DNA of 64,000 nucleotides from Chrysophaeum taylorii. Lineage: Eukaryota > Sar > Pelagophyceae > Pelagomonadales > Pelagomonadaceae. The notes below the pieces were generated by a model. It saw only the letters and a list, made by a program, of their open reading frames with translations, did no database searches and was not told where the DNA came from. The position numbers and the translations under genes are program-made. Positions 1 to 64,000 of the stretch are shown here, in pieces. The stretch spans positions 1 through 64,000 of the forward strand of contig JAQMWT010000573.1 in the NCBI GenBank assembly GCA_029834535.1, written 5' to 3'. Each line of letters starts with the position of its first letter. Position 1 is the first letter of the stretch.

Positions 1-588
1 ACGTAGAGCTGGACGTGTCGCAGAAGACGGGCTTGGGCAAGAGGACGCCGACCTCGCGGGGCGTGGCCCTGGCTCTTGTTGATCGTTTGGCGTCGGCGGG
101 CCTTAAGGGATACAGGTTGGAGGAGCCTCGGTGACAACGACACGATCGATCATGTATCTGGTACCGTTGCAGTGGCCGTGCGACGGGTCGAGGTTGCGAA
201 GAATTAAGCTCGCGATCAAAGTCAGCATGCCGTTGGTTGTCAGGGAGTTGAAAACTCTACTGTAAAGAGCGAGGCGTCGTCTTCCGACCCAGCCTAGTCG
301 CAGCCGAAAAGAACTCCGACGCCTCGTCTCCGGGAAAAAAGCCGCGGTCATGCGCGCGTTGTCAGCATCGACAACATCGTTTCGACGGGGCGTGAGAATG
401 GCGCGCTGAAAGAGCCGCCGCGGGTCGTGGAAATAGTCTGCGAGGTCGCCGTAGACGGCTGGGATCACTGTCTGGCTCTCGCGCCTACCTGATCCTTAGT
501 CTCTCGCCTACCTGATCCTTACCCTAAATCGAGGGACAAACAACAAACAACAACAGACAGACAAATTCTGTCGATTAGTAGTTAGGAC
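1..588 (-). mobile_element. Helitron relic, copy 1 (runs off window)
   Basis: On the minus strand, 468 down to about 100 encodes a piece of a PIF1-type Helitron helicase. It reads AVYGDLADYFHDPRRLF, then a segment like RAILTPRRNDVVDADNARM, and later LRNLDPSHGHCNGTRYMIDR, the family's signature before the C-terminal NKSQGQT block. The 5' end is near 588, where the minus strand reads CTAACTACTAATCGACAG; the same end is found at 1376 and 12639. The helicase is a remnant, not a whole gene. The other end lies outside the window. Family assignment rests on helicase motifs; the boundaries rest on comparison of four copies in this window. Confidence 0.75.
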
Positions 589-1376
589 AAGTGCCAAAGT
601 TCGCCAGTAAGTTCACCTAGTCCCAATCTCTAACCCCAGTAAGTTCACCTGGTCCCAGTAAGTTCACCTAGTCCCAATCTCTAACCCCAGTAAGTTCGGC
701 GTAAGCCCACTCGTGCTCACACTCCACTCACCCCACTCTCCTCAGCTCGTCGCTCTCACCTCCGCCAATCTAAGCTGCTTTGATCCGCACACGCGCCGCT
801 AACTTTGAGTTTACTCAAAAACCCAGTAAGTTCCCTTGTCCCAGTAAGTTCACGTGGTCCCAGTTCACCCCAATCTCAAACCCCAGTAAGTTCACCTGGT
901 CCCAGTAAGTTCACCTACAGTGCGCGTGTAGACGCCGGGAGGGGGCTTATCGGTATTGCGCAGCACGTGGGGTAGGGTGGAGTCGTCGACTCAGTTTAAG
1001 CTCGCGATCAAAGTCAGCATCCGTTGGTTGTCAGGGAGTTGAAAACTCTACTGTAAAGAGCGAGGCGTCGTCTTCCGACCCAGCCTAGTCAGCCGAAAAG
1101 AACTCCGACGCCTCGTCTCCGGGAAAAAAAGGCCGCGGTCATGCGCGCGTTGTCAGCATCGACAACATCGTTTCGACGGGGCGTGAGAATGGCGCGCTGA
1201 AAGAGCCGCCGCGGGTCGTGGAAATAGTCTGCGAGGTCGCCGTAGACGGCTTGGAGGATCACTGTCTGGCTCTCGCGCCTACCTGATCCTTACTCTCGCG
1301 CCTACCTGATCCTTACCCTAAATCGAGGGACAAACAAACAAACAAACAGACAAACATCTGTCGATTAGTAGTTAGG
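589..1376 (-). mobile_element. Helitron relic, copy 2, in tandem with copy 1
   Basis: A second minus-strand Helitron remnant lies head-to-tail with copy 1. Its 3' end (minus strand ...GGCACTTGT) directly abuts the 5' end of copy 1 at 588/589. It holds a degenerate 20-bp minisatellite (about 590-930), the C-terminal edge of the helicase (about 910-1000) and an upstream helicase stretch (about 1003-1260). The part between them, present at 31555-31790 in copy 4, is missing. Its 5' end at 1376 lies 12 bp before the YqgF start codon. Confidence 0.75.
590..930. repeat. Minisatellite inside Helitron copy 2
   Basis: Degenerate tandem repeats of about 20 bp with the core CCAGTAAGTTCACCTGGTC. The reverse complement recurs at 13775-13860 and 31850-32205, always just after the helicase C-terminus and just before the element's CACTTGT end. 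It is therefore part of the Helitron 3' region. Confidence 0.8.
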
Positions 1377-1388
1377 AAGATTCCGTTG

Positions 1389-1808
1389 ATGTCGTCGAAG
1401 GCACGCGCGTGCGCTCGCAAACTCCTTCGTTCACAGTCGCTCGTTGCTGGTCTGGATGTCGGGCACAAAAAAGTTGGAATCGCCGTCGCCTCGGCACCGT
1501 ACAAAGTTATAGTGCCGGTGGAGACCGTTATCACGGCCGCCGTCCCCGAGGCTGTGCGCGGCGCGGGTGTTTTGGTCGTTGGGTGGCCTTTGGAGAAGTC
1601 CGGCCGCGAGGGACTTCGATGCCGCCAAGTAGCGGAGATCGTACGCCGATGGAACCTCCGAATTCCCACGGCTTTTGTTGACGAGCGGTACTCTTCGGCG
1701 GCTGCGCGAGACAGTTTGCCCAAGAACAGCCCCGACGGCCTCGAAGACCAAATCGCGGCAGCTGCGATCCTCGAGACATTTCTCGCACGCTACAACGTAA
1801 CTAAATAA
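1389..1808 (+). CDS. YqgF/RuvX-type RNase H-fold protein
   Basis: 139 aa, whole-length for the family. It shows the YqgF pattern: LDVGHKKVGIAVA (first acidic residue D23), VVGWPLEKSGREG, FVDERYSS (E99) and DQIAAAAILETFL (D120). These match the family's DVGxKRIG, GLPxxxxG, DERxTT and DxxAAxxIL blocks and supply the expected acidic triad. Bacterial relatives act as a Holliday-junction resolvase-like nuclease or in pre-16S rRNA 5' processing. The basic, Ser/Arg-rich first 18 residues could be an organelle transit peptide, so a plastid or mitochondrial role is inferred. ATG 1389 is chosen; the frame extends one codon upstream only with TTG. A Helitron ends 12 bp upstream. Confidence 0.85.
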   Translation: MSSKARACARKLLRSQSLVAGLDVGHKKVGIAVASAPYKVIVPVETVITAAVPEAVRGAGVLVVGWPLEKSGREGLRCRQVAEIVRRWNLRIPTAFVDERYSSAAARDSLPKNSPDGLEDQIAAAAILETFLARYNVTK

Positions 1809-1954
1809 GGTACTAGCGCGGTTGGTTGAAACCACCAGGCTGTCTACGTCTGGCCTCGTCCTCGTCAAAGGATCATCAGTTTTTCGCTCGATGATGATGA
1901 TGATGTCCTACGAAGATCATCTCCTTAAACGGACCGCTCCTCGCACAATATTCG

Positions 1955-1981
1955 CAGCAGCAGCAGCAGCAGCAGGAGCAG
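1955..1981. repeat. (CAG)n microsatellite
   Basis: A short run of CAG triplets in the 260-bp gap between the YqgF gene and the Cys-rich gene. No coding role is seen. Confidence 0.7.
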
Positions 1982-2068
1982 CTCTAAATTGAGGCGCAGC
2001 GGCGCGATGAGCAGCGCTAACTTAGAACGGCCATATGCAGAGAAGAAGAGCGGGGATTATACGTATGA

Positions 2069-2566
2069 TCAAAATAATAGCGAGTAAAGCCCACACAATA
2101 CCGCCGTAAAAAAAAAAACCAGGAGGCCGCAATAGAGGGGTCTGGCGGTCTTTGCCGCGGCGTCGCAGCCACACTTTTCCACCGAAATCCGGACAGCGTC
2201 TTCGACCTCGTTTCCCCAGGTCCCCCGAATCGTATCTTGGGGATCGAAAAAGTATCCGTCGGGCATCGTCTTGGGCTTCTCGCGGTCGAAGACCCCGTTC
2301 CGATGGCCTCGGCAGTGCTTGTAGAGGTCGTCGATGAGGTCCTGGCAATTACTCTGACACGTCGTGTCGGGAAAGCCTAGGGTCGGGTCGCAGCCCATGC
2401 AGTCGTCGTCGTACTTGCGGATGCGCATCGCCGCACGAAAGCACTCCCTCGAACTGTGCGCGGGCTTCTTGTACTCGAGGCGTCGTCCGTCCGGAAACTC
2501 GACGCCGTCCTCCCAGACGAGGATCTCGCGGGCGGCAACGGCCGTCACCACCGTCGTCACTCTCAT
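2069..2566 (-). CDS. Cys-rich protein with C-terminal membrane anchor, unrecognised
   Basis: 165 aa, not recognised. The N-terminus (MRVTTVVTAVAA) is weakly hydrophobic and could be a short signal peptide. The middle has paired cysteines: CMGCDPTLGF, CQSNCQDLIDDLYKHC and CGCDAAAK. This suggests a disulfide-bonded or metal-binding domain of about 60-130 residues. The C-terminus (LYCGLLVFFFTAVLCGLYSL) is a clear transmembrane helix at about 143-163 with almost nothing after it, so the protein may be tail-anchored or type I. It starts 65 bp from the divergent kinesin gene, and its start codon overlaps the stop of a 6-codon upstream ORF. Confidence 0.6.
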   Translation of the reverse strand: MRVTTVVTAVAAREILVWEDGVEFPDGRRLEYKKPAHSSRECFRAAMRIRKYDDDCMGCDPTLGFPDTTCQSNCQDLIDDLYKHCRGHRNGVFDREKPKTMPDGYFFDPQDTIRGTWGNEVEDAVRISVEKCGCDAAAKTARPLYCGLLVFFFTAVLCGLYSLLF

Positions 2567-2631
2567 ATCTTAGGCTCTCTCATATCTTAGGATACGGTAT
2601 CTTATTGGGTATCTACACTATCTCCTCCGAA
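2567..2631. promoter_or_regulatory. 65-bp bidirectional promoter/5' leader region
   Basis: Only 65 bp separate the two divergent start codons (2566 minus, 2632 plus). A 14-bp direct repeat, TCTCATATCTTAGG, lies at 2561-2574 and 2578-2591; the first copy overlaps the minus-strand start. On the minus strand an ATG at 2583 opens ATG AGA GAG CCT AAG ATA TGA, whose TGA overlaps the main ATG (ATGA). That arrangement is typical of termination-reinitiation control. No TATA box is evident. Confidence 0.45.
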
Positions 2632-2835
2632 ATGATGATCTTCTGGCGTCGTCGTCGTCGCCTTCTGCGGCGCGGCAAGAAGCCCCCGCGGTACAAGGAG
2701 GTCAGAGTCGCGCCGGCAGGGGGCGAGGAAGAGCAGTCGCCGGAACGAAAGCAATTGACGATCATCCAAGCCCCCAAAAAAAAAATCGAGACTGCTGCTG
2801 CTGCTGCTGCTGCCGCTGACACGACGACGAGGATC

Positions 2836-2870
<35 letters not shown>

Positions 2871-4488
2871 GGGGATTAAGATGTCTGTAGTGTTCGAGCT
2901 CATACCTTTCTACAAACCCGAGTCTCCCGGCTTGCTCAAGCAGACCTTGGAGACGCTGAGCTACGAGGAGTGCCGCGCCGTCGACGCCAACGGGAACACG
3001 TCGCTCGTATTATGCGCGCAGCACGGCTGGGACGACCTCGCCGATATTCTTCTGAAAAACGGCTCGGACGCGAACGCAACATCGAGCGCCGGAGTGACGT
3101 CACTGTCTTATGCCTGCGGCGCGAGGCCCGTCGCGAACGAAGCTCTCGTCCGATTGCTCCTCGCGTGCGGAGCCGACCCTAATATCCCCGAACTTCACTA
3201 CGGCTGCTGTGCTCTACATTATCTCGCCGCGACCGGAAGTCAAAGACTCTGCGACCTCATGATCGCCAAGGGCGCCAGGGCGGGTACCAAGGACTGGTAC
3301 GACTGGACTCCCGCCGACTACGCGGCGGACGCCGGGCACGACGACTGCGCGGGAAAGCTCCGCGCGGCCGCCGCCGTGCAAGACTCCGTGTCGGTCTCCA
3401 AACCGCCAAAGAAGATCATCGAGGATCTCGAGGAAGATCTAGCGAGAAAGAGGCGACAGATAGAAGATCAGGCCAAGGATATAAAAAGGCTCCGCGGTAT
3501 GCTGAAAGCGGCGTTGAACGAGGCCGAGGCGCACCGCGCGAGGTGGCGCCGGGCGGAAGCCCAACTCTGCCAGCCAAACGATGCTAGACGCGAGATTCTC
3601 CACAATCATCACAAGATCTCCCGCGTCCTCGTCTACGCGCGTCTTCGGCCCGCGCTCGCCGGCACGACGACGACGAGGAACGTTGCGTTCGAGCCGGAGT
3701 TAGATCGAGTTTACGGTTCGGGCGAGTCGCAGGCCGCCGTCTTCGCCGACGTGAAGAACCTCGTCGCTCGCTGCTGCGACGGCTTCGACGCGCGCGTCTT
3801 TGCGTACGGCCCGTCGGGGAGCGGCAAGACCTACACGATGATCGGCGGCGGCGGAGGAGGTGTCGGAGGAGGAGTCGTCGACGACGAGGCGGGGATCCTT
3901 TGGCGATCGGCCGTCGAGGTGTTCCGCATTCTCGAGGAAAGAGGAGACGACGACGGAAGCGTGGAGGTGTCGATGTTCGAGGCGTGTCGCGATTCTCTCC
4001 GCGATCTCCTCCTCGAAGGAGGAGCGAAGAAAAGGGCGAGATCGCTACAAGACTTGGTCGAAACCATCGACTTGGGCCTGCGGACGCACACCTCCTCCTC
4101 GCACCTCGCCATAAGCCTCGTCGTCGAAAACGCCAAGCAGCGCGGGAAACTAACGCTACTTGACCTAGCCGCCGCCCCCGAGGACGGGGAATCCCTCATC
4201 TCGAGGGCCATCGGCGGCGGCGGCGGCGGCGCGCGAGGGCGCAACCACCCCCTCGCCAGGCTGTTCTCCTCCTCCTCCTCCGACAGCCAGACCCTCGTGA
4301 TCGTCAATTGCAATCCGGATGAGAGTCAGGCGACCGCCACGTCGGTCGCCTTTGCCCAGCGGTGCAAGCGCCTCCAAAACCAAACCACCCAGCACCTCAA
4401 GGCCGAGCTCTCGAGGCTCAAGGCGTCGGGCGTCGCAGCCACGAGCCCCCCCCCGGGGAAACTGAGGCGCCCCTCCCACCACAGATGA
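2632..4488 (+). CDS. Ankyrin-repeat protein with C-terminal kinesin-like motor
   Basis: 618 aa. Order: Arg-rich basic N-terminus, Ala run, poly-Asp from a (GAT)n repeat, ankyrin repeats (about 118-245; NGNTSLVLCAQHGWDDLADI, ALVRLLLACGADPN), a charged coiled coil (about 262-325), then a C-terminal motor (about 328-600). Motor motifs are YARLRP, the P-loop YGPSGSGKTYTM (about 392-403), SSSHLAISLVV in place of SSRSH, LLDLAAAPEDGE in place of DLAGSE, and LARLFSSSSSDSQTLVIVNC. A coiled coil before a C-terminal motor is the kinesin-14 plan (minus-end directed). The motor is short: the segment between DLAG and the last helices (switch II/alpha4, main microtubule contact) is cut down to a Gly-rich linker. 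It may not be an active motor. The poly-Asp and an alternative ATG at 2881 leave the N-terminus uncertain. Confidence 0.8.
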
Positions 4489-4522
4489 TACGATACCCGT
4501 ATAGGATACGGAAGTAAACGGA

Positions 4523-7432
4523 ATGGAGGCCGACGATGAATTTGAAGCCTGGCTCGACGCTCAGCTCGCCGAGAAGCGGCAGAGCCTCCTGTCGAGCCGG
4601 GCCGCTTTGATCCGGCCGCTCGCGCAAGGCGACGATGCGTCGGCCGTGTTGTGGCGGAGAGTGTTGGAGCAGTCCCACAAACGGATGGCGGAGATGGAGA
4701 GGAGCGTAACGGCCCAAATTGGTCGCGTGGACGCTCCGCCGCCAGTCGAGAGCGAGGCGGCGGTGTTTCTCCAGCGCTGGCTGCGGCGGATCAAGCTGGA
4801 GCCGCCGCCTCCTATTGAGGAGGAGGATTTAGAAGAAGAAGAAGAAGTGGTGGTCGAGGTCGCGGCGACGGAGAGGGAGGATAAACTCGACGACGCGCGT
4901 CGCGCGGCGACGGAGAGGGAAGAGAAGCTCAAAGACGCGCGGGACGCGGCGATGGCGGCCGAGCTCGCGCTCTACTTCCAGCCGGTGGTCCCCGACCGCA
5001 GCCGTACGCGGCTCCACGATCGGCTGGTTAATTCGCTTCGCGTCGCGCGGTGCGTGTCTCGGTGGTTCTACGATCGACGAAGACGGAAGCGCGCAGCCGC
5101 GGCGTCGATGGTAAAGGTGGCTTTGAAACGGTACGGGGTCCGGCGGAAGGCGATGGCGGCGCGGCGCGCCGAGACGGTCTTGATGCGGGTGGCGGACCTC
5201 GAAGCGCAGAAATTTGAAGAATTTGTGAGAAGAGAGGTGATGGTTCGAGCCCTCGAGTCGAACCGGATGCGAGCCGAGGAGGAGAGGCAACGGGATTGGC
5301 AAAGGCGCGAGCGCGACAAGGCTGCGAAGGCGGCAGCGAAAGCGGCAACGAAAGCGCTCGAGGACCGGGAGGGGGCCGCAGTCGCGGCTCTGCGAGCGCT
5401 AGAAGCGATCGCTGCTTCGGCGGCTTGGGCGTCCGCGCGGAAGGCGTTGGAAGCGTACGAGGAGGACAGGAGACTTGCGGAGCGCGCGGCGAGAGTGGCT
5501 GTTTTGGCGGAGCGCGTAGCAGCCGCCGACGCTGCCGTCGCGGTTGCTGCGAAGGCCGCCTCGTCGTTCCCACCACCACCTCGGACGACGATACTTATTC
5601 CTTCGGCCGACGCCTACCTCGGATCGTTGGAAGACGCGTCCGAAGCTGAGATAGTAGCCAACGAAGCGATCGAGAAGGAAATCGAACGCGAAAGGGAATT
5701 GCGGCGAAGTCGCGACCGGATGGAGGACTCCGCCGTTGTCATCAAAGGTCGTCGAACCATTGCTGCGAGAGCCCGAGAGCTCGCCGTAGCTACTTTCGAA
5801 CGCTCGAAACCCTCGAAACCCTCGAAACCCTCGAAACGACCAAAACCACCAAAACCACCACCTCTCGTTGTGGTGACCGTTCCCGAAAAAAAAGAAGCAC
5901 CAGCAATAAGATCGAAGGGCCGCGAACTTGGTGCGTCCGAGATTCCTCTGGCGTTCGAGACGGTCGACCTTTCGGTCGAGAAGTTGGGCAGCGCCGAGTG
6001 CTTGAGCGATTTCCCGCATATCAAAGACCTCAACTTGAACGTGAATCTGCTGACGGACGTATCCTTCGCATCGCGCATGCGGGGCCTCCGGCGCTTGAGC
6101 CTCAAAGATAATCGCTTGACCAAGCTTCCCCGCGCCCTGCCGACGACCCTTTCTATCCTCCACGTCGACATGAACCAGCTCGAGGAAATCCCCAGAAACG
6201 TGCCGCACCTGACGGCGTCGCAGAACAAAGTCCGTTCGCTTCCGGGGTCTGATTGCGTGATACGTCGTCTCGATGTGGCGGGAAACCGTTTTCCTTCGAA
6301 CCTCGTGGTCGGTATTTACCCGAACCTCGCCGAGCTCGATCTTTCCCGGAATAACTTAGAAACCGTCGACGTGGACGCTTGCACGAGCCTCGAGACACTC
6401 CTCCTCTCGAACAACCGTCTCGAGTTTCTCAGCCTGAACCACCACCCAGCATTGCAGGTCTTGCGCCTCAACGACAACCGACTCTCGGGTATTTCCGCGT
6501 TCGCGCCGTCGCTCCGCGAGCTGCGCGTAGCCACGAACCGTCTAGAAACCCTATCCTTTCCGATGTTCCCAAGGCTCGAGATCCTCGACGCCTCTCACAA
6601 TTTCTTAACCAACAAGGGAACGCCCTCACCACCACCCAAAGTGCGGCACCTCGTCGTCCACGCGAATCCTTTCGAAGATTCGAATTTCGCCCGTTTCTGC
6701 GTCGAAAGTTTTGCCGCGACAGTTATTCCGGCGACCGACGACGCCCAAGACTACGCGAGAGCGCTCGCCTTCGCGGCGCCGATATTTGGGTACCTCGAGT
6801 CTCTCAACGGCGAACCGCTCCCCCCCTACGCAGCCCGCGTCGCTCTGTTCTCTCGGATATTCCCCCGTAAATGCCCGACCTGCGTCGCGTTTTTGAAAGC
6901 CCCTTCTTCAACAAAAAACAGCACCAATACTACAATCCGCTGCTCGAACTGCGGCAGTTCTTTCGCCATTCCACCACCACCACCATCATCATCATCATCG
7001 TTATTATTATTATCTGGACGTGGCGAAGACAGAATCATACCGCCGAACGCGACCGCCAAAAAATACGAGCTGCGACCCAATCCGTCGGTCCACGCGATGG
7101 CGATACAGAGCGTCGCGCGCGGAATCCTCCATCGGTCCAAGCGACGCACCCTTTCCTCCAAACTCCAGGGCCTCTTCCGGTCCCGACGCGTCCGCCGGCG
7201 TCTCCAAGCCGCGATCCGCGACGCCAAATACGTCGACGCAGACCTCGACCGTCTCCTCGCCCTCCGGCTCGAACTCCCAACCCTCGTCGTCACCGAGGAG
7301 GAGGAGGAGGAGCCTCCGATAAATCTCGAGAAATGGCAGCACCACCCCAAAAAAACCTGGTTGCCGGAAATCCCAGCCAAACCGCCCCGCAGGCGACCGA
7401 GAAGGCCAGCCTGGGCCCAGCTCCGCAACTAA
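4523..7432 (+). CDS. LRR and IQ-motif protein with coiled-coil N-terminus
   Basis: 969 aa. The N-terminal half is acidic, then Ala/Arg/Glu-rich and probably helical coiled coil (to about 420). A Pro/Lys linker with repeated KPSKPSK follows. Leucine-rich repeats run from about 473 to 694 (LRRLSLKDNRLTKLP, LAELDLSRNNLETVDV, LETLLLSNNRLEFLS). A CxxC...CxxC zinc-ribbon-like pair (CPTC and CSNC, about 783-810) precedes an IQ-like basic helix (AIQSVARGILHRSKRR, about 858). LRR plus IQ proteins of this type are often cytoskeletal or ciliary and bind calmodulin; that role is inferred. It starts 34 bp after the kinesin stop on the same strand and converges on the next gene with an 8-bp gap. Confidence 0.85.
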   Translation: MEADDEFEAWLDAQLAEKRQSLLSSRAALIRPLAQGDDASAVLWRRVLEQSHKRMAEMERSVTAQIGRVDAPPPVESEAAVFLQRWLRRIKLEPPPPIEEEDLEEEEEVVVEVAATEREDKLDDARRAATEREEKLKDARDAAMAAELALYFQPVVPDRSRTRLHDRLVNSLRVARCVSRWFYDRRRRKRAAAASMVKVALKRYGVRRKAMAARRAETVLMRVADLEAQKFEEFVRREVMVRALESNRMRAEEERQRDWQRRERDKAAKAAAKAATKALEDREGAAVAALRALEAIAASAAWASARKALEAYEEDRRLAERAARVAVLAERVAAADAAVAVAAKAASSFPPPPRTTILIPSADAYLGSLEDASEAEIVANEAIEKEIERERELRRSRDRMEDSAVVIKGRRTIAARARELAVATFERSKPSKPSKPSKRPKPPKPPPLVVVTVPEKKEAPAIRSKGRELGASEIPLAFETVDLSVEKLGSAECLSDFPHIKDLNLNVNLLTDVSFASRMRGLRRLSLKDNRLTKLPRALPTTLSILHVDMNQLEEIPRNVPHLTASQNKVRSLPGSDCVIRRLDVAGNRFPSNLVVGIYPNLAELDLSRNNLETVDVDACTSLETLLLSNNRLEFLSLNHHPALQVLRLNDNRLSGISAFAPSLRELRVATNRLETLSFPMFPRLEILDASHNFLTNKGTPSPPPKVRHLVVHANPFEDSNFARFCVESFAATVIPATDDAQDYARALAFAAPIFGYLESLNGEPLPPYAARVALFSRIFPRKCPTCVAFLKAPSSTKNSTNTTIRCSNCGSSFAIPPPPPSSSSSLLLLSGRGEDRIIPPNATAKKYELRPNPSVHAMAIQSVARGILHRSKRRTLSSKLQGLFRSRRVRRRLQAAIRDAKYVDADLDRLLALRLELPTLVVTEEEEEEPPINLEKWQHHPKKTWLPEIPAKPPRRRPRRPAWAQLRN

Positions 7433-7440
7433 CTAACCAA

Positions 7441-7716
7441 CTAGTCGTGGTTGCTCACGAGGGGAGGATCGTCAGGGGACACAAAGTTCGGATCCTTCGG
7501 ATCGACGGGGACGTCCTCGTCGAGCGTTCCATCGTTTACGGCAAACTTGGACACATTCACCTTGCGGGCGTCGCCGCCAGACCCGTGCCGTCGCAGTATG
7601 TTTCGCTTCGACGACCCGTCAGACACTGTCACCGGCGGCTGACCCTGGGACTTATAGTGGGGCACGCTTCCCTCTTTTTGAGCTTTCTTTGACCCAGGCT
7701 GCTTGGTCTCACTCAT
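7441..7716 (-). CDS. Small basic hydrophilic protein
   Basis: 91 aa from ATG 7716 (MSETKQPGSKKAQKEG). It is low-complexity, basic in the first half and acidic at the end, with no membrane segment, and probably disordered. The pair RRHGSGGDARK and VDPKDPNFVSPDD resembles the disordered motif before the MA3 domains of PDCD4/plant MRF proteins (GSGG...DPNYDS), but no MA3 domain is present, so this is only a hint. Codon use and the clean convergent end 8 bp from the LRR gene stop support a real gene. Confidence 0.5.
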   Translation of the reverse strand: MSETKQPGSKKAQKEGSVPHYKSQGQPPVTVSDGSSKRNILRRHGSGGDARKVNVSKFAVNDGTLDEDVPVDPKDPNFVSPDDPPLVSNHD

Positions 7717-8760
7717 CGTGTTCTTCTCTCTCTTCTTCAACGTGACACCAGAACCAACGGACTTGTAAGTCTCCACCAGACCGCGGGTTCGGATGCGATC
7801 CGGAGGAGCGGACACGGACGATCATCAAGCAACTAACTACCTCTTGGTCAGTCATTTTAACTTTACTTCTTCTCAAGAACGATGCGACGAGACTAAACTC
7901 TTTTTCAAGAGCCTCCTCGGACTCAGCAGTCGTCGTCGTCTGGTGAAAGCGAGCGTCCGTCTTTCGCGAGATCTTTCTACGCGCCAATGTGTGTGTTATT
8001 TACCGCCAGTCTGTGCCACCGTCAAGAAGATCGTCGAGACCAAAGCAGACACTCCCGAGGCTGCAAGTACGCCATCACCGTCGTCAACTTCTTTTCCTGG
8101 GATCCACACTTTAGTGTTGGGCAACATCTTCGAGGCACAAAAAGGTCGAGGCGCGGGCCTCGGCAAAAAACCAGTACTGTGACTTCTTCCTTAACTCGGG
8201 AGACTACCTCGCGCTCGACGACAACACAAATGACGGCTGGTGGGCTGATCGACGAGCCGAACGAAAAGAAGATCGGGGGTCTTCCTCGAGCCCTCCTCCT
8301 GCTGGTGCGGCGGAGGACTATGCCGACGTCGTCGTTACCCTCCCCAACGACATTCATTGGAGCTCGATCAACCTGTTCGCGTCGAAGATGCTGCCCGAGT
8401 GCTTCGTCCTCGCAACCCCGACGACGGGCCTTACCGGTCGCGACCGTCGGGCACATTCCCGGCGCCGTCGTCGTCGGTCGTCGTGGAAATGGCCGACCTC
8501 GAGCACCCGCGGGCTCGCTAGACAACACACGCCAGAGGAGCTCTTCTACGTCCATCCCTTCGGCCAGCGATTCGAGCCGCGTTCGCGATGTACTACGAGG
8601 ACCGAGAACGTCGCGGCGGCGAGTGGGGGGCAAGCTACGCGCCTTCTGGATCACCACCTTGGACGCCACGGACCAGACCGCCGACGCAGCAAGGTCCTCC
8701 GCGCCAAGTTCCAGTCAGTCGTCTCGCACCTCGCGGGCGACGTGCAGCTAAGGCCAGACT
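7717..8760 (+). pseudogene. Decayed coding region, unrecognised
   Basis: Plus-strand translation shows protein-like stretches scattered over all three frames. Examples are SGDYLALDDNTNDGWW (about 8200), DVVVTLPNDIHWSSINLFAS (about 8325), AFAMYYEDRERRGGEWG (8579), KLRAFWITTLDATDQTADAA (about 8630) and RAKFQSVVSHLAGDVQL (about 8700). The switching of frames suggests an old gene with several frameshifts. No family was recognised, and whether it is a host gene or a dispersed repeat is unknown. Confidence 0.4.
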
Positions 8761-8835
8761 AGTCGTCGAGAGTCAAGAGCGGAAATCGCGCCGAGCTGAA
8801 GGATGCCGTAGTGACGTCGGTCGCGCCTTGAAAAC

Positions 8836-9650
8836 TTGAAAGCACGAACGCGGCGGCGGACCCACCCGGCTCTCTTTGAATTGAAGCTGCGGAGGAGGAG
8901 GAGGAAAAAAATGTCGATGGACCCGGCTCGCGTCGAGGCTGCGGAGGGGACAATAACGATGCGACAGTCGAGTCGATCGCGAGTGCGCCCGAGTTCTTCG
9001 TGCGCTGCGTGGAGAATGGCGGCAGCATTCCGGCGGCAAACTTTAAGAGCAGCCAGGACAAGTCCCGCGCGCGGCGAATGTTCGGCTGGTTCGCTTCCGT
9101 GGCAACGTTGCGAGAAAGGGAGTCTCGCTCACGATGGATACTGACGCGGCGCTGAGCGACTCGGCCAACAACTGGCGCTGGCGACAAGGCTCGACAGTCG
9201 CATCCAGGACCGTTTCGCGACAGCGCCTATCGAGACTTTTTGTTATCGACGCCTGCCGACGCAGCTTCTGGAATTCGACGAGAAGGGCGGGAAGCGCTAG
9301 ACCGTGAAGGTTGTTGGCAGCTCGCGGCTGGATTCGCTCCGGAAGACGCTTAAAAAAGAGCCCGAGAGAGCGCGAGCTCAACAACGCCTCAAATCCCGCG
9401 GACTTCCAGATTTTCCGGGCCACGCCGCGTCGCGCGCTGGCTCAACCCGCTCCAGAGCCGCGGCGCTGTTCTTCCCGCTCGTCTCGAACCCGAGCTCTGG
9501 TCAATCCGTGCACGGGTTGGGGGGGCTGACGGAGCCGGATTCGTGTCGTCGTCGTCTCGACGGGCCTAGTTCTCTCGGGACGATTCTCAGAACTGTCGTT
9601 CGTGGTGGAATAAATGGCTGGTCGTTCGAGAGGAGGCCGTATTGAAGTAC
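8836..9650 (+). repeat. Dispersed repeat family R2, copy A (decayed ORF)
   Basis: This stretch is visibly homologous to 61070-61680. Shared blocks include GACTTCTTCGTGCGCTGC-like sequence (8995 / 61240), a CTGGCGCTGGCGACAA-like block (9170 / 61392), TATCGAGACTT (9228 / 61427) and GGCTCAACCCGCTCCAGA (9438 / 61610). One frame reads APEFFVRCVENGGSIPAANF, which looks like a real protein. The family was not recognised. Both copies are broken across frames. Confidence 0.55.
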
Positions 9651-11619
9651 GATCAGGTAATTAGAGAGGCGCGATGCTCGATGTCGCGCAAAAGACTGTC
9701 TCGGTGTCGTTTCCGCACTCGACCACGAATAGCATTGTTCCGAGCCCGCTGATAGTATTGCCGCTATAGAAATGTGGCATCGAAACTCGTCGCCAAACTC
9801 TCCGCCGTAAACAAGGATGCCATTCCGGCGTTGCGATCGACACAAGCAGAGTGATCTCTTTCGTTCTGTCCGCGGCGGCTTTTGGCCATACAAGAGCGAA
9901 AACGTCGAAACCCAACGTGCGGCAACCAACTTTCGGCAGTAGGCTATGTCGCACTTCGGAAGAGTCGTCTGATGCCACTACCGAGCGGGGAGACGCCTCG
10001 TGTCCCGTATTGCCAGATGGAATCTTCAGAGACTGAAATCTTATTCATTGCCAAGCCATTCTCTACAATGGCCTTTAATATTCCATTTTTGCGACGTTTG
10101 TTCAAATACCTGGGCTGGATGCTCTCTCGCAACCGTAGCGCGGACTCTCGTCTGAAGAAGAAGGCGACGTCGTAGTTACTCATCTCTGGTTAATAATGAT
10201 GGTGCTTATTCGAGATTGTCCTCTGCGATTCTCTCACATTGTGCACGCGTGATCTACCGCGTTTCACGACGGACTGGAAACACGGCAGAGCTTCAACCCC
10301 ACATCAGCGCCTTGTTCGTCTGGAGGCTATCAATCTCCCTCCCTCGCCGCCCCCCTCTTCGGAAGATGCGATGCGATGCGATGCGATGCGATGCGATGCG
10401 ATGCGATCCTATCCTTTTGGTGCGCCTCCAAACGCCACCGCAGTTCCCCACGCTTCACGTAGGTCCGGGGTCTCGAGGTCACAGACCTGGACGCCGTCGA
10501 TGATCTGTCGCTTCTCGAGCGCCGATGCTCCACGCGACGTCGGAACACAACACCGTCCCAGCTCAAGAATTGGTACCGCTACTCAGGTAAGCGAGCTCCA
10601 ACGGCACCTGTCGTACACACAACAAGAGCTATATCTGGCGGACCTTGCTGCGGATGTATTGGGTCCAGGCCGCATCACGGGCCAGCGGCCATAGTATCTT
10701 CCTCGCAGGATGTCCTCCTGCAGCAGCAGCGCTCGTTGTTTATTAGGCGAGATTGTGTACGGAAGTCCATGCCATGCTCACGACGCGCCGTCTTCTGTCT
10801 CGTCGGCAGTTCCGGCCGAAAGCTGCACTTCCTGTTTTTGCCAAAATGACATCGAGACGCGCGCGAATGATGCTGAAGACAATCTTTTGCGCGACAAGAC
10901 ACCTGGGAGCGAAAAGTCACCTTTCTCGGGCAAAATACCAAAAAGGCCATTTGAAGATGCGTCATGGAAACGCGAATCCTATTCATTGGTATCGTCGAGG
11001 TTTTTTCCCCGACAAGGTCCGTCCGTCCGTCCGTCCGTCCAGAGGGAACTACCATGGCTATCCAAGTTCGGCGTTGTCCGGCGAAAGTTGCGGTTCTGCG
11101 CTTCGATCGACGTTAAGCAGGGTGATGGATGTTCTTTCCGTTCTATAGATGGCGGCCTTGGAGACCATCTCATGGTAACGACGTGAAGGTCGGGAACCAG
11201 TATACGTTTCAAAGACGAAGCGAGACGATGAACTACTCTTTACCCGTCCGCCGTGCGCAGCGGCACTGGGGATACGTCGGACTCGAAGAAGAAGAAGAAG
11301 AAGAAGAAGAGTCGTCAGCGTATGCAGCGTGTCCGTTTCCCGACCGTGAACGACGTCTCATCAAAATCGACGTCGAAAGTTGTTGATTGTGGCGAAAAAA
11401 GTAGGTCCACATCTTAGACTGTGTAGTTCCACATCTTAGACTGTGTTGTAGTAGTTTAATAAGTATTTTACAAACAAGGTTCCTGCGTAGTGGCGGCTGC
11501 CCTTGTTGAGAAAACGTGTCACGTTAGAACAACAACGCGACGCTTCAAACCCTTGTTGGTGCTGATACAAAATTTGAGGGTACAGCCTCACTCACCCCCG
11601 AGGGTAAGTAATAATAAGG
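9651..11619. other. No gene recognised
   Basis: Only short overlapping frames on both strands, none with family features. It holds three microsatellites: (GATGC)n at 10365-10407, (GTCC)n at about 11020-11041 and (GAA)n at about 11288-11312. The 3' part (11390-11600) is lower in G+C, possibly the upstream region of the sulfotransferase gene. Confidence 0.5.
10365..10407. repeat. (GATGC)n microsatellite
   Basis: About eight and a half perfect tandem copies of the pentamer GATGC. Confidence 0.9.
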
Positions 11620-12591
11620 ATGATGGTGATGATTTTTGTGATCGTCGGCGGCGCGCCGTCTAGCAAGGAGAGCAAGCGGTGGATGAGGGCCGCCGAAGTG
11701 GGTCTCGAGAAGGCGTGCGCTGGGTTCCGTTTGTCCGCGGCGCAACGGAACCTGATCGCTGATGGTCGGCGATTTTGCCGGAAACCGCTTCGTGATATGT
11801 GGTGTTTGGATATGGATACGGTGCGAGGCTTCGGACACCCCCAGGGAATGGTGTATGTGGGCCGAAACGCCAAGTTCGTCTACCTCCCAATCCCAAAGGT
11901 TGCGACGACTACCGGTCGTCAATGGTCGCGCGCGGCGTTCCGGGAAGACTCGGGGAAACCCGGAAATTACCTGATTCCCGAGGCCAAAAAACCCGTCGCC
12001 GACCGCATGGAAGGGGCCTCGCTTTTTCGGCTCCTGCCATCCACGCAGGGCGTGGCTTTCGCCTTCGTGAGAGATCCGTTGAACCGATTCGCGAGCGCGT
12101 GGCGCGAAATCGAAGCTTACGGGAAATCCAGGAGAGAGTGGGGAAAGTACGTCCTAGGAGCGCAGGGGTTTGCGAACGCTACGGAGCACCGAATGGCCAA
12201 GTGCGTCAGGGAGCTCGCCTGCATCCGTGACTGGAACGAGCACTTGACCCCGCAGACTTTTTTTTTGCCCGACGGCTGGACGGGGGATTTGGCACCGGTC
12301 GACCGACTCCCGTCCTTTCTGCCGCGGGCAGCGCGGGCTGCGAACTTGTCCGAGGCGACAGCCCGGAAATTCGCGGCCCTCGAGGTCAACAAGCGCGAGG
12401 GCTGGCCGCGTCCCGAAAACATCCTCGCCGAACTCGACGCTGCTGACCGCGTCGATCGTCCCCGCGTTCCGACGCGATTCCTCTGGTGCTGGATCTACGC
12501 CCGCGACTACGCCGCCTTTTCCTTCTTTTCACCCCCCCCCTGGTGTGCCCCCGCCTGGCACGCCCTCGCCATTCCTAGGAGGAGGAGGTAA
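11620..12591 (+). CDS. Carbohydrate sulfotransferase-like protein (Sulfotransfer_2 type)
   Basis: 323 aa from ATG 11620. A short hydrophobic start (MMVMIFVIVGGA) could be a signal peptide or anchor, fitting a Golgi enzyme. YLPIPKVATTTGRQW (about 88-102) matches the 5'-phosphosulfate-binding loop of PAPS-dependent sulfotransferases. FVRDPLNRFASAWREI (about 149-164) matches the 3'-phosphate-binding site. HLTPQTFFLP (about 208-217) matches the HxxPQ segment of the carbohydrate subfamily. The predicted reaction is transfer of sulfate from PAPS to a sugar hydroxyl; the acceptor cannot be told. GGTAAGTAATAATAAG lies just before the start and GGTAAGC just after the end, both splice-donor-like, so a small untranslated intron is possible. 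A Helitron begins 47 bp past the stop. Confidence 0.75.
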   Translation: MMVMIFVIVGGAPSSKESKRWMRAAEVGLEKACAGFRLSAAQRNLIADGRRFCRKPLRDMWCLDMDTVRGFGHPQGMVYVGRNAKFVYLPIPKVATTTGRQWSRAAFREDSGKPGNYLIPEAKKPVADRMEGASLFRLLPSTQGVAFAFVRDPLNRFASAWREIEAYGKSRREWGKYVLGAQGFANATEHRMAKCVRELACIRDWNEHLTPQTFFLPDGWTGDLAPVDRLPSFLPRAARAANLSEATARKFAALEVNKREGWPRPENILAELDAADRVDRPRVPTRFLWCWIYARDYAAFSFFSPPPWCAPAWHALAIPRRRR

Positions 12592-12638
12592 GCAATAATA
12601 ATTCTTGCAGCGTCAAGTAATAATAATAATAATAATCT

Positions 12639-13865
12639 TAACTACTAATCGACAGATGTTTGTTTGTTTGTTTGTTTGTTTGTTTGTTTGTCTGTCTGTC
12701 TTTAAATGTCGACTGCTAAGAGGGGGGTGTGTGTGGGGAGCATGAAGGGTGCGGGTGGGTTTGTGGGGTATGAGGGATGTGCCTGACGGGCGGAGATAAG
12801 TACGCGGGACCTAGTCGGGGTCATCGCCGAGGCGTGGGGCAGGCGAAGAGAGGACGGGCCCCGCCCGTAGGTCGTACGCATGCTGCCGCCGGACGTATGT
12901 GCGACGAAGGGCGACGTCCTGCTGGGATCGGGCGGCCTGGGTGGGGTTCCCCGCGGCGGCGACATGGGTGAGGGCGGTGAGGGCACAGCGAGCCCGGCCT
13001 AATGCGTTGGCGATCCCCCACTCACGGTAGATGCGGCGAGTTTGTCTGTCTGTCTGTCTTTAAATGTCGACTGCTAAGAGGGGGGGGGGAGCATGAAGGA
13101 TGTGGGTGGGTTTGTGGGTCTGTCCCTCGATTTAGGGTAAGGATCAGGTAGGCGCGAGAGTAAGGATCAGGTAGGCGCGAGAGCCAGACAGTGATCCTCC
13201 AAGCCGTCTACGGCGACCTCGCAGACTATTTCCACGACCCGCGGCGGCTCTTTTAGCCAGCGCGCCATTCTCACGCCCCGTCGAAACGATGTTGTCGATG
13301 CTGACAACGCGCGCATGACCGCGGCCTTTTTTTTCCGGAGACGAGGCGTCGGAGTTCTTTTCGGCTGACTAGGCTGGGTCGGAAGACGACGCCTCGCTCT
13401 TTGCAGTAGAGTTTTCAACTCCCTGACAACCAACGGCATGCTGACTTTGATCGCGAGCTTAATGTCTTCGCAACCTCGACCCGTCGCACGGCCACTGCAA
13501 CGGTACCAGATACATGATCGATCGTGTCGTTGTCACCGAGGCTCCTCCAACCTGTATCGCTTAAGGCCCGCCTACGCCAAACGATCAAAGCCAGGGCCAG
13601 ACGCCCGGCGAGGTCGGCGTCCTCTTTCCCAAGCCCGTCTTCTGCCACGTCCAGCTCTACGTGGCTCTCTGTCGATCGGCATCCCCGAGGATATACTCAT
13701 CTGGGTCGACGACTCCACCCTACCCCACACGTGCTGCGCAATACCGATAAGCCCCCTCCCGGCGTCTACACGCGCACTATAAGTGAACTTACTGGGACCA
13801 CGTGACCAGGTGAACTTACTGGGGTTAGAGATTGGGACTAGGTGAACTTACTGGCCTGCACTTGT
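12639..13865 (+). mobile_element. Helitron relic, copy 3
   Basis: It starts with TAACTACTAATCGACAG (same end as 588 and 1376) and ends ...GCACTTGT at 13865 (same end as copy 4). Contents in order: a (TGTT)n run (about 12659-12696); a partly duplicated block beginning CTTTAAATGTCGACTGC (12703 and 13062) with the R1 coding remnant on the minus strand; a tandem 'AAGGATCAGGTAGGCGCGAG' pair (13138-13185); a PIF1-type helicase remnant (13195-13560, then 13600-13790); and the 3' minisatellite. The helicase is broken by frame changes and deletions. The element fills nearly the whole gap between the sulfotransferase and cold-shock genes. Confidence 0.75.
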
Positions 13866-13897
13866 AAGCCTTATTATTTATTGATTACCCTCTATTG

Positions 13898-14185
13898 ATG
13901 ATGATGACGATGCATCGAATTGTCGTGCGATGGCGGCACGCGGGGCGCGTCTTGTGGTACGATCCGTTCAAGGGGTTCGGGTTCATCGAAGACAGCTCGA
14001 ATTCCAAGATCTTCGTGCACCAGAGCGAGGTCCACAGCAGCCAAAATTACCGGTCGTTGCGCGCCGACGAGTCCGTCGAGTTCGACGTCGAGTACGACGG
14101 AGTTGGGAGACCAGTAGCGAAGCGCGTCACAGGACCAAACGGCGCCTACGTCCAGGGCGCGCCCCGCGCCAAAAATCCTCGTTAG
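13898..14185 (+). CDS. Cold-shock-domain protein
   Basis: 95 aa, essentially one cold-shock domain. GRVLWYDPFKGFGFIED carries RNP1 (KGFGFI) and SSNSKIFVHQSEV carries RNP2 (IFVHQS). The ending ESVEFDVEYDGVGRPVAKRV is typical of the OB-fold. The domain binds single-stranded nucleic acid, so an RNA-chaperone or translation/transcription role is likely. Several in-frame ATGs at 13898-13912 make the first few residues uncertain. The start is 32 bp after the end of Helitron copy 3. The TAG stop (14183-14185) overlaps the TAA stop of the convergent NASP gene in the tetranucleotide TTAG. Confidence 0.9.
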   Translation: MMMTMHRIVVRWRHAGRVLWYDPFKGFGFIEDSSNSKIFVHQSEVHSSQNYRSLRADESVEFDVEYDGVGRPVAKRVTGPNGAYVQGAPRAKNPR

Positions 14186-14952
14186 GAGGTCTTGCTTTTT
14201 TTAGGAGGGGGCGGATCGGTTGCTTCCTTGGCCGGGGAGGGGTCGGGTGCTTGGAGGGGATCCTTGCGCTTGGCGTCGAGGACGTTGATCGTAGTTGTTG
14301 CCGTCGTCGTCGGAGAAGCAAAACCAAGACTCGTTGTCGTCGTCGCCTGTTCCCGGAGTTTCTGGAGGTCGTCGACCTCGGGGGCGGCCTCGATGGTCTC
14401 CTTGAGCTCGACGAGGATGTCCTTGAGCTCGGCAACTTCGGGATCTGAGGGTTCGAGGGTGTCGACTCGCGCCCTCAAGCTTGCGGCGCACAGCTCGTAG
14501 TGATGAATGGCCTTGGCGGGGTTTTCGACCCAAGCCGCAGCGAGACACCAGTGGACGTCGGCGATGCGGCGGTCGGTTGCGGGTAAATAGTTTCGCAATT
14601 CGAGGCATAGCTCGTAATCTTCTACGGCTCGATCCGCATTACCGCTCATCTTGTGGAGATCTCCGAGCCGCAGGCAAACGCGCTCGAGTTTTGGGTCATC
14701 CTTCCACAGTACCTTCGCGACCTCGAGGACCTCGAAGGCGATGTCGATGTCGTCGTCCTCCTCGAACAACTCGTCGGACTCCTCGATGCTCCGCAACAGA
14801 GCGTCCCCGTAACGAAAGTAGTACTCGGCCGCCGCGGGAGCCATCTCGCCGTGCTCGGCGACGCACGCCTCCAACAAAGTTTGCCACGCTTCGATCGCGC
14901 GGTCAAACTTCTTGGCCGCTGTCAGTTCCACTGCTTCATCGAAGCTAGCCAT
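14182..14952 (-). CDS. NASP/Hif1/Sim3-type histone chaperone
   Basis: 256 aa. TPR-like helices start at residue 1 (FDEAVELTAAKKFDRAIEAW). An acidic interruption, ESDELFEEDDDIDIAFE, lies inside the array, followed by LEVAKVLWKDDPKLERVCLR, LGDLHKMSGNADRAVEDYEL and ADVHWCLAAAW. This is the SHNi-TPR layout of NASP, with the acidic insert that contacts histones. The C-terminus is low-complexity and ends in a basic PPPPKKSKTS, a likely nuclear localisation signal. The family binds H3-H4 and linker histone and escorts them to chromatin. ATG 14952 fits the family start. The gene converges on, and overlaps, the cold-shock gene. Confidence 0.85.
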   Translation of the reverse strand: MASFDEAVELTAAKKFDRAIEAWQTLLEACVAEHGEMAPAAAEYYFRYGDALLRSIEESDELFEEDDDIDIAFEVLEVAKVLWKDDPKLERVCLRLGDLHKMSGNADRAVEDYELCLELRNYLPATDRRIADVHWCLAAAWVENPAKAIHHYELCAASLRARVDTLEPSDPEVAELKDILVELKETIEAAPEVDDLQKLREQATTTTSLGFASPTTTATTTINVLDAKRKDPLQAPDPSPAKEATDPPPPKKSKTS

Positions 14953-15036
14953 TTCAAATCGACAACTTTCCGTTCCTTTCTCGCAACGGCTCTCTCTTTG
15001 GGGTTTAGTATTCCGGTGACATCCTCATCAATCGGT

Positions 15037-17390
15037 AGGTCAATATTAATCTCAAGTAGATGAGATTCCGGATCTTCGATTCGATGAGATTCGATTCGAT
15101 GAGATTCGATTCGATTCGATTCCGGGGAAAGCAGGTAGGGTGAGACATCTCCAAGTTCAAGGCACGAGGGAGGTAAATAAAGGGCGTTGCCGCTACATGA
15201 GCCCCCTACTTTAGATGAAGTCCATATCCTCGACTTGGACGGCGACGAAGATCACCGCGTTGTTCATGCATATAATCTGATAGATAACCACGCTCAGCGA
15301 TGTCGTAGAGGAGAATATGTTGTATTGCGACGAATTTTTTGCTGCAAAAACATCAGTTGTATCCCGTCAGAAGTCACTGATAAAAGATTCATGCCGCGAA
15401 ATCGAAGGGATGCGAGAGGAGTATGAATCGTACAGAACTAAGGTTGATTGAATTTGCCCTGATCCTCACTGACCAGGTCGAGCCATTGGGATGCGAGTAC
15501 ATCAGCTCTTTGATTGGCATTAGTATGGTGAGACTGCGATGCCTGAGTGACGCAGCAAGGCAGTACTCGTTTGACGGGCCTGACGAATCACATGGTATTC
15601 ACGGCTTGCCGCGCAACATCTCAGAGTGTTCTGCGCTCGTGACTATTAATCCAATTGCTGTTGGGGAGCGTGCTGTGGGACCATTGGGATTTGAGTCGTA
15701 ATGTGATTACGCTGATACCACGCTTCGTCCGATCCCATTTCTGAAACGCACCCCGCCTGTCGCGCCGCTGCATACTCCGCCTGTCGCCGACGCGCGAGTC
15801 GCTCTTCACTGGCTTTGTTGGCCTTCTCTCCTTTCTTCTCGCCACCTTTCTTCACAGCCAAATTGCGGCTCATATATTGAGTAATAAGCGCAATAACTTC
15901 ATCCAAATAATAACTGCGGGTCAGGGTTGAGCAACTGTTGCTCTGCTGACTGACTGGAGGCCATCGATAAAGTCCATTCGGAAGAGCGACGGATCTCTCT
16001 TTTGGCTCGTCGAAGCTCTCCACATCCCGAACAATTGCACCCACCGACTGATGTTTTTTTGAGGCGGTAAATAAATTGTCCTGTCGCACCTTGTACCAGT
16101 CTTTCTCAAGCTGCCCTAGCTTCACCCAGAATCAAGTCATCTTTGGTGATGAGGCCACGTCGTCCATCGTCTCGCCACGACGCTTTTCGTATCGCAAGTA
16201 CACGTTCATGGGGCGCACGCTGATAATAGACTCAGGTTTATCGCGACCGAGGGCACCCACGCAACATTATATCTCCTCAATTAGATCACATCTTACGACT
16301 TGGTAGTCTTCCCTGTAAGTGGCCGGAACGGCAGCTTGTAGAGACTGTGTGTTGAACATGCTTGGCCACTCCTCGCCAAGCGGCGGCTCGGCGAGAGGAG
16401 GGCCAGAATGGCGTTTCGCGGCGGGTTCCGGCTACCCACGCGGTGGCGTCGTCTCCGGAAATGAGGAATTGGTATCGTCTTGTCTCTCCGGGGTTACACG
16501 TGTTACGTCCGGAGCTCTCGCCCACGTCGGTCGTTTTTCTTCTTGCTTGGAGTCTAGTCGCGTTTGGAACTGCTTTTCTTCCAAATTCATTCGTTCGCGT
16601 AGCTGGTCTACTCGTTCCAGCAGCATACGAATCATATCTGAATCATCAACTTCCCCCTTTTTTTTCCTCAGCAACATCGACCAATGGGGGCGCACTTTCC
16701 TCCGGTCTCCTGGTAGTTGCGGAAATATCCGGGGTAGGTCTCGACCCTCGATTCTCGCAATGGCATTGTCGGCTCACCACCCGTTGCTGTCGCGGACACC
16801 GGCGCCGTCGTAGTGTCCGATGCCGCTCCCATCGAGGCAGTGCTCATTTCAGGCGCACTAGCCACGCTTGGCGTGCGTAGCAGCTCTGCTTCTCTCGTCG
16901 TCCTTCGGAGCTTCAAGTCTCCCCCGACCAGGCTCATCGCTGGCTGGAGTAAACACGCGTCGAGGCCGTTCACTGGCGTCCCGCACTGTACCAGGGCTTA
17001 AATTTTCCGTCAATCAGCAAATACCGGCCGCCGAAGAAGATGCGCGCTCTTTTCCACGGTGCGCTGGTCATACAAGACACTGCGCTCGGAGCTGTGGTTG
17101 GCTCCTTGATCCGGATTAAGACGAACTGCAGCCCTTATACTTATGATGTCTGCCCTCGAGTCAGAGTGACGATCTCACACAAATCACTAAACACGTCGGC
17201 TCGCTTCTCAAATCACCGACCGCATAGAACTGAAGTCATGAGGTTGGCAAAAAGGATGTTCAAATGGGAGTATTATTCAAGCAAAAATCAATAGATTCGC
17301 AGGTCAATAGGAATCTCAAGTAGATGAGATTCCAGGGGGAAAGCAGGTAGGGTGCCAAGTCCAGGGCAAGAGGGAGATATATAGTGGGGG
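15037..17390 (-). mobile_element. Possible non-autonomous LTR-like element
   Basis: Direct repeats flank this stretch: AGGTCAATA...AATCTCAAGTAGATGAGATT...GGGGAAAGCAGGTAGGGTG at 15037-15150 and again at 17301-17355. The left copy is enlarged by a GATTCGATTC microsatellite. Between them the minus strand has protein-like stretches, including a charged coiled coil near 16640 (MIRMLLERVDQLRERMN), reminiscent of a gag-type protein. No polymerase was seen. It appears old and broken. Family and exact ends are uncertain; a plain segmental duplication of the flanks is the alternative. Confidence 0.35.
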
Positions 17391-17655
17391 GAAGACAGTT
17401 GAATATCAGACGATGGGGCACGACTTCCCTTTGAATACACAACAACCACGTCAGGGAGCGCCTCATAGGCCGGTCGAAACGCGCCCGACCGACCAAGCAG
17501 CATAGGATGGGTGCTGCGACGGAGTTTTGGATTCTGACGTCCCGTTTGAACCCGTATCTTCGTGTTGGTTGTCGGACAGCAACAGCTCCAAGGAACTTTC
17601 TTTGCCTCAGAACGAGAATATAGTTGTAAAATGACGTTAATGTGGATCCTGTGTG

Positions 17656-17731
17656 AAAGACAAGACAAGACAAGACAAGACAAGACAAGACAAGACAAGA
17701 CAAGACAAGACAAGACAAGACAAGACAAGAC
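17656..17731. repeat. (AAGAC)n microsatellite
   Basis: About 15 perfect tandem copies of the pentamer AAGAC. They create long open frames on both strands that are not genes. Confidence 0.95.
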
Positions 17732-18414
17732 ACCGTGTCTCCACTTTAAGTTTTAACTTGTTTCCTGTGGTGCAATTGAGGTGGTTGGGCTTCGATACGC
17801 CTCCACCTTCACAGCGAGCCTTTGATTTTTGCTGTACTGGATCGATCATTGCTGGGCATTATCCCGCGATGATGATACTGAGGTTCCGATTCGTGTTTGG
17901 CGGTGGTCATCATCGCTTTTGGCTGACTATTTCGCGAGCAGTATTTGTAAGCATCAAAAAAAAGAGAGTTACGAAGCTTGCTGATCCGGCTGTAGTGTCG
18001 AGGCTTTTTTTAAAATCCGAATCTTATCCAGTTAGTTCCAAATCTCGAGAGCGGAGAAGCTCATGAAAATTCTGTTTCGCGAGGTCGGGGCATCTTCTCT
18101 GATAAATGTTGTTGCCGTTGGGTGACGAAGTCTGGGGAATCATCATGTCCTAGTGGGCAAACTTAATTCGTTCGTCGTATTAAGAACAAGTCGGGTGGCT
18201 TGCGCCTTGGGGGGGGGGGTTCGTTCAATCTCGTCGAATTGTCGCATTTTGCCAATGCGTTGTTGCCGCAGCAGTCAAAACGAAGCGTCATAATAATAAT
18301 ATGAAGGAGCAAAAAACCGTCCGTTCCACAAAAAAAAAAACCAAAAAACAGCTCTCTTCTTCTTCTTCTTCTTCTTCTTCTTCTTCTTGACATGAGGAGT
18401 CGACGACACAAAAA
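17732..18414. other. No gene recognised
   Basis: Short frames only. It holds a (CTT)n run at about 18353-18388 next to the LINE-like insertion. Confidence 0.5.
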
Positions 18415-18727
18415 CTAACTAACTAACTAACTTCAGACCTCTCCCGAGCATGGGAGCCAGGCCGGACCGACAGGAGCCAGTCCGGAATCACGGGCCTGTA
18501 GACGAGGAGCGCCGAAAGGTCGGTCGGCGGAGAGTGACCATCAAGCTTGTCGTCATACGACGAGGAGACCGCGACGCGACTGACAACCAACTCGTCGATA
18601 ACCTTCCGTCTTCGCCCCCCGGCCATACCCCGTCCCACTGCGAACGTTCCGGCTGCCAACCGGCCCGCCCGGGAGGCGAATAGGTGCCAACCTACGCCGG
18701 GAGGGCGGATGCCCTCGCAAGGCTCAG
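18415..18727 (-). mobile_element. 5'-truncated LINE-like retroposon with (TTAG)n tail
   Basis: On the minus strand this 313-bp insertion ends in GAAGTTAGTTAGTTAG. It is flanked by a perfect 13-bp target duplication, GACGACACAAAAA (18402-18414 and 18728-18740). An open frame runs to a stop inside the tail and ends GSHARERSEVS, as expected for the 3' end of a LINE ORF. A near-identical copy truncated at a different 5' point lies at 28143-28434. A common 3' end, variable 5' truncation, short tandem-repeat tail and variable-length duplications point to target-primed reverse transcription. No reverse-transcriptase motif is in this part, so the clade is unknown. Confidence 0.65.
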
Positions 18728-18821
18728 GACGACACAAAAAAAAGAAAAGTTACCCTACCCGGTCAGGAGAAGAAAGGAAGGAGTAGTAGGGTAATCATCA
18801 ATCGTTGATTTGAAAGTCGTG

Positions 18822-19871
18822 ATGCGTCGGGCGGGAGGCATTGTTGCTGGAGGCCTTGTGGTTGGGGGTGCGGTGGGTGTTGGTTTTGCGGAGGTTGGCG
18901 TGCGGTACGAGGTGCCGTGGTCGGAGAACGAGTTTGTTCGGTGGTACAAAGATCTGCGGCAGTCGAAGAAGGAGAAGGAGGACGAAGCGAGCGACTCGCT
19001 TCTGTGTGAAATTGCTGACCTCGAAGCGCAGGCGCGGGTCCAGGTGAAGCTCGAGGCGTCGCGGCTGGCCGAAGCGCGGGCCCAGGCCGTCGCTGCGGCG
19101 CTCGAGAAGACGGGGGCGGCGATCGAAGCGACCAAGGCGCGATTAGCGCGTTCGGAGGAAGACCGGTTCTCGTCGGAATCGAAAAAGCATCGCGCCGCGT
19201 TGGCCGAAGCTGTAGATAAAGTAGAGCGCGATGCGAGAGAGCGCGAGGCGAGGGGCCGCGAAGAGCTCGAGGCGCAGCACAATAGGGAAGCCGAAATCCA
19301 GAGCCGAAAGGAGACGACCGAGACCGCGTTTCGAGCACTGAAAGAGGCTGCTCGCGGCGATTTTTTGCTCGACAACGTCTACGTCTTCGAGCGCGTGGCG
19401 GTGCTGAAGGCCGAGATCATGGCGGCGGAGATAGCGGCAGCTGGTGTGCCGACGTACGATGCCACGAATATGGAAGCTCACGCGGCCGCTACGAACGTTC
19501 TCGTCGCCGCGGCGACGCTCGAGGAGTGTCCGTTGGCGCGGTGGGCGCGCGTCAAAGGCCCCGTCGCTGCGGCCGAGAGCGCCCCCGACGCCTCCCTGAC
19601 CGGCGAGTTGGCGGGGGTTGTGTTGGGGACCCTCAGCGCGCCGCCGATCGTGGAGGAGATCGACGCGTTAGTCAAAGCCCGCGATCTCCCCGGCGTCCTC
19701 GCGAAGCTCGACGACCTCAACCCCACCGCCCGGGCCCTCGCGCGCGACTGGCACCACGACATCCGGGCCTACCTCGAATCTAAATCGATGCGCAACTTGA
19801 AAGATGCCCAGATCACGCTCGAAGCCGCGGCTCGCGCGGTGGGAGCAACAGACGATGATGAGTACTACTAA
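18822..19871 (+). CDS. MIC60/mitofilin-like inner mitochondrial membrane protein
   Basis: 349 aa from ATG 18822. A Gly/Val/Ala-rich N-terminal membrane segment (GGIVAGGLVVGGAVGVGF, about 4-21) has a basic residue pair before it. A long charged coiled coil (about 48-170) follows. The C-terminal part contains LVKARDLPGVLAKLDDLNP, TARALARDWHHDIRAYLESK and then DAQITLEAAARA, matching the mitofilin signature (short helices ending ADWLxxAxxxLE). MIC60 is the core of the MICOS complex that shapes crista junctions and tethers outer-membrane complexes. The length is shorter than animal MIC60 but normal for reduced protist forms. It converges on the TPR gene with a 4-bp gap. Confidence 0.7.
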   Translation: MRRAGGIVAGGLVVGGAVGVGFAEVGVRYEVPWSENEFVRWYKDLRQSKKEKEDEASDSLLCEIADLEAQARVQVKLEASRLAEARAQAVAAALEKTGAAIEATKARLARSEEDRFSSESKKHRAALAEAVDKVERDAREREARGREELEAQHNREAEIQSRKETTETAFRALKEAARGDFLLDNVYVFERVAVLKAEIMAAEIAAAGVPTYDATNMEAHAAATNVLVAAATLEECPLARWARVKGPVAAAESAPDASLTGELAGVVLGTLSAPPIVEEIDALVKARDLPGVLAKLDDLNPTARALARDWHHDIRAYLESKSMRNLKDAQITLEAAARAVGATDDDEYY

Positions 19872-19875
19872 TTAA

Positions 19876-20631
19876 TTAAGTCTGAAGCCGCCGCCGCATG
19901 ATGGCCTTGCGCGCCGCGACGCAGGATGTGCGGAGGGTGGCGGTTATCGCGTGGGATTCCCCGAGATACCGGGTCGCGACCTCGACGCCTTTTCGGTAGG
20001 AGTGGAGCGACTGCTGGTGTTTCTTCAAAAACTCCTGCTCGACGCCGACGTTGTGGTAGGCGATCGCCAGGACCGCGATCCTGTCAGCCTTTGGGGGGGT
20101 CCCTTCGTCCTGGCCGATCAACTCCTCCTGCAGCAGGATCAGCGCCTGCTGCGCGTGTTCGAGGGCGGACTGGTGGCGGCCGAGCTGGCTCAACACAGCG
20201 CAGGCGTTCAAGTAGGTGTCGGCTGGATTTTCGACCTCTTTCATCCTGCCCTCGATCTTGAGCGCCTTCTGGAGGTACTGGAGCGCCGCGTGAAGCTTGC
20301 CCTGTCTCCGGTAGTAGCACGCCAAGTTGTTGAACGTCACGGCCTTCCCCGCGGCGTCCCGCTCGGTCAGAATTTCTGCTTTTTTCAACAGCTCGATGAC
20401 CATCGCGAAGTCCTCTTGCTGGAGGTACGTCATCGCCAGAAGGTTGCACATCTCCCCAACAGTTTTGCACGCCTTCCATACTTGGTCGGATCCGGCGCCG
20501 TAAAAGTGTTGCCTCAGAACGAGGCCGCGTTCCATGCACTCGAGCGCTTCGAGGTACTGGCCATTCTGCTGGAAGGTCGTGCACGCCTCGTCAATCCGCT
20601 GCAGAGCGACGAGCTCCGCGTTCTCACCCAT
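19876..20631 (-). CDS. Tetratricopeptide-repeat protein
   Basis: 251 aa from ATG 20631, almost entirely TPR helices. Clear units are YLEALECMERGLVLRQHFYG, NLLAMTYLQQEDFAMVIELL, TFNNLACYYRRQGKLHAALQ, NACAVLSQLGRHQSALEHAQ and AYHNVGVEQEFLKKHQQSLH. The spacing and the LGxSH-like ending (YLGESHAITATL) recall kinesin-light-chain-type TPRs. Such proteins are scaffolds, and several relatives are ciliary; a specific partner cannot be named. It is divergent from the CWC16 gene over 167 bp. Confidence 0.8.
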   Translation of the reverse strand: MGENAELVALQRIDEACTTFQQNGQYLEALECMERGLVLRQHFYGAGSDQVWKACKTVGEMCNLLAMTYLQQEDFAMVIELLKKAEILTERDAAGKAVTFNNLACYYRRQGKLHAALQYLQKALKIEGRMKEVENPADTYLNACAVLSQLGRHQSALEHAQQALILLQEELIGQDEGTPPKADRIAVLAIAYHNVGVEQEFLKKHQQSLHSYRKGVEVATRYLGESHAITATLRTSCVAARKAIMRRRLQT

Positions 20632-20798
20632 ATCTTCTTCTTCCAAGATACTAACTAACTAACTACCGTTATTATTTTCTGATCCATTCCTAAACCCCGA
20701 GAGAGAGCTCATTTCATTGATCAGGCGAGGTTCGTCGCTAAGCAGCTTTGAGTTTTTGTCTCCTCTTGTATAATAAAACCACCAACCCCCAGAGCGAG
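20632..20798. promoter_or_regulatory. 167-bp divergent promoter region
   Basis: Lies between the divergent TPR and CWC16-type start codons and must hold both promoters. It contains CTAACTAACTAACTA (20651-20665), the same tetranucleotide as the LINE-like tail but with no target duplication. A TATAATAAAA stretch at about 20769 could be a TATA-like element for the CWC16 gene. Confidence 0.4.
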
Positions 20799-21326
20799 AT
20801 GTCGACGTTGTCAGCTGCGCGCGCGGACAACTTCTACTACCCCGGAGAGTGGGACCCGTCGGTGGAATCCCTGAAGAAGGTTCGGCGGCACAAGGGACGG
20901 AACCAGTACGAAACACGCGGCGTGATTCGCCTCGAAATTCCGTTCCACTGCTGGTGCGCTGCTTGCGGGCGCCACATCGCCAAGGGCACGCGGTTCAACG
21001 CCAAGAAGGAGAGGGCCGGCAAGTACCACACGACCTCGATCTGGCGCTTCGCGTTCGGGTGCTCCTGCGGCGAGCGGCTAGGTCTGCGGACGGATCCCCG
21101 AGGCCGAGACTACGCCTGCGAGGACTCTTTGAGACGAAGACTCGGGAAATGCGGCGACGAGTTTGAGGAGGTCGGCGACGCCCTCAGCCGTGGCGAGGAC
21201 GACGTCGGTGCGAACCGCCTCGCACGCCGAAGTTTCCGCGCGAAGCGCAAGGCCGAGGACGCGCTCGAGGCCGAGGCGAAACGTCTCGGGCTAGCCGTCG
21301 AGTTACTTCCAAGTGCGTGCCCGTGA
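20799..21326 (+). CDS. CWC16 family splicing factor, CCDC130/Yju2-like
   Basis: 175 aa from ATG 20799. It starts with the family hallmark DNFYYPGEWDPS. Then come VIRLEIPFHCWCAACGRHIA (zinc ligand pair CxxC), GTRFNAKKERAGKYHTTSIW, and RFAFGCSCGERLGLRTDP in the place of the second Cys pair, followed by DYACEDS. The long KxVGxYYTTPIxxF-like stretch favours the CCDC130/Saf4 branch over Yju2. Members join the catalytic spliceosome or monitor splice-site choice. The C-terminus is short, charged and helical, so the protein is about half the size of animal forms. Here the second zinc pair is CxC rather than the usual CxxC. Confidence 0.85.
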   Translation: MSTLSAARADNFYYPGEWDPSVESLKKVRRHKGRNQYETRGVIRLEIPFHCWCAACGRHIAKGTRFNAKKERAGKYHTTSIWRFAFGCSCGERLGLRTDPRGRDYACEDSLRRRLGKCGDEFEEVGDALSRGEDDVGANRLARRSFRAKRKAEDALEAEAKRLGLAVELLPSACP

Positions 21327-23076
21327 CGAAGACATTTTCGTGATTATTTCCGTGATGTGTTTTTAATTAAACTCCGAGGCCACCGCCGCAACATCCCAGC
21401 GGATTGGCGAGTTCCTTTCTTTATCTCGTCCCTATCCAACTTTTTTTTTTTGTTGCGAGAGAGAAGCGTGGCGAAATCAACTCTCTTGTTCTTGCTTGTG
21501 AGAGTCAAGCCGCCCCGACAATACAATACAGTATACCCCCGCAGGTCCGTGATCTTCGTTTTGTTATCTCCTGTATTTATCAGCACTTTCTTTTAGAATC
21601 GTTCTGGGATTGATTCTAAAGAAGAAGAGGTGGGTAATGACGCGTACGGCAGCACGCATTGTTCGCATTATACGACGTCTCCTCCTCGTCATACGAGTGC
21701 CTGTGTTGATTTTAGTTCACTGCCGCCGTCCCATGATCGGAAGGCGCGTTGACTTCCGAAAACGCAGCGATGCACCACGTCGATCGACGCGACTCGACTC
21801 GACTCGACTCGACCGTCCGTCATAGCGGACCTCGTTGTCCAGGATTCGACCATAATCCTCGTGCCGGCAGATTCGGAATACCGTGCTCAAGAATAGCCGT
21901 TCATTGATGGGACGTAAATCGTTACGGCCCTCGTGTTGACGCTAAGAAACTCGTGGAACAAAGTAGAGGGCCCTGAACCCCAACGCGTGGGGCGGTGGGA
22001 GTCACCGGACGTGATGAATTGATTCGCCACCATAATAGTCTACCAAAGTCAGTCTTCGTTGGTACGTGGAATTAATTTGCGGTGCGTCAACTGCGGGGAC
22101 CCGAACCGCGGGGACGTTTGTCCAGGAGGAGAGCATCAGATGTTTTCTGCCGACGTGTAATGACGCGGGATCTAATTTGAACCGCCGCCAACACGGGGTT
22201 GTCGGAGAGGTCGGCACCATCGTACGGGTCATGCCTGGCTTAACAAACGGTGTCTCGCTTGGCGCCGTACCCTCGTTCGCGGTCGGGTTAACGCCACATC
22301 TTCCTTCTGAGAGGATTTCATCGTCTCGAAAACGCACGACAGTTCCCGACCTTCGAAGGTATAATACGAAAAGAACCGTAGGACATCCATCCTGCTTCGC
22401 GCCGATGATTGAGTCGATCGAAGCCGTCGAAGACGGAGAATATATATACCGCGTAATTTGTGAGGCGTTTCGCTGGACAACGTCGTCGAACATGATAGTT
22501 CCCTTTGGATGGACCCTTGAATAGCGGGATTCACGGTTGCGTCGGCAGTTTTGGCCGAATTCAAGCCGCGGTGCGATATATATTTCTTCAAATATCTACG
22601 CGTTTGATTTGAACGTAATGGTCTGAAGCGAGCCGTCTGCGGCTCTCCGAATTGAGTTGAATTGAATTGAATTCAAGCGGGAGTCTCCTCACAAAAAGGT
22701 GACAGGAGTTCTCGAGTCTCCGACGATGATGACGTGCCAGCACAGCATCGCACTGGCCTTCCACGCTGCATCTCTATTCGGACAAAGGGAGATCGACATA
22801 GCAGAGATCGGTCAAGTTGTGCAGCACAGCGCGCTGGACAGGAGACGGTGAGCGCTTTTTACTTCGATACACGATACCTGCTCGAGTTCGAAGCTCCAGC
22901 CGAGCCGCGTTGGGCACTTGCTGTAAGGTCTGCTCGAGGCGTGCGGTCATCGACGGCACCTCCATCGAGCGCCCCCTCGCCGTCGATGCCGGACGAGGCA
23001 TCCTCAAGTCGCCGTCGACTTTATATATAATTTCCCATCCATAAGCGTGCGAGAGTTCGTGTTTTCGGGGGTGAAT

Positions 23077-23164
<88 letters not shown>

Positions 23165-23438
23165 AGCACTCCCGCAACCGCAGAAAGCGAGTGCGGCGTC
23201 AGAAAAGAATATATACTCACCACCACCACCACCACTCAGCGATCTGCAAAAAAAAAAGGCCGAAAAAGGAGGTTTTTTTTAAAAATATAAAAGTCCTTCC
23301 TTCCTTCCTTTACAACGAACGGAACGTACGACGTGGTTGTTTTTTGTTGTTGTTGTTGTTGTTGTTGTAAAAAAATAATTATGCCAGCAGCAGAAGAAAA
23401 GAAAAGAAAAGAAGAGAAGACCACTTAAAAAAAAACAA
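21327..23438. other. No gene recognised
   Basis: Overlapping frames on both strands without family features. It contains small repeats: CGACTCGACTCGACTCGAC at about 21788-21811, the (CGA)n array at 23078-23164 and (TTG)n at about 23340-23368. Protein-like sequence on the minus strand at 22800-23040 could not be assigned. Confidence 0.5.
23078..23164. repeat. (CGA)n microsatellite
   Basis: About 29 uninterrupted CGA triplets. They yield poly-Arg, poly-Asp or poly-Thr frames that are artefacts. Confidence 0.95.
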
Positions 23439-25028
23439 TCAAGTGGTGGGAGTGGTGGCCTGGGGTTCTTTTTGTTCTTGGTCCGAAGCAGAAGAGAGGT
23501 TCGGTTTTCGGAGGGGGTTGAGCACGGAGGTAAATTTGGCGTGGATCGCGTCGTCGACTTTTTTGAGAAGTTTTTCGAGGTTTTCGTTGGACTCCCACTC
23601 GATGAGATACTTGTTTTGGGCGGGACACTTGCAGAGGTAGGCGGCGTGGCGGAGGCAGACGACCTGGGTCTGGGAACAGTTACAGGCAACCGCCGAGCAG
23701 AAACAGGTGTGGCGGCAGACGACGCAGACGCGCTTGTCGTCGTAGTCGGAGGCCGCGTTGTCGATCTTGTCGGTGTTTTTTGGGGGCGCGATCAAACCGG
23801 AGACGTCGCGCACACCAGATTCGTAGAGTCGAGGCCGCAGCGTGAGCTCTTCTTTGCATATTTTCTCCAATTCCTGCTGGAGCAAGAGGCACTCGGCGTG
23901 GTTGTCCGAGAAGGTGTCTATCTGCTTGGCGAGCGTGAATATCAAGCGATCGTGAGAGAAAACGGCGAGGCGGCCGATTCTCCGGTACCTCTCGGCGGCC
24001 AAAGAAGCGAAGCGGATCCAATTCGAAGTTGCGAAATTCACGGCTTCGCCGCAGTTAAAGCCGTACGAAAAGCCCGAGTGGAAGGCTTGAGGATACGTAA
24101 CCACAAACATCCCGGGTTTCTGGACGAGCCGAAACACCGGGACCTGGAGCGCTTTGAGCTTGGACGGCGAAAACATCGTGTTCAGGTTGTGGAGCAAGTC
24201 GGGGACTTCCATCAGCCGTTGCTTGTAAAAGCGGCGGACGACGTTTTCGAAGGCCGTCGCGTGCGACCCGGGAACCCCATACCACTGCTTCGGGGCGCCC
24301 ATGTGTAAATAATTTATCGACGCGAGGAAGTTGTCTTCGGTGTGCCAAGAAAAAGTCGAGAACAACATCCCCAAATACAGCCACGGCGCGTTAATCCCTT
24401 TCATCGAGATCTCGAAGTGGCGCAACAGGCTCGTTTTCGGAAGCACGTTGAGGTTCCACGGGTTGGTCTTATCTTTGCAAGGAAAACCGCTACCATACTC
24501 CTCGGTGTCGACGTCGTTCCCGTACTCGACCGTGCACGGCTCGGCGCAACCGTCCACTAACCGCCAATACTCGGTCTCCATGTTCTCCGCGTCGTGGTCC
24601 TTCACCCACGCGTCTAAAAAGTTGTCGGCCATCGCTTTGTAGTCCATCAATGCGTACTTCCGCCCCTCCTCGTAAGGCACCGACTCCTGAAGCCTCTCGA
24701 TCCGTTGGAGCTTCGTCGAGAATTTTTTCTCGTTCGAGAAATCTACGCAACACTCGTGCGCAAATTCCGGCGGCGGCACGATGCAGCAGATCCCAAACTT
24801 CTCGGCTTCGGGCCGAATCTTCTCGATAAACTCGAGCGGTCGCTCGAATTCTTGCTTCGTGGGCCGAAACGTCGGCGCCTCTGGAATCGGCAGCTTCGGC
24901 AACGACTTTTCCTGCCGCGAATTCGCGATCGCCTGCTGATACAGCTCCTCCTCGCGGTTCGACACGCTCTGTTCGGACGAGTACTTCTCGGGCTTGACAC
25001 GCCTCCGCTTCGCACCCTGCTGCTCCAT
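23439..25028 (-). CDS. KDM5/JARID1-like JmjC histone demethylase
   Basis: 529 aa. A basic N-terminus (GAKRRRVKPEK) is followed by JmjN (about 48-89, APTFRPTKQEFERPLEFIEK), JmjC (about 195-345) and a C5HC2 zinc finger (about 435-475, CVVCRHTCFCSAVACNC and VCLRH). Iron ligands H229 and E231 (FSWHTEDNF) and H317 (AFHSGFSYGFN) are present, as is K247 of APKQWYGVPG for 2-oxoglutarate. YLHMGAPKQWYGVP and FSHDRLIF match KDM5 and plant JMJ14-type enzymes, which remove methyl groups from H3K4. There is no ARID, PHD or PLU-1 region, so it is a minimal form. ATG 25028 is the first Met. All catalytic residues are present, so activity is likely. Confidence 0.9.
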   Translation of the reverse strand: MEQQGAKRRRVKPEKYSSEQSVSNREEELYQQAIANSRQEKSLPKLPIPEAPTFRPTKQEFERPLEFIEKIRPEAEKFGICCIVPPPEFAHECCVDFSNEKKFSTKLQRIERLQESVPYEEGRKYALMDYKAMADNFLDAWVKDHDAENMETEYWRLVDGCAEPCTVEYGNDVDTEEYGSGFPCKDKTNPWNLNVLPKTSLLRHFEISMKGINAPWLYLGMLFSTFSWHTEDNFLASINYLHMGAPKQWYGVPGSHATAFENVVRRFYKQRLMEVPDLLHNLNTMFSPSKLKALQVPVFRLVQKPGMFVVTYPQAFHSGFSYGFNCGEAVNFATSNWIRFASLAAERYRRIGRLAVFSHDRLIFTLAKQIDTFSDNHAECLLLQQELEKICKEELTLRPRLYESGVRDVSGLIAPPKNTDKIDNAASDYDDKRVCVVCRHTCFCSAVACNCSQTQVVCLRHAAYLCKCPAQNKYLIEWESNENLEKLLKKVDDAIHAKFTSVLNPLRKPNLSSASDQEQKEPQATTPTT

Positions 25029-26113
25029 CTGTCAGTGCAACTCGCCTCACAACGGACCTATTCACATATCTGCCGCCGCCGCCCTGTGTCTGTGTCTGTG
25101 GATTGGACTGGATTTTTTGCAAAATTATTGTTTTGTTTATACACCGACCGCCCTCTTCGTGTCGTCGAGGTGTCTCGCCTAGACCAAGAAGCCAATCATC
25201 CGTCTCGACTGCAGTACTGAGGCGGCGGCGCGTGTGTTCTTTGGAACTCCTCCTTCTTCTTCTTCTTCTTCTTCTTCTTCGAGGCTGGATGGAGGGCCGT
25301 CCCGGCGAGAAGTGGCAATTGCGGCGGCGGCGCCGGCGGCGGCGGCGGCGGCTAATAATAATTAAAAAAGCTCTGTTTGTCAATAGGCGTCGACTTTCAT
25401 AGTCCTGATGACCTCGACATAAAACCACTTCGTCTTGAGAGTCGCGTCACAGTCAGAGGGGGGCGAGAACGAGTCGGGCTTATCGTCCACGACCGGCCCT
25501 TTTTTCGCAAAAAAACTCTCTTAGCGGGCTATTAAAGGGTTATTTATTCCACCACGAGGCCCTCTTGGCACATGATTGATTCTCTATGCTTCTAAAGGTG
25601 GCAAGGAGCAAGTCGGGGCCGCGCTGTTGGCAGCGACGTTGGCGCCCGGCGCTGCGGTGAACACGGCGGCAAACTTGTCGACAGAGTATGTCCGTCCAGA
25701 ATAGCAGTTATCCATTCCATGCCAAACTCGAGCAATTGGAGTCGGCGTTGAGCAGCTTTTTCGATAGTCGCGGCCAGCTTGGAGACGGCCCTCAACATGC
25801 TTAAAGTCAGCAGCAAAAAGCGTCGCGCGCCAAGCGGCGGTCGGGCCTGCTTCCTGCTGAAAACAGTGTCTTGTTGAGTTTCGTCGTAAGTTGTGTACCT
25901 CAGCAATGTCAGACGACGTGTCAGGCCATCGTTAGTCGAAGGCCCGGAGCTTCTGGAGACCGTCTCGCGACGCGAACCGCCGTCGCACCTCTTTCGAGGC
26001 GCTGCTTCTCTTCCTTCGCGAGCGCATCGTCCGGCGCAATGCGCAGGCGCGTTCCCATCAACACTTTCCTTCGACAATCTGTGAGCCAGCAATGAATTGA
26101 GAATAAAAAATAT
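25029..26113. other. No gene recognised
   Basis: Upstream region of the demethylase gene with (CTT)n (about 25253-25280) and GGC-rich (about 25320-25352) runs. A 166-codon minus-strand frame at 25592-26092 has no recognisable features. The region ends in the A-rich target site of the first Copia element. Confidence 0.5.
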
Positions 26114-28142
26114 TGTGAGAACTGAAATGGGGATGTGAGAACTATAATGGGGACGTGGTGCAGGGGTAAGTGTGCTTCCTCACACAGGTGCTGGAAAAGA
26201 AAGAAAAAGAAAAAGGGGTAAGTGAGACGCTTACAGAGGAGAAGCTCTTGAAGGAAGACGTCAGGAGAGGCATTGTGGCAGAAAGAGACATGAGATATCG
26301 GGCGAAGTCACGAGGTGAGGTAACGAGCACGAAGCCGGAGGAAGGAAGGAGCTTCCGTACTGCGGGTGAAGATATCGCTAAGGTTGTCAAGGTGGGGAAT
26401 GTGTTGGAGATCAATGATGTGGTTGCGATGATATTCGGCGGTGCTGTAAAAACGAATATCAATATGGCGGGTGCGCCGCGTGAGACATTGGAGACGGACT
26501 TGGGTGACGGTGGTTCTGTGGTTATCGACGTACATTGGTAGTACCGTGTGACGAGGGAGAGCAAAGTCATCAAAAAGTTTGAGAAGCCAAGAGAGCTAAG
26601 CAGTAGCGGCGTAAAGAGCGAGCAATTGAGCTTCGAAAGAGGAGCGGGCGAGGAGGTACTGCGAGCGTGAGCAGTAGGATATCATAGAGCCAGCAAGGAG
26701 AAAACAAAAGTCAGTAGTGGAGTGGCGGTCATCAGGGTCGTCGGTCCAGCTGGAGTCGGAATAACCACAGAGACGAAGGGTAGAATCGCGACCAAGAACA
26801 AGGGCAAGAGCCGGAGAACCGTTGAGATAACGCAGAGTGTGGGATAAAGCGTGCCAGTGGGGTTTACCAGGATTGTGTGAAAAACGCGCACACTGATTGA
26901 CGGACCAAGTGATATCAGGGCGAGTCATGATGGAGATAAATAAAACACAGCCAACAATACGACGAAAAGGGATGCGTACCATGAAGACGTGAGCAGGGGA
27001 GTCAGGTGCAGGAGAAGCAGCCGCAGAAAGAGGAAGAACTTTGGGAGCGGGAGTCAAGTCTGGTTGTGCGCGAGCACGCGTAATGCGGAGACCAACGTAA
27101 GTGGTCAGATCAAGCTCGTTGACATCAGTGAAGGTTCGGAAACGGAGGAAGAAAGCTTGGTAATGACCAAGGCAAGAACGAGAGTGCGCCACAAGAAGAT
27201 CATCAACGACAAGAACGAGTCGTAGGACAACGGTAGAATTAAGCTTGTAACGGCAAGTGTCACCAGATCCGCGGACGAAGCCACAGTCATTAACGAGAAA
27301 GCGTGCCAAATAAAGCCACCAATTACGACAAGCTTGTTTGCAACCATGCCAAGAGCGACGGAGCGTGTAAATGATTTTGAAACCATCGGTGGGTTGGCGA
27401 GGAGCATAACCTTCGGGTGGCCAGACATAGATGTCTTCGTCAATGGGAGCTTGGATAAAAGCGGAGCTGACATCCAACTTATGCAAATCCCAGTCGTGAA
27501 CAGCAACGCCAGACAGGGGCTTGTATGAAAGCAGAGATGACATCTACAGGACCTTACGTGTCGTGGTAAGCAATGCCGTGAACCTGGGTGTAACCGCGGA
27601 CAACGAGATGAGCAGTGTACGATTTGAAGCGGCCAGATTCATACTTCGTGCGGTGGACCCACTTCAAAGGGCAGATGGTGCCAGAAAAATGAGAAGGAAC
27701 GCGAACAACATATGATATTCTTTGGCAAAGGCTTGTAACCGACGTGCAGGATTTGGATGGGCTGGGCGAGACAGAGGGGAAGGAAGACATAATGAACTAA
27801 CAAACGAAAGCTAGAATAATTAACGTACAGGGAAGGACAAGATGACACAGAATCGAAGGGAATGACAAGATGACACAGAATCGACAGTGCGTGGTAAAGC
27901 GCCAGTATTGGGGGTTTGAGTTGACTCTCCATTTGTTTCTGAATAATGTGCGCTTTTTGTCGACTTTGCGCAGTCGGCTCCGTTTGGCACGACTTTGTTT
28001 TGCATGCTTTTTGTTTTGCATGCTTGTTGTTTTGTCGGCTCTGGTTGGCTCGACTTTGTTGTGCACGTTTTGTTGTTTTCTCTCTTTGGTTCGGCGGAGT
28101 TCATGAGCTCGTAGAATGGTCGGTTCACGTGATGGGGTGATC

Positions 28143-28434
28143 TAACTAACTAACTAACTTCAGACCTCTCCCGAGCATGGGAGCCAGGCCGGACCGACAG
28201 GAGCCAGTCCGGAATCACGGGCCTGTAGACGAGGAGCGCCGAAAGGTCGGTCGGCGGAGAGTGACCATCAAGCTTGTCGCCATGCGACGAGGAGACTGCG
28301 ATGTGACTGACAACCAACTCGTCGATAACCTTCCGTCTTCGCCCCCCGGCCATACCCTGTCCCATTGCGAACGTTCCGGCTGCCAACCGGCCCGCCCGGG
28401 AGGCGAATATGTGCCAACCTACGCCGGGAGGGCG
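28143..28434 (-). mobile_element. LINE-like fragment inserted in Copia element 1
   Basis: Nearly identical to 18415-18715, with the same (TTAG)n 3' tail on the minus strand. It is 5'-truncated 21 bp earlier. The 4-bp duplication GATC lies at 28139-28142 and 28435-28438. The related Copia 2 shows the empty site (GGTGATCAGTCCC at about 51575), so the junctions are exact. Confidence 0.75.
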
Positions 28435-29974
28435 GATCAGTCCCAGTGAAACCGGCGCATTCTCATCAAACACAGGGGACAAGGGGGCAACAGCGGAAGA
28501 ACAGGTGACAATCGGGCAACAGTAGACGAGAGCGCGTGATTCGAGAAAGTCGGAACAACGTTGAAGTTCCGGTGGTTGACATTGGAGGAAAAATCTGATA
28601 AGCGAAACTGTCAGCAAAATCGAGGTCTGAAGAACAATAGCGACAAAAGTGCCTGGGAAGACTTGCGTTAAGCGATTGTTGCCACTGAGGATCGCAGCGG
28701 GGTAAAGATAGCGGGAACACAGGCTGGTATATATGATGGCAGTGTACCAGACGTCTGATGAGAACGTGGCCTTTGGGCAGATATGTTGCATGGTGCATGG
28801 TGACCAGGTTACGTTGCATGGTGCATGTTGACCAGGTTATGGCGATGGTCGGAGTCGACAGAAGCAAAAACAGGCGTAAACAGGTTTGATGCGAACGTAG
28901 GTGTTTGGTTGTTGTGGTGCGAGCAAGTTGCCATGAGCACGACCGCGTCCTGTACGCGAAAATGGAAGACTTCGGACGCGCCAGCGGTGTAAGGAACGAA
29001 CACGGGTAGACCAGGCTGCTGTATGCCAGCCTGCTGTGGCAGATAAGGAAGTGGCCCGTTTTCGCATTCGCAAGAACGAAGTTGCCATATGGGCCAACGT
29101 TGGAGGAGCAAGCGGCGAGCTTCGCTCGTCATACTCGAATAGACTGCGGTAGAAGTTGGCGATAGTGGCAAAACAGTTGTGGCACGTAAGAACGTTGCAG
29201 ATAGCGTCGCAGTGCTGAGCACGGAATTCACTGCGATAGCAAAACCGGATTTTAAATGTCAGAAAAGCGGCGAAAAGGCGATAGTGCGCGAAGGAGAACC
29301 ACAAATCACACAGCAAAGAAGCGTCTGTCCAGGATCCCGAAGATGAGCGATCCAACCACATAGGAAGCACGAAAGCTACGCACGCGAAAAATTGACAGGC
29401 ACAGCTTGGTTGTGGCGGGTGAAATGCGCGATGGAACGTGATTCGCCGGTTTTACCAGAACCGATAAGCACGAGGAGTGGATCAACGAATAGGTGAAAAT
29501 GCACAACGGGGAGTGGATCAACGAATAGCAGAAAATGCACAACGGGGAGTGGAGCAACGAATAGGCGAAATACAGAACGAGGAGGGGAGCAACGACGAGG
29601 GAGGTGAAAATACAGAACGAGGGGTGGAGCAACGAATAGCGGAAAATACAGAACGAAGGGCGCCTGTGCAATGGGAGCTAAAAACAAAAACGAGGGGCTT
29701 CCACAAAAACACTTTTCCTTCACAAAAACGAGGGGCTTCCGTGGGATGGGGTTGTTGATGTGCTTGCATCAGAAAATCGGCGGTACACACGCTGACTTGG
29801 AATTATCTTGATTGGCAGAAAGGTGCAAAGATGTGTAATAGGTGGTGGTATTAAGAAAATCGGCGGAGTGGAACTAGAATCAGTCAAGGTTGGAGTAGGC
29901 ATAGGAGCAGAAAAGGTAGTGTTACTGGTGTTGGTGTTGGTGGGTTGGTGTTGTTGGGTGTTGTTGGAGTCATT

Positions 29975-29990
29975 TTAGTTAGTTAGTTAG
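29975..29990 (+). mobile_element. Tail-only retroposon footprint (TTAG)4
   Basis: Sixteen bases, TTAGTTAGTTAGTTAG, flanked by an 11-bp perfect duplication TTGGAGTCATT (29964-29974 and 29991-30001). This is what an almost fully 5'-truncated insertion of the LINE-like element would leave. It sits inside Copia element 1. Confidence 0.5.
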
Positions 29991-30841
29991 TTGGAGTCAT
30001 TGGGAGTGTTGCGCTGTTGAGAAGAACGGCGATGGTGGGTAGGGCGTTGTCGTGGAATAGCTAGGAACTTTGAAACTTGCGGCAGTCCCCCTTAAAGTGA
30101 TCCTTGCAGCCGTCAAAAGGACATTGGGTAGTGCGTCGGAATCGAGTAGAGCCAGGTTGTTGGGAAAGGGGAGCGTCTAGGGTAGGTCAGTTGGAAGAGT
30201 CTGAAGTCGTGGCTGACGACGCGGCGGATAGCGCGGCGGAAGTGGTTGTGCATGCCATCTAAATTGATTGTTGTTGAATTTCTCAAAGGTACAACCACAG
30301 TCGTCGGTACGAAACGCGAGACTATAAAACAAAGCCAGAAAGGCTTGAAGCACGATGCACGTAGTCAAATGCGAGGACACACTCGAGGGTACGTCGGATC
30401 AGGTACAATGCCGAGCAACTTGAACTCTGGTGATTGGTACAATGCCGAGCAACTTGAACGCCGGTGATAGGTACAATGCCGAGCAACTTGAACTCCGATG
30501 ATGAACTTGTTGAGGAAGTTCGCTACGCGATCCCCATGGCCCATGTAGACATCGGTAATGCGCTTGTAAAGTCGCGTGAAGTTCATGTCGCGGTTTTCAT
30601 GGATATCAACGTTGTTGCTTGACGCGAAATTCGCCTTCAGAGCAGCGAGATGCTGAGAAAATCTGCTTCAGACGAACACCTGCTACCATGTGAGAACTGA
30701 AATGGGGATGAGAGAACTATAATGGGGACGTGGTGCAGGGGTAAGTGTCATAGCTTCCTCACAAATATAAAGAACAGTAATTTCAACTGTGTTACCCTTC
30801 ACCAGAGCGTGAGAACAGTGGTAGTCTATCCTCTCGATTCT

Positions 30842-32208
30842 GTCTTTAAATGTCGACTGCTAAGAGGGGGGTGTGTGTGGGGAGCATGAAGGATGTGGGT
30901 GGGTTTGTGGGGTATGAGGGATGTGCCTGACGGGCGGAGATAAGTACGCGGGACCTAGTCGGGGTCATCGCCGAGGCGTGGGGCAGACGAAGAGAGGACG
31001 GGCCCCGCCCGTAGGTCGTACGCATGCTGCCGCCGGACGTATGTGCGACGAAGGGTGACGTCCTGCTGGGAGCGGGCGGCCTGGGTGGGGTTCCCCGAGG
31101 CGGCGACATGGGTGAGGGCGGTGAGGGCACAGCGAGCCCGGCCTAATGCGTTGGCGATGCCCCACTCACGGTAGATGCGGCGAGTTTGGGCCGCCTTTGC
31201 CTCTGTGAAGTTGGCGCAGCCGCTTGCCACCCAGGTTCGCATTCTGTCTCCTCAGCGAGCCAGACATTGATCCTCCAAGCCGTCTACGGCGACCTCGCAG
31301 ACTATTTCCACGACCCGCGGCGGCTCTTTCAGCGCGCCATTCTCACGCCCCGTCGAAACGATGTTGTCGATGCTGACAACGTGCGCATGACCGCGGCCTT
31401 TTTTTCCCGGAGACGAGGCGTCGGAGTTCTTTTCGGCCGACTAGGTTGGGTCGGAAGACGACGCCTCGCTCTTCACAGTCGAGTTTGCAACTCCCTGACA
31501 ACCAACGGCATGCTGACTTTGATCGCGAGCTTAAAGTCTTCGCAACCTCGACCCGTCGCACGGCCACTGCAACGGTACCAGATACATGATCGATCGTGTC
31601 GTGTCACCGAGGCTCCTCCAACCTGTATCCCTTAAGGCCTGCCGACGCCAAACGATCAACAAGAGCCAGGGCCAGACGCTCCGCGAGGTCGGCGTCCTCT
31701 CGCCCAAGCCCGTCTTCTGTCACGTCCAGCTCTACGTGGCTCTCTGTCGATCGGCAACCCCGAGGATGTGCTCTTCTGAGTCGACGACTCCACCCTACCC
31801 CACACGTGCTGCGCAATACCGATAAGCCCCCTCCCGGCGTCTACACGCGCACTGTAGGTGAACTTACTGGGACCAGGTGAACTTACTGGAACCAGGTGAA
31901 CTTACTGAGGTTAGAGATTGGGACTAGGTGAACTTAGTGACCAGGCGAACTTACTGGGACCAAGCGAACTTACTGGGATTTTTAGAGTAAACTCAAAGGC
32001 TAGCGGCGTGTGCGGATCAAAGCAGCTTAGACTGGCGGGGGTGAGAGCGACGAGTTCAAAGGGGAGTGAGGTGAGTGGATGTGAGCACGAGTGGGTTTAC
32101 GCCGAATTTATTGGGGTTAGAGATTGGGACTAGGTGGACTTACTGAGACCAGGTGAACTTACTGGAGTTAGGGATTGGGGCTAGGTGAACTTACTGGCCT
32201 GCACTTGT
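30842..32208 (+). mobile_element. Helitron relic, copy 4, inside an LTR
   Basis: It begins in the CTTTAAATGTCGACTGC block and ends GCACTTGT at 32208, splitting the left LTR of the methyltransferase-bearing Copia. An R1 coding remnant lies on the minus strand (30855-31240; ANFTEAKAAQTRRIYREWG). The helicase C-terminal part is the best preserved in the window: AVYGDLADYFHDPRRLFQRA (31270), RNDVVDADNVRMTAAFF, and TINKSQGQTLREVGVLSPKP followed by HVQLYVALCR (31646-31760). These are the PIF1 Helitron signatures. The 3' minisatellite follows. The helicase is split by frame changes and lacks its N-terminal half and any Rep domain, so it is non-autonomous. Confidence 0.8.
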
Positions 32209-35200
32209 GTGAATTAATAACACAGCGTTTTCTTAAAATCAAAGGGTGGTAAAGTTAAGGGAACTAACCCTAGAATAGGGGGTACTAACCCTAATTCAGA
32301 TTTTCTATCTCTACGCCCTCACAGATTGAACTCGGTGAGCGAATTCTGGATCAAACTAAACAGGAAGCGTCTTGCCAGCGACAATAACATAGATATTGTT
32401 CTGGACAGAGTCGTACGGTGGGAGAGTGGCTGAAAAAGTAACGTGATGAGATGGCGGTGAGGAGGATGTTGAGTGAACACCGTAGGCGTTTTTGAGCTTG
32501 TGGAATAAATTGCGTGGAAGGAGTTTCGAAAAATGATCAGCGACCTGGTAGTGAGTAGGACACCAGAGAGGTCTAATGATCGAATTAGCTTGGTAGTCAC
32601 GAATGCGAAATTCTCGTAAATTGACATGACGAGAAGGAGCACTGACTTTAGGGTGATTAGCGACATGTAATGGGCTAGCGTTATCAATAAGCAGGGGAAT
32701 AGCGTGAGCTTGATCACACGAAAACAGATAAGGGTGAGAGGAGAAAAGCTTGTAAAACCAGTGACATTCATCGGCGGCTGCGCTGGCGGCCATGAGTTCA
32801 GCTTTCATGGTGCTTTTGGCAGTAAGAGTTTGTCGTTTGCTAGACCAAAATACGAGATTGCCCATGACGAAGATACATGCACCAGAATTGGATCGCAAGC
32901 GAGGGTCAGAACGATCAGCAAAACTTGCATCAGTAAAACAAATAATAGGTGAACGAAGGTGATGCAGTTCAGGATAGCGGTTGATCAGATGCTGAATAAA
33001 GGGGGTAATAGAGGGGCTGTCGGATGAATAGTCGAGGGAATCAGTCGGAGTACCCTTTACGTAGCGAAGTAAAACAAATAAGTGTAGAAGTTGGGTCTGA
33101 TCAGGGTTGTGCATGCCCTTGCAGCATTTGTTGCACAAAGTGGTGATATGAGGCCGACATGTGACAAGAAAGGATCTGATGTTGTCATGCCATGTACCTT
33201 TGCCATATTCCTTCTCCAGAGCAGTGCGAAGGGATGTTATTTTGGCAGTGTTGGTACCAGTGATCAATAGGTCATCGACTGAAACGGATAGTAGAACCCA
33301 TTTGTTGATAGATCGATCCCAATTGATATAGAGGCAAGTGTCGACTTGTGAGCGTTCGAACTCATGTTGTCGAAGAAACGAGTCGAGTTTGATGTTCCAC
33401 AACAAAGCTGACTGTTTGAGGCCATATAGAGCCTTGACGAGTCGGAGAGCGAGCTTCGACTCTGGATGGTTCTTCTGTATCTGCTGGATAAGATTTTGCG
33501 AGACACGTATTCCTCGAGGGAAGTCGATCCATACTGGGCGATCGAGTGCCGATTGGATGAATGCCTGAGGAATGTCCGCGTGCGCGACCGGGAGCTTGTG
33601 CTTCACAGCGATGGCGAGCAGTAGCCGGTTGGTGGCAAGCATTGCGGTTGGGGAGGATGTGGCATAAAAGTCAATGCCTACACGTGCCAAGAAACCTCGG
33701 GCGACTAGACGAGCTTTATAGCGGCCTGGAGTGCCGTCAGCAAAATACTTGATCTTCAGCACGAGCTTCGTCGAGATAGACGAACGGTCTGGCGGTAAAG
33801 GTTCAAGTTTAAAGACACCGTTGGAGCACAGTCCTTCAATTTCTTTATGAATCGAAGCGGTGCGCTTTAACTTATATTCTTCGCTGAGTCCTTTGAGTTC
33901 GACAATCTTTTCAGGCTCGTAGACAAACAAAATCTTCAGCGGTCACGAGCTGTAACACGACGTGATCGATGTGCTGCAAGTCATAGTCCATGGCTTCTTG
34001 GAGAATATCTTGATTCGGATCACTTTGACTTAGGAAGAGGTGTCCGAGTTCGCCAGAATCATGCATGAAGGCATGCCTGTGCCGAGAAGCTAGGTGGTAG
34101 TGCTGATGCGCGGAGATGTCCCACAAAAGAGAGGAACCCATACAACAGAGCTCTTGGTTCCATTGACGCGCATAATACTCTGCCGGTGACAGGTCGTCGT
34201 GGCATACATAGTTTTCGAGAACAGAATTGTCGTTATCGAGGTGATCAACCAATACAGATGAGTGGTGCGGCTTCCTTGGGAAGTCAACATACAAAAGTTC
34301 TGCGTCGGTTTCTCTCTGCAAATCCAGTGCGGTGCCGCCCATGATACCATAGTCTTGTGTGGCACTTGCTAGGAGACATCCTTTCGGGATATCATTTGGC
34401 GGCTTAGCATCTCTTCGAATATTCAGATCAGATGCGATGCTGGCGGCGTGGCCCTGGTGAAGAGCGCTGACACTGATGAGGAACATCAATGCGCTGGACA
34501 TGTTGGCTGTGGTATGAGCCGTGGATTGCTCCTGCTGGTATCTCCAGTTGCGACCATACTCTGAGGCGATAATGCGTCTGGTGAAGAGTTTTCCATCGTC
34601 AACACGTTTCACGATATAGAGTTGATCCTCAGGGATGCGAAATCCACGTTCGTCCTTGAGATCTGCTTTGAGCTTATCGCTCTGGTTGCGATGCACGAGA
34701 ACTGGGGTAAAACCTGAATCGTCGAGAACAAGCTCTAGGCGATCTTTTTGTTTGGACATCGGAATGCTACCATCCGGCGGGAGTGGCCGGTTGAGGAACG
34801 AAAAATCCTGTTCGGGTGTCTCGTCGCTGACGGGACTTGAATCAGCAGCGGGAGTTGGATCCAGTTCTTTGTGTTCGTCGTCATCGCTAGGTTTATCATC
34901 CTGCTCGTCATCGTGAGTCTCGCCCTCATTTTGCGATTCCTGTCTAACTTCCGGCATTTGCTGTTCGCTTATAGCTGGTAGCGGGTCCTCTTGCCGTGCC
35001 TCTGTTGGGATCTGTGCGAGTGCTTTGATCCGTTCGATCTCCTTGTTGCGGTTGACTGGCATGTCTGCGTCAACATGAAAGTCGTTAGAGGTAACGATAT
35101 TTCCATATCGCCCCTGATGTACAAGCAAAGATGGAGCTGTGAACATCACGGATAAATCGGTCCGTGCCGGGGAGGTTCGGGAGATAGTTGTTACTGTGAA

Positions 35201-36309
35201 AGTAAGAGGCGGAGACGCTGGAGGGTTCCAGCTTGTGACTTTGAGGGTAGACAAAAGTGACAGGTTCGCCAAAGGGAAGGAGCTTCAAGAGCGGTGCCAT
35301 GGGTGACATGATGCGCCGGGGAACGGTGCATGCCAAGTTTGTGCGCGAGGGCAGTCCATGAGAGCGCTGGTTGTCGGCTTGGATCTTATGCAGGAGAGCA
35401 AATGGATGATAATACTCGGCGGCAATAGACTTTCCTTCGATGCGTACACTGCGAAGGTTGAGGAGACGAACTACGGCGCCTCGGGTGTCTTGAAACTGGA
35501 TGCCAAGTTGCACCTTGAGGAGGTGGAAAGCTTCAGAGCGGAAAGTTGAGAATGCATCAGACGATATGATTTTCACACTGACATCGAATTCGACCTTAAT
35601 CACATTGACCGCATAGAGGATGCCGGCCAGAACATCCTTTTCCGCAGGAAATAGACCCACTTGTGTGCAGAGATAATACACACGAAGTGCATGATGTAAC
35701 GAAATCCACCGTAGCACTTGCTGACGATCGGGTACGATACATCCATGTGGAGGTGTTGGCCAGGAGCATAGGTCAGTTCATCCTGTGACCAGGAAGTGTT
35801 CTTGTGACGGAAGCTGACATGCGATTGACAACGCTTGCATTCGCTGCAGTCTTGCAGATACCGATCATCACCTGGGCGAAGATTCGTTACATTAGCGGCA
35901 ATCGTGCGGCGAAGAATCTCTGGTTGCTGGTGGTGTATTCGGTGCCACCGAGTGACCAAAAGCACTCTTTTGGCGTGCTGAATGGTGCCGTGCTTGTGCA
36001 AGGGAGGCAGAGCAGCAGTCGAAGCGCTGGGGGGGCTGGGTCGCTTGTCGACTGGGATTTTAGCGACGGTTGCCTCGGCAAGAAGCGTCTCGAGGTTTTT
36101 CGATTTGCGTGGTTTGCGGATCGCATTATGGTGAGCATCTGCTATGGCATTGAAGAGGGAGGTGAGGTTGAGGCCCTCCTCTGCTAAGAGACGGCTGGAG
36201 ATGCTCATGAAGAAGACTGCAACCTGGGTGATGTCTCCTGGGCTGGGGATGCCATTGCGTATTGTTGCCCATTCGATGTGAAAGTTCACGTGGTGGTGCG
36301 ATTCGTGCA

Positions 36310-37370
36310 GTGCGAGAACAGCGCTGTACTTTGCCTGCAGCATATTGTGCGGGACGCCGTTGGCCAGTGCCTTAAACGCGAAGTACGGCGGGTGCTGTTG
36401 GAACAGACGGAGCAGTTCTGGGTCCGAGTGGTGTCCAAACTTTGCGATTTCGTTGAGGGTCGCATAGCGGATGTGGTCTGGAGAGATCAGCAGCAAGGCG
36501 TTGGAGTAGCTCGTGTTGGTTGGGTACGAGCCAGTGACCGAGTAACACTTGGTGCTTTTCTGAAGCGTGTCGCCGATGTGGCCGACATAATCCGCATAGA
36601 TGGGACGGGCTTTGGACATTATTAGTCCCGTGGGGTCATCGAGAGTAATTCGCCCTCGTGAGTCGATCGCGGCAAAGCCAGGATGCGAACGATTCATATA
36701 GTGGACCCAAGTAGCGGGGCACTGTACACGAAGGGCGGGTTTGGCGATCCAGAGATCGTCAGGGATGGTGTGAGTGGGGTCCAGGAGAGGAACCATGCTC
36801 GGAGGCGAGGTTAACCAAGTAGAAGCGGTTTTCTCGAGGTTGTAGCCGGTGAGCGGGTGTCGGGCATACACAGCGAGATAGCGTGTCTTGCTGATGACGT
36901 CACCAAAAGCAGAGGCATTATAGACACCGGAGTGTCGGAAGTAGCCTAAGCGCTGATAGCCTTTTGCGAGTTGAGCATACTCGTGATGAGTCCTTGGGTT
37001 GGGAGGTACGTTCTCGACAATGGCGTAGGTCGGGAGCGTGCAACGAACAAAGCGGATTTGTTCTTGGACAAAAAGATCGGCGGTGACCGGAGTGGCATAT
37101 CCCTCGTATTCTTGCATTACACTTAGATGTTGACAGGGCAATGTAAAAACTGCCAAGTCGAATGGAGGTAGTCGTATTCTGCCGGTTTGGAGGGCGGCAT
37201 TGAGTTTCCTTAGGTCCGCATAGTGCTGAGCGTGCGGAAAGAGTTGTTGCGCACGGGTGCGCATAATATGGTTAATTTCGCAGGTGACCACGACAGTAAG
37301 GCGTTTGTCGAATCGTTTGCGAAAAGTGTCGAAACCTTCTTGGTGAAGTCCACCTGCAATAATGGCTGTT
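36310..37370 (-). mobile_element. C5-cytosine DNA methyltransferase domain within the Copia polyprotein
   Basis: About 350 residues inside the fossil element's open frame (35600-37726), between protease and integrase. Motifs in order: AIIAGGLHQEGFDTF (motif I, SAM loop), TCEINHIMRTRAQQLFP (motif II/III region), FTLPCQHLSVMQ (motif IV, with the PCQ catalytic Cys), YAIVENVPPNP (motif VI, ENV), GYFRHSGVYNASAFGDVISK then TRYLAVYARH (motif VIII), a target-recognition-like stretch, RYATLNEIAKFGHH (motif IX-like) and ALANGVPHNMLQA (motif X). Order and spacing match Dcm/DNMT enzymes that methylate C5 of cytosine. Methyltransferases captured by retrotransposons are known from a few other protists/algae. 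The likely role, inferred, is marking the element's own DNA. Confidence 0.8.
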
Positions 37371-40324
37371 TTGAGCGGAGGGGGTTGTGCTTGCACAGAG
37401 AGGGCTGCGGTGCCATTAAAGGCGTAGTGGACGACAGTATGTTGGAGGTTGAGCAGTTCATTTGAATACATGGAATGATTCTGTAGCTTTGCGAAATCAA
37501 GCGTGTGCGATTTAGAGCGTGTCTTGGCGACATGCTGTGTGATGTGTGCAATCTCATCCTCGAGTGACATTCGTTTTCTTGTGTGGAAACTAAGCACAGT
37601 TGTGAATGTTTGCTTTGGATGGGACGGCAGGGACAACAGGCCGTTAGGTTTGCGAGTGGCGAGTACGACGGCGGTTTTTCCTAGAAGAGTCTTATAATCG
37701 TGCGGATCGAAGGTGGAGGACTTCATAAGTTCGTACAGTTATGGCTCGTGGGGCAGTGGCGGATCGGTGGCTTGTACATGCAGGGCTTTGAGCTGAGATG
37801 TTGCGATAACTTGGAGACCTTGCCTGAATTGCGGGACGACCATAAATACGAGATATAAAGCGTAACCGGTTGAGTCTTTTGTATCCTTTGAGGAGAGACC
37901 TGCAGCCTGCAAATACAACGGTTTAACACCGATGAAGTGGCTGGTAAGGGTGCCTCGTCCCATATGAATGGTGTGTTCGGGAATCCGGCGTATGGACTCA
38001 GGAACAAAGTGTTGTATTGAGCGCGTAAAGCAAAAAGATGCGCCACTGTCAATCAATGAAGTTTCAGTGCCGGGTCCATTGCATCCGTGCAGCGAGTTAG
38101 TCTGCTTTGAGGTCTTTCCTGGAGTGTAAGTTGCACAAAGAAAATCTGCGACTCTGGGTGAGATGGTTGATGATGTCGGGAAATTCGCCATCTTGAGGTT
38201 TGGTGCCTGATTGCGTAAGATGTGGTTGGCGGCACAGGCGTCGTCGGCAACCATCAGCGAAAAAGCCGACTCTGGTGGAGAGCACGCATATAGTCACTGT
38301 GGCGTTGTGCATAGTCTTCGGCGGAGTCATCTTCATCATTGATTTCGGGAATGGTGTCGTCGTAGAGGTCTAGCTGACCGTTGTCGTCATAGAAACCGAG
38401 GTGTCCTTTTTCGTCTTGTTCATCGGTTTCGGCTTCGCCCTCATCAGGTGGATCGTCCTGGGGATCTGACGTCAACATCTGGAGAAATATATTCTGCGGC
38501 ATCGTTTTCGGCTTCGGAGAGAAGTATCTCGTCGGAGATGGTGGTGATGAGGTTGATGAGCTTGTTCATGCGCTCGGAGCTTGACGTATGTTGGCGACCG
38601 GCTTGACTAAGATTCCGCATGGTTTGGAGCTTGCGACGGACTTCACGAAGGGGGACCTTGAAGCGCTGGTCAGGAGTAGATGGTTTGGGTGGATGAGGTT
38701 GTGTGGGAAAAGTGACCTTGCGAAGATGCGGGTGCTCGCGTTTGTCAGGGGTGACAGGAGGAGCACGGGGACGTTGCTTGTTCTTCGTTGGGGTGACAGG
38801 AGTAGCCTTGGGCTTAGGACTGGCATTGATGTCGTAGTAAGACAGGGAGCGAGGATTTGGAGGCTTTTTGTTAGGAGGGGGCTTTCTGGGCGTGCCGCGA
38901 AATTTGCTTTTTGCGGTAGGCGTGGAGTTGGTGAATGACGTCATTGTCTTCGCCGTCGTGGTCAAGGTTGGCCTCCGTGAGAAAAACAGCGACGGGGTCG
39001 GTGTCTTCGTCGGGATCCGGTGGGGTGTCATCTTCAGAGGGAGAGGTATCATCATCGTCTTCGGTGAAGTGGAGACCATGACGGCGGGTGCGAAAACGTG
39101 GATTGTCTTTGTCTTAAGTCGGTAGACGACCAAAGTCAGTGACGAAGCGCAAAGGCTTGAAGTTGAGAGTTGGGTGAGGCTTGAGGTGAGCCCAAAAGTT
39201 GCGCTCAAACGTGGAGATGACTGTGATGCGGGCGATGAGCTTGGGAAGGTGGTTGATGGCTTCTTTGTCTTCGTCGAGTAACAGCGAGTCATTGGGAGTG
39301 CGCAGACAGTTAGCAAGACGTGCGAAGCCCTTGATGTGTGTTGGGGCGCGGGAGTCAAGCAAACTTGGAGGGTACTTAAAGCGAAGCAGTTGGTGGAATT
39401 TTTCCTCGAGAATCTTGTCGTCTGAAAGTTGGAGAGAAGCGTCGTTTGTTATCTAGCGCAGTTGCTGCTGGACACGGCGCATATATTCAATATAGTGCGC
39501 AGGCTCTCGTGGATCTCTGGGTTGAACGGCGTGTCCAGGAAGGCATTATAGACGTAATGCGCATGGTGGACGTGGTTCTGGCCCGTGTGCTTGTCGAGTG
39601 CTAGGCGAACTTAAAGCACAAAAAATTCGAGTCCTATCGGATAGGAAGATCCGAGTGCATCGATTTCGTTGTATGCTGGGTGCTTGACGGAGTCGCTACC
39701 GGCATGTAGGAAACGGCGAAAGAGGGGGTGCACGGTCTCGCGGAGATATACGATGAAGTCGGCTTCTTTTCCTTGGAGATGAGTTTGGGTGATCGGATAC
39801 AACTTGCCTTTTGTCATATCGGTCGGGTCCTTGTCTTTATCTTTAAGTTCTTTTGGAGCTTTGGCTCGTAGACGTTCGCCAGGAAGTGTTTGCCGAACTT
39901 GCGGTAGACACCCTTGTGGAAGACGTAACGGCCTTGGAAATCTTGCGTGTTCCCTCCCGGCGGTAGAGTGGTGGTCGGGGTCCTTGTCGTATTCGTCGAT
40001 ACAGTGGCTTAGGAGAGCGTCAGCGAGATCATTTATAGATCCGCGCAAGACGGATAACCACGTGTAGAAGCCCTGTAGGAGGTACTGAGTTATACCTGTT
40101 TCAGGCATCAGATGTTCGACGAACAACTGCATGACGCGAAACGAAAGCATTTGGGGTGTGACTTGCGCGTTGTCCATTGACTTGAGGACGACGGCGCTTG
40201 GTGGGTCACTAAAGGTATTAATTTTGGTCTTGGGATCTTGCTGAGCCGGAGTGGGAGGTGGAGCCGCAACAGCGACGGCAGGTGGTGTGCTTGCACTCGG
40301 GCGGACAACGCGTCTATTTGAGCC

Positions 40325-40552
40325 ATCCAGCGAGCTTCTTATTCTCGAATCTCCTTTTGATGCTTGGCTTCTAAGCGAGCTCGCTTCTTGTTCTCGAATC
40401 TCTTTTTGATGCTTGGCTTCTAAGCGAGCTCGCTTCTTGTTCTTGAATCTCCTTTTGATGCTTGGCTTCTAAGCGAGCTCGCTTCTTGTTCTCGAATCTC
40501 TTTTTGATGCTTGGCTTCTAAGCGAGCTCGCTTCTTGTTCTCGAATCTCCGT
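40325..40552 (-). repeat. 51-bp tandem repeats in gag-like region
   Basis: Four to five near-perfect 51-bp units. On the minus strand they read KKRARLEAKHQKEIRE-like 17-residue repeats, predicted to form a charged coiled coil in the gag-type protein of the methyltransferase-bearing Copia. Confidence 0.75.
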
Positions 40553-40878
40553 TTGGAGTTCTTGATTGGTTAGCATTTTGCTTGGGTTCAGGAACGTCAG
40601 CGAGCGGGACTCGTCTGGAAGTCCGGAGGCTCTGCTGATACTGGTGCCCAATACCTAGAGAACAGTAATTTCAACTGTGTTGCCCTTCAGCAGAGCGTGA
40701 GAACAGTGGTAGTCTGTCCTCTCGATTCTTTCTCCTAAACGAGAGGACACGGGCGGTGTGAATTAATAACACAGCGTTGTTTTCTTAAAATAAATCAAAG
40801 GGTGGCAAAGTTAAAGGGACTACCTACCCCTAGAATAAGGGCTACTAACCCTAATTCAGATTTTCTATCTCTAAAAAA

Positions 40879-41859
40879 TGCCGCTGATGATGACGAGCTC
40901 GTCGGTATACTCCACCGCGTGGGTGCGCAAGGCAAAGACGCCCACGAGAACCAAAGTTTATCGGATACGACACATTCCGAGTCGAGGTCGGAGGCAGCGG
41001 ACGGTGCCCATGCAGCCGGCTATTGTCATTTCGTGTGAAAGGTATTTCGGACAAGTCTACGGCGGCACGACGTCCAAGGTTTCACGCGTCGACTCCGAGA
41101 TTCGCCGCGAGAATACAGCACGCGCGAAAAGTGTGGGTTGCACGATTCCGCGCGGTCCTTGGGCGCACTCGCAAGCGCGACCGAGCAGAAAAAAAAAATA
41201 GCGCCCGGTGGTTGGCAAAGCCAGCAAAGGGGTCGATCTTACGAGCCCCAGCCGCCGCTCGTTTATCAAAAGTAGTGCGCGATCACGAGCGCCGTCGTCA
41301 AAAGCGGCCATTTCAAAAAAAAAACGTCGGCCGCAGCTGAAACGGAAACGAGCCTTAGTGGCGACTTGAGGAGCAAGATATGGAATACAGCACCGGCGGC
41401 GACATGACAGACCGTCGCGCGTGCGCTGTCGACTACGGTCGGCACGAGGACGGGAAAGGAGCGGCGCAGACCTCGGGAAGAGAACGCGCCGAGCGCGTGC
41501 CGCGGCGGACAGTGCGAATCAGCAGTTGGGGCACGGCGGCAGGCGCATGCGGTTATGGATGTGGGATACCATTGGTCACCTACGAGTTTGCTAAATGCCC
41601 GCGCGCATTGCAACACGACTGGACGACACCCGAGGCGGCACGGGATTGGGCGCGTGCCCGGAACAGACGCCGACAATGTGGCTAATTGTGGAATACAGAA
41701 AGCAAAGGGCCGCACAGGGCGAAGACCACGACGTCGCTACGAGGCGCGTAGCCGGCGCTGAAAAGGGTCGCGGCGAGGGGTGGCCGCAGCAGCACAACGA
41801 GGCTCGGCTGGGCTCGGCTTGGTAAACCAAGTAGCGCGTTGGTGCTCACGCGGGCGACT
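40879..41859. other. No gene recognised
   Basis: Frames of about 80-150 codons on both strands overlap one another, with no family features. The composition is G+C-rich again, like the host genes, in contrast to the Copia to the left. Confidence 0.45.
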
Positions 41860-43413
41860 TCAGTGGCCCAACCGCAGACAAGTTTCGCGTGGTTTGGCCT
41901 TACAGCACCCTCGATTGCGCCTATGCAAACACCTGCAGCTTGGCCCGGAGATAAGAGTCTTGCTCTCGAAAGCTCCCCGTTCAAAAAAAGGAACGTGGAC
42001 AACGTCCCAGCCAATCCGGGACTTGAAGCGCGTCGAGCCATCCTCAACCCTCGATCTCCCAAGGTAGTGGAATGGCCCGTCGACTTCGACCGCGCGCTTG
42101 GTGTCGGGTTGAGCCATGTCAAGCGACAATCCCTCTTCGATCACGTGCTCAAAGACGTGCGCCCAGCCAACTCGGTCGAGCGCGGTCACAACGTCGCGAT
42201 GGAGTTGGGACGGTGATGGGCCCTGACGTTTTGGAGCCACCAGGAGTAGTTGCCGGTGGTTTGAGCTCCGGTCGGGCCACTCAAGCGTAGTAAAGTGCAA
42301 CGAAGCAAGGTGGAACTGCGACAAGCCGCGATCGTCGAGGGTATTGAAATCAATCTTCCATAGCAATGGAGGCAAGCTCGGCAAAAAACTTAGGGTCCTT
42401 ATTCCAGTCGACGCAGGCAAACGCCCACACTGTGTTCGCGAGGTCCTGGGGAATGAACCCACCAAGCCGCGACCGGGCCGCCAGGGCAATCGCGTCGAAG
42501 AGCTGAGGTGCCTCGACGCGTGCCGTCCCGAATGAATGCCCACGCAGTGTTGGCGAGGTCCTGCAGATTGAACTCGCCAAGTCGCGGATGAGCCGTGTCA
42601 GCGATGGCCGCATAGAGATGAGGTGCCTCGATGCGCGCCGTCGCGAATGCCCAAGCTGTGTTGGCTAGGTCCTGCGGATTGAACCCACCAAGCCGCGACC
42701 GGGCCGCCAGGGCAATCGCGTCGAAGAGCTGAGGTGCCTCGACGCGTGCCGTCGCGAATGAATGCCCACGCCGTGTTGGTGAGGTCCTGCGGATTGAACC
42801 CACCGAGACGCGATGAAGCCGCGTCGGCGATCGCCGCGTACAACTGAGGTGCCTCGATGCGTGCCGTTGCGAAGGCCCACGCAGAAGCCGCGCCGGCGAT
42901 CGCCGCGTACAACTGAGGTGCGTCGATGCGTGCCGTCGCGAAGGCCCACACCGTGTTGGAGAGGTGCTGCGGATTGAACTCGCTAAGCCGCGAAGGAGCC
43001 GTGTCCGCGATCGCCGCGTACAACTGAGGTGCCTCGACGCGTGCGGTCGCGAAGGCCCACGCTTACACGTGAGCGAGGTTCCGCGCATCGAACTCTCGAA
43101 TGCGGTGCCAACAAGCGTCTGCGAGGGCCATCACACGGCGATCGCGTTGCGCGTCGCGGTTCTGGCCTCCAAACTTGGCGACGCGGTGCGCGGCAGCCGC
43201 CAAACTCCGAGCGCTGAATTCGTCGCCACGAGCCGCGAAGAGTGAGAGAATCGTTTCGGGAGTCGCACCGCGGCCCGTCATCTGCTTCCCCCATTTAATT
43301 TGTTGCCAAAGCGGTGCCTCGGCACTGATGGGTCGAGTGTGGCTCGAGCGAACGCGACAGTCCGCGGCGTAGCGGGCGCCGCTGCGGCGATACGTCTCAC
43401 CCCCTTGTCGCAT
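41860..43413 (-). pseudogene. OPR/RAP-domain protein pseudogene
   Basis: The minus strand starts near 43413 with an N-terminal region (LWQQIKWGKQMTGRGATPET). It continues with several copies of a 35-40-residue helical repeat (FNPQDLANTAWAFATARIEA, QLYAAIADAASSRLGGFNPQ) typical of algal octatricopeptide/FAST-like RNA-binding proteins. It ends in a RAP domain (VGWAHVFEHVIEEGLSLDMA, AVEVDGPFHYL, GWDVVHVPFFE). Such proteins usually act on organelle RNA. The repeats change frame several times (for example between 42540 and 42780, and near 42880 and 43070), so this is a pseudogene. Splicing is unlikely, as breaks fall inside repeat units. Confidence 0.75.
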
Positions 43414-44330
43414 CGCGCCCGCGACTGAGAACCGCGCAAGTCTCGACCGTGGTTGTTGCGCGCACTAGGCGGTCGTCGGCTTGGCGACCGAGAACGGTGC
43501 AAGTCTCGACCGTGGCACCGCCAGCCTTCGCGAGCTCAGGGTTTCGTCGTCTTGGCGAATGCGAACGGCGCCGGTCTCGCCGCCGATTGTCCTGCCCATG
43601 GCCAGCTTCGTCAAGTCACGGTGACTTTTGCGCTTGGTGGCGCTCGTAGTTTGACGGCGAGTCGTCGCGCCATTTCAGATGAGATGTATCCTCCGGCAGC
43701 CTGTCCCCTCCTCGAGGACGGTCATCATCGCGGGCGCCAGTCGACCACTTGTCTACGGCGAGCCGGTGGCATCAGGGACTTGGAAGTTCCGATTGTCGTC
43801 GAGGCGCCTTCTTTTCCATTGCTGCTGCGATCCATATCCAAACTCGAGGTCCGTTCCCACAGACCGTTGAGCACCTCGAGTGTTCGAGGGTTTTCAAGGT
43901 CGACTGGTTATAAGAGGGGGTTCGAGGTTGACGACATCGGGGGGTGCGCATAGCTAAAGTAGAGCGTGATCAGGGGTGTCAAATCACGCACGCAGGTCGG
44001 CACACTGCTTGGCCGATGACCCAAAGTGGTTCGAACGTCATTCTTAAAGGTCGGTTTGGTCACATCCATGAAACTCGCCTCCTCGGGGTTTTCGGATATT
44101 GCGCTCGGACTGCGGATTGACCGTCATGCCGACCGGCGGCGGCGAGTGCGCGACGAACTTTGACCGATCGACGTTGCGAGGTGCGGCGACGACTGCATGT
44201 CGATATTGCGCCGGTCGATGTTGCCCGGCGCTAGCTGCGTCAGCCCGAACTTGCTGATCCGAGTTCTTGCTTTGGCGGCGGCGGTGCTCCAGTGCCTGCG
44301 GTCGACGACTAACACGAAAAGACGTGCGGC
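43414..44330. other. No gene recognised
   Basis: A decayed repeat of 'CTGAGAACCGCGCAAGTCTCGACCGTGG'-like units is seen twice (about 43425 and 43490). Nothing else could be assigned. Confidence 0.4.
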
Positions 44331-44770
44331 AAGGTCTCAGATCTTGATCTGGTCGGTGATGTTCATGGCGGCCGACGCTCGTCTCGTGGGCGTGCTCTGC
44401 CTTATCGTAGGCCTCGTGGAACTCGCCGTCGCGCTACTTAGGGAGTCCGACGTTCTGGGCGGCGTGAAGTGCAAGCCGATGCAGTGGGTCGCGTTGTCCT
44501 CCGACACGAGCACGACGGGCCGTACGCGCCGCATCCCCCGTACCGCGAGCTCCTTGTCCAGCACCATCATCCGGAATATTTGACTCGTCTGGACGTCGGC
44601 CTGGAGGTTCGAGACATCTGGTGCGTGGGAGCGGTACTCGCAGCACCTGACGTTCTTGAAGTCGGCGAGCTCTTCGGGCGCGAGGCTTTTGGTGATGGTC
44701 TGGCGCGATGAACTTGCCGTAGTTGAAGCTCTCACATCATGTCATCGTTGCAATCGAAGTGCTGCTCGAC
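44331..44770 (-). repeat. Dispersed repeat family R3, copy A (decayed ORF)
   Basis: Homologous to 56290-56650. Shared blocks are CTTGTCCAGCACCATCATCCGG (44552; GTCCAGCAGCCTCATCCGG at 56458), GTGATGGTCTGGCGC (44692 / 56574) and GCCGTAGTTGAA (44716 / 56602). The minus-strand translation includes RPVVLVSEDNATH here and PVVVLSDNHA-like sequence in the other copy. The family was not recognised. Both copies are broken. Confidence 0.45.
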
Positions 44771-45054
44771 AATTTAGCGTCGCAGCTCTTTCCTGCTGGA
44801 CCTCAAGCTCGTTCGCGGGCGGAGAAATCTGTGTGTTCGTCCAAGCTCGCGTGCGCCCGCGCGTTTACCAGCAAGATCTCGCGCACCTTGACGCCACGAT
44901 TGCGTCGCTTTTGAGAGGATTGGCCCTTAGGCTTTGGGAGCACCAACCAAACGTTGAATTTGCGTTCGTGTGTCCGACACGTCAGTGAAAAAAGTGTGAG
45001 AAGTGACGTGGTAGAAATATTTTAACTCGAGATTTAACGGTAGAGTTTTCTTTT

Positions 45055-46060
45055 TTGCTTATAACGGCTTCTCTGTGTGCTGTGCCTCACGTCAAGTTGA
45101 AACAAACGTGTCGAGCTCAAGTAAAAAGGAGTCAACGAAACACAAAGAAGAGTCAACTAAAACATGTTCGAGTCGAGGTGCGAGCAATGGTCCGAGGGCT
45201 CTACTGCACGTACGGCTGTCGCACGACGAGGAGTGCGAGTGGCTCGAGCACCTGCGGTACCGGAGGAGACCTCGGGCGGGTTCGAGACAGCGGCCGACGT
45301 GCGTGTCAGCGTGATGCAATGAAATGGCTCGCAAGGAAGCGTCCACCACCAAACAAGGGACTTCGCGGTCAAGGTGCTTCGGCGAAGCCGCAGCAAGACA
45401 CTACTCGAGAGGTTTCGGCGGGAAGCACACATCCTCGCGCGGCTCGCACACCCGAACGTGTTTCATCTCGAGGGCGTCCGCGATCGGACGGCCGTGTTTG
45501 GTGCTGGAGTGGGTCGAGACCGACCTTGCCAGGGCGATGATGGAAATGCTCGCGCACCTGCATTCGGGCGACGCGATCGAGGACGGACTCGTCGTCATCC
45601 ACCGCGACGTCTAGCCCGCCAACGTCGGGATCACTGGCTCGGGTCAAGCTCCCTGTTTTTCGGGCTCGCAACTGTCGTCGTCGTCGTCGCCGCCGCGCCG
45701 GAGCATTCGAAGAAGAAGAAAAAAACAACAAGGTGGCAGGTGACGGGCAGCGTCGGGTCGCCTTTGTATACTGCGCCCGAGAACGCGTGCCACTTGGACT
45801 ACGGCACGGAAATTTTACTCGTTTGCTCTCGCGGTCTGGGAGCTCCTCGCGTTGGAAGGGATGCACTTTCCCGACATGAGGACGGACCTCCAAACGAAGG
45901 TCATCCGCGACGGCCAGAGGCTAAAGACCTGGCATCCCCGTCTCGTGGCTCTCCTGGACAAGGCGTGGGCCCCGAGGCCCGACCGCCGCCCCACGGCCGT
46001 CGAGCTCGCGAACAACCTCCGGACATTCCGTAGGGACCCCCTCACCCCCAGGTTTGCTTC
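45055..46060 (+). pseudogene. Protein kinase pseudogene
   Basis: Kinase subdomains are recognisable in order but in different frames. LERFRREAHILARLAHPNVF (45390-45460) covers the alpha-C/Glu region, LVLEWVETDLARAM (about 45500) the hinge, and LVVIHRDV-stop-PANVGIT (45590-45630) the catalytic loop. VTGSVGSPLYTAPENACHLD (about 45740) is the activation/APE segment, and FALAVWELLALEGM to WAPRPDRRPTAVELANNL (45825-46020) the C-lobe. The lysine of HRDxKPxN is replaced by a TAG stop at 45612-45614. There are at least three further frame changes. The sequence resembles TKL/Raf-like or algal mixed-lineage kinases. Confidence 0.75.
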
Positions 46061-46289
46061 TTTGTTATTTTGTGCCGCCCTACACGATGATTAGGGTTTA
46101 TAGGAGTAAACTCAAAAACACGCACCCGTTGGGCTCTCAACGGACCTGATTGCGTGCTCGGAAATAAATGCTCGTCATCGCCCCGGGACTGGCGCCCGTG
46201 GCACAGCGACGAAACCCGTCCACGAGGAGGGGACTGGGAGCAAAACCGATCCACCAGGGGCGAGACGACCGGCGGAGACCGAGGCCGTT

Positions 46290-46720
46290 CGCAGTCTCCG
46301 AATGCCTGACGCGAGGACTGGCGGCGCGACGGTCGGGGACTTGAATCCCGAGACGCCGGCGCGACGAGGAGGAACGACGCAGCGTCGCGACGACGCCCGT
46401 CGCGGCGATCTTTGCCGACACGAGCTGTACTTCGATGGCAACAAATACGGTGGGGAAGCAGACGAGGGTCGAGACGATTCTCTCGCTCTTTGCGGCGACA
46501 ATTTCGATGCTCGGAACTTGTGGACTTCGCGCGACGTTGCGACCGAACGAGTTGGCTGGACGCCGCAAGTCTTCGAGCACCGAGGAGGGATTGTCGCGTG
46601 ACATGGCAATCGAAGTCGACGGGCAATACCACTACCTCGAAAGAACGAGGCGCTTCATGTGCCGACTGCTGCGATGTCTTGCCTGGGAGGTTGCCCCCAT
46701 TCGTTCATTCCGTAATTTGA
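46290..46720 (+). pseudogene. Condensed fragment of a RAP-domain gene
   Basis: The plus strand shows an N-terminal motif like that of the pseudogene at 41860-43413 (KYGGEADEG / VGKQTRVETILSLFAA at 46450-46490). Almost directly after it comes a RAP-like piece (EEGLSRDMAIEVDGQYHYLE, 46586-46640). The helical repeats between are missing. It is split over two frames. Confidence 0.55.
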
Positions 46721-46808
46721 GTAGGCATGCGTAATAACTGGGAAGGCAACATATTATCGACTGCGAAGGTTCCTGTTTAGGCGCGAGAAGCACAAAATAT
46801 GTGGCGTC

Positions 46809-46860
46809 GATCGGATCGGATCGGATCGGATCGGGGATCGGATCGGGGATCGGATCGGGG
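46809..46860. repeat. (GGATC)n-type microsatellite
   Basis: Tandem GGATC pentamers, interrupted twice by GGGGATC units. Confidence 0.9.
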
Positions 46861-47330
46861 GGTGCAATGCAACGGTAAGAATAGTGACGTGGTACGAACA
46901 AATGGAAACAACAACTTCAAAGGGTGGAAGTTTCATTCTTTCTTTTTGGCTGTAGAAGGCTCGCAACGGATGGATGGATGCCTTGTGACTATTTTATTTA
47001 TTTATTTATTCAAGTAAAGTTGAAACTCGTAGAAGTCCACAGAAAAACGCCCGAAAGTTAAGTTGTTTGAGTCAAGGAGGGCGGGCGGGTGGGCGGGCGG
47101 GCGAGGTGCCAATTCTCGTCGAAAAAGTCGTTGTTTCGAGCAGCGTGAGGAGATGTCGCGGCTCGCTCGGATTCCTCCGGTGCAGGTGCGTTGGCGAAGC
47201 AGCAAAGCAGTTCGAGTCGGCTTCCAGGAGTCGTCGTCTTCCCCGGGTCACAAGGTTTTGAAAAGAAGCAGGATCCGTCCGTTGCCCCCTCGAGGGGGAT
47301 AATTCAAACATCGCCAGGACCCCGGGGGAG

Positions 47331-48620
47331 ATGTCCCGGGCGGCGCGGCGGCAGCGGCGGGACGAGATTCGATGGCCGCAGCCGATTCTGAACGTGATCG
47401 AGGGCCCGTGTGCCGCGGAGGTTGGGTCGTTTCTGATGTCGTTGGATCTGGCGCGGCTGGGGCTCGCGTCGCGGCGATCGCGGCGCGCCGTCGACTGGAC
47501 AGCCGGCTTTCTGTCGAAAATACCAAAACTCCAAGCCGACGAGACCCCGTTGCTGTTCCTGCGGTTCCTCGAGACGCGGGACACGTACGAAGGCGCGTTC
47601 GCGTCGTTCTCGGCGCGGCACGGCCTCTTCCTCCAGCCCGACGGCGCGTGGGCGTGCGGCAGGGACGACGGGCGGTGCGGTCCGAGCAACAACAACTCGC
47701 GCGCCCCGCGGCGCCTCGCCGACGCCATCTCCTGCGCCGCCGGGGCCGGCCAGTCGGTCCTGCTTTCTGCGCTGGGGGAAGTTCACGCGTTCGGCGCGTC
47801 GCACGTCGTCACTCGCGCGCGTAGAGACCCTCTCAGACTCGCCCTGCCGGAGAGAGTGGTTGTGGTGAGCGCCTCCGCGAACCATTGCGTCTTCGTGACG
47901 GTCCAGGGCACGGCGCTGACGTCGGGAGTCGGAGCCTTCGGCCGCCTCGGCCACGGGAACAACCAGAACGTCAGGTGCCCCCGGATCGTTAAAGCTCTCA
48001 AGGAGGTGAAAGTCGCGACCGCGGCCGCCGGCGCCGCGCACTCTTTATTCGTGACGAAGAGCGGTCTCGCCTTCGCCTGCGGCCAGGGCGAAGACGGCCG
48101 CCTCGGTTTGGGTCGCGGTCTTCCGGCTGGCCGGACCTCGGATCGCCTCGGGGACGTTTTGGTGCCGCGAGTTTTGAATTTGACGGACGTTTCCGCCTGC
48201 GCTGCTGGAGCTTACCACTCCCTCTTCATCACCTCCAAGGGCCGCCTCCTCTCCTGCGGTCACGACGCTAACGGCCAGCTCGGCCACTCCCGCCACCACT
48301 CCTTCTCGCCGGAATTCGTGATGGACGACGTCAAGATGGCAGTAGCCGGAGCCTCCCACACGCTCGCCCTCTCCGAAAACGGCTCGGTCTACGCCTGGGG
48401 CTGCAACGCCCGCGGATCTCTCGGCCTCTCGGCAGAACAACACGCCGACACGGTCGCTCTCCCCCAAAAGTGCGTCGCCGTCTCCGCGGGCGGCGCGTCC
48501 TCGGCGTTCAAACTCAAGGATGGCTCGGTCTACGTCTGCGGCGCCAACTCCGACGGCCAGCTCGGCCTCCCGCACTCGAACGACGTCTACATCCCCACAA
48601 TCAGACCCCCATTTCCCTAA
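47331..48620 (+). CDS. RCC1-type seven-bladed propeller protein
   Basis: 429 aa from ATG 47331. The first 60 residues form a short helical region (VGSFLMSLDLARLGLASRRS) that resembles an F-box. Seven RCC1 repeats follow, each with a 'G..x.CG.n..GqlG' turn: GAWACGRDDGRCG, GEVHAFGAS, FVTVQGTALTSGVGAFGRLG, LFVTKSGLAFACGQGEDGRL, LFITSKGRLLSCGHDANGQL, LALSENGSVYAWGCNARGSL and FKLKDGSVYVCGANSDGQLG. Seven units close a beta-propeller. RCC1 itself is a Ran exchange factor, but F-box plus RCC1 proteins act elsewhere, for example as ubiquitin-ligase adaptors, so the role is open. It converges on the WW gene with a 13-bp gap. Confidence 0.85.
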   Translation: MSRAARRQRRDEIRWPQPILNVIEGPCAAEVGSFLMSLDLARLGLASRRSRRAVDWTAGFLSKIPKLQADETPLLFLRFLETRDTYEGAFASFSARHGLFLQPDGAWACGRDDGRCGPSNNNSRAPRRLADAISCAAGAGQSVLLSALGEVHAFGASHVVTRARRDPLRLALPERVVVVSASANHCVFVTVQGTALTSGVGAFGRLGHGNNQNVRCPRIVKALKEVKVATAAAGAAHSLFVTKSGLAFACGQGEDGRLGLGRGLPAGRTSDRLGDVLVPRVLNLTDVSACAAGAYHSLFITSKGRLLSCGHDANGQLGHSRHHSFSPEFVMDDVKMAVAGASHTLALSENGSVYAWGCNARGSLGLSAEQHADTVALPQKCVAVSAGGASSAFKLKDGSVYVCGANSDGQLGLPHSNDVYIPTIRPPFP

Positions 48621-48633
48621 TTTTTTTCCCTCG

Positions 48634-49122
48634 CTACCTTCTTTCGGAGAGAGAAATGTCACGATGCCAATCGCTGCGGCCCGTGGAATGGTCGTAAAAG
48701 TACCAGCACCCAGAGGCCGGGTCGACGACGCATCCATTCGGTCGCTCGAGCGGTATGAATTTGTCTGGCGCGTCCCACACCGAAATTCCGCTAAAGGCGT
48801 TGTGGAAGTACGTGCACCCGCTCGCGGGCTCGAGGTACTCGCGCCATCCTGCTTCCTTCTCATCCGTTAGAGGAGGAGGAGGAGGGGAGAACTGCGCATC
48901 CGGGTACTGCGCACCCGGGTACTGCGCGTCGGTGTCGGGGTACTGCGCACCCGGGTACTGCGCGTCGGTGTCGGGGTACTGCGCATCTGCGTACTGCGCG
49001 TCGGTGTCGGGGTACTGCTCATCTGCGAACTGCGCATCGGTGTTGGGGTACGCGGTGTCCTGCCCATCATCCGTGTCCGGCGCCTCGTCCTCGCTCGAGG
49101 AAGTATACTCTGCTACAATCAT
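48634..49122 (-). CDS. WW-domain protein with acidic Tyr/Pro repeat region
   Basis: 162 aa from ATG 49122 (MIVAEYTSSSEDEAP). An acidic N-terminus is followed by a 7-12-residue repeat array (DTDAQYPGAQYP) at about 22-78, encoded by a DNA minisatellite. A Pro run comes next, then a WW domain (GWREYLEPASGCTYFHNAFS to WDAP, about 92-118) and a second partial WW-like unit (DPASGCWYFYDHSTGRSDW, about 134-152). WW domains bind Pro-rich or PPxY ligands; the partner is unknown. The array length is likely polymorphic. Confidence 0.7.
   Translation of the reverse strand: MIVAEYTSSSEDEAPDTDDGQDTAYPNTDAQFADEQYPDTDAQYADAQYPDTDAQYPGAQYPDTDAQYPGAQYPDAQFSPPPPPLTDEKEAGWREYLEPASGCTYFHNAFSGISVWDAPDKFIPLERPNGCVVDPASGCWYFYDHSTGRSDWHRDISLSERR
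48896..49046. repeat. Coding minisatellite in the WW gene
   Basis: Alternating units CTGCGCACCCGGGTA and CTGCGCGTCGGTGTCGGGGTA in tandem, in frame, encode the acidic Tyr/Pro repeats on the minus strand. Confidence 0.85.
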
Positions 49123-49250
49123 TTTGTTCTCTAACCATAACCTCCCGACCCGTTGAAAAAGCACGAACAACAAACAACAATAACAACAACATTTTCAAAA
49201 AACGCCCTAGTATCCGTTGGAATAGTGTGTGTGACCTCTAGATATAGGGG

Positions 49251-52200
49251 TGTTACGAATGGTATGAGGCGTTAGACTAGCGATAAGAGAAAGACGTAAG
49301 GATACTGGATACGTGGTGGTGCAGGGGTAAGTGTCATAGCTTCTTCACACAGGTGCTGGAAAAGAAGGAAAAGGAAAAAGGGGTAAGTGAGGTCCTCACA
49401 CAGGTGCTGGAAAAGAAGGAAAAAGAAAAAGGGGTAAGTGAGACGCTCACAGAGGAGAAGCTTGAAGGAAGAAGACGTCAGGAGAGGCAGTGTGGCAAGA
49501 AAAAGAGACAACGGAGATCAGGGCGAAGATCACGAAGTGAGGTAACGAGCACGAAGCCGGAGGAAGGAAGGAGCTTCCGTACTGCGGGTGAAAATGTCGC
49601 TAAGATTGTGAAGGCGGGGTATGTGCTTGAGATCGATGATGTGGTTGCGATGATATTCGGCGGTACTGTAAAAGCGAATGTCAATATGGCGGGTGCGCCG
49701 TGTGAGACATTGGAGACGAACTTGGGTGACTGTGGTGCTATTATCAACATACATTGGGACCGTGTGACGAGGGAGATCAAAGTCATCAAAAAGTTTGAGA
49801 AGCCAAGAGAGCTCAGCAGTAGCAGCGTAAAGAGCAAGCAATTCAGCTTCGAAAGAAGAACGAGCAAGTAAGTATTGCGAGCGGGAGCAGTAGGCTATCA
49901 TAGAGCCGCTGAGAAGAAAACAAAACCCAGTTGTAGAGTGGCGGTCATCAGGGTCGTCGGCCCAGCTGGAGTCGGAATAACCACAGAGATGAAGGGTAGA
50001 ATCGCGACCAAGAATAAGGGCAAGATCCTGAGTACCGTTGAGATAACGCAGAGTGTGGGATAAAGCGTGCCAGTGGTGTTTACCAAGATTGTGGGAAAAA
50101 CGCGCACACTGATTGACGGACCAAGTGATATCAGGGCGAGTCATGATGGAGATGAAGAGGACACAGCCAACAATACGGCGAAAAGGGATGCGTGCCATGA
50201 AGATGTGATCTGGAGAACCAGGAGCCGGACAATCAGCCGCAGAAAGATGAAGACCTTTGGGAGCGGGAGTGAGTTCGGGTTTACTGTTGATGAAGCGATG
50301 TTCGGTAAGGATTTCACGGATAGCATGGGATTGGTCAAGAGTGAGGGTTCTCCGAGGGCGATCACGCGTAATGCGAAGACCAACGTAAGAGGTGAGATCG
50401 AGTTCATTGACGTCAGTGAAAGCGCGGAAACGGAGGAAAAAGGCTTGGTAATGGCCAATGCAATGAGGAGGGTGCGCCACAAGAAGATCATCGACGACCA
50501 AAACAAGACGGAGGACCACGGTAGAATTGAGGACGAGCTTGTAATGGCAAGTGTCACCAGATCCGCGGACGAAGCCACAATCATTGAGAAGGAAGCGCTC
50601 CAAATAAAGCCACCAATTACGACAAGCTTGTTTGCAACCATACCAAGAGCGACGGAGCTTGTAAACGATTTTGGAACCATCGGTGGGTTGGCGAGGAGCA
50701 TAGCCTTCGGGTGGCCAGACATAGATGTCTTCGTCAATGGGAGCTTGAATAAAGGCGGAGCTGACATCCAACTTGTGCAAATCCCAGTCATGAACAGCGA
50801 CAAAGGCTAGAAAGAAACGGATCGTGACAATGTTGGCAACCGGTGAGTAGGTGTCATGATAATCAATGCCGTGAACCTGGGTGTAACCGCGGACAACGAG
50901 GCGAGCCTTGTACGATTTGAAGCGGCCAGAGTCATACTTCTTGCGGAGGATCCACTTGAGGGTACAAATGTTGCCAGAAAACGTCGAAGGAAGGCGCATA
51001 ACATCCCAGCAACCAAGCTGACCAAGGAAGCTATACTTTTTAGCGATGGCTTGCAACCAGCCAGGACGCTCAGGATTGGTCGGAGCTAAAGCTTCACGTA
51101 AATGGGTGGAAGTAATAGTGGATTCGTCAAGGTCGGAATATTGCGACAGTTCTTCGGAAGCAGAGTAATAAACGTGTGCATGAGGATCAACAAGGGTGTT
51201 AGCTAAACAAAGGGGAAGGAAGACATAATGAACTAACAAACGAAAGCCAACAGAAGAGACATACAAAGAGTTACAGGGGAAACAGAAGCGACAGAGGAAA
51301 CAGAATCAACATCGTGACAGGAGGAAACAGAATGGCCCGTATCAACATCACAAATGGCCCGTATCAACATCAGAATGGCCCGTATCAACATCAGAATGGC
51401 CCGTATCAACATTGTGACAGGATGAAACAGAATGGCCCGTAAAAAAAGTTTGTTGGTTGTTGTAACGCGCGTTGGTCGACTTTGCGCGGTCGGCCCCGTT
51501 TGGCACGACGTAATGGTGCACGTTTCGTATTGGCCGGTAACAATGTATTCAGTGACGGTTGAGTGGTTTGTGGGGTGATCAGTCCCGATAAGGCCGGCTC
51601 CGGAGCATCAAAAACAGAAGATATTGGGGCTACGGCCGAAGATAAACGAGGGTCGTAATAAAACAAGTCAGGAAAACGAGAATCCACTAGAGACGGAGGA
51701 AGGGGTTGAGTGGACAGTGACTTACGCAGAGCGAAATTTTCGTCAAAAACAACATCAATCGAGGTGTGGATGACAGGACCTGTGGGGCGTTGAAGCAATA
51801 TGCGATATCCAGGGCCTGCAGAGGGATACCCAATGAAGATACCGGTTATAGCTTTGGTAGGCCATTTGTCGCCAGTAAGAATTGCAGCAGGACAGCCCCA
51901 AACACGAAGAAAATCGACACGCGGGAGTGTTTCATGTAGCATTTCATATGGCGTCATATATCCAGGATTAGAGGCATTTGGCATACGCTCAGAGATGAAG
52001 TCAGCCGTTTCCATGGCCCAACGCCAAAAATCAGGTGGACGGTGCGCATGTACCAAAAGAGTGCGAGTAATATCCGCGGTTGCGCGATGAGAGCGTTCCA
52101 CAACACCGGAAAAAGCATGAGCCTGTGAAGTTTTGGACTGTGCTGCCGGAGCGCGCCGAAGCGCAATATTGTTGCCCAGACAGAAGGTTTCGAATTGGCC

Positions 52201-53874
52201 CATAAGAGAGCGGTCACGATCGGTGTAGATGAGGGCAATGCGATATCCGAATGGGCGAACCACGGTAGACAGAAAAAGTTCGAGTTGTCGAGCGTTCGTA
52301 AGGGCATCGTGTCGTGGAGCAAAGTAACGCGTGCGGCGGCGCGTATGATCATCGACAAACGTGAGCTTCATGGGCCAACGTTGGAGGAGCAAGCGGTGAG
52401 CTTCGTTCGTCATACTCGAATAGACTCCGGTAGAAGTTGGCGACAGTGGCAAAACAGTTGTGGCACGTAAGAACGTTGCAGATAGCTTGCAGATAGCGTC
52501 GCAGTGGCACGTAAGAACATTGCAGATAGCGTCGCGGGTGCTGAGCACGGAATTCACGTCGATAGCAAAACCGAAATTTAAAGGTCAGAAAAGCGGCGAA
52601 AACGTGCGTGAAGGAGAACCACAAATCACGCAGCAAAGAAGTGTCTGTCCAGGATCCCGAAGATGAGCGATCCAACCACATAGGAAGCACGAAAACTGCG
52701 CACGCGAAAAATTGACGGGCACAGCTTAGTTGTGGCAGGTGAAATGCCCGATGGAACGTGATTCGCTGGTTTTACCAAAACCGACAAGCACAACGAGGAG
52801 TGGATCAACGAATAGGTGAAATACAGAACGAGGAGGGGAGCAACGACGAGGTGAAAAGACAGAACGAGGAGAGGAGCAACGACGAGGGGAAAATACAGAA
52901 CGAGGGGTGGAACAACGAATAGCGGAAAATACAGAACGAGGCGCCTGTGCAATGGGAGCTAAAAACAAGAAAACGAGGGGCTTCCGTGGGATGGGGTTGT
53001 TGATGTGCTTGCATCAGCTTGGAAGAGTCTGGTGGCTGACGACGCGGCGGATAGCGCGGCGGAAGTAGTTGTGCATGCCATCGAAATTGGTTGTTGTTGA
53101 ACTTCTCAAGGGTACAACCACGTTCATCGGTACGAAACGCGAGACGATAAAACAAAGCCAGTAAGGCTTGAAGCACGATGCACGTAGTCAAATGCGAGGA
53201 CACACTCGAGGGTGCGTCGGATCAGGTACAATGCCGAGCAACTTGAACTCCGGTGATAGGTAAAATGCCGAGCAACTTGAACGCCGGTGATAGGTACAAT
53301 GCCGAGCAAATTGTATACTCCAATGATGAATTGAGGAAGTTCGCTACGCGATCCCCACGGCCCATGTAGACATCGGTAATGCGCTTGTAAAGTCGCGTGA
53401 AGTTCATGTCGCGGTTGTCATGTTGTTCGCGTGAAGTTCATGTCGCGGTTTTCATGGATATCAACGTTGTTGCTTGACGCGAAAGTCTTCTTCAGAGCAG
53501 CGAGATGCTGAGATGCTAGTCCAAGGATCGTTGGTCGAGATAATGTGATCACCGGTGGAAATGATCATGTTTTCCAGGCGCCGGGTCCATTGGTGAAAAA
53601 GATGTCGCTCACCACTGAAAGCATCGAGTTTTTGCGAAAGCTTGCTATCCTTAATTTCGATCGAGGACATGATAAACGATAACGAACCGAACACGTGGCA
53701 ATGAACTGAAGCCGATGAGGAGTCGCTGTTGTCCGTGAAGTCAAGCTCAGGTCGTTCGGCCTTGAACACCTGGTACCATGTTACGAATGGTATGAGGCGT
53801 TAGACTAGCGATAAGAGAAAGACGTAAGGATACTGGATACGTGGTGCAGGGGTAAGTGTCATAGCTTCTTCACA
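49251..53874 (-). mobile_element. Copia-type LTR element 2 (fossil, young)
   Basis: LTRs 49251-49349 and 53779-53874 are identical apart from one 3-base length difference. They run TG...CA and are flanked by AGGGG (49246-49250 and 53875-53879). Next to the right LTR the minus strand reads TGGTACCAGGTG, a likely primer-binding site. Parts on the minus strand: gag-like region (about 52600-53770), integrase (about 51430-52370; FVDDHTRRRTRYF, LIYTDRD), then reverse transcriptase and RNase H (49530-51266; DVSSAFIQAPIDEDIYVWPP, LVVDDLLVAH, YADDPDDRHSTTGF-like). Broken, with a few breaks; the polymerase part looks long and well kept. Near-identical LTRs mean recent insertion. It is a close relative of Copia element 1. 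Confidence 0.9.
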
Positions 53875-53881
53875 AGGGGGT

Positions 53882-54240
53882 TGTGAGCCTCACCCAGTGT
53901 CGTGCGGTGACGCTCACGTGGTACAACGGAAGGCAGCAGATGTATTCCGAGGCGGGTTCATCGCTTAGCCCCGGGGGTAGGCGAAGAGAAGAGGAGCCCC
54001 GCACGCACGTCGTGCGCATACTACTGCCGCCGGGCGTATGTGAAACGAAGTGCACTGCCCTGCTGGGAGCGGGCGGTATGGGGGGGGGCTCCTCGAGGCG
54101 GCGGCATGGCTGAGGTGGGGGCACGCCCGGCCCAGGGCGTTGGCGATCCCCCTCTCGCAGGAGATGCGGCGAACTTGGGCGGGCTTGGCCTCGGTGTTCA
54201 AAGCGCCTGCACAGCCTGCTGCGGAGTTTGGAAAGTGGAG
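53882..54240 (-). repeat. Dispersed repeat family R1, diverged copy
   Basis: The minus-strand translation (EAKPAQVRRISCERGIANAL) matches the R1 remnant in Helitrons 3 and 4 (EAKAAQTRRIYREWGIANAL). It lies outside a recognisable Helitron, next to Copia element 2. Confidence 0.55.
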
Positions 54241-56289
54241 TAAAAAGGCATGAATTGCCGTCTGCGACTTTTTTGAAGAGGCGCAGCGCTGCCGAGGCGC
54301 AGGCCGGCGGGAGGTGACGATATCGGGCGGGCGTCCAAAGAGTGATGTACGCGTGATCGAGCAGCCCCAGAACGAGGATGGAACTGCCAATTGTGCGCGA
54401 CCCCTAGTAACTTGCGGCGTCGAGCGCAGGACTTTTAAGGCGGCGGAGCGGACTAAGCACGTAGTTTTCGAGTTTTTTGAGTGCACGTCCGACGAAGTCA
54501 AGCGAGGCCTCGCCAAGAAGTCGAAGGCGGCAGTCAGATTATGGTGGCCGGTGGAGGCCACATGACCCTCGCACCGCGATGTCGGCAGGATCCGGCTCCA
54601 CACCCACTGCGCGCCAGCCCGATGCGGCACGTGCGGTCAAGGGCGCTCGCGGTAGCAGAGACGCCTCCACGCGCGCGGCAGGGTCGGTGGCGCAAGCAAA
54701 TAGGTGGATAAGCTTAGGTGGCATGACGTGGCAATCAAGAACCGAAACTACTAGCTGCCAGTGCTTAATCCCATTGCCGTGGCGCGTGGGATCAGCGTCT
54801 CTGGGTGTTAGTCCAGAGGGCGATGGTCTGTCGCCAGTTGTCACGGTCCTGAGCGACGGATTACTATGTTGGTATGCGTGAACTATATTCGGTTCGTTTT
54901 TGAGACCTCGGACATTCGGACTCACCGTCAACTTGGTCGTCAACTTCCTTCTGCGCCTCTCGGACATACCCCGTCCCGCTGCGAATTTAAAACCGACTGA
55001 TAAAAACGGCGACACGCCCAAGTGGACAGAATGTCCCATACCTTGCCACCAGCATGTCTTCTTGCGAGTCGGACCTCAGAGCAGCCTGCAGATCGGACAG
55101 CTCGTGTCTCGTTGTCGGGCCGAATCCGTTCCAGGAGGATCGCCAGGTCCATCCGATACGTGCGCCAGATGACGTACGGCAGCAAACATACTCCTCTCCG
55201 TCATTGCGCCGGCCAAGAGCCCGGCCCCGGGATTTTTCCGTAGGAGGAGGAGGCTGAGCCCAACGAGGCGACGACCATTTTTGCACCTCGTAAGACGCCC
55301 ACTTCCGCTCGTCGTCACCAAGGACGAGCGGATTCTTCTCGAGAATCCGCTCGTCCTTGAATAGAGTTATCTCACCACGAGAGAACAGGTGCGCTGAAGT
55401 TGCAAGATCTTAAGTCTAGGCCAGCCCAACTCGTGGGGCGAATCCCAAGGCCGTTAGGATAAAAAGCACGTTTTTCGAGCGACGAGCGTCGGGAGAGTTT
55501 TGACGCCTGGCGGAGACGGACCGCGATTTAAATTTTCAAGCAGCCCGTCGTTTACTCTTCATTCCCCCGGCCATACCCCGTCCCACCGGCTTTTGACCGG
55601 CTTACCCGGGGAGGAGACCAGGCGCGCCAACCAACCGAGGGCGGATGCCCTCGCAAGGCGCAAGAAGTAACTCCGGTCTCCTTCTAACCATTTATGTCCC
55701 CTACAAACGGACGGCTAGGCTCGCGATCTGCCGTCCCCTGCAAACGGCCTGCGTCTCCGCCGTCTTCTGTTGCCCTCACTCACTCCGCTCACCTTGAGCC
55801 TCAACAACGACAGGGAGCCAAGGACACCAAAAATATTCCTTTGGGAAGCTCCAGATAGTGCTAGCCACTTGAAGCGCCGCCCCCGGAGCAAAGGAGCAGC
55901 GCTGCTGGATCGAGGGAGGTCCAGTGGACGTCTGAAAGCCGGCTGAACGAGGGCGAGCGTCGAGATATGCGGTCGACCTAGTCAGCGTCCGCAGGGCCCG
56001 TCACCGTCGTCGACATCGACGGCATCCGCAAGCGTCTGCAGCGGCGGCGCCTCGCGCCTCGCGCTCGGCTCTGCACTTCTTTTCTTCAACGTCGAAGCAG
56101 GTCTCGCACCTGATGAGGCGGCTGGCGTCGCAAGCCTCCACGTCGACCGGAAGATCCTCGCAGATGCCGCCGGTCTCGCGTCTAGTACGGGCGGCCAGGA
56201 GCTCCGCGTAGACTGCGTCTTGCTTGGCGCGCTTCTGGGCGCGGTTCTCGGTGCTCTTGCGCTTGGCCTCTCCTCCTAGGCGCGGGGGG
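54241..56289. other. No gene recognised; repeat debris
   Basis: Mixed decayed sequence. About 54890-55000 and 55555-55665 resemble the LINE-like repeat of 18415-18727 (CCGGCCATACCCCGTCCCA, GAGGGCGGATGCCCTCGCAA). About 55240-55320 resembles 58430-58500. A perfect hairpin lies at 55320-55358. No coding region with family features was found. Confidence 0.45.
55320..55358. repeat. Perfect 16-bp inverted repeat
   Basis: AAGGACGAGCGGATTC and its exact reverse complement GAATCCGCTCGTCCTT are separated by 7 bases (TTCTCGA). Strong hairpin on either strand. There is no gene end next to it that would make it a terminator. Confidence 0.9.
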
Positions 56290-56650
56290 CAGCCTCGTGG
56301 GCTTTGCGCTTGCCCAGGAGTTCCGACAGCTTGGCCGAACCATTTTCGTCGGTGATCCGAAAACGCGTCACCACCACTTGACGACCTCGGGGTCCTTGCG
56401 GCCGGCGTGGTTGTCCGAGAGGACGACGACGGGTCGGGGGCGCTGCGTGAGATCCTCGTCCAGCAGCCTCATCCGGTTGAGAAAGGACGCAGCACGCTGG
56501 GTTCAGCGACAGGATGGCGCGCGAGCTGAACTTTTTGGTTTCCATCGCAGATCTCGAATGCGGCGAGCTCCCCGTGATGGTCTGGCGCCAGACCATAGAG
56601 GCCGTAGTTGAAATCACATCATGACAATATTGCGCTGATAGTGGCCGCCG
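56290..56650 (-). repeat. Dispersed repeat family R3, copy B (decayed ORF)
   Basis: Diverged relative of 44331-44770 on the same strand (see that entry for shared blocks). The minus-strand start region, just after GCCGTAGTTGAA in plus orientation, encodes TASMVWRQTITG. Broken over frames; family unknown. Confidence 0.4.
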
Positions 56651-57062
56651 CGATGGTGATGGCACCCTGCCTCTCCTTTTGTTTGGTCGAGCACGTCTTC
56701 TTCGCCGTTCTCCTGACAGTACTTGCCGGCTTCAAGATCTGCTGCGCACGCCGCTTCTTCTCAGAGTACGGCCGTCTTCGCGTTGAAAAAACTTGCGTGC
56801 AGGCTTCGTCTTGGCCGCCTGGCGCTTCTCCGCGAACTTGGGGCGCCCGGCTTCTCTGGCGTCATCCGGCCTGGGCGACAGTTGTGACTTCTCAATTCTT
56901 GTCTTGACGGAACTTTTGCAAATTGGTGGTGCACGGCGTGCCTGTAACCTCCACTGTCGACCAGCGGCTACGCAGCTACGGCACCGTCGCCGTGGCCTCG
57001 TCGTTGGTGCCTTCGGCGAGGCCCCCACAGGCCACGCTCTCGCGAAAACATGTGCAGGGCGC

Positions 57063-57340
57063 ATCGCTGCGCAAACCTGGCTGTGCCAACTTCACAGAGG
57101 CCAAGGCGGCCCAAACTCGCCGCATCTACCGCGAGTGGGGGATCGCCAACGCCTTGAAACCCGGGCGAGCTGTGCCCTCACCGCCCTCAGCCATGTTGCC
57201 GCCTCGGGCAGCCCCACCCAGGCCGCCCTGTTGTGCCCAGCAGGGCGTCACACTTCGTCGCACATGCGTCCGGCGGCAGCATGCGTACGACCTACGGGCG
57301 GGGCCCGTCCTCTCGTCGCCTGCTCGGCGATGACCCCGAC
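57063..57340 (+). repeat. Dispersed repeat family R1, inverted copy
   Basis: The plus strand encodes CANFTEAKAAQTRRIYREWG, nearly identical to the minus-strand R1 remnant in Helitron 4 (31200-31140), then VTLRRTCVRRQHAYDLRAGP. The opposite orientation shows it moved or inverted independently. Confidence 0.7.
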
Positions 57341-58179
57341 TACCCATCCCATCCTTCATGACCCCACAATCCTTCAAGCATCCCCCCCTCTTATAATATT
57401 TAAAAACCTCCTAAATAATAAACCTGATGAGCATCGAGTACATGCTGTGGTGGAGGCGCGGCACGACGGCGAGTCGACGTCGACGGTGAGCCGCCGTCCC
57501 AACCGCAACTTCCGCAAGCGTGGGCTCGACCTCTCGGTGATCGCCAACATCTTGAACCTCCCCATCCGAATCAAGGAGAGCGACGACGTCGTGGCCATAA
57601 AACGCTTGAAACTCGAGCGAACGAAACTTTCCTACTTCCAGAACCTCTGCAAAACGTACAGGAAGCTGATTGAGGACCTCAAAGATCCAACCCTCCGTTC
57701 CTCCAGGAAGTAAGTATACGAGCAGACCCTCCTCCCGGGACTCGAAGAGAAAATCAAGCTGTGGAGCAGCCAGAACAACGGCTTATCGAGCATCCCTACG
57801 ACCCCTCCGTCTACCTCGCATGTCGATGGGGCCAGAAATGACGCCGATGGCCTACAAGTCGCCGACGACGAGGCTGGTCTTTAATCATTGGCAGTGTACC
57901 GAGAAGCAGGTGCGCTAGTCGCACCTTCCGGCGGACAGCTGGCGAGCGGCGCTCGTTGGCAAGCCACGAGCAGAGCTACGCGTGGTTGGAACCTTCCTTC
58001 CACTTGGTCGATCGATCGAGAGGGTGCGCGTCTTCGACGCGGTGTTCGAATTTAAACTGAATAGTAACGCCGGAATAAGGGTCTAGGGTCACTACTCGGG
58101 AAAGAGGTGGAGAAATAAAAGTTTGTAAGGGGGCGGAGGAGCACCGGCAGAGCGGGGGGGATTGTGCAGAGGAGACGCT
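57341..58179. other. Unassigned frame, otherwise nothing recognised
   Basis: At 57420-57713 the plus strand has a charged, helix-like frame (RRPNRNFRKRGLDLSVIANI, LSYFQNLCKTYRKLIEDLKD) that looks protein-like but continues the frame of the R1 copy and has no recognised family. The rest shows nothing. Confidence 0.35.
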
Positions 58180-58500
58180 CACGTGATTCCTGGAAGGCGG
58201 ATGTATCCCGAGATCCTAGCCACGAGCCCCGGGGGCAGGCGAAGAGTGGACTGCCCCGCCCGCATGTCGTGCGCATGGATGAAAATGCGACGAAGTGCGG
58301 TGTCCTGCTGGGTGGGGGCTGCCCGAGGCGACGGCATGACCGAGGGCGGTGAGGCACAGCGCGCCCGGCCCCTGTCCAGGTTAATGCGTCGCGCCGGGCA
58401 ACTCGCTCGGCCCGGTTTCAAGGGCCCAGCAGGAGGCTGAGCGCGGCGAGGCGGCGACGATGCCCAACTTGGAAAAGTGACTCTTCCTTCCGCTCGTTGT
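58180..58500 (-). repeat. Dispersed repeat family R1, diverged copy
   Basis: Shares TCGTGCGCAT...GCGACGAAG...GTCCTGCTGGG...CCCGAGGCG order with 31019-31100. Its end (about 58430-58500) also matches 55240-55320, so R1 copies carry a longer common 3' flank. Confidence 0.5.
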
Positions 58501-59156
58501 GACCACTCGCGATCGACTGAACGGCATTGATGTTATTATTGGCAGATATGAGTGCGCGCTCGAGCGTGCATATTCAGGGGAATCGTGCATGCAACTTCGA
58601 TCTGCAAGCAGATCATATCACAGATAGAGGAGTTGGCCTCAACCGTATAGAGCATGAGGGGAGTTGAGGTGCACATTGAAGTCGCAGACGATGACCATCG
58701 ATAAGATTCGGGGATTCAATGATGGAACCTACGAAGATCTCTAGATTCAACGAGTTCCATCGGCCGGTGCCCACAACGAACGAACAAAGAAGTTTTGACT
58801 CTTAGAAAAGGGCGGAGGTATGGCGCGCACGCCAGAGTGCTGTCGTGGCATCGACACAGCTTCGGCCAACAATCCGAAGAGAGCTTTAATGCTGCAGTCG
58901 ACGCCGCAGCACGTGACGGGGCAGCAGCTTTTGTTTATTCTAAGAGCGGCGCGGGTGTCGACCGTAGGGACCGACCTCCTCCTCCTGAAGTCGCAACACC
59001 CCTAACACATTCACGGGCGTGGAGCGTCCGCTATGGAAAACGGAGAAACCCCGAAGAAGAAGATCACCCCCCGTGATGACGGCAGCCGTGTTGGGGCGCG
59101 ACGTGTTGTGAAGCCCAGTCCTCCAGCTACCCCCGAGCAGGCGGAGCAGCAATTCC
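58501..59156. other. No gene recognised
   Basis: Short frames only, downstream of the convergent glycosyltransferase gene. Confidence 0.5.
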
Positions 59157-60941
59157 TCAAACGTAAAGCATAGGCGTAGTATGCCTGTAGGGGAGGGTGT
59201 CTTGATCGTCCGAAGAAGCGAGGAGGGCAGCGTACAAAGTCTCGTACTTGAGCATCTGGTCTTCTACGCGGAAACGGCGGAGCACCGCTGCCCGGGCGTT
59301 GGCCGCGAGGGTGGCGCGGCGGGAGGGGTCGTCGAGGAGAGCGGCGACCGCGTCGGCGATGGCCTGGGGCGTCGGGTCCGAGACCACGACTCCCGTTTCG
59401 TCGGGGACTAGATACTCGCCGATGCCCCCGACCCCAAAGGTGACCAGAGGGACCCCCGCGCTCAGAGCCTCGAGATTTGCGATGCAAAAGGTCTCGGACC
59501 ACGCGCGGAGAGAGGGGTTGACGATGACATCGAAAGATGCGTAGCGCGCGGCAAGCTTTTCGCCGCGAGGAACGGCGCCAACGAAGTCAATATTGATACC
59601 GTAGAGGTCTGCGAGGCGGCGCGTACTCTCGAGAGCTTCGCCCGCGCCCACGACCACAAATCTCGCCAATGGCCTGCGAGCGAGAAGGGCCATCGCGTGG
59701 ACGAAGAGTCCCGGCGATTTTTCTGGAGCTACTCTGGCCACGAAACCGATAGTTTCAAAAAAATGAATATCTTTGTTTGGTCGAAAAACTGCCGCGTCGA
59801 CACCGGGGGGGATGACAACCGTAGGGCCTACGACGCTGTCTGCGGCGTAGCGGCTGGGCGCGACCATCACGTCCACCGAGACTCTCGGCTCGAGGTTCGG
59901 CAGCTCCATCACGAGCTTGGCGGGCTTGGCCGCCTCCGTTAGGATCGCATCCGACGAGTCGCGGGCGTTCGCGAAGACCACGATGTCGGGGTCGAGGGAC
60001 CGGAACGTTCGCGCGAGGTGCAGCCAGGTCCGTCGCACCCACGGCGGCTCGCACGCGGCGAAGTTTCCGTCGGCTGCTCGAAGACGCTGCAGGAGGTACG
60101 CGTCCACCGATGCCTGGGAACCGTCGTACGCGAGCGCTTGACCACCCAACGGTTTTTGAAACGTCTCTTCTTCGGCAATCGATGGAATGGGAGCCGCAAT
60201 CAACGGCACTCCCAGCGACCGGAGAATTTCTTTCAAATTTGAATTTTGGTCTTCTTCTTCTTCCAAAAACGTGACGAACGTGAAATTGTGCGGCAGTCTC
60301 CGGAGTTGTTCGAGCCAAATTGTCTTCTGGCCGTCCAACTTCATCGACCCAACAAAAACGATCCGCGCCGGTGCCGAAGATAAGCGAGGCCATTCTGTCT
60401 CCGTTTGCGGGTAAAATTTCCTCCGCGGAGCATCGTCGACCACCGTATCGAACGACACCTCCACCCCTCCGAACCGCAGCACGTGGGTCGCGGGCTCGAG
60501 ATTGTCGAGGACAATCGACACCATGTCACCTGGAAGCGTTCTCGGCGGTTGTTTGGTGCCCAACTCGACCGTCAATTCTCTTCCAAAGCTCAGAAAAGAA
60601 ATCTCCAACCGAGCTTCCGCGCCGACGTACCCAACGGGCGGCCACACCACCAGGACGTCGTCATCATAGGAGCACGCGAGGTCCACTGTCTCGATTTTCG
60701 CGTGCACGAGGACGAGGCTTTTTGAACCGTTGCAGGCGCCGGGGACCGCAACACCCCACGGTTCGGGCTGCGGATCGTAGCACGCGACATCCTTTGACGA
60801 CTCGCGGTGGGCCACGCACACGCGGCCCTCGACGGCCGGCATGGCCACGAGCGTCTCCCCGCTCTTCCTCACGATCGCGCGCTGCCACGTCTTGGCACCA
60901 CATAACGCCGCCGCCACCGCCAGAAAGACTATCATCATCAT
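59157..60941 (-). CDS. Secretory-pathway glycosyltransferase, GT4 family
   Basis: 594 aa from ATG 60941. The N-terminus MMMIVFLAVAAALCGAKTW is a signal peptide or anchor. Residues about 30-175 form a beta-rich N-terminal region (GRVCVAHRESSKDVACYD) not typical of GT4. The GT-B catalytic part starts at about 185 (RIVFVGSMKLDGQKTIW). It includes DIVVFANARDSSDAILTE, GPTVVIPPGVDAAVFRP, ETIGFVARVAPEKSPGLFVH, RFVVVGAG, and the EX7E motif in WSETFCIANLEALSAGVPLV with GGIGEYLVPDETGVVV. These are diagnostic of GT4 retaining transferases using nucleotide-sugar donors. Donor and acceptor are unknown; ER/Golgi location is inferred. GGGGGTAAGTGATG immediately precedes the start. Confidence 0.85.
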   Translation of the reverse strand: MMMIVFLAVAAALCGAKTWQRAIVRKSGETLVAMPAVEGRVCVAHRESSKDVACYDPQPEPWGVAVPGACNGSKSLVLVHAKIETVDLACSYDDDVLVVWPPVGYVGAEARLEISFLSFGRELTVELGTKQPPRTLPGDMVSIVLDNLEPATHVLRFGGVEVSFDTVVDDAPRRKFYPQTETEWPRLSSAPARIVFVGSMKLDGQKTIWLEQLRRLPHNFTFVTFLEEEEDQNSNLKEILRSLGVPLIAAPIPSIAEEETFQKPLGGQALAYDGSQASVDAYLLQRLRAADGNFAACEPPWVRRTWLHLARTFRSLDPDIVVFANARDSSDAILTEAAKPAKLVMELPNLEPRVSVDVMVAPSRYAADSVVGPTVVIPPGVDAAVFRPNKDIHFFETIGFVARVAPEKSPGLFVHAMALLARRPLARFVVVGAGEALESTRRLADLYGINIDFVGAVPRGEKLAARYASFDVIVNPSLRAWSETFCIANLEALSAGVPLVTFGVGGIGEYLVPDETGVVVSDPTPQAIADAVAALLDDPSRRATLAANARAAVLRRFRVEDQMLKYETLYAALLASSDDQDTLPYRHTTPMLYV

Positions 60942-61069
60942 CACTTACCCCCCCCCCGTGTTCAACCGCCACCGAGTCGAGGCGTACATATCTGTCGCCG
61001 GAAAAAAAAAACTTGAAGCGCACAACACGTCAACGGCGAGATCGACAGCTCGTGCAGCAGCGGCGGCTC

Positions 61070-61680
61070 AGCACCACCGTCCCGCTCCGGCACCTGCATT
61101 CGACAATGCCGATGCGCCCGAACTTGCTGCCGCTCCGCCTCGCCCGAACTCGCTGCGCCACCTCCTCGCGCCGTTCTCGTGCCGCCCATGCGGGGGCTTC
61201 GGCGGCGACGGTCGAGTAGTCGAGTGCGGATGCGAGTACGGCGGACTTCTTCGTGCGCTGCCTGAAGCTTTGCGGCGGCGGAAAACTTGAAGTCCGCGCA
61301 CAGCAGATGTCCAGTGCCACGGCCGCGTTGGAAGAATGATACCAACGATGGGCAACAACCACGCGGCAGCACTAAGCGAATCGGCGAAGATGGCGCTGGC
61401 GACCAACTCATTTTCGGGGACTGCGTATCGAGACTTGGGCGTTGATGTGCTGACGCGGCTTCTGGAAATTATGCGGCTAGAAGAACAAGCAGCGGAAGCG
61501 CCAGGCCGCGAAGGCTGCTGGAGTCGCTTCGTAAGAAACAGAGCTCGAGCTCGCGAAGACGTCTTAAATCCCACCGAGTTTCAGAAACAGGGCGCGTCGC
61601 GTAGAATGCTGGCTCAGCCCGCTCCAGAAGCGCTTTTCTCTGCGTCGTGGTCGCCCGACCGAAGTTGTTACGTATGAGGC
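61070..61680 (+). repeat. Dispersed repeat family R2, copy B (decayed ORF)
   Basis: Second copy of the unit at 8836-9650, same strand, with the same order of conserved blocks. The two are diverged by many substitutions and indels. Confidence 0.55.
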
Positions 61681-62780
61681 GCTGGTTGACCCCTGGCCTT
61701 GGCAGTGCACTGTGTGGGGTGACAACAACCCGAGCAGCCGCCAGCCCGGGGTCGGGAGAACGCCCCCCAGCCCTCACCAGTTGTGGTCGTCGTCGAAAAG
61801 GCGTTGGTTGGCCGGTGGGCCGGCGACCAAAGCCGCCGGGGCCGGGTTTTTTGTCTGTTTCCGGATTCACCCACGGCAGAATCTGTACGCGGGGCATTCC
61901 GTTTCGCGGGCACTGCCAGCCTTCGTTGTTGCTGTGGATTGTCCGTTATTCCTCTTGCCGCCGACATGCTCTGCGCCTGGCTTCCGTCGCCTGGTGTTGC
62001 TCGAAGATCGCCCAAGGCAGCAGCTTAAGTCTAATAGTATCTCTAAATTCCTTTCCGGGTTCCAGCATCGGTCAACGCGCCCGCGACGCTCGGGACACTT
62101 GTCGTCGTAGAAAGGACGAACGCGAAAGAACACGCAATGCAAAGCAGGTTTTTTGAAGTGATGCGCAGGGTGGTCGCGTCTTTTATGCACGGTTGTGTGT
62201 GCCATAGATGATGGTATCACGTCCGTCTGAAGAGAGGAGTCACGGTCGAATGGCAGCAGATCGCGATATCGGATGATGATAGAGGTCCGAATCGAAGGGG
62301 CGGCGAGTTTGCGGAGTGGCTGGTAGGTCGTGGAACCGCTCGCCAGGAGGTTTCGCGAGTGCATCTCAATAAGTTGTCAGTGCGCAGGGCCAAGTATAGC
62401 GCAAGATGTGGTGGACAGGTAAGAAGCTCGTGGCATCGAGGTCCAGAAAAATCAGCCCTGGTGGGTAGTCGTTGTCATTCAGCGTCGTCGTAAAGCAACC
62501 GAAATCAACAACAACAACAACACCCGGGTCGGTGGGTGAAAACTAAGCAAAGACCAAACAGTCGTAGCCTAGCACATGCACGAGCGACAAGTCGAGGTTC
62601 GACGCGGAGCTTCCATGTCGGCCGATTCGGCGGCTTCCATAGCGACCCAAATCATTCTGCCGTCATCGCCTATTTCAGTTTTCATTGGCAGCTTGGCGCG
62701 GTCGAATTTCCCCGAGAAACTTCCCGAACGCGCGGTGCGATTTCTTTCTCGGCAACGCGCTTCAACTCTCGTCCTGGTCG
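61681..62780. other. No gene recognised
   Basis: Overlapping frames of up to 170 codons on both strands without recognisable features; (CAA)n near 62505-62522. Confidence 0.45.
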
Positions 62781-63906
62781 TTATTGTCTAAAACCTCGAC
62801 GTCTTCGATGCCCTTGGCGGGATCCACCCAGCTGACCTGAGAGTCTTCGAGGCCCGCGGCGTCGAACCCAGCGTCGACAATCTCGCCGATTTCTGCCGCA
62901 TACTTCCTTCTCGGTGGCCTCGATCACATTCAATGCTTGTTCGGACACAAACATCGAGACCAAATTACGTACGGGCAACTTCGTCCCGACTGAGCCCCGT
63001 CGCCATCTTCGCAATCGTCGTCCCGAGGGCTGCCGAGAACTTTCTTTATGATCGCGCCGTACTCTTTCAAGAGAAATCAGAGACTTGACGATGGACGTTC
63101 ACGAAGCACTTTCGAAGGACAACGAACTCGAGGCCGTCTTTGCCACCGTACTTGACAACAAAACGTTGTCTCGCGCGCGAACTGCACCATCAGCTTGTAT
63201 TTGAACAACTTGCCCGGTGCTTCAAACAAAGTTTTCAAGCTTGGGTTGTCGGGCCCCGGCAAGGGCACAATCATCCTGAAAAGGGGCGGCGGATACTCGT
63301 TCATGCCATTGGCCATGTCCCGCATAAAGGTGAGGAGGACGCGGCTCGTCATTTGGTCAATGCGATCGAAGCGCGGCAACAGCACTCTGAGAAGCTGCGC
63401 TACAGTCTCGTTGCCCTCTGACTGATACTTTCGCACCAAAATGTCTGTCTGTGGTTACGGCGTCAGTCGCATCGCCAGCACCGCAAATCTTGACGCACTT
63501 GCCAGATTTGACACAAACAAGCGATCGTTTCTAACGTCGACCCACGTATACATGTGAGTCCGGCCGCTCGCCAAACAGTCGGGACACACGAACCAGACGT
63601 TGAACACGCTGCCGGGAAACTGGATTTCGTTCTCAAGGAGCGCCATCGCTCATCATCTAGGCCGCCGCCACCTCGCTCTCAGGCTCCGCGCGCACCGAAA
63701 CGGTGAGATTCGCCAACGAGGGGCTCGACGCACACCAGGCAGTTGCTTTTGGGATCACGTACGACAGCACCACTTCTCCAGGCGCACAGAGTTACCCCGA
63801 ACTGGCGAGCAGTCGCTGCGAGGCGTTCAGCAAGATGAGGCCGATCAGAAACGTCACGACGAGCTGAAGCTCGCGCTGGCCTGGCGGTGGGTTGTTCGGA
63901 GTCCAA
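62781..63906 (-). pseudogene. Decayed coding region, unrecognised
   Basis: Minus-strand protein-like pieces occur in series. LCAWRSGAVVRDPKSNCLVC is at about 63780-63720, then FPGSVFNVWFVCPDCLASGR and RLFVSNLASASRFAVLAMRL (63646-63455). TVAQLLRVLLPRFDRIDQMT and NPSLKTLFEAPGKLFKYKLM (63439-63170) follow, then GTKLPVRNLVSMFVSEQALN (about 62980). They look like one protein read in several frames, with a CPDC zinc-type knuckle, but the family is not recognised. Frame changes imply a pseudogene. Confidence 0.45.
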
Positions 63907-64000
63907 AAAGTCTCACGTTTATGTGGCTGTAGCTCGGGGAGCCGGAAGAGAACTACAGCGGTAGCAATCGCATCCTTAGTATCGCGCGGCGTCGTCGGGA

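Follow-up and report, generated by a model that had tools for sequence, protein, structure and literature searches.

The element in the window

On the minus strand of the 64,000-nucleotide stretch of Chrysophaeum taylorii DNA analysed here (the window), an LTR retrotransposon was found in which gag, protease, a C5-cytosine DNA methyltransferase (DNMT), integrase, reverse transcriptase (RT) and an RNase-H-like region follow one another in that order (Table 1). The direct repeats at 30768 and 40656 are portions of its approximately 218-bp LTRs, and the bases beside them, compared by eye for a target-site duplication, read TTTTT and TATTT. The RT gave an RVT_2 match (E=6.6e-38) and the integrase lies upstream of it, an arrangement that is not the replication module of a Gypsy, DIRS or LINE element. 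The region downstream of the RT we take, by motif, to be RNase-H-like, and the stretch adjoining the 5' LTR presumably resembles the half-tRNA-iMet primer-binding site of Copia elements.

The window copy is broken, having a split gag, a TAA stop between protease and DNMT, a frameshifted integrase and an RT with about 230 bp gone. The gag/pol junction, at which Pol could arise by frameshift or by stop-and-restart, carries the CTTTTTC run in 18 of 19 copies (the window copy and the copies L011-L028 described below) and the overlapping TGATG in 14 of the 19. The foreign stretch within the 3' LTR is about 1.36 kb long (30850-32206) and contains repeats, with similar DNA present in L017, L021 and L028.

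Table 1. Features of the retrotransposon, in positions of the window
Feature	Position	Strand	Remark
5' LTR	40656..40873	-	ends TAGAGA...TCTCTA
Primer-binding-site-like stretch GTATCAGCAGAGCC	40628..40654	-	adjoins 5' LTR
gag region, several broken frames (39614-40468, 39114-39452, 38257-38565, others)	38257..40468	-	matches 578-aa gag frame of copy L025
gag/pol junction, with CTTTTTC run and a stop/start overlap (TGATG)	38241..38268	-	
pol start with aspartic protease motif IDSGASF (38033-38053)	37742..38293	-	
TAA stop at protease/DNMT boundary	37739..37741	-	window copy; same site open in L025
C5-cytosine DNA methyltransferase domain, motifs I to X	36311..37420	-	about 175 residues between VIII and IX missing relative to sisters
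Motif IV TLPCQ, with catalytic Cys	37130..37144	-	
Motif VI VENV, with catalytic Glu	37007..37018	-	
Motif VIII SKTRYLAV, with invariant Arg	36869..36892	-	
Integrase, with zinc-binding HHCC motif and the region of the first catalytic Asp (HMDVSYP 35729-35749)	35639..35944	-	
Remaining integrase and linker after it	33926..35639	-	frameshifted in window copy
Copia RT (RVT_2) and RNase-H-like region	32359..33942	-	about 230 bp fewer than sisters
3' LTR, split by insertion (outer 30768-30849, inner about 32207-32313)	30768..32313	-	

The first-pass annotation had recognised the methyltransferase from its motifs, and the profile check that it proposed bore this out, the domain scoring 33.2 bits against Pfam PF00145 (cut-off 22). 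It has the C5-cytosine methyltransferase fold, and shares with M.HhaI-type enzymes, besides that fold, motifs IV, VI, VIII, IX and X in order; those enzymes are free-standing bacterial proteins, however, whereas the domain here sits in pol and is about 18% identical to them. A chance motif match as the origin of the signal was rejected on the basis of profiles, fold and lineage-wide invariance. Motif VIII of C5-methyltransferases usually contains Q-x-R-x-R, which is absent here, and the Pro and Gln of motif IV and the Asn of motif VI vary across the DNMTs of the lineage. Searches of protein databases with the window frame and with four DNMT domains gave no match, a search of viral contigs for relatives of the DNMT found none, alignment of the DNMT with PDB sequences reached a best E of only 0.16, and single-sequence structure prediction returned a pLDDT of 30. 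No DNMT3 chain was among the 50 matches listed, a result that leaves room for DNMT3 kinship.

Copies in the genome and relatives in metagenomes

A PF00145 search of the genome gave 57 rows above the threshold, of which two are genes of the host. We read 20 loci together with the window copy, rows 3-20 being 18 other copies of the element (L011-L028); by coordinates, 24 of the remaining 36 rows lie at or beside places found in the search with the L025 DNMT, and 12 elsewhere. Within 10-kb stretches, protease and DNMT pieces were present and adjoining in all 18 copies; 17 also had gag, 15 the later integrase/linker part and 13 the RT (one weak). Fifteen of the 18 contained LTR sequence, and the outer flanks were unrelated in the 10 that were aligned.

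In the copy L025, protease, DNMT, integrase and RT lie in a single uninterrupted frame of 1952 aa (RVT_2 E=1.6e-38, DNA_methylase E=1.1e-7), with HHCC, Asp and Glu integrase motifs upstream of the RT and an rve match (1016-1110) that falls below its own cut-off (E=0.0061). The survey for further copies suggested at first pass, made with the L025 DNMT, gave at least 91 match rows at, by count, at least 81 places, a lower bound since 81 of 773 candidates were scored and the window copy was not among the rows; 16 of the 91 matches span positions 1-4 to 535 free of stops. The RT of L025 gave 149 match rows. One further locus, L032, held an RT piece only, and the match of L031 to the DNMT looks spurious on reading. 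C10 and C297 look like one copy present twice.

Searching metagenomes with the L025 RT yielded 1261 matches, the best 120 of which were examined. DNA_methylase and RVT_2 occurred together in seven of these 120 in the precomputed Pfam list, and an N-lobe profile of the DNMT, for which L025 and five of these pols were used, matched 15 (E<1e-8), all within a set of 21 RT-similar metagenomic pols; ten are independent finds, as five of the 15 had been used in the profile. The remaining six of the 21 (P0005-8, 12, 19) gave no N-lobe match and, with lengths of 1087-1362 aa, may either lack the DNMT or be cut; with these six treated as a group, three changes of the DNMT label are required along the RT tree. 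Ordinary Ty1/Copia elements have LTRs, an RVT_2 RT, an integrase before the RT and RNase H in common with this element but differ in the DNMT, the N-lobe profile finding no match among the 99 RT relatives outside the 21-member set (best 120 of 1261). Against the two host genes the profile matched weakly (E 1.5e-4 and 7e-4). Five of seven metagenomic pols scanned with Pfam contained DNA_methylase, which precedes the RT and, where seen, integrase-related domains, and by eye a protease motif (D-S-G-A) stands ahead of the DNMT in P0003, P0009 and P0022.

A 41-row RT tree united the 21 pols with L025, L029 and the element of the window in one clade (100/99), outside of which were 16 other Copia pols, taken from the 99, and an ordinary Copia of the window. 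L029, from the same genome, has an RT about 40% identical to that of L025 and, in the position of the DNMT, a homologous stretch (24% over 353 residues, E=5e-21 versus L025) with Cys, Glu and Arg in register and differing neighbours (ECT, EEM); L030 is a second copy of this type, 84-90% identical over that stretch. The window element is almost certainly a member of a distinct Ty1/Copia lineage with the pol order protease-DNMT-integrase-RT-RNase H. The initial claim of a Copia-type element with a DNMT in its pol is supported by the L025 frame, by the genomic matches and by these metagenomic relatives, and so is the location of the DNMT between protease and integrase in a continuous pol, which is open in L025, recurs in the metagenomic pols and is interrupted by the TAA in the window copy.

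The order of motifs I to X described at first pass also held, but their normal spacing was not the original state. The distance between motifs VIII and X is 348 residues in L025 and 312-334 in P0002-P0004, and 158-174 in P0009, P0010, P0011, P0022, P0024 and P0025; in P0014 and P0016 a pattern search located no motif X. The window copy looks normally spaced because of a secondary deletion of about 175 residues, in a subgroup whose region from motif VIII to motif IX is enlarged. We treated this stretch as part of the enlarged region; by BLAST of L025 it was mostly unaligned with P0002 and P0004, and only its end aligned with P0003. A 2-oxoglutarate dioxygenase-like domain, considered for an H-x-D noticed by eye, was dropped, Pfam having given nothing relevant.

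Constraint, origin and published carriers

Within the genome, PCQ was kept in all 19 copies, ENV in 18 (ENA in L015) and the Arg of motif VIII in all 19, while L022 was without motif I. Across the lineage, Cys, Glu and Arg were kept in 17 of 17 DNMTs (15 pols, L025 and L029), and in a 15-row full-length alignment the invariant DNMT columns were these three and one Pro. Pooled dN/dS over the 19 copies was 0.18 for the N-lobe and 0.23 and 0.31 for two later parts of the DNMT, which are less constrained, compared with 0.15 for the protease, 0.17 for gag, 0.18 for the integrase, 0.21 for the RT and 0.36 for the linker following the DNMT; the copies had been picked by their PF00145 match, with a bias toward intact DNMTs, and all values are pushed up because many copies are dead. 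These results showed that the DNMT is a standing and conserved part of the element, under purifying selection.

A DNMT tree was built with six enzymes from phages or bacteria and the two host genes as its eight references, no DNMT3 being included. In it, 14 of the 17 lineage DNMTs grouped (99/98), with P0022, P0024 and P0025 placed weakly among the references. A single origin of all 17 was not rejected (p 0.34; p 0.22 without three long rows), but placing the three with their RT sisters P0014/P0016 was (p 0.0033). This conflict between DNMT and RT trees suggests a replacement of the DNMT, unless long branches mislead, and in this sublineage a second capture may have replaced it; the P0022 and P0024 DNMTs match PF00145 almost to its end.

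Excerpts of PMC5890265 describe DNMTs in SymbioLINE, SymbioDIRS and KnitGypsy elements, and Symbiodinium Copia elements without one. SymbioDIRS-Dnmt3 and SymbioLINE-Dnmt, from dinoflagellates, are likewise retrotransposons with a C5 DNMT under purifying selection, that of SymbioDIRS-Dnmt3 lying in the Pol frame as here; SymbioDIRS uses a tyrosine recombinase, however, and SymbioLINE an endonuclease, whereas the present element is a Copia. KnitGypsy-Dnmt3 of Klebsormidium nitens is an LTR element with its DNMT inside the Pol ORF, as here, and a Ka/Ks < 0.2, but combines a Gypsy pol, a DNMT of the DNMT3 class and a charophyte host, in contrast to the Copia pol with a DNMT between protease and integrase found here. 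A separate capture, as envisaged in the first-pass annotation, fits with these LINE, DIRS and Gypsy carriers, the published ones found in the excerpts. One line in section 5 of PMC12344493 names 'LTR Copia and DIRS' with DNMT3; its Copia is probably a slip, since the line cites the 2018 paper, which reports Gypsy, and the section describes no Copia element. PMC12477816, in its excerpts, deals with a methyltransferase of another kind in a DNA transposon. Our literature search, with subscription papers and preprints lying outside its scope, found no Copia element described as carrying a DNMT. Here the DNMT has been retained through deep RT divergence, in a superfamily for which that search showed no carrier.

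Possible roles of the methyltransferase

Neither of the two best PF00145 rows of the genome belongs to a Copia element. One, L009, resembles DNMT2 (its best PDB match, E=3.9e-39) and is adjoined by what we take to be a light-harvesting-like protein; the other, L010 (C621), in a single frame of at least 1910 aa, combines DNMT and SNF2 domains, like DNMT5. No host de novo methyltransferase stood out in the PF00145 list (20 loci and the window copy read). DNMT5 is of the maintenance type, in keeping with a title in the reference list of PMC9998398 on methylation kept after loss of a de novo enzyme.

For the element the CpG observed/expected ratio was 1.06, compared with 1.20-1.32 for three flanks but 1.08 and 1.15 for two Copia copies of the window that have no DNMT. 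When copies were compared with one another, transitions at CpG (0.157) were no commoner than those in other contexts (0.089-0.163), and at fourfold sites C before G differed by T in 0.130, compared with 0.066-0.167 before other bases. These tests gave no support for heavy CpG methylation of the copies, and are compatible with light or non-CpG methylation.

Cytosine methylation is usually viewed as a host weapon against retrotransposons, while here the element keeps a methyltransferase of its own and may thereby mark its new copies epigenetically. The DNMT would be made as part of Pol and enter the virus-like particle together with RT and integrase, to be released by the protease or to stay joined to the integrase. 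It would then methylate cytosines in the double-stranded cDNA of its own element, either while reverse transcription proceeds, just after it or at the integration complex, and new copies would arrive in the genome already marked; the host DNMT5, of which the genome likely has a copy, could maintain the mark. The element would profit either because its cDNA is protected or because the new copy is silent and does little harm. As a whole, we consider a Copia lineage with a standing DNMT acting on its own cDNA to be the best explanation, and give it an even chance, counting against it the CpG results, the motif variation, the weaker constraint on the later parts, the choice of the 19 copies by PF00145 and the finding, in excerpts of PMC5890265, that yeast showed no methylation by the DNMTs of SymbioLINE and KnitGypsy, a result that its authors regard as inconclusive. 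The cis-acting mechanism itself, with its putative packaging, action on own cDNA and upkeep by DNMT5, falls a little short of even. Clearly more doubtful is the fullest joint reading, namely a deep and widespread Copia lineage of microbial eukaryotes in which a C5 DNMT belongs to the core of pol and defines the lineage, in a host with no C5 enzymes recognised to date besides a DNMT2-like and a DNMT5-like one, such that the element would be the only de novo methyltransferase, marking its own cDNA for host DNMT5 to copy, with a possible second capture in P0022, P0024 and P0025. If true, the element sets its own heritable epigenetic state. With a DNMT5-like gene and no evident de novo enzyme, the system offers a direct way to ask whether heritable methylation can be begun by an element itself.

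RNA could instead be the substrate, with methylation of the genomic RNA of the element or of the tRNA primer in the particle aiding stability, priming or template choice. We find this improbable, although DNMT2, having a C5-methyltransferase fold, acts on tRNA, and the copies have no CpG decay footprint; the SymbioLINE DNMT, giving no DNA methylation in yeast, also counts for it, and its authors raise RNA methylation (excerpts of PMC5890265). To the same low degree we would credit an action in trans on the host genome or on rival elements, which the excerpted discussion in PMC5890265 considers for Symbiodinium; the many copies agree with it, as does the lack of an evident host de novo enzyme among the PF00145 loci read (36 low-scoring rows outside), but the DNMT is embedded in Pol, nothing points to a product of its own, and the CpG ratio of the three flanks is 1.20-1.32. 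Slightly less probable still is a DNA-binding or SAM-sensing domain that steers the integrase, catalysis being dispensable. Its joining to the integrase in one frame and the variation of residues flanking the catalytic ones would agree with such a role, against which speaks the invariance of Cys, Glu and Arg in all 17 DNMTs while their neighbours change. A passenger, captured long ago and drifting without function, might be expected from the many broken copies, including that of the window, but is very unlikely given an N-lobe dN/dS as low as that of integrase and RT and a DNMT in all the long pols of the RT clade. A host gene with inserted Copia pieces, the opposing scenario weighed at first pass, or a bacterial gene of this kind is excluded for practical purposes by the protease beside the DNMT in 18 of 18 other copies with LTR sequence in 15, the unrelated flanks in 10 and the same order in metagenomic pols, nothing having been found in its favour.

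Elsewhere in the window, two decayed Copia elements lie at 26000-29700 and 49500-53300, with no DNMT seen in their frames as read by eye. A 530-aa frame at 23439-25031 on the minus strand presumably resembles a JmjC histone demethylase, and frames at 42350-43294 contain repeated QDLANTAWAFA-like units.
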